This document shows positions 1 through 42,751 of a stretch of 42,751 nt of DNA, piece by piece. The notes under the pieces are model-generated. The model had not been told where the DNA came from and did not search any database. It was given only the letters and a program-made list of their open reading frames with translations. Position 1 is the first letter of the stretch, and each line of letters starts with the position of its first letter. The DNA is from an uncultured Pirellulaceae bacterium. Its GTDB lineage: Bacteria; Planctomycetota; Planctomycetia; Pirellulales; Pirellulaceae. The translations under genes and the position numbers were made by a program. The stretch covers positions 1 to 42,751 of the forward strand of contig CALFWL010000058.1 of assembly GCA_937928215.1 (NCBI GenBank), in the 5' to 3' direction.

Positions 1-1031
1 GTCGGTTGTTGGATTGTAAATTCATCGTCACGCCTTGGGTTCGGGTTTGTCTCTTTTTCGAAAGACAAACGCTCGTCGACAGGCACTGGAGCGTATGGCG
101 TCGAGATTTCACCGGTCGAATCATTCGGGGCACGGCTGAGACCAGCGTTCTGCAACTTCAGATCCTGACTCAATATTCGATCCGCAACGACTTGTCCGTC
201 CCGTTCTGTTTCAATTTTTTCTCCGTGATCGCGGTCGATACTACTGCCAGCGACCTGTTGAGCCGCACTCGATTGTGCTGGCTCGACCGTGAGTTCGTTC
301 AAGGTTTTTGGCTGGCGCAGCGGTTGACCTTGTTCATCGTAAGCCGTTTGGGACAGGAGCCGTTCTTTCAAGCCTGCTCCAGCTTTGTCAATCGGCAATC
401 CAACTTCATCAACCGGTTTTGGTGTTCCGTTGATCTCGTCCCGGTTTCGTCCAAGCAGCGAAAGAGTGGGATCGGACTCACTTTCTGGCGGCGCGTCCTT
501 AGGATCAACGTTCACGTCGGTGGGTGCACCTACAACAACCAGAAACTGTTCCGACTCGAACACGTGCTCTTCGACATGGGGCTGGCTGGCTACGGATGGC
601 GGTTTGGAACCGGCTCGATAGTCAGGCTGGCGAACATTTTCGACTGGCCGCAGATTCTGACCATCGTGTTGATGTAACTTTTCCGCTGTCTCATTAAGTC
701 GTGAAGCAATCGTCCGAGGGTCACTGTTTGAACTCACGACGGAAAGACCTCCACCAGCGGTGCCCGCGCCACGTGATTCGGCTGGTGCTGGTGCTGGTGG
801 CTTGCTGATCAAAGAATCTTCGGACTCGCTGGCAGAATCTACCGAAGCTGCATCGGTCGGAATGTTTGTCGATTCGTTTAGCGAATTCAGAACATCGATA
901 AATCTGCGATGATCTTCGGTTTCAGCATCATGCGTGCGCGAGGGCGCGATCGGCGCGACCGAAAACGGTTCGGATTGCGCGGCAACGGTTCCGGCATCGG
1001 CGGGAAACGGCAACAGATGACTGAAATTCAT
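1..1031 (-). CDS. Probable flagellar hook-length control protein (FliK-like), partial, runs off left edge
   Basis: Absent from the ORF track because it has no stop in the window. Reverse-strand ATG at 1029-1031 opens a frame I translated as MNFSHLLPFPADAGTVAAQSEPFSVAPIAPSRTHDAETEDHRRFIDVLNSLNESTN..., open to base 1. It is disordered and P/S/D/E-rich like a FliK N-terminus and lies next to flagellar genes. The diagnostic C-terminal domain is outside the window. Confidence 0.45.
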   Translation of the reverse strand, partial: MNFSHLLPFPADAGTVAAQSEPFSVAPIAPSRTHDAETEDHRRFIDVLNSLNESTNIPTDAASVDSASESEDSLISKPPAPAPAESRGAGTAGGGLSVVSSNSDPRTIASRLNETAEKLHQHDGQNLRPVENVRQPDYRAGSKPPSVASQPHVEEHVFESEQFLVVVGAPTDVNVDPKDAPPESESDPTLSLLGRNRDEINGTPKPVDEVGLPIDKAGAGLKERLLSQTAYDEQGQPLRQPKTLNELTVEPAQSSAAQQVAGSSIDRDHGEKIETERDGQVVADRILSQDLKLQNAGLSRAPNDSTGEISTPYAPVPVDERLSFEKETNPNPRRDDEFTIQQP

Positions 1032-1699
1032 TAGCGAGTTTGCCTGATGCATTGCAGGCGTTCGTAGGTCGCGAAAACGTAAATTACGATCGAGAAAATT
1101 CTTCCGGGTTCTGTGACTTTGCAACACACCTCCCGTTGCCACTGCAATTTTGGCGTCAGCGCTGGTTTGGTTCGGCGTTTCGTGTATCACCCGATCTGAA
1201 GAAACTGTCCCCGAGAGTGTTAAGCAATTGCGATGCCAATTGCCCAAGTTTCGTCGGATGCCTGTGTTTACAGACTTTAAGATGGGTGGTTTGCGATGTG
1301 GGCAAGATATGACACTGCCAGCATGCGTGAAAAATTTTCGCTTGTAGGAAAAACGTTCCTAGCAAAACTGGGTTCTAGGTTCGAGGAAACGGTGGATCAC
1401 ATCCGCGACTCGATGGCCCGTAGCGCATGTTTTCAATCCGTCCAGCTCCGCTAGGTTTCGCTCGGTCAGTCGTTGCTCGTGCGATTGCCTGCCGGTACAG
1501 CCAAACGCAGCCATGTGCAGAGCTTGGCGCGGAAAGATTGAGTGTGCATTTTCATCGAAGCGGAAGGGTGCCAGCGAAAGCAATGGCGACGCGCAAGGCG
1601 ATGCAAAATCGCACTTGCGTTTTTTTTCAAAATTATTCACAGTGCCACCATGACACTTTTCTTTTCTGAATTTTGGTACTCACCTAAAAGCGAACTCCC

Positions 1700-2401
1700 A
1701 TGCAAGACTTTGATTCGAAACCGTTGATTGCGTGCGCATCCCAAGAGGCTGACTTCTTGTACCGCGTTGAGAATGCGGTCATGTCAATTGGGTGTGATTT
1801 TTATCACTCAGACGATTTGATGAAGGCGGACCGGGATACGTTCAGCCGGAAAATCTCGTGTGTGATTTTGGACTACCAATCTGCTAGCGGCTTGGACGAT
1901 CCGTTTTTGTCTCGCCAGTCGAGAGAAGAATGGTCGCTGATCGTGGCGGTGCCCAAGGGCGATGTGCAAGCCAGTTTCCAGGCTGCCAATCTTGGTGCTG
2001 TCAACGTGATCGAAAAACCGTTGGACGAAAACGAGTTGAAGGACAATTTGCGGAACGCGTTGATCAGCGAGATGCGGGTCCGAGAGTTTCTGGCCAGTGA
2101 AGAACGTCGATTTTCCGCACCGATTTTTAATTGCTTGACCAAGCGGGAAAAAGCGATTCTCCGCCTGTTGATGGATGGCGAATCCAACAAACGAGTCGCC
2201 GCCATTCTGGACATGGGATTGCGAACGGTCGAAGGTGATCGAGCCAACACCATGAAGAAATTAAAAGCCGAATCCTACGTCGATTTGATCAAGTTGGTGA
2301 CTCAGATAGAGAGCGACGTTCTGTCAACGCGGAAGCTGTTTTTTGGCAACGGTCGCCCAAATCGCTCGCTACACCGTGTGATGGCCGATAAAGCGGCGTG
2401 A
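1700..2401 (+). CDS. FixJ/LuxR-type response regulator with degenerate receiver domain and C-terminal HTH
   Basis: LuxR-type HTH 'LTKREKAILRLLMDGESNKRVAAILDMGLRTVEGDRANTMKKL'. Receiver-like N-terminus keeps 'VILDY' and 'IEKPLD', but the N-terminal acidic pair is missing ('LIACASQEADF'). Confidence 0.85.
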   Translation: MQDFDSKPLIACASQEADFLYRVENAVMSIGCDFYHSDDLMKADRDTFSRKISCVILDYQSASGLDDPFLSRQSREEWSLIVAVPKGDVQASFQAANLGAVNVIEKPLDENELKDNLRNALISEMRVREFLASEERRFSAPIFNCLTKREKAILRLLMDGESNKRVAAILDMGLRTVEGDRANTMKKLKAESYVDLIKLVTQIESDVLSTRKLFFGNGRPNRSLHRVMADKAA

Positions 2402-2615
2402 GCCGTTTGGGTGTGTTTCTGCGAAGCGGATAAGGCCGTGTATCGATGTGCATTTTACCATCCCGGCCTGAATATCGTCACGCTTCGGCTTGATGTAGGC
2501 CTCGTCGTCAGCATTTGCCCAGCTCTTTTTGACTACCGCCATTGCGATTCGTGCGGCTGAACTGGACGCTTATCTGGCATCTCAGAACACGTCGCGCTCG
2601 GTGACGATTCCGTGT

Positions 2616-2644
2616 GACAAAGCGCTAGTCGCTAGTGCTTTGTC
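2616..2644. repeat. 29-nt near-perfect palindrome
   Basis: GACAAAGCGCTAGTCGCTAGTGCTTTGTC; reverse complement GACAAAGCACTAGCGACTAGCGCTTTGTC. Confidence 0.85.
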
Positions 2645-2689
2645 CCGATTGAAAGTCCGGGCTGAGCGAAAACGCGATCCAGCGACGCA

Positions 2690-3088
2690 TTAGTTCACCG
2701 AAAAACTTGCCGGAATTTCGCTGCCAGCATTCTCGAGGGCTCGATCGACCTGTTCGATCAGCTTCTCGACGCAGAATGGCTTCTCCAGAATCGAGAACAA
2801 GCGCTGACGTTCCAGTCGGCCTTCGATCTCGCTGAATGAGTAACCGGACATCAGGATCATCTTGATCTTGTTGTTGGCGTAGTGAATGGCTTCACAGACT
2901 TCTAGGCCATCGTACTCACCCTTCAGATCATAGTCGCAGACTAAAAGTTCGGGTTCGAAAAGATAGCCGAGATCGATCGCTTGATCGCCAGCGCAAGCCG
3001 TGCGCACCTCGTGACCTTCAAGTGACAATCGTGTCTGAATCGCGTCGCAGATGACGGGTCGGTCATCAAGCACAAGTATTTTTGCCAT
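2690..3088 (-). CDS. Stand-alone receiver (CheY-like) response regulator
   Basis: MAKILVLDDRPVICDAIQTRLSLEGHEVRTA...LLVCDYDLKGEYDGLEV...ILMSGYS...ILEKPF: acidic pair, phospho-acceptor Asp, Ser and Lys all present. Start set to the internal ATG at 3088 (track ORF begins at 3100). Confidence 0.88.
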   Translation of the reverse strand: MAKILVLDDRPVICDAIQTRLSLEGHEVRTACAGDQAIDLGYLFEPELLVCDYDLKGEYDGLEVCEAIHYANNKIKMILMSGYSFSEIEGRLERQRLFSILEKPFCVEKLIEQVDRALENAGSEIPASFSVN

Positions 3089-3469
3089 GGAAATTCTCAA
3101 TTGTTGCTAACTTTTTGTTCGGGGGTCGGTTGAGATAGGCAACTTTACTTGCCCACAAACGACTTGAACTTCAAATTTGGAGGGAGTCAAATCGACAACG
3201 TCCAGGCGTTGATATTCCCGTTGTCCTGACGATGGGTTCGCAACATCACCAAACGGATCAGGCCTCAACCTTGAACGATCAGACTTTCTGTCGTTGGGAG
3301 GGAGTCTCTTCACGATCAAAACGATGATCGAGACGACGACTATAGAGATGGTCAGCGATTCGGTTCAACACCGATTCAGCCAAGATTTCACGCCACTGCT
3401 GAGAATTCCCAGATTGGCCATTTTGCGCAGTTTCGAATTCAATACGCGCAAGGGCTGGGTTTTCACCGT

Positions 3470-4576
3470 TCAGTCGGAGAACGAAGGGAATTTGGGAGGC
3501 GAATTCTGTTCTTCGTGGTAGAGCTTCAGTTTGTTGCTGAGCGTCCGAGCGGTGACGCCCAGCTCGGCGGCGGCCAATTTCTTGTTGCCGCCAAACCGTT
3601 TCAAACTGTCCAGAATCAGTTGGCGTTCGACTTCCGCCAGTGTCATGCCGGCCAATTCGCCGGTCGAGCGTTCAGTTGATTTCGGATTCCAGCTGGGGAG
3701 CGATTCGACCGTGATCTCATCGGTATCGGAGACCACGCAAGCGCGCTGAATCACGTTACGCAGCTCGCGTACGTTTCCTGGCCAGTGATACTGCACCAGC
3801 CGTTTCATTGCTTCCTTTGTGATACGTTTGACACCGTTGGCGGATTCTTTCCGAAACTGTTCGACAAAATGAACGACCAACGTCGGGACATCTGCGATTC
3901 GTTCGCGCAGGGGAGGAATCTGGATCTCGAGGACGTTCAAGCGATGAAACAGGTCGCCGCGAAAGCGGCCCGCAGCAATCTCCGTTGACAGATCACGATT
4001 GGAAGTCGCGACGATCCTGACATCAAGCCGCCTAGTTTGCTCGCTGCCGACGGGGCGAATCTCTTGCTCTTCGATCACCCGCAACAGCTTGGCCTGCAAC
4101 GTCGGGGGGATCTCGCTGATCTCGTCCAACAACAGAGTGCCCTCGTGAGCCTGCTCGAAGTAGCCGATCCGTTTTTGCGTCGCGCCGGTGAACGCCCCTC
4201 GTTCATGCCCGAAAATTTCACTCTCCAAAAGCGACTCGGGAATCGCGGCACAGTTTACGGCAACAAAATTCTTCGACCGACGATCGCTTTTCGTATGGAC
4301 CAACCGGCTGAACAGTTCCTTTCCGGTTCCACTTTCGCCAACGATCATCACCGAAGCGGAACTGGTCGCGTATCGCGAGGCAAGCTTTACCAGTTGATTC
4401 ATCACTTGCGATTGATACATCAGCGGTCGACTTGACCTAGCAGCACCGTCGGCGGACAGCGAGCTTTGTTGAGGCGGCACACGAGTTTCGCCACCCTCGC
4501 CCGTGTAGACGCCGTACGTGTGAGTCGTGAAATCCACTGCGGAAGAATCGCATCGAATTGGAGACGGTTGAATCAT
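3470..4576 (-). CDS. Sigma-54-interacting AAA+ transcriptional activator lacking a receiver domain, Fis-type HTH
   Basis: Walker A 'GESGTGKE', 'ERGAFTGA' sigma-54 contact motif, 'GTLLLDEI' Walker B, 'PGNVREL', C-terminal 'NKKLAAAELGVTARTLSNKL'. No REC at the N-terminus. Confidence 0.93.
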   Translation of the reverse strand: MIQPSPIRCDSSAVDFTTHTYGVYTGEGGETRVPPQQSSLSADGAARSSRPLMYQSQVMNQLVKLASRYATSSASVMIVGESGTGKELFSRLVHTKSDRRSKNFVAVNCAAIPESLLESEIFGHERGAFTGATQKRIGYFEQAHEGTLLLDEISEIPPTLQAKLLRVIEEQEIRPVGSEQTRRLDVRIVATSNRDLSTEIAAGRFRGDLFHRLNVLEIQIPPLRERIADVPTLVVHFVEQFRKESANGVKRITKEAMKRLVQYHWPGNVRELRNVIQRACVVSDTDEITVESLPSWNPKSTERSTGELAGMTLAEVERQLILDSLKRFGGNKKLAAAELGVTARTLSNKLKLYHEEQNSPPKFPSFSD

Positions 4577-4647
4577 TCAGTTTTCAATCTGGTTTGTTAC
4601 CAATCTGGCTTGCTTACGAGACCACTCGTCAGCGATGTAAAGCATCG

Positions 4648-5070
4648 TCACGGGTGAGTGCTGCCGTACGCTTGCTTCATCTGGTTGCCACGAACTCCCT
4701 GATCAATTTCAGGCATGAGTTGCTGGTAGGATTCTTGAGCAGATCGTTCCAGCGAAGCGATCTTGAGCATCAATTTTTCAATCTGTTGCCTCGCCTGTTC
4801 GATCAATTGCCCAACGGCGAGAGAAGCAGTTGCGCGTGATTCACGATACTGTTGCATGATCCCTGCTGCATTGTTTTCGACTTCCATGATGTGATCGCGG
4901 CTTGAACGCAGGAGATCCATGTGGCCATCAATCGGTTTTGACTGTCGCTGAAGATGCAACATTTCGTTGGCCAGACTATCCATGTGCAGGTACTGTTGCA
5001 AAAGCGATTGCAAATGATCGGTTACCTGTCGTTCTAACGGATCACGTTGCGATTCAGGTTTTGTTGTCAT
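4648..5070 (-). CDS. Hypothetical coiled-coil protein
   Basis: 140 aa helical, Q/E-rich ORF; 4-bp overlap with the end of the upstream gene (5067..6089), consistent with translational coupling. Confidence 0.65.
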   Translation of the reverse strand: MTTKPESQRDPLERQVTDHLQSLLQQYLHMDSLANEMLHLQRQSKPIDGHMDLLRSSRDHIMEVENNAAGIMQQYRESRATASLAVGQLIEQARQQIEKLMLKIASLERSAQESYQQLMPEIDQGVRGNQMKQAYGSTHP

Positions 5071-6089
5071 GGCTGTTTCACTTCCTTGATAATCGCGTCC
5101 ATGGATGAAGTCACGTTCTCAAACTGTTGTTGCATCTCTTGTCGCTGCCGAATGTAGCCAAGATTCCATCGCGCGTAGTCAACCGGATACGACTCCGGGC
5201 GATTGTTGGTGATATCTCGAAACGACGCCTCTGCGTTGGCGTAGTCGCCCATGATTCGTTCGCAACAGCCGATCATGCATCGCAACCAAGCTTCCAAATC
5301 TGGGTCAACTTCCGATCGAAGACGCGCCTGACAAGTTTTCTTGGCTCCTTCATAGTTGCCCGTCATGAACAGGCTGGATGCCAGCTCGATCGAATCGACC
5401 GGCTCCGTGGCAATCCGGGTTCCCCAATCCGACGCATCGTCGACCGATGGCTCGGTGGACACCGTCTGCGGCTGATCGGGATCTGCCTGTAATGAGGATG
5501 AACCTATTGGGCTTGCGGGATTCGAAGCCGTAAGACTCTCCTCTGGTCGAACGTGTTTCGATCTTGAGTCGTTGAATTCCGGGTTCGAAGATGAGTCTTC
5601 AACCATTGCAGATTCGGTCGGCAGCTCAGAAGAAGCATCTCGCATGTGTGGAGTTGTTTTGGTCTTCTTTTGATCAATCAATTTGCGAATCAGAAAAATT
5701 CGTTCATGAATTGACTCGATCCGAGCCTCGTTTCGTTTTTTGAAATGGTCAGCGTCATCTCGAAACGCGGACTCCGCTTGTTCGTTTGAACGTAAGTTCG
5801 ACTTGGTCAGCTCAAGTAGCTCCGATAACGATTCGAGAGACCGGTCGCGACGAACGTTGCTGGCCGGGTTCGCACGGACTTTGTTGGCAGGAGACACGGG
5901 CCCAGCGGAATCGGGATTCGATGTTGGCGTGGTCGGTTCGTCGGTCGCCTGGATCGTTTGGATTGCTGGAGGTCGCCGAGAAATGGATTGTGCAAAGCCC
6001 GAGTTGCCAACGATGCAAATCGTTATCAGCGCGAGCAAAACCAAGAATGGTCGAAGTGGATTTGATAGTTGAAGGGTTGCAGGGTTCAT
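5067..6089 (-). CDS. Hypothetical exported protein with TPR-like C-terminus
   Basis: N-terminal signal-like 'FLVLLALITICIVGNSGFAQS'; C-terminal 'ELASSLFMTGNYEGAKKTCQARL...GCCERIMGDYANAEASFRDI' resembles TPR units. Confidence 0.7.
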   Translation of the reverse strand: MNPATLQLSNPLRPFLVLLALITICIVGNSGFAQSISRRPPAIQTIQATDEPTTPTSNPDSAGPVSPANKVRANPASNVRRDRSLESLSELLELTKSNLRSNEQAESAFRDDADHFKKRNEARIESIHERIFLIRKLIDQKKTKTTPHMRDASSELPTESAMVEDSSSNPEFNDSRSKHVRPEESLTASNPASPIGSSSLQADPDQPQTVSTEPSVDDASDWGTRIATEPVDSIELASSLFMTGNYEGAKKTCQARLRSEVDPDLEAWLRCMIGCCERIMGDYANAEASFRDITNNRPESYPVDYARWNLGYIRQRQEMQQQFENVTSSMDAIIKEVKQP

Positions 6090-6144
6090 GATTCATCTGT
6101 GTGATAAAAGCAGAGCTTTGACGTGTGAAATTCATTGTCTCGAA

Positions 6145-8298
6145 CTACAGCGCGTCGGGCAGCACTCCGGCAAAACACAAGGCGGCCGTGTGATGCTCGC
6201 CCTGTCGTTGATAGGCATGCCCCAAAATTTGTAGGGTCGTTCGCTTTTGTTCTTCGCTCAAGTCAGCTTTCCAGAGGAGTTTGCAGCGAGCGATGCATTG
6301 TTCGATTCTTCCGTTTTCGGCATAGATTCTGACTAGGCGTTCCAGCGCCAGCGTTCGCCAGCGATCGACGTTGTTTGTTAATTGCTCGAACGTCTTGATC
6401 GCTTGCTCCGCTTGGCCTGCGCCTTGTTGCATCTGCCCCAGTTCAAACATTAACTGCCGTTGCCATTGGCCGATGTCGGGCCGTGCCAGCGAAAGGAACA
6501 TCATGTCCATCGCCCGATCTTCGAATCCCAGTTCACGATACGCTCGAGCAGCAACATAGCAATCAGAGAACGACTCAAAGGCGGAATCGTCGAGCATGGC
6601 AATCGAAGTCAATAAACGATTTCTTTCCGCTTGAATCTGCCTTTGGTCGCTGACTCCGCGAAAGCGAGCGAATGCACCCAGCAGGGCAGCGACTTCTTTC
6701 TGCCGACTGGCGGAAGGATTGTCCTTGACTCCTTGTGAAAACGCGTCGCGAGATCGAAAGAGTGCGTCGTTGGCGGCAAAAGGATTGTTGGCTAATAAGT
6801 ATGCGCGGGCGAGATTCAGCGTGGCCCAGCGAATTTGTCGGGAATCCACGGCGGTGGCGATGGCGCGACGGGCGGTCGTGATGGCGGAGTCAGTATCAAG
6901 GGTCGCCAGCAGGCTGGATGACAACAGACAGTAGCTGCTGGCTTCCAGATCCGAGTTGACGGTCTGGTCAATCGCCAGATACAGCAGGCGTCGTGCTTCC
7001 GTATGGTTGTTCAACAGCAGTTGCAACTTTGCCTGATTGAAGAATAGACTTGCCAGCATCTCCTCCTTGGGCAATGTCAGTTCCAATTCTTGGTAGCGAT
7101 TGGCGGCAGCGTCGTACCGTTTTCGAATCAGGTTCAGATTCCCTCGAGCCAAGAGCGCCGCATGTCGTTTTTCACTAGATTGGAATTCGAGTTCAAAGCT
7201 GCGTAAAGCTCGATCCGCTACGTCGAAGCGAAAAGCCTGCAAAGCGCCTTCACTTCCCTTGGATTCTTGCACTTCCTGCACGGTCATCACTTGGATATCC
7301 GCGCCGACTTGGAACCAGACCACGTCAAAAGGCAGTAGCAGGGCGTCAAGTATCAGGCTCAATGAAGCGCCTTCAAGCTGAATCGTTCGAGACCGATGCC
7401 TGAGCGTTTCGGTGGCTGATGGGCTGACATTCAGATTCAGCTTTGCATTCGTTGAAATTTGGGCAGCCAACGAGACAATCGGTTGCAACTGAGCCGACAC
7501 CGATAGCGAGATCAGATCGGCCGCATCCGCAGGGCGTTGAAGTATCGAAATCGAGACGACATTGGGATCGATTTTGACGGCACTTTTTTTCTCACACGGT
7601 TGATCAACCACGTCAAGAAACCGCTCGGGCGCGATCAGAGAATGATCAAAAACGACTTCGTGAGGTAACGTCAGGTCCGGAACAACGGCACGGTTTGACA
7701 GAGACTGAGCATTAACGGTTTGGTGTGCCGCGACCGGGATGTTCAAGCTTGCATAGAGAAAACTGAGCCACGACCGAGACTCGGCCGGTACGTTCTCGAA
7801 TTCATTCAGTCTCAGCATGTTGTCGGCAACCAGTTCCAGTGCTTCGGCTGGTTTACCATCAGTTAACAGGCAGCGAGCATATCCACTTGTTGCCAATAGC
7901 AGGTGGTTGTGATTGCTGGAATTCGTGATCGATCGATAGTATTTTTTGCCAGCCTGCTGGTACCATCCCATCAATTCGCAACAGAACGCTTCTCTGAGCA
8001 AGACGGATGATTCGTCGGGAGCGAGCGATGCGGCGGCTGCGTGATAGTGCTCCAGCGCGAGTTCGTGATTTCCAGCCACTAGGTACCGATCCCCCAATTG
8101 CAATGAGGAATGGCCGAACTCGGTATCTTCGACGCTGGGCGTATCGGTCAGGCTGGTTGAGAACGCGTCGCGAGGTTGTACGGCAGCGGCTTCGTCATCG
8201 GTCGGCAGCGCAGCGTCTGTCAGGTTCAACCAGACCATCCCCGCGATCACCCCAACTGCAAACAGGGTAGACAGCATCCAGGTTTCGACTCGTAACAT
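6145..8298 (-). CDS. TPR-repeat protein with an embedded STN/secretin-N-like segment
   Basis: Long ORF with TM-like N-terminus and many TPR-like units ('YLVAGNHELALEHYHAAA', 'LGHAYQRQGEHHTAALCFAGVL'). Middle segment 'LAAQISTNAKLNLNVSPSATETLRHRSRTIQLEGASLSLILDALLLPFDVVWFQVGADIQVMT' resembles an STN domain. Confidence 0.8.
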   Translation of the reverse strand: MLRVETWMLSTLFAVGVIAGMVWLNLTDAALPTDDEAAAVQPRDAFSTSLTDTPSVEDTEFGHSSLQLGDRYLVAGNHELALEHYHAAAASLAPDESSVLLREAFCCELMGWYQQAGKKYYRSITNSSNHNHLLLATSGYARCLLTDGKPAEALELVADNMLRLNEFENVPAESRSWLSFLYASLNIPVAAHQTVNAQSLSNRAVVPDLTLPHEVVFDHSLIAPERFLDVVDQPCEKKSAVKIDPNVVSISILQRPADAADLISLSVSAQLQPIVSLAAQISTNAKLNLNVSPSATETLRHRSRTIQLEGASLSLILDALLLPFDVVWFQVGADIQVMTVQEVQESKGSEGALQAFRFDVADRALRSFELEFQSSEKRHAALLARGNLNLIRKRYDAAANRYQELELTLPKEEMLASLFFNQAKLQLLLNNHTEARRLLYLAIDQTVNSDLEASSYCLLSSSLLATLDTDSAITTARRAIATAVDSRQIRWATLNLARAYLLANNPFAANDALFRSRDAFSQGVKDNPSASRQKEVAALLGAFARFRGVSDQRQIQAERNRLLTSIAMLDDSAFESFSDCYVAARAYRELGFEDRAMDMMFLSLARPDIGQWQRQLMFELGQMQQGAGQAEQAIKTFEQLTNNVDRWRTLALERLVRIYAENGRIEQCIARCKLLWKADLSEEQKRTTLQILGHAYQRQGEHHTAALCFAGVLPDAL

Positions 8299-8600
8299 GC
8301 CAGCCCGATAATCGTTACAAACGGCAAAGTTCCACTCTGATTTCTCATCGGCGTGGAATGAAACGGATCGTCAACGGTTCCCGGTGAAAGCGGGGTAATC
8401 AGCGGTCCACCGCATGGAATGACAATTTTACATCGCATTTATCAGGGCAATCTCTGGAAGGCTGGAAATCAAAGCCGGTTTTGAAGACGTTTGGTTTGAG
8501 AGAATTGGATGCAAAAGCAAAAAATGTGGTTTCACGACAGCAAGTTAGTTGACAGCCCATCGATAACATCAGTATCGCAACCAACCTGATGGAGCTACCC

Positions 8601-8861
8601 ATGGAAATCAACGGTCATGGAAAACACATAAAGGTGACCCCGCCTAAACCCAACATCAGTGGCACTAGTGCCAATGGTGGAGTGTCGGCAGGTGGAGAAG
8701 TCGAGCAGATCAAACCTCAGCGATTGCTGGAACGTCTGCAAGGCGATGCAAAAGTTCGTGAACAGCTATTGGTGGAAGTCAAGGCGAAAATCGCGGCGGG
8801 CGAGTATGCGACTCGTGCAGCCGCGGTGGAAACCGCTCAACAAATCGTTGAGCCCAACTAG
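8601..8861 (+). CDS. flgM: Anti-sigma-28 factor FlgM-like protein
   Basis: C-terminal 'KVREQLLVEVKAKIAAGEYATRAAAVETAQQIVE' resembles the FlgM C-terminal region; located directly upstream of flagellin. Start chosen at 8601 because GGAG lies at 8591-8594. Confidence 0.6.
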   Translation: MEINGHGKHIKVTPPKPNISGTSANGGVSAGGEVEQIKPQRLLERLQGDAKVREQLLVEVKAKIAAGEYATRAAAVETAQQIVEPN

Positions 8862-8963
8862 CCGTAACGAAGAGTTCTTTGGCGGGAAGGATCCTGTCAA
8901 TTCGTCGTAAGGATGCAATTGTTCTAACCTGTCACGTTTTTCAGAACTTCGGAGATCCTTACC

Positions 8964-10403
8964 ATGTCACTAGGTTTAGCTAACAACGTCGGAGCGCTAA
9001 ACGCGCAACACAATTTGACCCGTTCAACAAGCAAGCTCAATACTTCGATCGAGCGTTTGTCATCGGGTTTCAAAGTCAATCGAGGTGCAGATGGTCCTGC
9101 AGCGCTTGTCATTTCAGAAAAGCAACGTGCTCAGATTTCCGGCTTGCGGGCCGCAATCGATAACACGGAGAAAGCCGTTTCGGTCGTTCAAACTGCCGAA
9201 GGTGCTTTAAACGAGATCAACAGTCTGCTGGTCAAGGCTCGAAGTCTTGCCATCGACTCCGCAAACTCTGGCGTGAACGATGAAGATGCGTTGGCCGCCA
9301 ACCAAGCGGAAATCGCAAACGCGGTGGATACGATCAACCGGATCGCCAACAACACTCAGTTTGGCGAAAAGAAGTTGCTTGACGGCACGTCAGGGATCAG
9401 TGGTTCTGCAACTGATGCGGATGTCACATTTCAGAAGGCCACTTCCAATACCTCCCCCGGAACGTACGCAGTTGAAGTTACGACTGCTGCGGAGTCTGCG
9501 GAAACCAGTGCGGGTGCAGCTCAAACTGGAACGCTGGCCAACGCGGAAGTTTTGACGATCAACGGCACTAACATCACCTTGAACGCTGGTTTAACTCAGG
9601 ATCAAGTGGTTAGTCGAATCAACGAATTCTCGGATCAAACCGGTGTGATCGCTGAAGATGATCCAGCTGATGCAACGACCACTCGGCTGCGAACCAGTCA
9701 GTTTGGTTCAGACGCATCGATTGATGTTGTTTCCGACACGGCAGCTGGTGGAGCTGGAACTACTTCTGGTTTCGGAAGTTCGACTACCAGCGTGACTGGT
9801 ACGGATATCGCGGGCACAATCGGTGGAAACGCAGCCACAGGTAAAGGTCGTGTGCTGACCGGAACTGCTGGACTGTCGGAAGGTGTTCAGTTGCAGGTTG
9901 CCGTGGATGCGGCCGATGCAACGACCACCGTCGGTGGCACCGGTGACACCTCACAGGGAGATGTCTCCGTCACCAGCAATGCTTTGGTCTTTCAGATTGG
10001 AGCTAACAAAGGTCAAACGGTTTCTATCGCAATCGATTCAGTTGCCGCAACTGGCTTGGGCACGGGCGTTGCCGACAACAGTTTCAGTAGTCTGAACGAT
10101 ATCGATGTCACGTCGGCAGCGAATGCTCAGGACACTTTGGGAATCATCGATTCAGCAATCGACGAAATCTCAAACTTGCGAGGTACCCTGGGTGCATTTC
10201 AGGGAAACACTCTGGAGTCAACCGCTAACAATTTGCGAACCACTTTGGAAAACACCGTCAACGCCGAGTCCGTCATTCGTGACACCGACTTCGCCGAGGA
10301 GATTTCCAACTTTACCAATAGCCAAGTCCTTGTTCAGGCCGGCACATCCGTCTTGTCGAGTGCGAACCAGTCTTCTCAGCTAATCCTGTCACTGCTTGGA
10401 TAA
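8964..10403 (+). CDS. fliC: Flagellin
   Basis: Canonical D0/D1 N-terminus 'MSLGLANNVGALNAQHNLTRSTSKLNTSIERLSSGFKVNRGADGPAALVISEKQRAQISGL' and C-terminus 'ESVIRDTDFAEEISNFTNSQVLVQAGTSVLSSANQSSQLILSLLG'. GGAG RBS upstream. Confidence 0.97.
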   Translation: MSLGLANNVGALNAQHNLTRSTSKLNTSIERLSSGFKVNRGADGPAALVISEKQRAQISGLRAAIDNTEKAVSVVQTAEGALNEINSLLVKARSLAIDSANSGVNDEDALAANQAEIANAVDTINRIANNTQFGEKKLLDGTSGISGSATDADVTFQKATSNTSPGTYAVEVTTAAESAETSAGAAQTGTLANAEVLTINGTNITLNAGLTQDQVVSRINEFSDQTGVIAEDDPADATTTRLRTSQFGSDASIDVVSDTAAGGAGTTSGFGSSTTSVTGTDIAGTIGGNAATGKGRVLTGTAGLSEGVQLQVAVDAADATTTVGGTGDTSQGDVSVTSNALVFQIGANKGQTVSIAIDSVAATGLGTGVADNSFSSLNDIDVTSAANAQDTLGIIDSAIDEISNLRGTLGAFQGNTLESTANNLRTTLENTVNAESVIRDTDFAEEISNFTNSQVLVQAGTSVLSSANQSSQLILSLLG

Positions 10404-10440
10404 TCCCGAGAGACCCTTATCTACGTTCGCAAATCCGATC

Positions 10441-10477
10441 GGCGGAAGAGGCTTGAACACCTCTTTCGCCATTTTTT
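10441..10477 (+). terminator. Rho-independent terminator downstream of fliC
   Basis: GGCGGAAGAGG-CTTGAACA-CCTCTTTCGCC: 11-bp stem with one G-T wobble, followed by ATTTTTT; located 37 bp after the fliC stop. Confidence 0.85.
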
Positions 10478-10547
10478 GGGCTGGACATTAAGGCTTTGTC
10501 ACATTGCACCCGTGCTTTGTTTTTTGTAATTCAGGAGTCCACCAACG

Positions 10548-12557
10548 ATGTTCTCAATTGACGGATTGGTCAGTGGCCTGGACACAACATCGATTATTGA
10601 TGGATTGGTATCGTTGCAAGCGTCTCAGGTCGACCGACTTAATGGCAAGAAAAACGATATCATCACACAGCAAACGGCCTTCAAGGGAATTGAAGCACGG
10701 CTGCTTAATTTCCGCGGTGCGCTCACAAAGCTAAACCGAACCGCGGGCTCTGTTTTCGAAGGAAGCACTGGTTCGTCAAGCAACGAAGATGTGCTTACGG
10801 TCAATGCCAGTGACAATGCAGCCGAAGGTATTTACTCCGTCCGGGTCACATCGCTCGCAAAAGCGCAGCAACTGGGCTCCCAGGGTTTCACCAGTTCCGC
10901 GGCGACCATTTCACAGGGAACAATTTCGTTTCAAGTCGGTAGTCGAGAATCAACCGAGATCACAATCGACTCCACCAACAACAGCGTCGAAGGTCTGGTC
11001 GGAGCCATCAATACCCAATCGGATGACGTTTACGCGTCCATCGTGCGTGATCAGGCCAGCAACTCAGACCGAATTCTGTTGACCTCTCGTCATTCTGGCG
11101 AAGCCAACGAAATTACGACTACCAACAATCTAGCCGCGACATCTGGAGCGGAGGTGCGTCCGGATTTCAGCGGGCCTGCGGTTCAGGAAGCGACCAACGC
11201 GACTCTCCAACTGGGCTCGGGGCCCGGAGCGATTTTGGCGGAATACGATTCCAATGAAGTCGAAGGGTTGATTGAAAATGTCACTCTGAATCTGACTTCG
11301 GTCGACCTTGATAACGACGTTACGATTAACATCCAGCACGACAACGAGGGGCCTGCTGACGCCATTCAGGAGTTTTTCGAGGCATACAATGAACTGGTCG
11401 ACTTCATTGACGAACAAACTAGCTTCAATTCCGAGACAGGCGAGGGCAGCCCTCTAATCGGGAATCGGAACATCACGAACTTGAAAAACCGGCTGGGCGA
11501 GCTGGTAACCGATGCGGTGCCGGGGCTCGATAACAGTTTGAATCGATTGTCGCAGATTGGTCTGGATATTGATAATCGAGGAAAATTGACCTTTGACTCG
11601 GCTCAGTTGGACAAGGTACTCAATGGCGAAGTGGAAGGTGTCGATCGAAGCGACGTTAAACGACTGTTTGGCTTGGGCGGAGCTAGTGACACTGCTGGAA
11701 TTGAATTCATCCTTGGCAGTACCCGGACCAATGCTTCGGCGGGCACGATCGAAGTTGACATTTCACAGGTCGCTCAACGAGGCACCGTGACCGCCAGCAA
11801 TGCTGCGGCAAATGGGCCGTTGGATTTAGCGAATGAGACCGTCACAATCGACGACACCAGCAATGAGTTGACTTTCACGATCGACGGGCAAGCCACCGAA
11901 ACATTGACGCTGACCAATGGCACGTATACCCGGCAGGAAATCGTAGATCATCTTCAGGCGGTCATCGGGGCTTCTTCTGTGGCCTCTGCTCAGAATTTGA
12001 CCGTTTCGCTGAACGTCGACAAGATTCAATTAACATCCGGCAGCTATGGTTCTAACTCCAGCGTCGGCGGATTTGCAGGATCGGCCGCAGCAGCGTTGGG
12101 GTTCACAGGTTCTGAATCGGGGCAGGGAACCGATGTCGTGGGTAAGTTCATCGTGGATGGAGTCGTCGAGGCTGCGACCGGCACGGGCAGGGTTCTGATT
12201 GGTGATTCTGAAAATGAAAATACGGCTGACTTGCAGTTGAGAGTCACACTCGATTCTTCCGCCGTCACCAGCGGTGTAGAGGGCGAGATCACCCTGAGTC
12301 GTGGAGTCACGTCGCGGATGGATCAGTATTTCGCTGATTTACTGGATCCCGTCGGAGGCACGTTGACGACGGCGTCCGAAGACTTTGACCTTCGCATCGA
12401 ATCACTAGATTCATCAATCGAACGAGTCAACGCGATCAGCGAAGCAAAAACTCAATACCTGATTGAACAGTTTGCCGCACTTGAACGTGTGCTCAGCGAC
12501 CTACAGGGAACCAGTAGTTTCCTGAGTAGTCAATTGGCATCGATCGGCGGCAATTAA
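10548..12557 (+). CDS. fliD: Flagellar hook-associated protein 2 (filament cap, FliD)
   Basis: N-terminus 'SIDGLVSGLDTTSIIDGLVSLQASQVDRLNGKK', FliD-type C-terminus with 'RIESLDSSIERVN...YLIEQFAALERVLSDLQGTSSFLSSQL'; GGAG RBS. Confidence 0.95.
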   Translation: MFSIDGLVSGLDTTSIIDGLVSLQASQVDRLNGKKNDIITQQTAFKGIEARLLNFRGALTKLNRTAGSVFEGSTGSSSNEDVLTVNASDNAAEGIYSVRVTSLAKAQQLGSQGFTSSAATISQGTISFQVGSRESTEITIDSTNNSVEGLVGAINTQSDDVYASIVRDQASNSDRILLTSRHSGEANEITTTNNLAATSGAEVRPDFSGPAVQEATNATLQLGSGPGAILAEYDSNEVEGLIENVTLNLTSVDLDNDVTINIQHDNEGPADAIQEFFEAYNELVDFIDEQTSFNSETGEGSPLIGNRNITNLKNRLGELVTDAVPGLDNSLNRLSQIGLDIDNRGKLTFDSAQLDKVLNGEVEGVDRSDVKRLFGLGGASDTAGIEFILGSTRTNASAGTIEVDISQVAQRGTVTASNAAANGPLDLANETVTIDDTSNELTFTIDGQATETLTLTNGTYTRQEIVDHLQAVIGASSVASAQNLTVSLNVDKIQLTSGSYGSNSSVGGFAGSAAAALGFTGSESGQGTDVVGKFIVDGVVEAATGTGRVLIGDSENENTADLQLRVTLDSSAVTSGVEGEITLSRGVTSRMDQYFADLLDPVGGTLTTASEDFDLRIESLDSSIERVNAISEAKTQYLIEQFAALERVLSDLQGTSSFLSSQLASIGGN

Positions 12558-12655
12558 CGCTGACAACGATGCTTGTACACTGTCTCGGCGTGAAGCTGAG
12601 CGACTGACTTTCAAGTGATCTTCCACAAATCGATTTCTATGGGTTCCTCAATTTC

Positions 12656-13066
12656 ATGAACGCTTACAAGAAGTACTCAATCGAAAATCAGCTTTCCGGA
12701 TGGACCAGAATCGACATGCTGCTGGCGTTGTATGATCGCGCGATCAACGAAATTGCCGCCGCTCAAAACGCCAGTCGTGTGGGAGACTCAGGGCTGATGG
12801 CCGAGAAAATGATTGACGTCAATCGGCTGTTGCTGGCGTTGCATAGCGGTCTGAACACCGAAGAATACCCTTTGGCAGTCGACATTGCTCGGCTTCTGAA
12901 CTTCGTGATGCTGCGACTGGGACAACAAAATTTTTCCGAAGCCATTCATTTTTTGAGCAAGCTGAAATCGAGCTACGAATTGATTCGAGACGAGGCCAAT
13001 TCGCTAGAAAAGCAAGGCAAATTTTCAACCTTGGATACCCCGTCCGGCTTGAATACAGTCGCCTGA
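12656..13066 (+). CDS. fliS: Flagellar export chaperone FliS
   Basis: 'MNAYKKYSIENQLSGWTRIDMLLALYDRAINEIAAAQ' is FliS-like; directly downstream of fliD. Confidence 0.9.
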   Translation: MNAYKKYSIENQLSGWTRIDMLLALYDRAINEIAAAQNASRVGDSGLMAEKMIDVNRLLLALHSGLNTEEYPLAVDIARLLNFVMLRLGQQNFSEAIHFLSKLKSSYELIRDEANSLEKQGKFSTLDTPSGLNTVA

Positions 13067-13109
13067 GTTCACGTCAACTGGCAGTATATTTGCGGGGATG
13101 TTTCTCTGA

Positions 13110-13155
13110 ATCGCGGCAACAAGACTGGCATACGGACGGCCTCTGTTGCCGCGAT
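13110..13155. terminator. Perfect 12-bp inverted repeat between convergent fliS and corC-like genes; possible bidirectional terminator
   Basis: ATCGCGGCAACA (13110-13121) / TGTTGCCGCGAT (13144-13155) with a 22-nt loop. No canonical U-tract on either strand. Confidence 0.55.
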
Positions 13156-13190
13156 ATATATTGCGCGAAGATTCTTTCCGTTGCCCAAAA

Positions 13191-14480
13191 TCAGGATTTC
13201 CCGAATTCCGATTCGTCCTTGACGCGGATGCGAATTTTTTGAACTTGGCGGCGATTGGCGGACACAATCTCAAGATCAAAACGCGGCAACGAAAGCGTAT
13301 GACCGGGTCGCGGAACCTCGTTCAGTTCGTGCAGGATCAATCCCGCCAGCGTGTCGAAGTCTTCATCCTCGGGAAGGTCCAATCCGAATTCTTGGTTCAG
13401 GCGACTCACGTGGACAGAACCCGACACTTCGGCGACGCCGCGTTGCAGCACATTGATGTCAACGTCTCGGGCCGTATCCGTTTCGTCCTCGATCTCGCCG
13501 ACAATTTCCTCCAGCACGTCTTCAATGGTCACGACTCCCGCGACACCACCATATTCATCCTGAACAACAGCCAGGTGAGTTCGGCCGCGTAGGAATTGCT
13601 TCAACATGGCAGCCAAATTTTTCGTTTCGGGCACGAACAGCGGGGCACGCAACAGTTTCTTCAGTGGTTTTCGTTTTGATTCACTACGTAGAGACTCTCG
13701 CAACAAATCCTTCGCAAAAAGAAGCCCGACAATCTGATCGAGTTTCTTGTCGTAGATTGGGATTCGCGTTCTTCCTGAATCGACGACGTGTTCGACCGCG
13801 TCGTGCCAGCTGGTCGACATTTCCAACGCGTCGATTTTTGAACGCGGCGTCATCACCATGGCGACGTCTTGATCGTCCAACTCCATGACGCCTTCAATCA
13901 TTTCGCGAGCATCGGACTGAAGAAATCCATCATGCTGCCCCTCTGAAACCATCGACAGGATTTCGTCCTCGAACGCTTCCTCTTCGTCTTCCTCGGCTTC
14001 ATCGTGCCCGCTGGCTCGACGAAAAAGGTTGGAAACCAACTGCCCCACCAGTAGCAGCGGCCACGCCAGCGAAGAAACCACCCACCACCATCGCCACGTG
14101 CGAGCCAGAAATCGCGTCGAGCTGAGCGTTGCGATCGCCCACGGAATCCAGCTGCCCGTCAAGACAAAACTGAGCGCGACGAGCGTAATCAGCGAAAGCG
14201 TCTCGCTGAACTTCAATTCCAGAGGATCACGATTGCCCAAGAGAATGCCGATCAGACCGACAGCCCCGACCCCCGCCGAAAGCATTTGAAGAATGTGAGC
14301 CCCGAGGCTCAACTGTTCACGCTGATCGAAAATCTTGCTGAACAAAGCTGGCCGGTTACGTTGTTTGCAATACTCTTCCAAGTCGTGCCACGCAACCTCG
14401 TTAAGCGCGATAACGGCGGTCGCCGCGAAGGTGGTCAGTGCGAATCCAAGGATCGCCATGCAGGAAAACCAGAGAATCAT
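13191..14480 (-). CDS. CNNM/CBS-domain transporter-associated protein (CorC/HlyC family)
   Basis: DUF21-like TM N-terminus, CBS pair ('VMTPRSKIDALEMSTSWHDAVEHVVDSGRTRIPIYDKKLDQIVGLLFAKDLL', 'HLAVVQDEYGGVAGVVTIEDVLEEIVGEIEDE') and CorC_HlyC C-terminal domain. Confidence 0.93.
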   Translation of the reverse strand: MILWFSCMAILGFALTTFAATAVIALNEVAWHDLEEYCKQRNRPALFSKIFDQREQLSLGAHILQMLSAGVGAVGLIGILLGNRDPLELKFSETLSLITLVALSFVLTGSWIPWAIATLSSTRFLARTWRWWWVVSSLAWPLLLVGQLVSNLFRRASGHDEAEEDEEEAFEDEILSMVSEGQHDGFLQSDAREMIEGVMELDDQDVAMVMTPRSKIDALEMSTSWHDAVEHVVDSGRTRIPIYDKKLDQIVGLLFAKDLLRESLRSESKRKPLKKLLRAPLFVPETKNLAAMLKQFLRGRTHLAVVQDEYGGVAGVVTIEDVLEEIVGEIEDETDTARDVDINVLQRGVAEVSGSVHVSRLNQEFGLDLPEDEDFDTLAGLILHELNEVPRPGHTLSLPRFDLEIVSANRRQVQKIRIRVKDESEFGKS

Positions 14481-14953
14481 ACGTTCCGTTCCTGCTGTTG
14501 CGACGAGATCGAAATTGGATATCCGAACCGAGCCATGTACTTCGTCTCGGCAGATCGCATCTCAAGGATCGCTGCTGGATCTTTGTCGTCGTAACCCACC
14601 AGATGCAAAGTCCCATGGACAACGTACAGCATCAACTCGGCTTCGAAGCTCCAGTTGGCTTCGACCGCTTCTCGGGCTGCCGTGTCCGTACTGACAATCA
14701 GTTGCCCATCCATTCGGCCGAGCGACTCGTCCTCATCCAGCACGAAACTGATCACGTCGGTTTCGTAGTCATGATTCAGGTACTGCTTGTTCAGCTTTCG
14801 AATCGCCGAGTCATCGACCATCGCGATGCTCAGCTCTCCTTGAGTGATTCCATGATCGTCCATAATCTGCCAAGCAGCCATCGCGAGCGCTTTTTCATCG
14901 ACGGACTTTGCCTGTTGATTACAGGTTTCGACAGTAAGTTGATTTGCGTCCAA
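14477..14953 (-). CDS. ybeY: Endoribonuclease YbeY (rRNA maturation factor)
   Basis: 'YETDVISFVLDEDE' and 'HGTLHLVGYDD'; conserved neighbourhood with phoH and pgpH; 4-bp overlap with the CorC-like gene. Confidence 0.9.
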   Translation of the reverse strand: MDANQLTVETCNQQAKSVDEKALAMAAWQIMDDHGITQGELSIAMVDDSAIRKLNKQYLNHDYETDVISFVLDEDESLGRMDGQLIVSTDTAAREAVEANWSFEAELMLYVVHGTLHLVGYDDKDPAAILEMRSAETKYMARFGYPISISSQQQERNV

Positions 14954-14959
14954 TAACGT

Positions 14960-17278
14960 TCAGGCCGATTGCTGTTCCGGATATTTCACGCGAGCATGAT
15001 ACGTCGCATTGAGCGATTTTGTCAGGCTGTCTTGGATGGATCGAAGTTGCCCGATCGTGATGGCACACTCATCGAACTGTCCGTCGTCGAATTTCTTGCT
15101 GGCAATCGACTCGACGAGATTTTCGATTCTTGAAGGCGTCGGTTCCCGCAAGGTGCGACTGGCGCTTTCCACCGCGTCGGCCAGCATCATGACGGCTGCC
15201 TCGGGCGTTTGCGGGCGAGGACCGGGATAGCGGAAATCCGCTTCATCCAAGGGAGCGGGGTTGTCATTATCGTCCGAAACCGCCGCCTGCTCGGAAGCTC
15301 GACGGTAGAAATACTCGACCAATGTTGTTCCATGATGTTGCTCGATCAAGTCGATCACTCGTTTCGGAAGCCGATGTTTACGAGCGATCTCGGCGCCGTC
15401 TTTTACGTGGGCAATGATCACAAGGGTGCTCATGGTAGGCACAAGATCGTCGTGCTTGTTGATTCCTGAATCTTGGTTCTCGATGAAATACTCAGGCTTG
15501 CGAAGTTTCCCGACATCGTGAAAGTAGGCGGCGACTCGACATAGCAATCCGTTGGCACCAATCGCATCGGCTGCGGATTCGCTCATCGAGGCCACGTTGA
15601 TGCTGTGGTTATAAGTTCCAGGAGCTCGCTGGACCAGCTCCTTCAACAGTGGATGGTTGGCATCGGTCAGCTCCAACAAGCTGATGTCGGTTTGAAAGTC
15701 AAACAAGCGTTCGAAAAACGGCAATAGAACGGTCATGACTCCGCCTGCAAACGCGGCGCCTCCTGCGAACCAGAGCGCGTTGGTCAGCAATGACAACGTC
15801 AATGGTTGCCCCAGCATGTATTGAACGCCAATCACCGTCGGAAACACGATCGAGGCGGAGATCATTCCAACGCTAACCAGTTTCGTGCGACTGCGAATCG
15901 TTCGACACAGCAAAGCGGCGGAAGAGGAAGCGGCTGTCAGCGTGACGAATTCTCCCAGGTCATAACCATGAGTCACCGTAAACGCCAACGCCACTACCGC
16001 CCCCAAGATCAGAGCCAGTTCAATGTGATACGCGATCGCGATGGTCATAGCGAATAACGTGACGGGGATGATCTCCGCCCGCCAGTGAACATTGATTGCG
16101 GCGATCCAAGCAAAGACCAGAGTAACGGCAACCAAACCGTGCACAATCGCGTACAGCTTCAGATTGGCCAGCAGGTGATGGTCTCGATGATAAAGATATT
16201 GCGTAACTAGTCCAAACAGCGCGGCGAACATGCCCAGAAACAAAAACGACCTGACAACCCTCGCGAACGATGAACGGCTGGCCACAAAAGCGTCATGCTC
16301 GGCTCGCAACAATTCAATGTCATCGTCGTCCAGCGGAACGTTGGCTTCAATTCCCTGACGATCAAGATCGACTTTCATTTGTTCTAGGCGTTCCCCCGGT
16401 TGGTAGGTCCGCATCGCAAATTCGACGCTACTTTCTGCTTCGTCGGCCCCGCGTTTCGAATCAGTTCGATTGAACTCTAGTGTGGTCGGAATTTGTGGCT
16501 TCAACCAGTCGGTGATTCTCGCCGCGACGAACTCAGGTTCGTCAATCAATTCGGACTCACTGCGAATTTCTGTCAACAGCTGCTCATCGAGTTGATCGAG
16601 CACTTCTGCCTTACGGACATCGGCAACTTTCACTCGCCGTCGATTTTGAATCGCCCCCTTAGGATAAACTTCGATTTCCTCCATGCTGCCATCACCGACT
16701 TTGTGTTCGAGCGTTTCCAGCATTCCAAACTTGTCGATGTTGATGAATGCCTTGTCGAGTGCCCGTTTAAGCCCTTCCAGCGTTTCGTCGCGCTCGAGCG
16801 CTTGGCTAAATCGGTTGTACCAGTCCTCCGACGTAACGCCTTCCGCTTTGCCTAACGCTTCGTCGGAGACAAATTTTTTCCACACATTCGAATCAGGAAC
16901 TTCGTCGAACGATTTCTGTTTGACTTCGAAAACGTCATCGATCAACGCCTGTCGCATCTGCTCGATCGTCAACTGATCGTGTGAATACAAGCAAAGAAAA
17001 TTCCGCCGGGCTTCGTCGCGAAGATCGTCCGTCCGTTCGAAATCCTTAAACTCGAATTCCGTTCTTGCGTGCAAATCCCTCAGCGGAGCCTCACGGACGC
17101 GATACGAGAAAGGCGGCGACCAACCGAACATGACCACCCACAGCACGATCGCTGTCACCGCGCCGATGCCAACCCGAGCCCACACGTCGCCCCGTTGGAG
17201 AAACTCGGTCGCTCGCTTCAGTGGAGGCTTGGGTGCTGGAACCATCCAGCGATTACGATTGGATGTCGAATTCGACAT
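14960..17278 (-). CDS. pgpH: 7TM-HD family membrane phosphohydrolase (PgpH-like)
   Basis: N-terminal TM plus extracellular region, seven-TM block, C-terminal HD domain 'VAAYFHDVGKLRKPEYFIENQ...VIDLIEQHHGTTLVEYFY'. Confidence 0.9.
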   Translation of the reverse strand: MSNSTSNRNRWMVPAPKPPLKRATEFLQRGDVWARVGIGAVTAIVLWVVMFGWSPPFSYRVREAPLRDLHARTEFEFKDFERTDDLRDEARRNFLCLYSHDQLTIEQMRQALIDDVFEVKQKSFDEVPDSNVWKKFVSDEALGKAEGVTSEDWYNRFSQALERDETLEGLKRALDKAFINIDKFGMLETLEHKVGDGSMEEIEVYPKGAIQNRRRVKVADVRKAEVLDQLDEQLLTEIRSESELIDEPEFVAARITDWLKPQIPTTLEFNRTDSKRGADEAESSVEFAMRTYQPGERLEQMKVDLDRQGIEANVPLDDDDIELLRAEHDAFVASRSSFARVVRSFLFLGMFAALFGLVTQYLYHRDHHLLANLKLYAIVHGLVAVTLVFAWIAAINVHWRAEIIPVTLFAMTIAIAYHIELALILGAVVALAFTVTHGYDLGEFVTLTAASSSAALLCRTIRSRTKLVSVGMISASIVFPTVIGVQYMLGQPLTLSLLTNALWFAGGAAFAGGVMTVLLPFFERLFDFQTDISLLELTDANHPLLKELVQRAPGTYNHSINVASMSESAADAIGANGLLCRVAAYFHDVGKLRKPEYFIENQDSGINKHDDLVPTMSTLVIIAHVKDGAEIARKHRLPKRVIDLIEQHHGTTLVEYFYRRASEQAAVSDDNDNPAPLDEADFRYPGPRPQTPEAAVMMLADAVESASRTLREPTPSRIENLVESIASKKFDDGQFDECAITIGQLRSIQDSLTKSLNATYHARVKYPEQQSA

Positions 17279-17290
17279 GAGAATATTGAG

Positions 17291-18265
17291 TTACCTATTG
17301 TGGTTGCCTGAGGCATCCTGATTTGAGCCGACGGTGTCGTAGGCCTTCACGATCTCGGTGACCAACCGGTGACGAACGATGTCGTCGGCGGTCAGTCTAG
17401 CAATCGCAATGCCCTTGATTTTCTTCAGTCGGTTGAGCCCATCGATCAGACCGGATTGAGTCTGTGACGGCAGATCGGTCTGAGTCGGATCACCCGAAAC
17501 CACAATTTTCGAAGCCTCACCCATCCGCGTCAAGAACATCTTCATCTGCGAAATCGTGGTGTTCTGGGCTTCATCAAGAATAATGAACGATTCGTTCAGC
17601 GTTCGGCCTCGCATATAGGCCAGCGGGCAAACCTCGATCACGTCCCGTTCAATCAGCAACTGAACCTGATCGTAGCCAATCATCTCGTGGATCGCGTCGA
17701 GCAACGGACGAAGGTAGGGGTTGATTTTCGCTTGCAGGTCACCCGGAAGAAAACCAAGGCTCTCGCCCGCTTCGACCGCAGGACGCACCAGCACAATCTT
17801 TCTGACAACTCGATTCTTTAACGCTTCGACCGCCATCGCGACTGCCAAGTACGTTTTGCCTGAACCGGCTGGTCCAATCGCAAAGACAACATCCTTCGTT
17901 CGCATCGATTCCACATACTTTGCCTGTCCGGCAGTGCGGGGTCGAATTTCTTTGCCCACCTGCAGTGTTTCGATCGATGCGGTCCGTTGCGACGGAGCCG
18001 CTTCTCCCGTGATACGTGCAATGGTCTCGTTGAACAAGTCAGGCGTCAGGTTGCCGCGTTGTCGCACGATATCTGCAAGTTGCTCAACCGCTTCGGTCGC
18101 GCTGGCTACGGCGCTGGAGTCGTCGCCGCTGATTTTGACTTTGCCATCACGATGAGTGATGCTGACCTGAAATTTTTCACGAAGCCGTTTCAGGTGCTGA
18201 TCCTTGGCTCCGAACAAGGGAAGAACCAGCTTCGGTTCGACGGCAGAGATAGTTGCTTCGGTCAT
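17291..18265 (-). CDS. PhoH-like ATPase
   Basis: 'FAIGPAGSGKTYLAVAMAVEAL', 'LAYMRGRTLNESFIILDEAQNTTISQMKMFLTRMG', KH-like N-terminus. Confidence 0.95.
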   Translation of the reverse strand: MTEATISAVEPKLVLPLFGAKDQHLKRLREKFQVSITHRDGKVKISGDDSSAVASATEAVEQLADIVRQRGNLTPDLFNETIARITGEAAPSQRTASIETLQVGKEIRPRTAGQAKYVESMRTKDVVFAIGPAGSGKTYLAVAMAVEALKNRVVRKIVLVRPAVEAGESLGFLPGDLQAKINPYLRPLLDAIHEMIGYDQVQLLIERDVIEVCPLAYMRGRTLNESFIILDEAQNTTISQMKMFLTRMGEASKIVVSGDPTQTDLPSQTQSGLIDGLNRLKKIKGIAIARLTADDIVRHRLVTEIVKAYDTVGSNQDASGNHNR

Positions 18266-18642
18266 TAAATAGTGCGGCGGGATTCTCCGTCACATCCAGA
18301 ACCGGTAATTGAATTTCGACGTGAGGCCATCGCCTTATGTCGTGATGCACTGACAATCAGTCACACCAATTATATGCGAGTGTAGGTGACAAGTGACACT
18401 CCAATGGGTTCAGTAGCGTGTGTCAAAATGGTTATGCGGAATCTTTCTCAGTTGCTGTGCTCACAAGCGGTCTAATGGGCGCAATCTGGCCAATTTGAGC
18501 GTTTTTCGGCTAGCAGCCGGGACACTGAGATTGCCGTCAGCTCAAGATTTCCTGTAAAAACCGGGGCAGAACCTGCTCAGTCCGCACGAAAGTTCACGCG
18601 TGGCCCAAGAGGCGGTTCAATCCCATCGCCGCGAGCTGAAAA

Positions 18643-19191
18643 ATGAATCGCTTTCAAACTATCTGGTTACCAATTTTTTTGGCATGGTGTGCGGTTGCTG
18701 GACCTCCATTGGCAACCAGTAACGCTCAAGACGCCAACTTTCTGGATCAAGAGCTGACTCCAGAATTGATCGAGCAATACGAGCTGAAGCTGAACGCGAT
18801 TCTGAAAACTCGTACCGATCAGGAAAAAGTCTTCATCGCCCAGTTGGTCGCCAATATGAAAACAGGAGCCGTGCCAATCAAACTGGTTTCTACCAGCTTC
18901 AAGTGGGTGCAGCAGAACCGTCCGAAAAGCAATTATCCATTTATCTACTTCGAAAAAGTCTTACGACTACAAGCGGACAAAATCGGAGTTGCCGACGCCA
19001 TTCCCCCGTTTGATTTCGAGGTATTCCGATCGTCTGGCCAGCGTGAACTTGGGCAACAGTTGGACGCTGGCCAACAAACCGATCTACAGAATCAATCGTT
19101 GTTCGAAACCGCTCGCACCCGCATCGGGCGATTGTTTCGACGCTTTCCGGGTGGGTCAAAATTTGCCGACGGAGCCACCAGTTCCCCATAG
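18643..19191 (+). CDS. Hypothetical exported protein
   Basis: Signal-peptide-like N-terminus 'FQTIWLPIFLAWCAVAGPPLATSNAQD'; no recognised family. Confidence 0.6.
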   Translation: MNRFQTIWLPIFLAWCAVAGPPLATSNAQDANFLDQELTPELIEQYELKLNAILKTRTDQEKVFIAQLVANMKTGAVPIKLVSTSFKWVQQNRPKSNYPFIYFEKVLRLQADKIGVADAIPPFDFEVFRSSGQRELGQQLDAGQQTDLQNQSLFETARTRIGRLFRRFPGGSKFADGATSSP

Positions 19192-19271
19192 CCAATGTCG
19201 CCAGACTTCACAGAGCCCGTGACCAAAAGTGCGACCGCGGAGCGCCCACGAGTCCAGCCGTTTTCACGGAG

Positions 19272-19733
19272 CTACCCGACTGGCAGATCGTTGCTGGAAA
19301 TCTTCTGGTAAATTTTCCAGAACGGCCAGACGTAAATCGTGTCTGCGAAAAACAGGACCGCCAGCATCGCAACCGGTAACGTTCCGTCGAAAATCCAAGG
19401 CAACGCAAACATCGGGCCCAACACCTTGCTTGCCAAGCCCAGTCGCAACACGTTTCGATTGAGGCTTGGCTGGCGATCGACCATCAGATAACCAACTCCA
19501 AAAATTGCGACCAGCAATCCGACCAGTTGAATCGGTAGCACGAATTCAGGTTTTGGAACACCAAGAATTTTATACCCTTCATGATACAAAATCATCATGG
19601 AAAGCCCGGCCATTAGGTTGTAGTAACCTGCAAACTTCAACACGCCATGCATCCATGGTACGAGCGTTTTTTCGGTCGAGTCGTGCATGTTCCGGGCTCT
19701 TGGGTTTACCGCAATTTGATCCGGCGGATGCAA
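19272..19733 (-). CDS. Hypothetical small integral membrane protein
   Basis: 153 aa with several hydrophobic segments ('FVLPIQLVGLLVAIFGVGYLMV', 'VLGPMFALPWIFDGTLPVAMLAVLFFADTIYVWPFW'). Confidence 0.65.
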   Translation of the reverse strand: MHPPDQIAVNPRARNMHDSTEKTLVPWMHGVLKFAGYYNLMAGLSMMILYHEGYKILGVPKPEFVLPIQLVGLLVAIFGVGYLMVDRQPSLNRNVLRLGLASKVLGPMFALPWIFDGTLPVAMLAVLFFADTIYVWPFWKIYQKISSNDLPVG

Positions 19734-19742
19734 TTTTACGGT

Positions 19743-20624
19743 TCAAAGATCCTGCCAGTAGTGAACAAAATTCAGCTTGGGAGTATAGCCTCCGTCAGCT
19801 TGGCGTTGCAGAACGGCCACCAAGCGTCGCCGTTGATCGATCGCAAGCAACTGTTCGCGGTCCAGTTCGTTTTCCGGATACCAAGCGACCGCATTCAAAA
19901 ACTTTTCACGGACGTGATCGTCAATCACGATCGTGTCAAGTTGCGGGATCGCATCTTGAGGCCTTGTGAGGTGCCCGGCCAGGTTTTCCGTCGTCACTTG
20001 CTCCGGACTGATCGAATCCTCGACCTTGAAACGGCCGACTGCAGTGCGTTGCAAATCCGTCATCACGGCATCGGTTGCCAACGTTTTTGCGATGTCTCGT
20101 CCCAGCGTGCGGACGTAAGTTCCTCCGCTGCAACGGATCGTTAATTCGAAATTCGGATACTCGAACTGTGACAGCTCCAGTGAATGAATGTTTACGCGAC
20201 GCGGCTTCAGTTTTGCCTCAACGCCTTTGCGAGCAAGCTTGTACGCGCGGACGCCGTCGACTTTCAACGCAGAGAACTGGGGCGGAATCTGCTCGATCGC
20301 ACCGATGAAGTTCGGAATCACGGATTCGATCTGAGTCCGAGAAATTGCGGGAGGTGTCCGCAGTTCCTGCACGGTGCCCATGATGTCTTCGGTGTCGCTG
20401 GTGGCACCCAGCCGAAACGAACCTCGGTACTCTTTGTCGGCATCCTGAACGAATCGGATCAGACGAGTCGCTGGCCCAATTGCGGTGACCAGCACGCCAG
20501 AAGCAAGCGGATCAAGCGTTCCGGCGTGTCCGACTTTTTGAGGCCGCACGAGTTTCACGACCGAGTTGATCGCGGTGCGTGAGCCAAGGTTCCTCGGTTT
20601 GTTCAAGTTGATGAAGCCGAACAC
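19743..20624 (-). CDS. truB: tRNA pseudouridine(55) synthase TruB
   Basis: 'GFINLNKPRNLGSRTAINSVVKL', catalytic 'GHAGTLDPLASGVL', 'EYRGSFRLGATSDTED', 'CSGGTYVRTLGRDI'. Confidence 0.96.
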   Translation of the reverse strand: MFGFINLNKPRNLGSRTAINSVVKLVRPQKVGHAGTLDPLASGVLVTAIGPATRLIRFVQDADKEYRGSFRLGATSDTEDIMGTVQELRTPPAISRTQIESVIPNFIGAIEQIPPQFSALKVDGVRAYKLARKGVEAKLKPRRVNIHSLELSQFEYPNFELTIRCSGGTYVRTLGRDIAKTLATDAVMTDLQRTAVGRFKVEDSISPEQVTTENLAGHLTRPQDAIPQLDTIVIDDHVREKFLNAVAWYPENELDREQLLAIDQRRRLVAVLQRQADGGYTPKLNFVHYWQDL

Positions 20625-20626
20625 GT

Positions 20627-20797
20627 TTACTGATTCTTTAACCGTTCGATCTCGGCCTTCAACTCAGTGATTTGAGCCTCCAACTGAGCGACCTCGTCGG
20701 GATCATCGGTCTGCTGCTTGGCAGCTGCGATCAATTTCTGAGTCTTTTCGACTTTCTGCCGGAGCACTTCCAGACGCTTTTTCGTTTTCTTGTCCAT
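20627..20797 (-). CDS. Small coiled-coil protein
   Basis: MDKKTKKRLEVLRQKVEKTQKLIAAAKQQTDDPDEVAQLEAQITELKAEIERLKNQ; 2 bp from truB. Start trimmed from 20878 to the internal ATG at 20797. Confidence 0.55.
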   Translation of the reverse strand: MDKKTKKRLEVLRQKVEKTQKLIAAAKQQTDDPDEVAQLEAQITELKAEIERLKNQ

Positions 20798-20860
20798 CTT
20801 TGTGCTGTCTTGAAACTGAGTCAGGCCTGCCATCGTGGCCAAAACGTTTGCGACGATTGC

Positions 20861-20889
20861 ATAAAGAAAGCCCGCCACATGGGCAGGCT
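20861..20889 (-). terminator. Rho-independent terminator for the 20933..21613 gene
   Basis: Reverse strand AGCCTGCC-CATGT-GGCGGGCT followed by TTCTTTAT: 8-bp stem with one wobble. Confidence 0.75.
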
Positions 20890-20932
20890 ATGGTGTCTTC
20901 AGGCTGGTGAAATGTCAACCGTGGCAACTGAG

Positions 20933-21613
20933 TTAACCGCCGCCAACGCCAGCGCTAACTGACTGTGTTCCAGAAGCGATCGGAATGATTGGAACCGGTG
21001 TCGCTTCGAACTCGAGGCTTTGCAGACGCTCGACTCGCAACGCACTGCCTCGCACTGGCTGCTCACCCGAGAACGCAACTTGAGCCGGTGTGTTGTGACC
21101 AAACATGTATTCAATCGATTGGCGAACGCTGTCCATTCGCTGCTGCGAACGCGCTTCGTTGCCGTCGCGATGAATGTACACAGTTTTTCGAGCCTGCGGC
21201 ATGTTTTGGACCAAGCCGGAAACAATGGTACGACCAAAGTCGTTTAACTCGCCTGTTTCTGCGTCAAAGTGCATCGACGACAACACGCATTGTCGCTCGT
21301 AGCCCGAATCAATGTACTTGCCCCACAGGTTCTCATAGATCTGGCGATCAACGCAAACGAAAGGCTTGGGCCATGCATCATTTCTTGCGGCGACCAATGC
21401 GTTGCGTTCTTGCGCCTGATGCAGATTGTCGCGAACGTGACCGTCACCGATCCCGCACCCTCGCGCACCGCAACCGCCTCGATCAGGGAAGCCGAACGCC
21501 GGCGTTCCAGCACAGTCAGAACAGGCTTGGCCAACCGCGTCGCCTTGCGCGCCGACACCGGCCAATGTGGCGACTACAGCGCACAACATCATGGATTTGA
21601 ATTGACTCAACAT
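20933..21613 (-). CDS. Hypothetical secreted protein
   Basis: Signal-like N-terminus 'MLSQFKSMMLCAVVATLAGVGAQGDAVGQA', Cys-rich N-terminal segment (CSDCAGTPAFGFPDRGGCGARGCG), possible weak resemblance to an OmpA-like C-terminal domain. Confidence 0.65.
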   Translation of the reverse strand: MLSQFKSMMLCAVVATLAGVGAQGDAVGQACSDCAGTPAFGFPDRGGCGARGCGIGDGHVRDNLHQAQERNALVAARNDAWPKPFVCVDRQIYENLWGKYIDSGYERQCVLSSMHFDAETGELNDFGRTIVSGLVQNMPQARKTVYIHRDGNEARSQQRMDSVRQSIEYMFGHNTPAQVAFSGEQPVRGSALRVERLQSLEFEATPVPIIPIASGTQSVSAGVGGG

Positions 21614-21931
21614 CGATTACCGCTCCGTTTGTGACTTCCTTGTTCAAACGCGACAGACCGCGATCAAGAGTGGTATCGGAATCGGCCGTTTCACTCCGCC
21701 GCAAATTTCAGAGGTGAAAACCGAGAAATTTGCTGCAACCGGTAGCGGAACCGTGAAGCACGCAGGGTCTGGCAAACTATGACAGTCATGAGGCCGCCCA
21801 CGGGCCGTTGAGATTGCCGGTCAGGAAGAAGTTGGCGGCAAAAATATACGTGCGAGTCAATCGCACGCTAGCAGGCTGGAGCAAGGAACCTCCAATAATT
21901 CGTTGAGGAGAAAGCAGCTGGGATCATTCGG

Positions 21932-21948
21932 TGGCACGAAATTTGGAA
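21932..21948 (+). promoter_or_regulatory. Candidate sigma-54-like promoter (imperfect)
   Basis: TGGCACG-AAAT-TTGGAA: perfect -24 TGGCACG with correct spacing, but the -12 element is TTGG instead of TTGC. Confidence 0.3.
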
Positions 21949-22312
21949 TGCAAATTTTCTCCGCTGGTCGGTGTGAAGTCTGCGCTTTCGGCTGGTGAGG
22001 CTTGATTATTCTCCTCGTGGTTCGTCTAGCTTGAATATTCAGCTAAGCGGCTGGGTAGGCGATTGGGCGATGATTCGCCGAAATTCGTATTGCCTCAAAT
22101 TTGGACAGTTCATATCGTGTCGTCGACTGCGGAGCCTTGGTGATTCGAAACTCACCTGAAAAGCGTATTCCCGCAACGTAACACACTTGGTAGAAGCAGT
22201 TCTGCCCGGGAGATGGCAGGAAACGTCAGGTGCAAATCCACCTGCGAAAATTCCAACTCGTCTTTCGTTTGACAACTTAAATACCCCACCATTGCATGGA
22301 GGCAATGGCATC

Positions 22313-23503
22313 ATGACAGTAATCCCTGACGTGAATTCCCGTATGGACCTGATCACATCCGTTCCATTGTTGGACGTCGGCCGAGGCAATTCGCCTTTGA
22401 AAGCCGAGATCATGTCCGCTTTCTCTGAAATCATCGATAGCGGCTGGTTCGTTGGTGGCCCGCACGTGAAATCGCTGGAGCAAGCGGTTGCCCAAGTCAG
22501 CGGCGCTGACCACGCGGTCGGTTGTGCGTCCGGCAGCGAAGCCCTCTTGCTGGCGCTGATGGCCATCAACATCGAACCGGGTGACGAAGTCATCTGCCCA
22601 AGTTTTACTTTTTTCGCGACGACTAGCGCGATCTCAAGATTGGGAGCCACGCCCGTTTTCGTCGATATCGATCCGAAAACATTCAATGTGAATCCAGCAA
22701 AACTGGAGGCGCTGATTACCGAGCGAACCAAAGCAATCATTCCCGTCCACCTGTTTGGACAATGTTGCGATATGGATCCGATCCTGAAAGTCGCGACAGA
22801 TCATGGCCTGAGAGTGATCGAAGACTGTGCACAATCGATTGGAGCGTCCGACAAAGGACGTCCGGCAGGAAGCATGGGCACGATTGGTTGTTTCAGTTTC
22901 TATCCAACCAAGAACCTTGGCGGATTTGGAGACGGCGGCATGCTGACGACAAACGACCCCAAGGTGGCTGATCGTTTGCGATTGCTGGCCAACCACGGCA
23001 TGAAGCCTCGCTATTACCACCGTGAAGTCGGCATCAATAGTCGTCTGGACGCGATGCAGGCCGCAGTGCTGGGAATCAAAATCAAGCACCTTGCCGATTA
23101 CGGTATCGCTCGCAGACGGAACGCGATGCGATATCGCGACCTGATGGCTCGTGCGGGCATCGCTTCGATTGTCTGCCCACCAAACGAGTCAACCGATTGC
23201 TGTCACGTTTGGAATCAATTCACGATCAGGATTCCTGACGGCAAGCGTGATCAAGTGCGGGAACGGTTGGCCGCGGTGAACGTTGGCAGCGAAATTTACT
23301 ACCCGGTTCCGATGCACCAACAGGAGTGCTTTTTAGACGTGCCCGTTGCGTTGGGAAGCTTGAATCAGACCGAGCGTGCCGCAGCGGAGGTTCTGAGCCT
23401 GCCGATTTTCCCGGAACTGACGGCACCAGAGCAACAGTACGTCGTTGACTGCTTAGCGAGGGTGTTGGCTGATCTGGCCATTGAAGCCAGTCGGGCGGCA
23501 TGA
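22313..23503 (+). CDS. DegT/DnrJ/EryC1/StrS-family PLP aminotransferase
   Basis: 'GSEALLLALMAINIEPGDEVICPSFTFFATTSAISRLGATPVFVDID', 'VIEDCAQSIGASDKGRPAGSMGTIGCFSFYPTKNLGGFGDGGML'. Start moved from 22187 to the ATG at 22313. Confidence 0.94.
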   Translation: MTVIPDVNSRMDLITSVPLLDVGRGNSPLKAEIMSAFSEIIDSGWFVGGPHVKSLEQAVAQVSGADHAVGCASGSEALLLALMAINIEPGDEVICPSFTFFATTSAISRLGATPVFVDIDPKTFNVNPAKLEALITERTKAIIPVHLFGQCCDMDPILKVATDHGLRVIEDCAQSIGASDKGRPAGSMGTIGCFSFYPTKNLGGFGDGGMLTTNDPKVADRLRLLANHGMKPRYYHREVGINSRLDAMQAAVLGIKIKHLADYGIARRRNAMRYRDLMARAGIASIVCPPNESTDCCHVWNQFTIRIPDGKRDQVRERLAAVNVGSEIYYPVPMHQQECFLDVPVALGSLNQTERAAAEVLSLPIFPELTAPEQQYVVDCLARVLADLAIEASRAA

Positions 23504-23632
23504 TCGTTGGCCCCAAGACTGGGGGATTGCCAAGGATTGAGAGCAGAGAATTTCAGATCGAGCGTTAAACGAACGGGTTGCTGGCGGTTTTATTGTCAGG
23601 AACGAAAGTCAACGCCCGATCATGGAACCCAA

Positions 23633-24226
23633 ATGCTCGAGACCTCTTTGAAAATCAGCCGCGATTCGAAACAAGGCTATCGCTTGAAAGCCGTGCAATG
23701 GTTTGATTTACCGCTGGATCAAGTGTTTTCGTTTTTCTCAGATGCGACGGAACTTGAGCGGATCACGCCAGAGTTTCTGCGCTTCAAGGTTTTGACTCGC
23801 GGGCCAATCGAAATTCAACAGGGGACTTTGTTGGATTATCGTTTGCAGCTTCATGGGATTCCGATCAAGTGGCGAACCGAAATCTGCGTCTGGGAGCCAC
23901 CTTTTCGGTTCGTCGACCAACAGCTTCGCGGACCCTACCGGCGTTGGTACCACGAACATCAATTCGAGGAAATTGACGGAAAAACTCGAGTTTCCGACGA
24001 TGTTCACTACATTCCCCGGGGAGGACCGCTGATTCACAGATTTCTGGTCAAACCTGACCTCGAAAAGATCTTCGGTTTCCGCCAAGATAGACTGCGAGAG
24101 ATCTTTGACGAGAAGAAAGCTCGGCAGGCCAGATCAGACGATGCGACTCATCGCCTGCTTGATCTGGAACACACGAGCGACGGAGCCAACCGCGTCTTAA
24201 GCCGATCAGGTTGTCGTGAACTATAA
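23633..24226 (+). CDS. SRPBCC (START/Bet v1-like) family protein
   Basis: 'WFDLPLDQVFSFFSDATELERITPEFLRFKVLTRGPIEIQQGTLLDYRLQLHGIPIKWRTEI'. Start trimmed to the ATG at 23633. Confidence 0.8.
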   Translation: MLETSLKISRDSKQGYRLKAVQWFDLPLDQVFSFFSDATELERITPEFLRFKVLTRGPIEIQQGTLLDYRLQLHGIPIKWRTEICVWEPPFRFVDQQLRGPYRRWYHEHQFEEIDGKTRVSDDVHYIPRGGPLIHRFLVKPDLEKIFGFRQDRLREIFDEKKARQARSDDATHRLLDLEHTSDGANRVLSRSGCREL

Positions 24227-24320
24227 ATTCGGGGCAACTTGACTGCGGCTCATGGCGGGGCATGACAACAGATCGTTGGAGTGAAATCAATTTCTTTCCG
24301 GCTCCATCCGAGTATCTGCC

Positions 24321-25112
24321 TTGAGTTCAATTCTTGACAAGATCGTTCAGCACAAACGCATAGAAATCGCTGAAGCGAAACAGCTGGTGTCGCTTGAAAG
24401 TCTTCGCGACCAAATTCCTGACGCCGCTCCGCCGAGGGATTTTGTCGGCTCGTTGAGGACCAATCTTCCTCAGGTCGGGCTGATTGCAGAGGTAAAGAAG
24501 GCCAGTCCTTCCAAGGGTGTAATCCGCGAAGATTTCGATCCGGTTTCGATCGCCACCGAGTACGCATCTGCTGGGGCCGATTGCATTAGTGTTTTGACGG
24601 ACCGCCATTTCTTTCAGGGTCACCTCGATTTCCTGCGACAGATTCGAGCCGCCGTCAATGTGCCGCTACTTCGCAAAGACTTCATTCTGGACGAGTACCA
24701 GGTTTTCGAGGCGCGGGTCGCCGGGGCGGATGCCGTTCTGCTGATCGCGGAATGTTTGACTCCCGATCGCCTGAAACAACTGCATGACCAGATCTCTCAA
24801 CTGAACATGACGGCGCTGGTGGAATTGTACGATGCCGCAAATCTGGACTCCGTGATGGCCTGCAACCCGACGTTGGTGGGGGTGAACAACCGGAATTTAA
24901 ACACATTTGAGGTCGATCTGGAGCATTCCATTCACATTCGAAAACAAATTCCTGCCGATATCACATTTGTCAGCGAAAGCGGGATTTTTTCTCACGCAGA
25001 TGTAGAATTGCTGCAAGCCAATCAGGTCGATGCGATGCTGGTTGGAGAATCGCTGATGCGATCGGATGATATTCCGCGAGCAATCAACAAGCTGAGAACC
25101 GGTCGACCGTAA
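24321..25112 (+). CDS. trpC: Indole-3-glycerol phosphate synthase
   Basis: 'LDKIVQHKRIEIAEAK', 'LIAEVKKASPSKGVIREDFDP', 'LRKDFILDEYQVFEARVAGADAVLLIAECL', 'VGVNNRNLNTFEVDL', 'VSESGIF'. TTG start codon. Confidence 0.96.
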   Translation: MSSILDKIVQHKRIEIAEAKQLVSLESLRDQIPDAAPPRDFVGSLRTNLPQVGLIAEVKKASPSKGVIREDFDPVSIATEYASAGADCISVLTDRHFFQGHLDFLRQIRAAVNVPLLRKDFILDEYQVFEARVAGADAVLLIAECLTPDRLKQLHDQISQLNMTALVELYDAANLDSVMACNPTLVGVNNRNLNTFEVDLEHSIHIRKQIPADITFVSESGIFSHADVELLQANQVDAMLVGESLMRSDDIPRAINKLRTGRP

Positions 25113-25192
25113 ACGTTGTCGCCATCACAAGCTGTGTGGTGGTTGGAATTTCAGTTCATCACCATCAACGTGATGATTCCTTTAAGAATTGA

Positions 25193-26014
25193 GTGACCAT
25201 GTCGAACTTCATGTCAAATCTGAAGACCCTCAACAGCGTCGTTCGCACCGGTCTGCTGCTCGGTTTTTTGGGACTGTTTGGATACGGAAGTTGGTTCGGG
25301 TATGAGCGCTATGTGAAACCCGGCTTGCAGGCGGAAGCCGCCATCGCGGAGGCCGCAAGGCTTGAGAAAGAACTGGCAGCCTCGCTGGAGAAGCAACAGC
25401 AACTGACCGTCGAAAACGATCGAATGCAAACGTCGCTGAAGTTGCTCAAGACGGATCGCCGGATCGCGAATGTCGAAATCATGGAGAAATCGCAGGACGA
25501 GGATGGATCGCCCGTTATGGAAGTCCGCTTCACTGAGGTGGACGAAAACGGCGATGCGGTTGGAGCATCGCGAGACTATACCCTCAAGGGAGACCAGTTT
25601 TTCATCGACTGCTGGATCGCCACTTTCGAAGACAAGTACATTGAAGAAGCGGACGAGTTGCGGAATGCTTCCCTGTTTGCTTTCAAGAGTATCTATGGCG
25701 ATGCAGAACGTCCTCGGGATGCTCAGCGACTGGATTCAGATTCGAACGACCGGCCACCAGGCATTTACGATGATCATCGTAAACGGGATTTCGAGCAGAA
25801 GATCTGGCGTGATTTCTGGGCCGTCTGCAACAATCGTGCTCGTCAAAAAGAGCTTGGCATTCGAGCCGCGTATGGTCAGGCAAACCACTTGGTTGCCGAA
25901 GCCGGTCAGCGATATCAGGTTGTGATTCGATCCAGCGGCGGAGTCAGTTTGACGCCGATTGAGGGAGATCCCGCAGACGCGGAAGAGGCCGAATTCGAAG
26001 ACGACGAACCGTAA
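25193..26014 (+). CDS. Hypothetical membrane-anchored coiled-coil protein
   Basis: N-terminal TM 'VVRTGLLLGFLGLFGYGSWFGYE', then coiled coil; GTG start at 25193 or ATG at 25199. Confidence 0.7.
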   Translation: MTMSNFMSNLKTLNSVVRTGLLLGFLGLFGYGSWFGYERYVKPGLQAEAAIAEAARLEKELAASLEKQQQLTVENDRMQTSLKLLKTDRRIANVEIMEKSQDEDGSPVMEVRFTEVDENGDAVGASRDYTLKGDQFFIDCWIATFEDKYIEEADELRNASLFAFKSIYGDAERPRDAQRLDSDSNDRPPGIYDDHRKRDFEQKIWRDFWAVCNNRARQKELGIRAAYGQANHLVAEAGQRYQVVIRSSGGVSLTPIEGDPADAEEAEFEDDEP

Positions 26015-26061
26015 TCCGCGTCCGGTTTGCTCAACCGCATTCGACGTGTCGTTGGTCTCGC

Positions 26062-26098
26062 AAAAAAGTCCGATTCACCCTGTTGGATGAACCGGACT
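26062..26098 (-). terminator. Rho-independent terminator downstream of the secreted-paralog array
   Basis: Reverse strand AGTCCGGTTCA-TCCAACAGGG-TGAATCGGACT then TTTTT: 11-bp stem with one internal mismatch. Confidence 0.75.
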
Positions 26099-26133
26099 CG
26101 AAATCAAGTATCACGGTTTCGAAGTATCGCGAT

Positions 26134-26928
26134 CTACTGACCGGGAGCGACTCCTGGAGCCACGCTGTTTCCTGTTCGCAAGCTCCAGCGCACACCGAAG
26201 TCACCTGTTTCTTGAAGGAATCGAGAATTCGCGCTGGTGGTCAACGATTGGATAAACTCAGGCTCGATGTCCGCTTGCCCCCAGTCCGTTTTTAGCTCGA
26301 CCGCTGGCAGGGTTGGCCGACCTGTCACCGTATCGCCGTTGGTTAGTACAACGACCGCTGAATCCTTGTTGTCGATCTGAAAGCGAATGCCGGCTACCTG
26401 ATCCATCGGAATGTCGATGTCACCAAACTTGGATTTCAGGGAGAAGCTGTGAAAGCCGTCCATGTTGCCCGCCATGACCTGGGAATCGGTCATGCGAATA
26501 AAGAATGTGTCTCCTTCGCTTCCGGCAAGCATGGGTGAGGGAGTCACGGGAGCTTCATACTTAAGAACAATTTGCGAGAAATCATTCCCAGATTGTTTGA
26601 CGGGGATTCGAACGGGCTGGCCTTTCAACTGTCCGATCAAATCCTCGTCGAGCGCCAGCGAAGCGTTTTCCCCGGAAACACTGATCGGGATTCCCAGTTC
26701 GATTGGTTCTTCTTCATTCGTCTCTTCGTATTGAAGCTCGATGAAGCTGATCTTGTTACGGTATTTTTCTGGCACTTGAGAACGCAGGCTACCGTAGCTG
26801 CGAAGGCTGCCGACCAACTTGCTGTCCAGTTTCAGCACAAAACGTGTCTGATCTTGAGCGAAGGAATCGCTGGTCAGGAACAAGGCCGCAATGACGGCGA
26901 CACAAATGAGTGATCGAGATTGAAACAT
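26134..26928 (-). CDS. Secreted duplicated FG/WG-module protein, paralog A
   Basis: Signal peptide 'MFQSRSLICVAVIAALFLTSDSFAQD'; 'SLKSKFGDIDIPMDQVAGIRF...VVVLTNGDTVTGRPTLPAVELKTDWGQADIEPEFIQSLTTSANSRFL'. Homologous by eye to the next two genes. Start trimmed from 27180. Confidence 0.8.
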   Translation of the reverse strand: MFQSRSLICVAVIAALFLTSDSFAQDQTRFVLKLDSKLVGSLRSYGSLRSQVPEKYRNKISFIELQYEETNEEEPIELGIPISVSGENASLALDEDLIGQLKGQPVRIPVKQSGNDFSQIVLKYEAPVTPSPMLAGSEGDTFFIRMTDSQVMAGNMDGFHSFSLKSKFGDIDIPMDQVAGIRFQIDNKDSAVVVLTNGDTVTGRPTLPAVELKTDWGQADIEPEFIQSLTTSANSRFLQETGDFGVRWSLRTGNSVAPGVAPGQ

Positions 26929-26971
26929 GCTAACTCCGAGGATTCCGATTTTTTGACAGTGTTCAGTTTTC

Positions 26972-27898
26972 TTAGAAACTGGAATTTGACAATCCGCGAT
27001 AGGCTGGATTGGCGGGAAAACGTGTAGGTGCTCGACGTGGGGTTGACGGTTTTGCGGGTTGGGACAGAACCCATTGCCTGTCTGCTTTCGAGTCGCCGTC
27101 CAGAAAGCGGGACTCGCGATCGTAAGTGATCGATTCCAGTTTGCTAACGGGAATCGTTTCATCACCCCAACGAGTAGCAAGTACGATCTGATTCAAATCG
27201 ATGCTGCCCGTTAGATAGTCACCGGTCACCGAAATAACTACGACTTCGTTGGCTTCGTCCGCATTGAACCGAATCCCGGCGATCCGATTAAGTGGGATTT
27301 TGGTCGATCCAAACTGCGTTTCGACCGTTAAAATTTTCATACTCCGAATCCACCCGGTCGTTCCATTCTGGGGTGAAAGCCGCACGAAAACTCGCGGACT
27401 GTCGTTTGGTTGCGGTTTTGTACCCCGACGGAGCGATGCCAAGCGAGCTTGATTTTTCGGACGCTGGTACTTGAGCGTGATCGAGTCGAACCCAGACTGG
27501 TAGATTTTCATCTGAACAGGCTGGTATTCGAGTCGGTCGACAATCGATTCGTCAACGTTCACGAGCAACGTGCGACCGAGCTTGTCAACGTCGTCGTCGA
27601 CGACAAGCTTTTTCGAAAGGAAAGTCGTCGGGTGCTTCAGCAAGATCGAGTCAACTCGATTTCGAAATTTGGCAGGTAACGTGGCTCGCAACTGACCATC
27701 GCGCCGTAACGCGGATGCTTCCAGTTCACCGATTGTCAGCACGAGCATGTACCGCTCTTGCTTTTCCGACGTGTCCGCCACTTCAGCCAGTTCTTTTTCC
27801 TGACCAGTCAAGGAACCGCAGCAAAGGCACAGAGCCAAGAAACCCATCCACGCCACCAAGACGCGAGAGGCTATCCCGATTTTCATGCTTTCGATCAT
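26972..27898 (-). CDS. Secreted duplicated FG/WG-module protein, paralog B
   Basis: 'TVETQFGSTKIPLNRIAGIRFNADEANEVVVISVTGDYLTGSIDLNQIVLATRWGDETIPVSKLESITYDRESRFL'; N-terminal region also matches paralog A. Start trimmed from 27985. Confidence 0.8.
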   Translation of the reverse strand: MIESMKIGIASRVLVAWMGFLALCLCCGSLTGQEKELAEVADTSEKQERYMLVLTIGELEASALRRDGQLRATLPAKFRNRVDSILLKHPTTFLSKKLVVDDDVDKLGRTLLVNVDESIVDRLEYQPVQMKIYQSGFDSITLKYQRPKNQARLASLRRGTKPQPNDSPRVFVRLSPQNGTTGWIRSMKILTVETQFGSTKIPLNRIAGIRFNADEANEVVVISVTGDYLTGSIDLNQIVLATRWGDETIPVSKLESITYDRESRFLDGDSKADRQWVLSQPAKPSTPRRAPTRFPANPAYRGLSNSSF

Positions 27899-28122
27899 GG
27901 GCTCTCCTTGTGCCGATTCTATCCGTCGGGCTGATAACATGATGACAGAATCACGCCCCGGCAGAGTTAGTAACTTGATCTCCAAAGGTCAGTCGCTCGA
28001 AGCCTAACGACTGACCGATCCGCAACGGTTGTTGCTACACAACTGTATGACCAGATCTATTCCTGCGAACTCAAACCAACGTCCGGAACGATGCGCCGTT
28101 CATTTAATTGGCGTCGGCGTCG

Positions 28123-28139
28123 GTCTGAAAAAATCAGAC
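28123..28139. terminator. Perfect hairpin with A/T-only loop immediately 3' of paralog C
   Basis: GTCTGA-AAAAA-TCAGAC; on the coding (minus) strand GTCTGATTTTTTCAGAC, starting 5 nt after the stop of 28144..28611. Confidence 0.45.
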
Positions 28140-28143
28140 TGAA

Positions 28144-28611
28144 CTACCGACCTTGGCGAACGGGAACAGGCTGGGCTTTCGTGAAACGCCATCCGGATCC
28201 GCCGGTGGTGTTGTCGGTAAAAAACCGAGCGTTCTTGTCAGTGGTGATCGTTTCGATCTGAGTCGCGTCGATGTGAGCGGTACCCCAATCAGTCTTCAAT
28301 TTAACCTTTTCTAGGTTGACCTTGCCTGAAAGCATGTCGCCATTTTTGAAGGCCAGAACCGCGCCGTTGCCTTCGCCAATGTTCATCTTGATGCCATCGA
28401 TTTTGTTCATTGGAACTTTGACTTCGCCAAAACTGGTCGAAACACTCAGCTCATCAAGTTCGACGACCGAACCGGTTAGTTCTCGATTTTGGCTGACCGA
28501 AATAAAGACCACTGAATCGGCAGGACCTTCAACCGATTGGGCTGCGGCAAAATTCATGGTTGCCGGGGTCAACATCAATGCCAACGCGAGGCTCTTGAGA
28601 AAATAGTTCAT
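28144..28611 (-). CDS. Secreted duplicated FG/WG-module protein, paralog C (minimal form)
   Basis: Signal peptide 'MNYFLKSLALALMLTPATMNFAAAQ' then 'SVSTSFGEVKVPMNKIDGIKMNIGEGNGAVLAFKNGDMLSGKVNLEKVKLKTDWGTAHIDATQIETITTDKNARFF'. Confidence 0.82.
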   Translation of the reverse strand: MNYFLKSLALALMLTPATMNFAAAQSVEGPADSVVFISVSQNRELTGSVVELDELSVSTSFGEVKVPMNKIDGIKMNIGEGNGAVLAFKNGDMLSGKVNLEKVKLKTDWGTAHIDATQIETITTDKNARFFTDNTTGGSGWRFTKAQPVPVRQGR

Positions 28612-29084
28612 TTAGCTGTCTCCAAACGGATTCGTGTAGATTTGTTGCGATCGGGAAGCGGTGGCCTGCAAATGACGACCAACGCGGTTAAAGTGCGAGG
28701 ACTCAATATAATCACGGCAACGTGCAAGACAAAGATTCGAAGCGGAAATGGGAGCGATTTCGCGATCCGGAGATTGCTTTATTCGTTACGACCGGCACTG
28801 CTTGAACGTTTGCAGGCTCAAAGCTTCCGTCTATTCAATCTAGAGGAAAGTTTGTCGATTTCTTCTAACAATTCCCTTGTGTGTGAGCCCCCAAATCATG
28901 AGGCTCGGTTGGACAACCGTCGTGCAACCACTAGGGCGTTGTCACATCTAAATATTCGAGTGTGACGACGACATAAGTTGTTGCCGCTGATGCATTGAGT
29001 TTTCGCCCAGCCCAAACTTCTTATCGTCACAAAGCACTAACAAGGCAGAAGGCAGCGATCGAGTTTGGCTCGTGCTCGTCCGGT

Positions 29085-29762
29085 TCAGGGTGAGATTCTG
29101 AATCGCTGCCAGCCATCATCGCCCGCTAGATAAATCAGGCGATCGTGCAAGCGATCGAGTCGCCCCTGCCAGAACTCGACTTTCGTGGGAACAAGTTGGT
29201 AGCCTCCCCAGTTGGCCGGCAGCGGAACCGGCTGATCGCCCAGCTCTCTATCAAGCCGATCACGCGCCTCCTGAAGCTGCTGGCGGGACTGGATGACGGA
29301 CGACTGCCGCGACACAGCGGCCCCCAACTGCGCGCCGCGAGGGCGGCTGTGAAAATACGTTTCGGAAATATGATGCGAGGTCCTTGTGACGCTGCCCTCC
29401 ATGCGAACCTGACGGCCTTGGTGAGGCCAGTTGAAAACGACAGCGGCTGCGGGGTTATTCGACAACTGCTGACCTTTGGTCGATTCGTAGTTGGTGAAAA
29501 ATCGGATCGAACCCTCACCGAGCCCTTTCAGCAACACGATGCGAGCTGTCACCGCGCCTGACGAATCCGCGGTCGCCAGTGTCATCGCGTTCGGTTCAAA
29601 CCACTCACCGGGTGACGCAGCAACCGCCGCATCAAACCAAACACGAAACTGCTCGATCGGGTTGTCAAGCAACCGTTCGTCGTCGATCCCATCTGTCTGG
29701 TACTCCTTGCGAAGTGCCTGAAAATCCATCCTTGATTTGCTGTCGTTTGATTTTTTGCTCAT
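29085..29762 (-). CDS. pdxH: Pyridoxamine 5'-phosphate oxidase
   Basis: 'PNAMTLATADSSGAVTARIVLLKG', 'FFTNYESTKGQQLSNNPAAAVVFNW', 'RQVRMEGSV', 'VEFWQGRLDRLHDRLIY'. Confidence 0.95.
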   Translation of the reverse strand: MSKKSNDSKSRMDFQALRKEYQTDGIDDERLLDNPIEQFRVWFDAAVAASPGEWFEPNAMTLATADSSGAVTARIVLLKGLGEGSIRFFTNYESTKGQQLSNNPAAAVVFNWPHQGRQVRMEGSVTRTSHHISETYFHSRPRGAQLGAAVSRQSSVIQSRQQLQEARDRLDRELGDQPVPLPANWGGYQLVPTKVEFWQGRLDRLHDRLIYLAGDDGWQRFRISP

Positions 29763-29932
29763 GAAAATTTCACCAACCTAGTTCAGAGGAGTAAGTTGCG
29801 GTTGGAAGTCAGGCCGCTTGGGAACTTCAAATTCTGACGTAAACCGATATCATCTGGCAGTGGTGGTCCGGCATGAGATTTCCACCGATAGCAGCCATGA
29901 ACGTCGACTCTACACACGAAAGACGCTTAAAA

Positions 29933-31381
29933 ATGTCACTTGAATCAACCACAGCTACTGAAAAGACTCGCACGGAACGAGATTCCATGGGCGACGTGCT
30001 TGTCCCCGCCGACGCTTACTATGGGGCTCAGACTCAACGTGCCGTCCATAATTTTCCTATTTCCGGATGGGAGATGCCACCGGCGATGATTCATGCGATG
30101 GGGCGAGTCAAATACGCCTGCGGGGTCGCGAATCGCGATTTGGGAAAACTGACTGGAACCGGCAAGAATCCGTTGGATGATTCCCAAGTGGAATCCATGC
30201 TGGCCGCAGCCACCGAAGTGATCAAGGGCAAGTTGGACGACCAATTCCCGATTGACGTGTTCCAGACCGGGTCGGGAACGTCCAGCAACATGAATGTCAA
30301 TGAAGTGATCTCGAACCGTGCGATCGAGATTCACGGCGGCGATCGATTTACGGCTGACAAGCCGATTCACCCAAACGATCATGTCAACATGGGCCAGAGC
30401 ACGAACGACACCTTCCCCACTGCGATTCACGTGGCCGTGGCGGTCGAGTTAACCAATCATTTGATTCCGGCGTTGGAAAAGTTCGCGAGCGTGCTGCACG
30501 CCAAAGCGAAAGAGTGGGACAAAATTATCAAGATCGGACGGACTCATCTGGCGGACGCAACACCGTTGCGACTGGGCCAAGAATTTGGTGGCTTCGCTCG
30601 GCAGATTGAACTGTCTATCGATCGAGCCAACCGCGCCGTCGCGGCGGTTGCCGAACTTCCTGTCGGGGGCACTGCCGTCGGATCCGGGATCAACACGCAT
30701 CCCGAATTCGGCTCACGTGTGGCTGCCGTGTTGGCGGAAACGACCGGTATCTCATTCGTCGAGGCTGCCAATCACTTCGAAGCGAACGCTCAACGTGATG
30801 GGTTGGTCGAGTGCCACGGTCAACTGAAAACTGTTGCTTCGACTTTGTTCAACGTTGCCAACAACATCCGCTGGCTTGGGTCGGGACCTCGGTGCGGTTT
30901 TTATGAGATTGCGATTCCCGATCTGCAACCGGGAAGCTCGATCATGCCTGGCAAAGTCAACCCAGTCATGTGCGAAAGCATGATGCAGTTGGCGGCTCGT
31001 GTGATCGGCAATGATCAGACGATCACGCTCTGCGGAGCCAGTGGCGGACAGTTTCAACTGAACATCATGATGCCCGTGATGGCTCAAACGACGCTGGAGA
31101 GCATTCTGCTGCTGGCCAACGGAACAGAAGCCTTCGTTAAATTCTGTGCCGAACAGATGCAAGCCAATGCCGAGGTTTGTGAATCCTTTGTCGAAAAAAG
31201 TCTGGCGATGTGTACGAGTCTCAATCCACACATCGGCTACGAGAAAGCCGCCGCACTCGCGAAAGAAGCTTTCAAGACCGGCAAGACGATTCGCGAGCTA
31301 TGCCTCGAACAGAAGATCTTGCCCGAGGACGTGCTCAATGAAGCCCTTGATCCGATGAGCATGACGGAGCCGCAGGCGTAG
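29933..31381 (+). CDS. fumC: Fumarate hydratase class II
   Basis: 'TERDSMGDVLVPADAYYGAQTQRAVHNFPIS', 'TGSGTSSNMNVNEVI', signature 'GSSIMPGKVNPVMCE'. Start trimmed to 29933. Confidence 0.97.
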   Translation: MSLESTTATEKTRTERDSMGDVLVPADAYYGAQTQRAVHNFPISGWEMPPAMIHAMGRVKYACGVANRDLGKLTGTGKNPLDDSQVESMLAAATEVIKGKLDDQFPIDVFQTGSGTSSNMNVNEVISNRAIEIHGGDRFTADKPIHPNDHVNMGQSTNDTFPTAIHVAVAVELTNHLIPALEKFASVLHAKAKEWDKIIKIGRTHLADATPLRLGQEFGGFARQIELSIDRANRAVAAVAELPVGGTAVGSGINTHPEFGSRVAAVLAETTGISFVEAANHFEANAQRDGLVECHGQLKTVASTLFNVANNIRWLGSGPRCGFYEIAIPDLQPGSSIMPGKVNPVMCESMMQLAARVIGNDQTITLCGASGGQFQLNIMMPVMAQTTLESILLLANGTEAFVKFCAEQMQANAEVCESFVEKSLAMCTSLNPHIGYEKAAALAKEAFKTGKTIRELCLEQKILPEDVLNEALDPMSMTEPQA

Positions 31382-31554
31382 GCTGCCACAACGTCAGATA
31401 AGCCATGAACCACAAGCGTCAGTTGCTGACGCAGATTCAGAACGGATAGAATACCAGCACGCCGTTCAGTGCATGTGATTTTTCATAGCATCCGTTTTCG
31501 CCAACTGGGCACGGGTGGCTGAAACGTTGGTGCCTCGGTGTACGTCAAGACAGC

Positions 31555-32727
31555 TCAATCGTCGTCGCTTTGCAGTTCAATCGCACCCGAGAGGATCTGC
31601 TGTTTGCCGAACCGAGCCAGTTTTGCCAACGTTTGCCGCTGGGCGGGACTCAAGGTGGACTGATCGAGACTCGCCAGCAGCTTCATCGCTTTACGCGGTT
31701 GCTGATCCTGTTGCAAAAGCAGTTTTGCCAGTTTGAACGTGACGTTGGTGCGCAATCGATCGTAATGTGCAACATAGTACTTGAGCAGTTTGCGATACAG
31801 TTTTCCTTGAGCCGGCTGCTTCTCCAGTCCGTTGATCATCTTGACCAGCAACGATTCGTCCAGCACCAGTCCCTGGCGCTTTCGAGCCAAGGCTTCAAAT
31901 CGTTTGAATCCGACATCATAGTGGCCTCGGTCAACGTAGTGAGTCACCATCTTCAGACCGTCGGTCAATGCCTGCCGTTTCTCACGAGCCAACTCTTTCC
32001 GTCGCGCTTCACGTTCTGCTATCTGCTCGACCGTTAATTGCTCTTGGCCACGCTTGCCAGTCATGATCGAAATCAAATCCTCACCCTCGCAGTTTACTCG
32101 CTTCGTCGCCAGCATCCCCCAACCGACGGCAATGCCGGGCAGGACGCCCAGCAAGTGCAATACTTCACTGGACATCGAAAATCCGGTAAACGCAGCGATT
32201 GCAAAGTTCAACGCCAGAAACACGTAGCTAACCGTTTGTACCGTTGCGTCAAAACTGAATCCAAAAGGTCGAAACCAAACGATGCCGCCGACTTTGAAAT
32301 GAATTTCGTTCTCAGGCGCCCACAGAAAACAAACGATCATCATTCCGAAGATCGCGCAGCTTGCGCCAAGGCAGGAACCTTCCGTGTATCCAAACGTCAC
32401 CATGCTGATCAGAACGGAAGATGCGATAGCACAGAAGTTGTATGCCAACGCGAACCGCCACCAGCCGATTTTCCCTTCGACAATCATGCCGTAAATAAAC
32501 AGGAACAGCATATTTCCGATCAGGTGCCCGAAATCGGCGTGCAGGTAAGCGGCGGTCAGCCACGTTAACGGGTTGAACGTCCCGTACTCCAGCCACCATT
32601 GTTCCGTGAACCCCGGAACGGCGATTTGCAAAATGAACGCAAGGACATTCGCTGCGATGGTGACGCCGGTAACAATCGGCAGGTGATAGAGCGGCGCGTC
32701 GGTGCTGGTAGGGATCAGGAAGAGCAT
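31555..32727 (-). CDS. Rhomboid-family intramembrane protease with C-terminal helical/TPR-like extension
   Basis: 'HADFGHLIGNMLFLFIYG', 'LGASCAIFGMM' (Ser), 'SSEVLHLLGVLPGIAVG' (His). Confidence 0.9.
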   Translation of the reverse strand: MLFLIPTSTDAPLYHLPIVTGVTIAANVLAFILQIAVPGFTEQWWLEYGTFNPLTWLTAAYLHADFGHLIGNMLFLFIYGMIVEGKIGWWRFALAYNFCAIASSVLISMVTFGYTEGSCLGASCAIFGMMIVCFLWAPENEIHFKVGGIVWFRPFGFSFDATVQTVSYVFLALNFAIAAFTGFSMSSEVLHLLGVLPGIAVGWGMLATKRVNCEGEDLISIMTGKRGQEQLTVEQIAEREARRKELAREKRQALTDGLKMVTHYVDRGHYDVGFKRFEALARKRQGLVLDESLLVKMINGLEKQPAQGKLYRKLLKYYVAHYDRLRTNVTFKLAKLLLQQDQQPRKAMKLLASLDQSTLSPAQRQTLAKLARFGKQQILSGAIELQSDDD

Positions 32728-32780
32728 TGCAAGTTCGTTCGTCGGCGATCAAGCATTCTTGGAAGAATTTACAGGCATGG

Positions 32781-33452
32781 TCAGGAGTTTGCCGAAACTT
32801 CGAAAGAATACTCATGAAGCAAACCCTGAATATTCTCGCAAACGCGTGTGCGGCAGGATGGCAACCAGTCGAATATCCGATCGTCCAATTCAGGCAAGCC
32901 GACCCGTCGCAGAACATGATTCAGTCGATAAATCGTTCGTTCGTCATCAAGGTAATCGAAGATGTATCGCAACTCCAGAAATTTCTGAAACATCGGTACA
33001 AACTTGTCGGTAGGCCGAGTGGCAAAGAGGTTGATGGCAGATTCGACCTTCCTCGCGTCGACCGTCGCCAGTTGATCGTAATAGTGCTCGGCCTTGCCCG
33101 GGTAATTTTTCTGCAACCACGCGTCAATAAACATCTCGATCAGCACGTGAGTCGCGAATCCGGATCGCATTGACTGGTCGTCGTCATAAAGCTTTCTCAG
33201 TTCAACGGCCATTGTCAGGTTCAAGCGATTGAAGGTCGGGCCGGTGTGGAACCAATGGTCGTCCAGGTGATGCTGTACGACTCCTTTCGCGACCGCCGCC
33301 ACGATCGGATCGTCATGATCCATGAACGGAGTGGCCTTTTTCTTTCTGGTTCGACATTTTCGATCTGCGGCCCCCAATAGATCGGGAACCCCGCAGCCAA
33401 CCGCTAGGTAAGGTTGGTCAAGAAAAGGGAAAGCGTGAGAAAATGAATTCAT
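32781..33452 (-). CDS. Hypothetical protein, possibly AcpH (ACP phosphodiesterase)-like
   Basis: '[11 protein letters not shown]...GVPDLLG...[24 protein letters not shown]' has an AcpH-like Asp/His layout. The ATG sits directly against the end of pyrC. Confidence 0.55.
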
Positions 33453-34783
33453 CCGAGACGCTTCCTTCGTTCCCCCGAAAATTCGATCTCGTGGCCTCGG
33501 ACATTGGAATCGAACTCGCATCCGCCATCATGCCAACGGAACACCTGCTGCCCCATGACCCACGTCGCGACAGGCCAACCCTTGAGCGTTTCGCCATGCC
33601 ACGGGCTCCAACGGCACTTGGTTTCCTGTTCCTCGTTCAGAATTGTGCGTTCCTGATTCAGATCGACCAACACCAGGTCCGCATCAAAACCTTCGGCGAT
33701 TCTGCCCTTGTTTTTCATGTTCCACACGCGAGCCGGTTCAGCACTCATCCAGTGAGCCAACTGCGGCAACGTGAAGCGACCAAGGTTCACCTGGTCCAGC
33801 ATCAATGCCAGATAGTTTTCAACCGCGGGCAATCCCGATGGGCATTCAGGAAACGGTTTGCGTTTTTCTTCCATCGTGTGCGGTGCGTGGTCGGTTGCGA
33901 TTACAGTAATTTTTCCCGATTCCAATGCAGCCCACAACGCCGCGTTGTCATCGGCGGTTTTGATGGAAGGGTTCATCTTGATCAGCGACCCCAACCGTTC
34001 GTAGTCGTCGATGTTGAAGAACAAGTGATGGGGGCAGACTTCGGCGGTGATCAACTCGGCAGCGCTCGCGATCAAGTCGACTTCCGCGGCGGTCGAAACA
34101 TGCAGCACGTGAAACGGATGTTCGTGACGCTCGGCCAAATCGATGGCTCTTTTGGTCGCAATGTAAGCGGCCTGGTGATCGCGAATGTTTGAGTGGTCGG
34201 CAACGTCAGTCGAATCCTTGAACCGCTGTGCGTTGGCTCGGACGGTTGCTTCGTCTTCGCAGTGAGCACAGATCGGCAGGCTGGTTTCGGCAAAGATCCG
34301 TTCAAGAGCCGCTTGCTGGTCGACCAACAGGTCGCCGGTGCTCGACCCGATAAAAATCTTAATGCCGGGTGTCCGAGTCGCATGTCGCAAGTCGTCTACG
34401 TTTGAGGTCGTGGCCCCGATGTAAAAACCATAATTGACGACGCTCTGTTTGCCTGCGATGGCCAGTTTGTCATTCAGCAGGTCTTGCGTAATTGCATTCG
34501 GGATCGTGTTGGGCATCTCCAGAAAGCTGGTGACGCCCCCCTTGGCGCAGGCGTGAGACGCGTGGTGCAGATCCTCTTTATGAGTCAACCCAGGTTCGCG
34601 AAAATGGACCTGATCGTCGATGACTCCTGGCATCAAATGCAAGCCAGCGGCATCGACCGTCAGATCGGCAAGCGTGTGGTCGGCCGGATCGATCGCGGCA
34701 ACTTGAGTCCCATCGATCAGCACGGATACTTCGACGACTTCATTATCCAGCGTGACCGAGGCATTTTTTATCAGCGTTTTCAT
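33449..34783 (-). CDS. pyrC: Dihydroorotase
   Basis: '[25 protein letters not shown]', '[10 protein letters not shown]', 'VCPHHLFF', '[13 protein letters not shown]'. Start trimmed to MKTLIKN at 34783. Confidence 0.9.
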
Positions 34784-34960
34784 GGCTCCAGTTTCCGCAT
34801 CATGGGGTTTGCTGTCGAGCGGTCGGGGTTGGTAATTTGCGAGGTCCACACAATAATCTTGTCAGAGAGTTAACGACAGACAGAGTTAACGGCAGGCTTT
34901 CGACCAAGTGACATTGGATCGGTTGCGAGCGTTCTAACTTCTTCAAGGGAACACAGCAGG

Positions 34961-37408
34961 ATGCAGGATTTCGAAAAACTCGGTGCGTTTTACTTGGGCA
35001 AAGAGTACGACCAGGAGGCTCGGCAGCGGACCGAGAACCTTTTACTTTACGATTCCCGTGATCTTTGCACGCACGCGGTCGTGGTCGGAATGACCGGTAG
35101 CGGGAAAACGGGCTTGTGTGTCGGGTTGCTGGAAGAGGCAGCCATTGACCGTATTCCCGCGATCGTGATTGACCCGAAAGGCGATATCTCGAACCTGTTG
35201 CTGACGTTTCCGAACCTTAGTCCCGAGGAATTTCGGCCTTGGATCGATGAAGGGCAGGCCTCGCGCGAAGGAGTGTCGCCTGAAGTTTTTGCGACCAACG
35301 AAGCCGAAAAATGGAAAGCCGGCTTGAAGGAGTGGGGACAGGACGGAGCACGGATCCGCAAAATGCGAGACACCGTCGACCTGCGAGTTTACACACCCGG
35401 CAGCACTTCAGGGCGACCGCTGACGATTCTCAAGTCGTTCGCGTGCCCCAATGATCAGGTGTTGAACAATTCCGACGCATTGGGCGATCGCATCAGTGCG
35501 GCCGCATCCGGCTTGCTGGCATTGCTGGGCATCGAAGCCGATCCGATCCGTTCGCGCGAGCATATTCTGATCAGTCGGATTCTCGATCACGCGTGGCGAG
35601 AAAAACGCGACCTTGATTTAGGAAAAATTATCGGCCAGATCCAGGATCCGCCCTTCGAGCGAGTCGGAATCATGGAACTGGACGCCTTCTATCCGAAAAA
35701 AGATCGGGTTGAACTGGCGATGACCATGAATAACCTGCTGGCGTCACCCTCTTTTTCCAGTTGGTTGCAGGGCGAGGCGTTGGACATCAAGCGGATGTTG
35801 CACACGCCAGCAGGCAAGCCGTGCATTTCGGTCGTCTCGATTGCTCATCTGTCCGACAAAGAGCGGATGTTCTTCGTGACCATTTTGCTCAACGAGATGC
35901 TCACTTGGATGCGGGCACAGCCGGGAACCTCCAGTCTTCGAGCCCTTTTGTACATGGACGAAGTGTTTGGCTACTTTCCGCCGACGAAAAATCCTCCGTC
36001 CAAGCAACCGATGTTGACGTTGCTGAAGCAGGCTCGGGCGTTTGGTCTGGGGTGCGTGCTGGCGACTCAGAACCCCGTCGATCTGGATTACAAAGGTTTG
36101 TCAAACGCAGGGACTTGGTTCCTTGGTCGCTTGCAGACGGAACGCGACAAGGCTCGGGTGCTGGAAGGGCTTGAGGGAGCAGCGTCTCAAGTCGGTCAAA
36201 CCTTTGATCGTGCCGCAATGGAGCAAACCCTGGCGGGCTTGGGCAGCCGGAAATTCTTGATGAATAACGTTCATGAAGACGAACCGGTTGTGTTTGAAAC
36301 TCGCTGGGCCATGTCGTATCTGCGAGGTCCGCTGACTCAGATGCAGTTGCAGAAGTTAATGGACGACGACCCGCTTTACGACGCTAATGCTACTGCCGCC
36401 AGCAGTCGCCCTCGTCGCCCGATGGCTGAAAAAGCGGATCCGATCGAACCGACGGTTGATGGACGCCAGTTGGTGCCGAGCGACATTGAGCAACGATTTG
36501 TCGAGGTGCGAGATCGAATCGGCAGCGACGAACGTCTGGTCTACCGAGCTGCGTTGATGGGACGAAGCCGTTTGCATTACGTGAAGTCAACATACAAAAT
36601 CGATTCGTGGCAGGAGAGACTTCTACTGGCGAAGGTCAAGGGCGGCGAGATGCCAAACGAAATCTGGGAGCAGGCCGAGATTCTGGACGAGGCGTTGGAA
36701 CTGGTTCGCAATCCGGAACCGGGCGGCGAGTTCGCCTCGATCTGTGGTGACCTTCAGAAGAAAAAAAATTACACGACGTGGCAAAAAGAACTGAAAGAAT
36801 TTCTCTATCGAAATCAGCCACTGACGATCTGGCGCTGCAAGGACTTGAAGCAGTATTCGGAACCGGGTGAAACATCGGGCGATTTCAAGGTGCGGCTCGA
36901 ACAGCTGGCATCGGAGAAACGCGACGATGCGGTCGAAAAACTTCGCGATAAATTTGCCAGCAAGTTCTCAACCCTGCGGACTCGTATTCGTAAAGCGGAA
37001 GACAAAGTCGAAGTCGAAAAGGCTCAGTATCAACAGAGTCGCATGAGCAGCGTGTTGTCCGTTGGCACCACGATCATGGGCGCACTGTTGGGCCGAAAAG
37101 CATTTGGTGCAACGAACGCCAGGCGAGCAGGAACCTCCATGCGTTCTTTTGGGCGAGCGTCAAAGGAAAAAGATGACATCGGTCGCGCAGAAGAGAACTT
37201 GGAAGAGTTGCAAGTCAAGTACGAGGATCTTGAGGCGGAATTCGACGAACAGATCAATGAGCTGACCGAAAAGCTGTCCGTTGAAAATCTCGACCTTGAA
37301 GAACTGGCGGTGACTCCTCGCAAGAGTGATATCGACATTGAGGACTTCAGCGTCTGCTGGTTGCCGTGGCGAATCGATTCGTCGGGCGTTGCAGAACCAG
37401 CGTGGTGA
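34961..37408 (+). CDS. HerA/DUF87-like ATP-binding protein with C-terminal coiled coil
   Basis: Walker A 'VVVGMTGSGKTGLCVGLLEEA', 'IVIDPKGDISNLLLTFP', Walker B-like 'RALLYMDEVFGYFPP', 'GLGCVLATQNPVDLDYKGLSNAGTWFLGRLQTERDKARVLEGL'. Confidence 0.88.
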   Translation: MQDFEKLGAFYLGKEYDQEARQRTENLLLYDSRDLCTHAVVVGMTGSGKTGLCVGLLEEAAIDRIPAIVIDPKGDISNLLLTFPNLSPEEFRPWIDEGQASREGVSPEVFATNEAEKWKAGLKEWGQDGARIRKMRDTVDLRVYTPGSTSGRPLTILKSFACPNDQVLNNSDALGDRISAAASGLLALLGIEADPIRSREHILISRILDHAWREKRDLDLGKIIGQIQDPPFERVGIMELDAFYPKKDRVELAMTMNNLLASPSFSSWLQGEALDIKRMLHTPAGKPCISVVSIAHLSDKERMFFVTILLNEMLTWMRAQPGTSSLRALLYMDEVFGYFPPTKNPPSKQPMLTLLKQARAFGLGCVLATQNPVDLDYKGLSNAGTWFLGRLQTERDKARVLEGLEGAASQVGQTFDRAAMEQTLAGLGSRKFLMNNVHEDEPVVFETRWAMSYLRGPLTQMQLQKLMDDDPLYDANATAASSRPRRPMAEKADPIEPTVDGRQLVPSDIEQRFVEVRDRIGSDERLVYRAALMGRSRLHYVKSTYKIDSWQERLLLAKVKGGEMPNEIWEQAEILDEALELVRNPEPGGEFASICGDLQKKKNYTTWQKELKEFLYRNQPLTIWRCKDLKQYSEPGETSGDFKVRLEQLASEKRDDAVEKLRDKFASKFSTLRTRIRKAEDKVEVEKAQYQQSRMSSVLSVGTTIMGALLGRKAFGATNARRAGTSMRSFGRASKEKDDIGRAEENLEELQVKYEDLEAEFDEQINELTEKLSVENLDLEELAVTPRKSDIDIEDFSVCWLPWRIDSSGVAEPAW

Positions 37409-37551
37409 GCCCTTCGTCCCAGAGAAGCTGCTGTCGCCCAGATCGCCAGAGCTACGAACCTGATTTTCTCCACCGCAGCGACCCATTTTAGATTCAGGTT
37501 TTATCAGTTCGTCGGATCTGTCAGCAGATTATCATCGTTCTCTCACACGGC

Positions 37552-39399
37552 ATGAATTCGACCTTGAAACATCTGCTGACGATTGCCGTCGTTTGCTGGT
37601 TGACGTTCTTCTTTCGTCTTGGAGAACCTCGGCTATGGGATCGCGACGAGCCCCGAAATGCGGGCTGCGCGATGGAGATGCTGGCGGCCGAAAATTGGGG
37701 CGTGCCGGTATTCAATGACGAACTCCGGCAGCAGAAACCTGTACTGATCTACTGGCTGATAATGTCAGCGTACATGGTTTTCGGGCAGAATGAGTTCGCG
37801 GCTCGGTTCTGGTCCGCGCTGCTGGGCACGGGTACTTGCATGCTGACTTACGCCCTTGGCCGACGCATGTTTGACGCAACGGTCGGTTGGCTGGCCGCGA
37901 TTGTGCTGGCAACAAGCCTGATGTTCTGCGTCGCAGCCCGAGCCGCCACGCCAGACTCGGTGCTGATCTTCTGCTGTATGCTGGCGTACTGGATTTATGT
38001 GCGAGCCGTTTTCAAGAACGAGGAAGTGATCGACGGGGCGTTTCCCAAAAAACCAACTCAGTGGGCACCGTTCTATATCGTTCTCGGTCTGGCGGTGCTG
38101 GCCAAAGGACCGATCGGGTTTCTGATCCCAATGGCCGTCGTCGGCATGTTCATGCTGATCGAGCGATCTGAGTTGAGCGATTGCTTCGGTTCAGATTCAG
38201 TTAGCGAGACTGAAACGTGGACAGAATCGGTGCTCCGATGGCTGGCCTGGTTCGCGCCGTTTCATTTCCTTCAAACGCTGTTGGCGATGAGAATCTTCGC
38301 GGGCGTCGCGGTGATGTTGCTGGTGGCGATGCCGTGGTACTTGGCCGTTCATTTTCAGACCGATGGCGAATTCACTCGCCGCTTCTTCTTGACCGAAAAT
38401 TTATCTCGTGCAGCGAACGCTATGGAAGGCCACCACGGTGGGCTCTGGTTTTACCCGTTGGCGATTCTGGCCGGGTTCTACCCTTGGTCGGTGTTCGCGG
38501 GGCCAACCATTGCAAACCTGTGGTCGTGGTCGAGCCACACAGCCGCGAAACGCTCCGCCGTCACTTTCTTAATCTGCTGGGTCGTGGTTCAGGTGACGAC
38601 GTTTTCGTTGTTCGGCACCAAGCTGCCCAGCTACGTGACACCCTGCTATCCAGCATTGGCGATTTTGACATCACTGGGATTGATCACTTTCGCGCGAGGC
38701 GACCGATCACTTTCCTCGCAAAGATATTGGCACTTGGCCGCGATGGTCGCCTTGCTGGTTAGTGGCGTCGGGATCACGCTTGGTTTCTGGTTGGGGATGC
38801 AAACCTATTTGCCAAATCTCACTTGGCTGGCCATGATCGGGTTGGTTCCTGTCGTCGGAGCAGTTTCCGGTTTTTGGCTGATCCGAGATTTGAGCAACTC
38901 CAAATTCGTTGGCTCAACGGGCATGTGTGCGACTGTCCTGTGCTGCCTCATGTTTGGCGTTGGAGCAGTCACGGTCAGCGATCAGCGAAAAACGGATGCG
39001 ATCTTTGAGCGAATCGCTCAGCACCCTTGCGAAGCAGTGGGCGCATGGAAGTGCATGGAGCCGAGTTGGGTCGTGTATGGTGGCAAGCCGATTTACGAGC
39101 TTGAGATTTCCGGAATAGACAGTCCCTTCGACACTCACGACCCAACAGTCCCCATCGGCTTGCAAGAAAGAGTACGTTCGATGCTGTCAAAGCGGCCATG
39201 GGAGTATAAGGCTCGCCCAGTAGCCCGAACTTTCCTTGCTGCGTTCCCGAAATCCCTAGTGCTCACAACCGATGCACACTTGGCAACGTTGCTGGAAGAT
39301 TTACCCGAGTCATACCAAGTCCTTGAAAGCGCCGACCTATTCCTGAAGCCGGGACGAAAACTGATTTTGCTCGGGCCGAAAGAAAGCGAAAATCAGTAA
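37552..39399 (+). CDS. ArnT/PMT-family (GT39/GT83-like) membrane glycosyltransferase
   Basis: 'LGEPRLWDRDEPRNAGCAMEMLAAENWGVPVFNDELRQQKPVLIYWLIMSAYMVFGQNEFAARFWSALLG' plus multiple TM segments. Confidence 0.9.
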   Translation: MNSTLKHLLTIAVVCWLTFFFRLGEPRLWDRDEPRNAGCAMEMLAAENWGVPVFNDELRQQKPVLIYWLIMSAYMVFGQNEFAARFWSALLGTGTCMLTYALGRRMFDATVGWLAAIVLATSLMFCVAARAATPDSVLIFCCMLAYWIYVRAVFKNEEVIDGAFPKKPTQWAPFYIVLGLAVLAKGPIGFLIPMAVVGMFMLIERSELSDCFGSDSVSETETWTESVLRWLAWFAPFHFLQTLLAMRIFAGVAVMLLVAMPWYLAVHFQTDGEFTRRFFLTENLSRAANAMEGHHGGLWFYPLAILAGFYPWSVFAGPTIANLWSWSSHTAAKRSAVTFLICWVVVQVTTFSLFGTKLPSYVTPCYPALAILTSLGLITFARGDRSLSSQRYWHLAAMVALLVSGVGITLGFWLGMQTYLPNLTWLAMIGLVPVVGAVSGFWLIRDLSNSKFVGSTGMCATVLCCLMFGVGAVTVSDQRKTDAIFERIAQHPCEAVGAWKCMEPSWVVYGGKPIYELEISGIDSPFDTHDPTVPIGLQERVRSMLSKRPWEYKARPVARTFLAAFPKSLVLTTDAHLATLLEDLPESYQVLESADLFLKPGRKLILLGPKESENQ

Positions 39400-39469
39400 G
39401 GGTTCATTCACTGCATCCATCTTGGATGGTCAAACCTCCGCAACAAAAAAACGGTTGCCTTGGCTTCGC

Positions 39470-40573
39470 TTAGAACAGCAGTCGTTCGCTTAGCTTGTCG
39501 AGTGCTGTGGCGATCTTGCGACCGGTGGTGCTCATGGGCAAGCCTGCCAGTTCGTCACGACTGACCCACTGAGTCGCGGTTTGGTTTTTCTTGAGTCGCC
39601 CGGTTGGTTTTTCGGCAACGTAGCAATCAAGTGTGATGCGATACTTGGTGACGGCGTGTTTGATACGTTTCGTAGTCGGCGTGATGACGGCGGTCAGCCC
39701 CGTTTGCTTTTTTAGCTCGGTGGCCAAAGCCATTTCGACTTTCCCGTCAGCAACTTGGTAGCGAGGGAAATCCCAGAGCCCGGTCCAGCGTTCGTCGGGC
39801 CCGCAGCGGCGAACCAAATATTTAGTCTTCGAACCGCTGCCTTTTCGCACCACGACGACCGCTTCATGAAGGTCTTCGTACTTGATCTTTTTGCTGGGAG
39901 CAGGGATCTCAGCCTGCAAGCCTTGAACGTACGCTTGGCAGTCGCTTGCTACAGGACACTGAGAACAGTTTGGCTTTTTCGGAGTACAGACTTCGCTGCC
40001 AAGTTCCATCAAAGCCTGATTGAAATCGCCACACCGTTTTCGAGGTAAAATTGATTCGGCGAACTCCCAAAGCAGCTTCTGGTTGGTCGATGTTCTGGGA
40101 TCATCCGGCAGCGCCAGCAGCCGAGCAAATAAGCGGATCGTGTTACCTTCCAAAATGGGAAGCTGTTGATCGAGCGAGATCGATAAAATCGCTCCGGCGG
40201 TATATCGCCCGATTCCCGGCAACGCTAACACGTTGTCAAAATCAATGGGAAATTTTCCTCCATGTTGCTCCGCGACTACTTGAGCCGCCCCGTGCAACTG
40301 ACGGGCTCGTCGGTAGTAACCCAAACCCTCCCAAAGTTTCAATACTTCTGATTGCTCAGCCGCCGCAAGTTTTTCGACCGTGGGGAATCGCTTCATGAAG
40401 CGCAGGTAGTAGTCGATCACGGTCGCAACCTGAGTCTGTTGCAGCATGATCTCGCTGACCCAAATCCGATATGGCGTTCGGTTCTTCCGCCACGGTAGAT
40501 CGCGCTGGTTCGCGTCAAACCATTTTAGTAGCCGACGACGAAACGCGGTGCGCGAGCTGGAGCTTTGGAACAT
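39470..40573 (-). CDS. mutY: A/G-specific adenine glycosylase MutY
   Basis: 'LPWRKNRTPYRIWVSEIMLQQTQVATVIDYY', 'LPGIGRYTAGAILSIS', Fe-S 'CTPKKPNCSQCPVASDC', Nudix-like C-terminus. Start trimmed from 40687 to 40573 because the extra N-terminus is translated repeat DNA. Confidence 0.94.
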   Translation of the reverse strand: MFQSSSSRTAFRRRLLKWFDANQRDLPWRKNRTPYRIWVSEIMLQQTQVATVIDYYLRFMKRFPTVEKLAAAEQSEVLKLWEGLGYYRRARQLHGAAQVVAEQHGGKFPIDFDNVLALPGIGRYTAGAILSISLDQQLPILEGNTIRLFARLLALPDDPRTSTNQKLLWEFAESILPRKRCGDFNQALMELGSEVCTPKKPNCSQCPVASDCQAYVQGLQAEIPAPSKKIKYEDLHEAVVVVRKGSGSKTKYLVRRCGPDERWTGLWDFPRYQVADGKVEMALATELKKQTGLTAVITPTTKRIKHAVTKYRITLDCYVAEKPTGRLKKNQTATQWVSRDELAGLPMSTTGRKIATALDKLSERLLF

Positions 40574-40602
40574 CGTTTGGTACGTGGATAGACTGTTTTC
40601 GA

Positions 40603-40811
40603 GAGGGAGGAGGCTCCGTCCGAGCCACATTTGAGAAGGTAAGGTTTGGGAGGGAGGAGGCTCCGTCCGAGCCAAATCGATGCTCACGCTTAGTCACTAA
40701 AACGGGGCGGACGGAGCCTTCCCCTCCCTGGATTGTTCTGATCGGCGCGGGCGGAGCCTTCCCCTCCCTGGATTGTTCTTGATCGGGGCGGGCGGAGCCT
40801 TCTCCTCCCCG
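40603..40811. repeat. Five-copy GC-rich repeat cluster, two forward and three inverted copies
   Basis: GAGGGAGGAGGCTCCGTCCGAGCC identical at 40603-40626 and 40650-40673; inverted related copies GGGGCGGACGGAGCCTTCCCCTCCCTG (40704-40730), GGCGCGGGCGGAGCCTTCCCCTCCCTG (40744-40770) and GGGGCGGGCGGAGCCTTCTCCTCCCCGG (about 40785-40812). Confidence 0.93.
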
Positions 40812-40840
40812 GACTTCGATGGATCTAAACGGCAACGACC

Positions 40841-42751
40841 TCAGTTTGCAACGATATTCACCAGCCGGTCGGGCACCGCAATCTCTTTACGAATCGTTTT
40901 GCCTTCCAACAATGCCATGATTTTAGGGTCGGCCTTCGCGGTCGCCAACAAATCGTCCTTGGACATGCCACGCGCCACAACGATCTTGGATTTTATCTTG
41001 CCCATGATCTGAACCGGAATCTCCACCGTCGAGTCAACCGTCAACGCCTCATCGAATTTCGGCCATGCCTCGTAGGCCAGAGAATTCTCGTGACCTAGGG
41101 TGAGCCACAATTCTTCTGCAATGTGCGGAGCAAACGGCGACAGCAACAGCACAAACGATTCCATGATCGATTTGGGGCGATGGTCCTGCCGAGTGAAAAA
41201 ATTGGTGAACTCCATCATCCGAGCGATCGCCGTGTTGAAACTGAGCGATCCAATATCCTGGCTGACGGCTTTGATTGTCTTGTGCAAGGTGCGAGTCTGT
41301 TCGTCCGTCGGATCGATATCGACGACCGCTGAGTGCAAGACGGGCTGCTCTTGATCTTTGTCGATCACCATTCGCCAGACACGATCAAGAAAGTTTCGCA
41401 CTCCGCTGACGCCATTCATGCTCCACGGCTTCGACTGCTCAAGTGGCCCCATGAACATTTCATACAAGCGCAACGAGTCCGCACCGTAGTTTGAAACAAT
41501 ATCATCCGGATTGACCACGTTCCCGCGACTCTTTGACATTTTATAGGCGCGGCTGTCGATACGAATTGAAGCGTCGGATTTCAAAACGAAATTTTCGCCG
41601 TCCTTCTCGACATCGTCAGGCTCGACTTTGACCGAAGTCAACGATTCGCCAGACGGGCTGACGGGATTTCGATCTTCGTCTTCCGTGATTTGATCGACCG
41701 AGACCCAACTGCCATCCTCCGTTTGGTAGCCAGTGAACTCGACATCGCCCAGAATCATCCCTTGATTCACCAAGCGATTAAAAGGCTCGGCCGTCTGCAA
41801 ATGTCCGCGATCAAACAGCACCTTGTGCCAGAATCGGGCGTAGAGCAAATGCAGCACCGCATGCTCTGCTCCGCCGATGTACAAGTCGACGGGCATCCAT
41901 TGTTTTTCCAGTTCGGAATCAATGAAGACCTGATCGTTTTTCGGATCGATGAAACGCAGGTAGTACCAACACGAACCTGCCCATTGGGGCATCGTGTTCG
42001 TTTCACGCTGATATTTTTTGCCGTCGATGACAGGGTAGAGCCAACCGTCATCGGCTTTTTCGAGCGGCGGTTCGGGGCGACCATGAGGCTTGAAGTCTTC
42101 GATCTCAGGCAAGTCGACGGGCAAGTCAGCAGCATCGACAGCCTTCAACAGCCCGGTTTTGTTGCCTTCTTCATCAAGCTCGTGCAAGATCGGAAACGGT
42201 TCGCCCCAGAATCGTTGTCGGCTGAACAACCAGTCTCGCAGTTTGTAGTTAACCGCCTCGCTGCCAACGCCTTGTTCGCTCAAACTGATCGTTATCTTTG
42301 ATTTGAACTCATCGGTGGCGATGCCATCGTACTGCCCCGAGTTCATCGCGGTGCCTCGCCCGACAAAGCAAACCTCGCCGGCTGCCAGACGATTCAAGTC
42401 AATGTCATGATCTTTCGGAGGACTGACAACCGGAATCACTTCGATGCCAAACTGCTTTGCAAATTCAAAATCCCGAGTGTCATGCGCTGGGACGGCCATA
42501 ATGGCTCCGGTCCCGTAAGTCGCCAAAACGTAGTCGGCGATCCAAATCGGAACCGGCTTGCCATTGACCGGGTTGGTGGCGTAGCTGCCCGTGAAGACAC
42601 CCGTCTTTTTGGTTTTCTCGTCCTGCCGGTCACGATCGCTCTTGGATGCCGCGGCAGCAACGTAAGCGTCTACGTCCGATTTTTGATCGACAGTCGTCAA
42701 AGTCTCAACCGACGCGTGCTCTGGTGCGATCACCATGTAGGTGGCTCCGTA
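40841..42751 (-). CDS. leuS: Leucyl-tRNA synthetase, C-terminal part, runs off right edge
   Basis: '[41 protein letters not shown]', '[16 protein letters not shown]', '[19 protein letters not shown]'. Frame stays open to base 42751 (reverse strand TACGGAGCCACCTACATGGTG = YGATYMV). Confidence 0.97.

Follow-up and report, generated by a model that had tools for sequence, protein, structure and literature searches.

What are the three small proteins encoded side by side on the minus strand of a Pirellulaceae planctomycete genome, and what might they do outside the cytoplasm? The genes, A, B, and C, are neighbors within a window of 42,751 nucleotides (the whole stretch of DNA that was analyzed), which belongs to an assembly of 4.15 Mb. 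The initial annotation described them as co-oriented reading frames with signal peptides. Their coordinates and strand were borne out (Table 1), and all three proteins have a basic, hydrophobic N-terminus when read by eye. Judged in the same way, cleavage after AAA in C and after SFA in A is plausible, and the cleavage site of B is unsure. The mature proteins contain no cysteines.

Table 1. Positions of genes A, B, and C and of their parts in the window
Feature	Position	Strand	Description	Basis
Gene C	28144..28611	-	155 aa, putatively exported, core without extra domain	ORF, homology to A and B, AlphaFold model
C signal peptide	28540..28611	-	residues 1-24, cleavage between AAA and Q	sequence by eye
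C FG half-module	28372..28509	-		alignment of halves
C WG half-module (NGD...TDWG)	28228..28368	-		alignment of halves
Gene B	26972..27898	-	308 aa, putatively exported; N-terminal domain and core; fastest evolving of the three	homology, long tree branches
B N-terminal domain common with A	27449..27754	-	internal beta-alpha-beta-beta repeat	BLASTP/homology
B FG half-module	27248..27388	-		alignment of halves
B WG half-module	27101..27244	-		alignment of halves
Gene A	26134..26928	-	264 aa, putatively exported; N-terminal domain and core	homology, AlphaFold model
A signal peptide	26857..26928	-	residues 1-24, cleavage between SFA and Q	sequence by eye
A N-terminal domain	26551..26856	-	two beta-alpha-beta-beta repeats	secondary structure; repeat-vs-repeat hhalign
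A FG half-module	26365..26502	-		alignment of halves
A WG half-module	26221..26361	-		alignment of halves

In the window, 43 bp separate B from A and 245 bp separate C from B. Two congeners (G134 and G144) have the same C-B-A order, with all gaps at ~63-106 bp. Such short gaps are compatible with an operon without proving one, and the three genes may be co-transcribed. A scan for promoters and terminators gave no excess over shuffled sequence. Gene A is convergent with a plus-strand gene at 25199-26014, whose product has a single membrane segment at its N-terminus, a coiled-coil stretch, and no Pfam match.

That the three proteins are alignable paralogs was confirmed by pairwise BLASTP, with E-values of 3e-31 for A/B (over 237 aa), 2e-23 for A/C, and 5e-24 for B/C. 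No further copy was found in the assembly by either a single-sequence search or a 30-sequence profile search. The core common to all three is internally duplicated as well. The FG half had been thought to be a copy of the WG half, and a profile-profile comparison of the halves, cut from an alignment of 33 homologs, upheld this with an hhalign probability of 95.7, an E-value of 9e-9, and a score of 36.7. In the controls, the highest score among 200 column shuffles was 18.5, and the reversed profile scored 16.4. When the comparison is confined to the three window proteins, the repeat is marginal (score 21.5, E 2e-4), and it is the relatives that make the duplication solid. Invariant or nearly so are the FG, the NGD-x-x-T-G turn, the WG, and a C-terminal tryptophan.

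A and B additionally share an N-terminal domain that C lacks, as was confirmed by BLASTP and profile searches. The initial annotation had not noted that this domain is a duplication in its own right, being predicted from secondary structure to consist of a beta-alpha-beta-beta unit occurring twice. Repeat 1 aligns with repeat 2 at an hhalign score of 22.6, against a shuffle maximum of 13.5. Profile comparison found these repeats unrelated to the core halves, and the domain occurs at strong E-values in this genus only. Two nested internal duplications, one of the core halves and one within the A/B N-terminal domain, are thereby demonstrated at the level of sequence profiles.

Core matches were obtained in 26 of 149 sampled Pirellulaceae genomes, a count that includes one false positive, G127 (E 2e-4), which was discarded as a homolog because the match sits in an ABC-transporter frame. 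A scan of genome contigs matched nothing with C alone and needed an alignment as its query. The genomes include Rhodopirellula sallentina, Neorhodopirellula, Rubripirellula, and Aporhodopirellula together with MAGs. Single-copy homologs, which the earlier description did not mention, are thus scattered through the family, most genomes having one copy and a few having two or three. The C-B-A order itself recurs in two of the five sampled congeners, G134 and G144, and the remaining three gave no match. In a phylogenetic tree the three C, three A, and three B proteins each cluster by gene, with support of 94/94, 95/99, and 91/87, respectively. Since the gene order recurs and the orthologs of each gene group together, the triplication is older than the split of these species. 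The exact position of B in the tree is unsure owing to its fast evolution and long branches. In G134 the B gene (L070:7114-7935) no longer encodes the FG and WG residues; it sits on a very long branch and is apparently drifting. On sequence evidence, with the export signals read by eye, A, B, and C are homologous, module-duplicated, and putatively exported proteins with a conserved gene order.

Local duplication happened more than once, as is seen in G052, where two core proteins form a tandem pair of independent origin (L084:1574-2101 and 2255-2770; also L098) and a third copy lies elsewhere. A pdxH-like gene (29085-29762, minus strand) adjoins C just upstream in the window, and in genus g60 a pdxH-like gene lies directly downstream of the single-copy homolog (L089:8274-8927, L097:7518-8171). 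This common linkage suggests the ancestral locus as the source of C. A mobile-element or phage origin was set aside, as searches gave neither a plasmid homolog of A nor a match to a phage family.

The reading as an exported, tandem-duplicated family lacking a characterized Pfam match is supported: against the Pfam and NCBIfam models, the window family stays below every cut-off. The half-module is partly catalogued as NCBIfam NF047433, where no function is assigned. This follows from L037, a planctomycete repeat protein that is matched by the core profile at E 4.6e-7 and scores 84 bits against NF047433 (cut-off 43). L037 also grazes RimP, Hfq-like, and LSM models. Within the window family, three of 30 members match NF047433 (best E 0.028) and none reaches the 43 bits. 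Judged by profile similarity and by way of L037, the half-module of the window family is homologous to that of NF047433. It shares the pattern NGD-x-(L/I)-x-G ... T-x-(Y/F)G-x-x-x-(I/V) with the NF047433 "LA_0442/LA_0875 N-terminal domain", PTPDL, LA_3334, and LB_137. Unlike that group, the window family always has two coupled halves and a hairpin, and it stands alone rather than ahead of an outer-membrane or enzyme domain. The window family is a variant of a module that is otherwise known only as an uncharacterized NCBIfam domain.

Of 294 genomes drawn from the phylum, 31 more are weakly matched by the core profile, for the most part through one half-module or a series of them within a large exported protein. 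DUF481, FGE-sulfatase, NPCBM, LamG-like, or esterase domains are found in these proteins. As an N-terminal part, the NGD half-module recurs in large planctomycete proteins that are exported (L038, L040, L044, L050, L051, L052, L060, and L061), together with domains as different as FGE-sulfatase, DUF481, LamG-like, 3-keto-disaccharide hydrolase, and NPCBM; Pfam has no model for the half-module. A profile comparison of half-modules picked from other planctomycetes by regular expression was selection-biased and is not counted as evidence. Because in other planctomycete families the half-module stands ahead of NPCBM, LamG-like, FGE-sulfatase, DUF481, and esterase domains, A, B, and C might be imagined as a periplasmic accessory module that binds a ligand (glycan, peptidoglycan, or a small molecule), as when fused to lectin-like or enzyme domains. 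This is very unlikely, however, as A, B, and C have neither a partner enzyme nor a known carbohydrate-binding domain, and no binding signature was found in them.

AlphaFold2 models of the mature proteins have a pLDDT of 87.9 for A and 84.2 for C. The predicted core has five strands in each half, the fifth preceded by a three-residue helical turn, and a C-terminal hairpin brings the total to 12 strands (5+5+2). When the models were compared with the PDB by Foldseek, the HsiE1/TagJ entries 4uqx, 4uqy, and 4uqz ranked first for both A and C, and the homologous Vibrio protein 1zbp ranked sixth for C. The best structural match of both models is the C-terminal barrel of the ImpE family (PF07024; TagJ/HsiE1), which has 12 strands, as does the predicted core. 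The ImpE-family matches have probabilities of 0.98-1.00 but are weak by E-value, at 0.02-0.11 (0.03 for C), no match reaching 0.001. The C model superposes on the ImpE structures with a query-normalized TM-score of 0.42-0.48 and an rmsd of 3-6.5 Å over ~106-135 columns. The "ImpE fold" of HsiE1 is a 12-stranded barrel beside a hydrophobic groove, which holds the extended N-terminus of TssB/HsiB1 (PMC4239648).

The initial annotation had instead proposed an SH3/Sm-like barrel, and part of this proposal stands. Each half does have five strands and a short turn before strand 5, and it shares this five-strand plan and a glycine-turn motif with the Sm/LSM/Hfq and SH3/Tudor small barrels. Each half could accordingly be an independent small barrel, the two forming a tandem binding module, and it fits with this that distant relatives weakly graze Sm, Hfq, and RimP models and that tandem Tudor domains and Sm proteins are among the lower Foldseek matches. 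Those structures superpose poorly, however, with low probability and an rmsd >10 Å, compared with 3-6.5 Å for ImpE. Moreover, unlike these small barrels, the window proteins are putatively exported, and none of the three has an Sm/LSM or SH3 family match in Pfam or NCBIfam. Two separate barrels are thus unlikely, and a single 12-strand barrel built from both halves is favored because the ImpE structures superpose well and the SH3/Sm-type structures do not. A sequence search of the PDB gave chance-level matches only, with SmD1 among them. A relation to PH domains is conceivable but unsupported. The Pfam bacterial-PH matches (E 0.02-0.04) are far below the cut-off, and the double-PH domains (the middle domains of SSRP1, Pob3, and Rtt106) that appear at ranks 5-12 and lower in the structure search with C superpose with an rmsd of ~10 Å over ~70 columns.

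At the sequence level, a profile of planctomycete ImpE barrels scores 30.0 against the core profile, and 100 column-shuffled cores reached at most 20.1. The match (hhalign probability 48%) takes in the first half but no more than the beginning of the second. Its confident columns are limited to the region where the first half ends and the second begins, and extension through the second half gave none. Both families have a T-x-G / (V/I)P..I..I.F segment followed by an NG(D/G) turn. The PF07024 profile matched neither A, B, C nor 30 relatives, and a search of this assembly with it found no ImpE gene. The relationship of the core to ImpE is suggestive and unproven, and it does not amount to membership of that family. 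ImpE is an accessory protein of the T6SS and begins with a TPR domain; the window proteins instead carry signal peptides and lack a TPR: TPR models do not match A, B, or C, C having no N-terminal domain and A and B having the beta-alpha-beta-beta one. The signal peptides, as read by eye, argue against a role as a cytoplasmic TssB partner in the T6SS. ImpE-like proteins of planctomycetes also include a distinct subgroup (family f25, L151-L158) of 333-395 aa with a shorter barrel segment ("LEIVTNGELRFVPFSEIASIEF").

If the fold points to a peptide-binding barrel, the neighborhood of the homologs offers a candidate partner. Profile searches and tables of adjacent genes showed that a YTV-type gene adjoins the single-copy homolog in ~15 of 38 distinct genomes when adjacency is taken as the next gene on the same strand; it lies directly upstream in 13 and directly downstream in two. 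Most homologs (~23 of the 38 genomes) have no YTV neighbor. In a Pfam scan seven of these neighbors were above the PF07639 cut-off and five scored 16.5-20.1 bits, just below 21; the latter five are clear homologs of the former. Each examined genome has ~4-8 YTV genes among the matches listed, as compared with several thousand genes in all, and chance adjacency is therefore well under one percent per genome. The linked cases are not independent, owing to common ancestry, and probably represent two or three events. The gaps between YTV gene and homolog are ~13-460 bp and are no proof of co-transcription. In the five genera compared, the homolog retains the YTV gene and a divergent TPR gene as neighbors, and the other flanks mostly differ. 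The TPR gene is divergent from the YTV gene in a conserved block of TPR, YTV, and barrel protein (L073:4288-5586, L082, L087, L095). In the window, no YTV gene lies beside the C-B-A array, the YTV genes of this assembly being on other contigs.

The cysteine-rich YTV proteins have been recovered from cell walls prepared from Rhodopirellula and Gemmataceae (PMC8567305; also PMC10632474). Single-copy homologs often share a locus with these planctomycete envelope proteins (PF07639), and the adjacency hints at a role in the unusual planctomycete cell wall. The window proteins are not themselves YTV homologs: unlike the cysteine-rich, low-complexity YTV repeats, they are predicted barrels, and PF07639 matches none of A, B, and C. 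A disulfide link to YTV proteins is impossible since the mature window proteins have no cysteine.

The same neighbors would also fit an envelope protein with a passive role, either structural or at the surface. Its barrels would be packed into the proteinaceous wall or into the surface of the outer membrane and serve no dedicated client, the YTV adjacency then reflecting shared expression only. The export signals, the Ala/Pro-rich linkers of the homologs, and the lack of a catalytic signature in any library searched are all consistent with this. The conserved FG, NGD, WG, and RW residues may instead suggest a specific surface, though they could equally be structural. Such a passive role is possible but on the whole rather improbable.

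To our knowledge, how planctomycetes export and assemble their cysteine-rich YTV proteins has not been described, and no accessory factor has been named. The reading tentatively preferred here, which is plausible though still short of probable, is that A, B, and C are extracytoplasmic ImpE-like barrels that bind extended polypeptide and most likely serve YTV proteins. The core would be one barrel in which the five-strand module, duplicated as FG half and WG half, is closed by the C-terminal hairpin. By analogy with HsiE1, its hydrophobic groove would hold an extended stretch of another protein, and outside the cytoplasm the barrel would serve as an adaptor or help with assembly. The most likely clients would be cell-wall proteins of the YTV class, which are rich in cysteine and have extended repeats, because single-copy relatives adjoin YTV genes. 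In this genus the gene would have been duplicated twice, A and B gaining the duplicated N-terminal domain, probably for further contact.

A bolder version, which is distinctly unlikely, makes this exported, module-duplicated form of the ImpE/TagJ peptide-clamping barrel a dedicated chaperone or adaptor of planctomycete YTV cell-wall proteins. If true, it would be among the first recognized accessory factors of the proteinaceous planctomycete wall. The resemblance to ImpE also suggests an origin for the peptide-binding barrel that is known only from type VI secretion: duplication of a simple half-module, one that is widespread in envelope proteins of planctomycetes and Leptospira without a named function. 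Small, conserved, putatively exported, and found repeatedly beside YTV genes, the family offers a concrete and testable candidate for planctomycete wall assembly.
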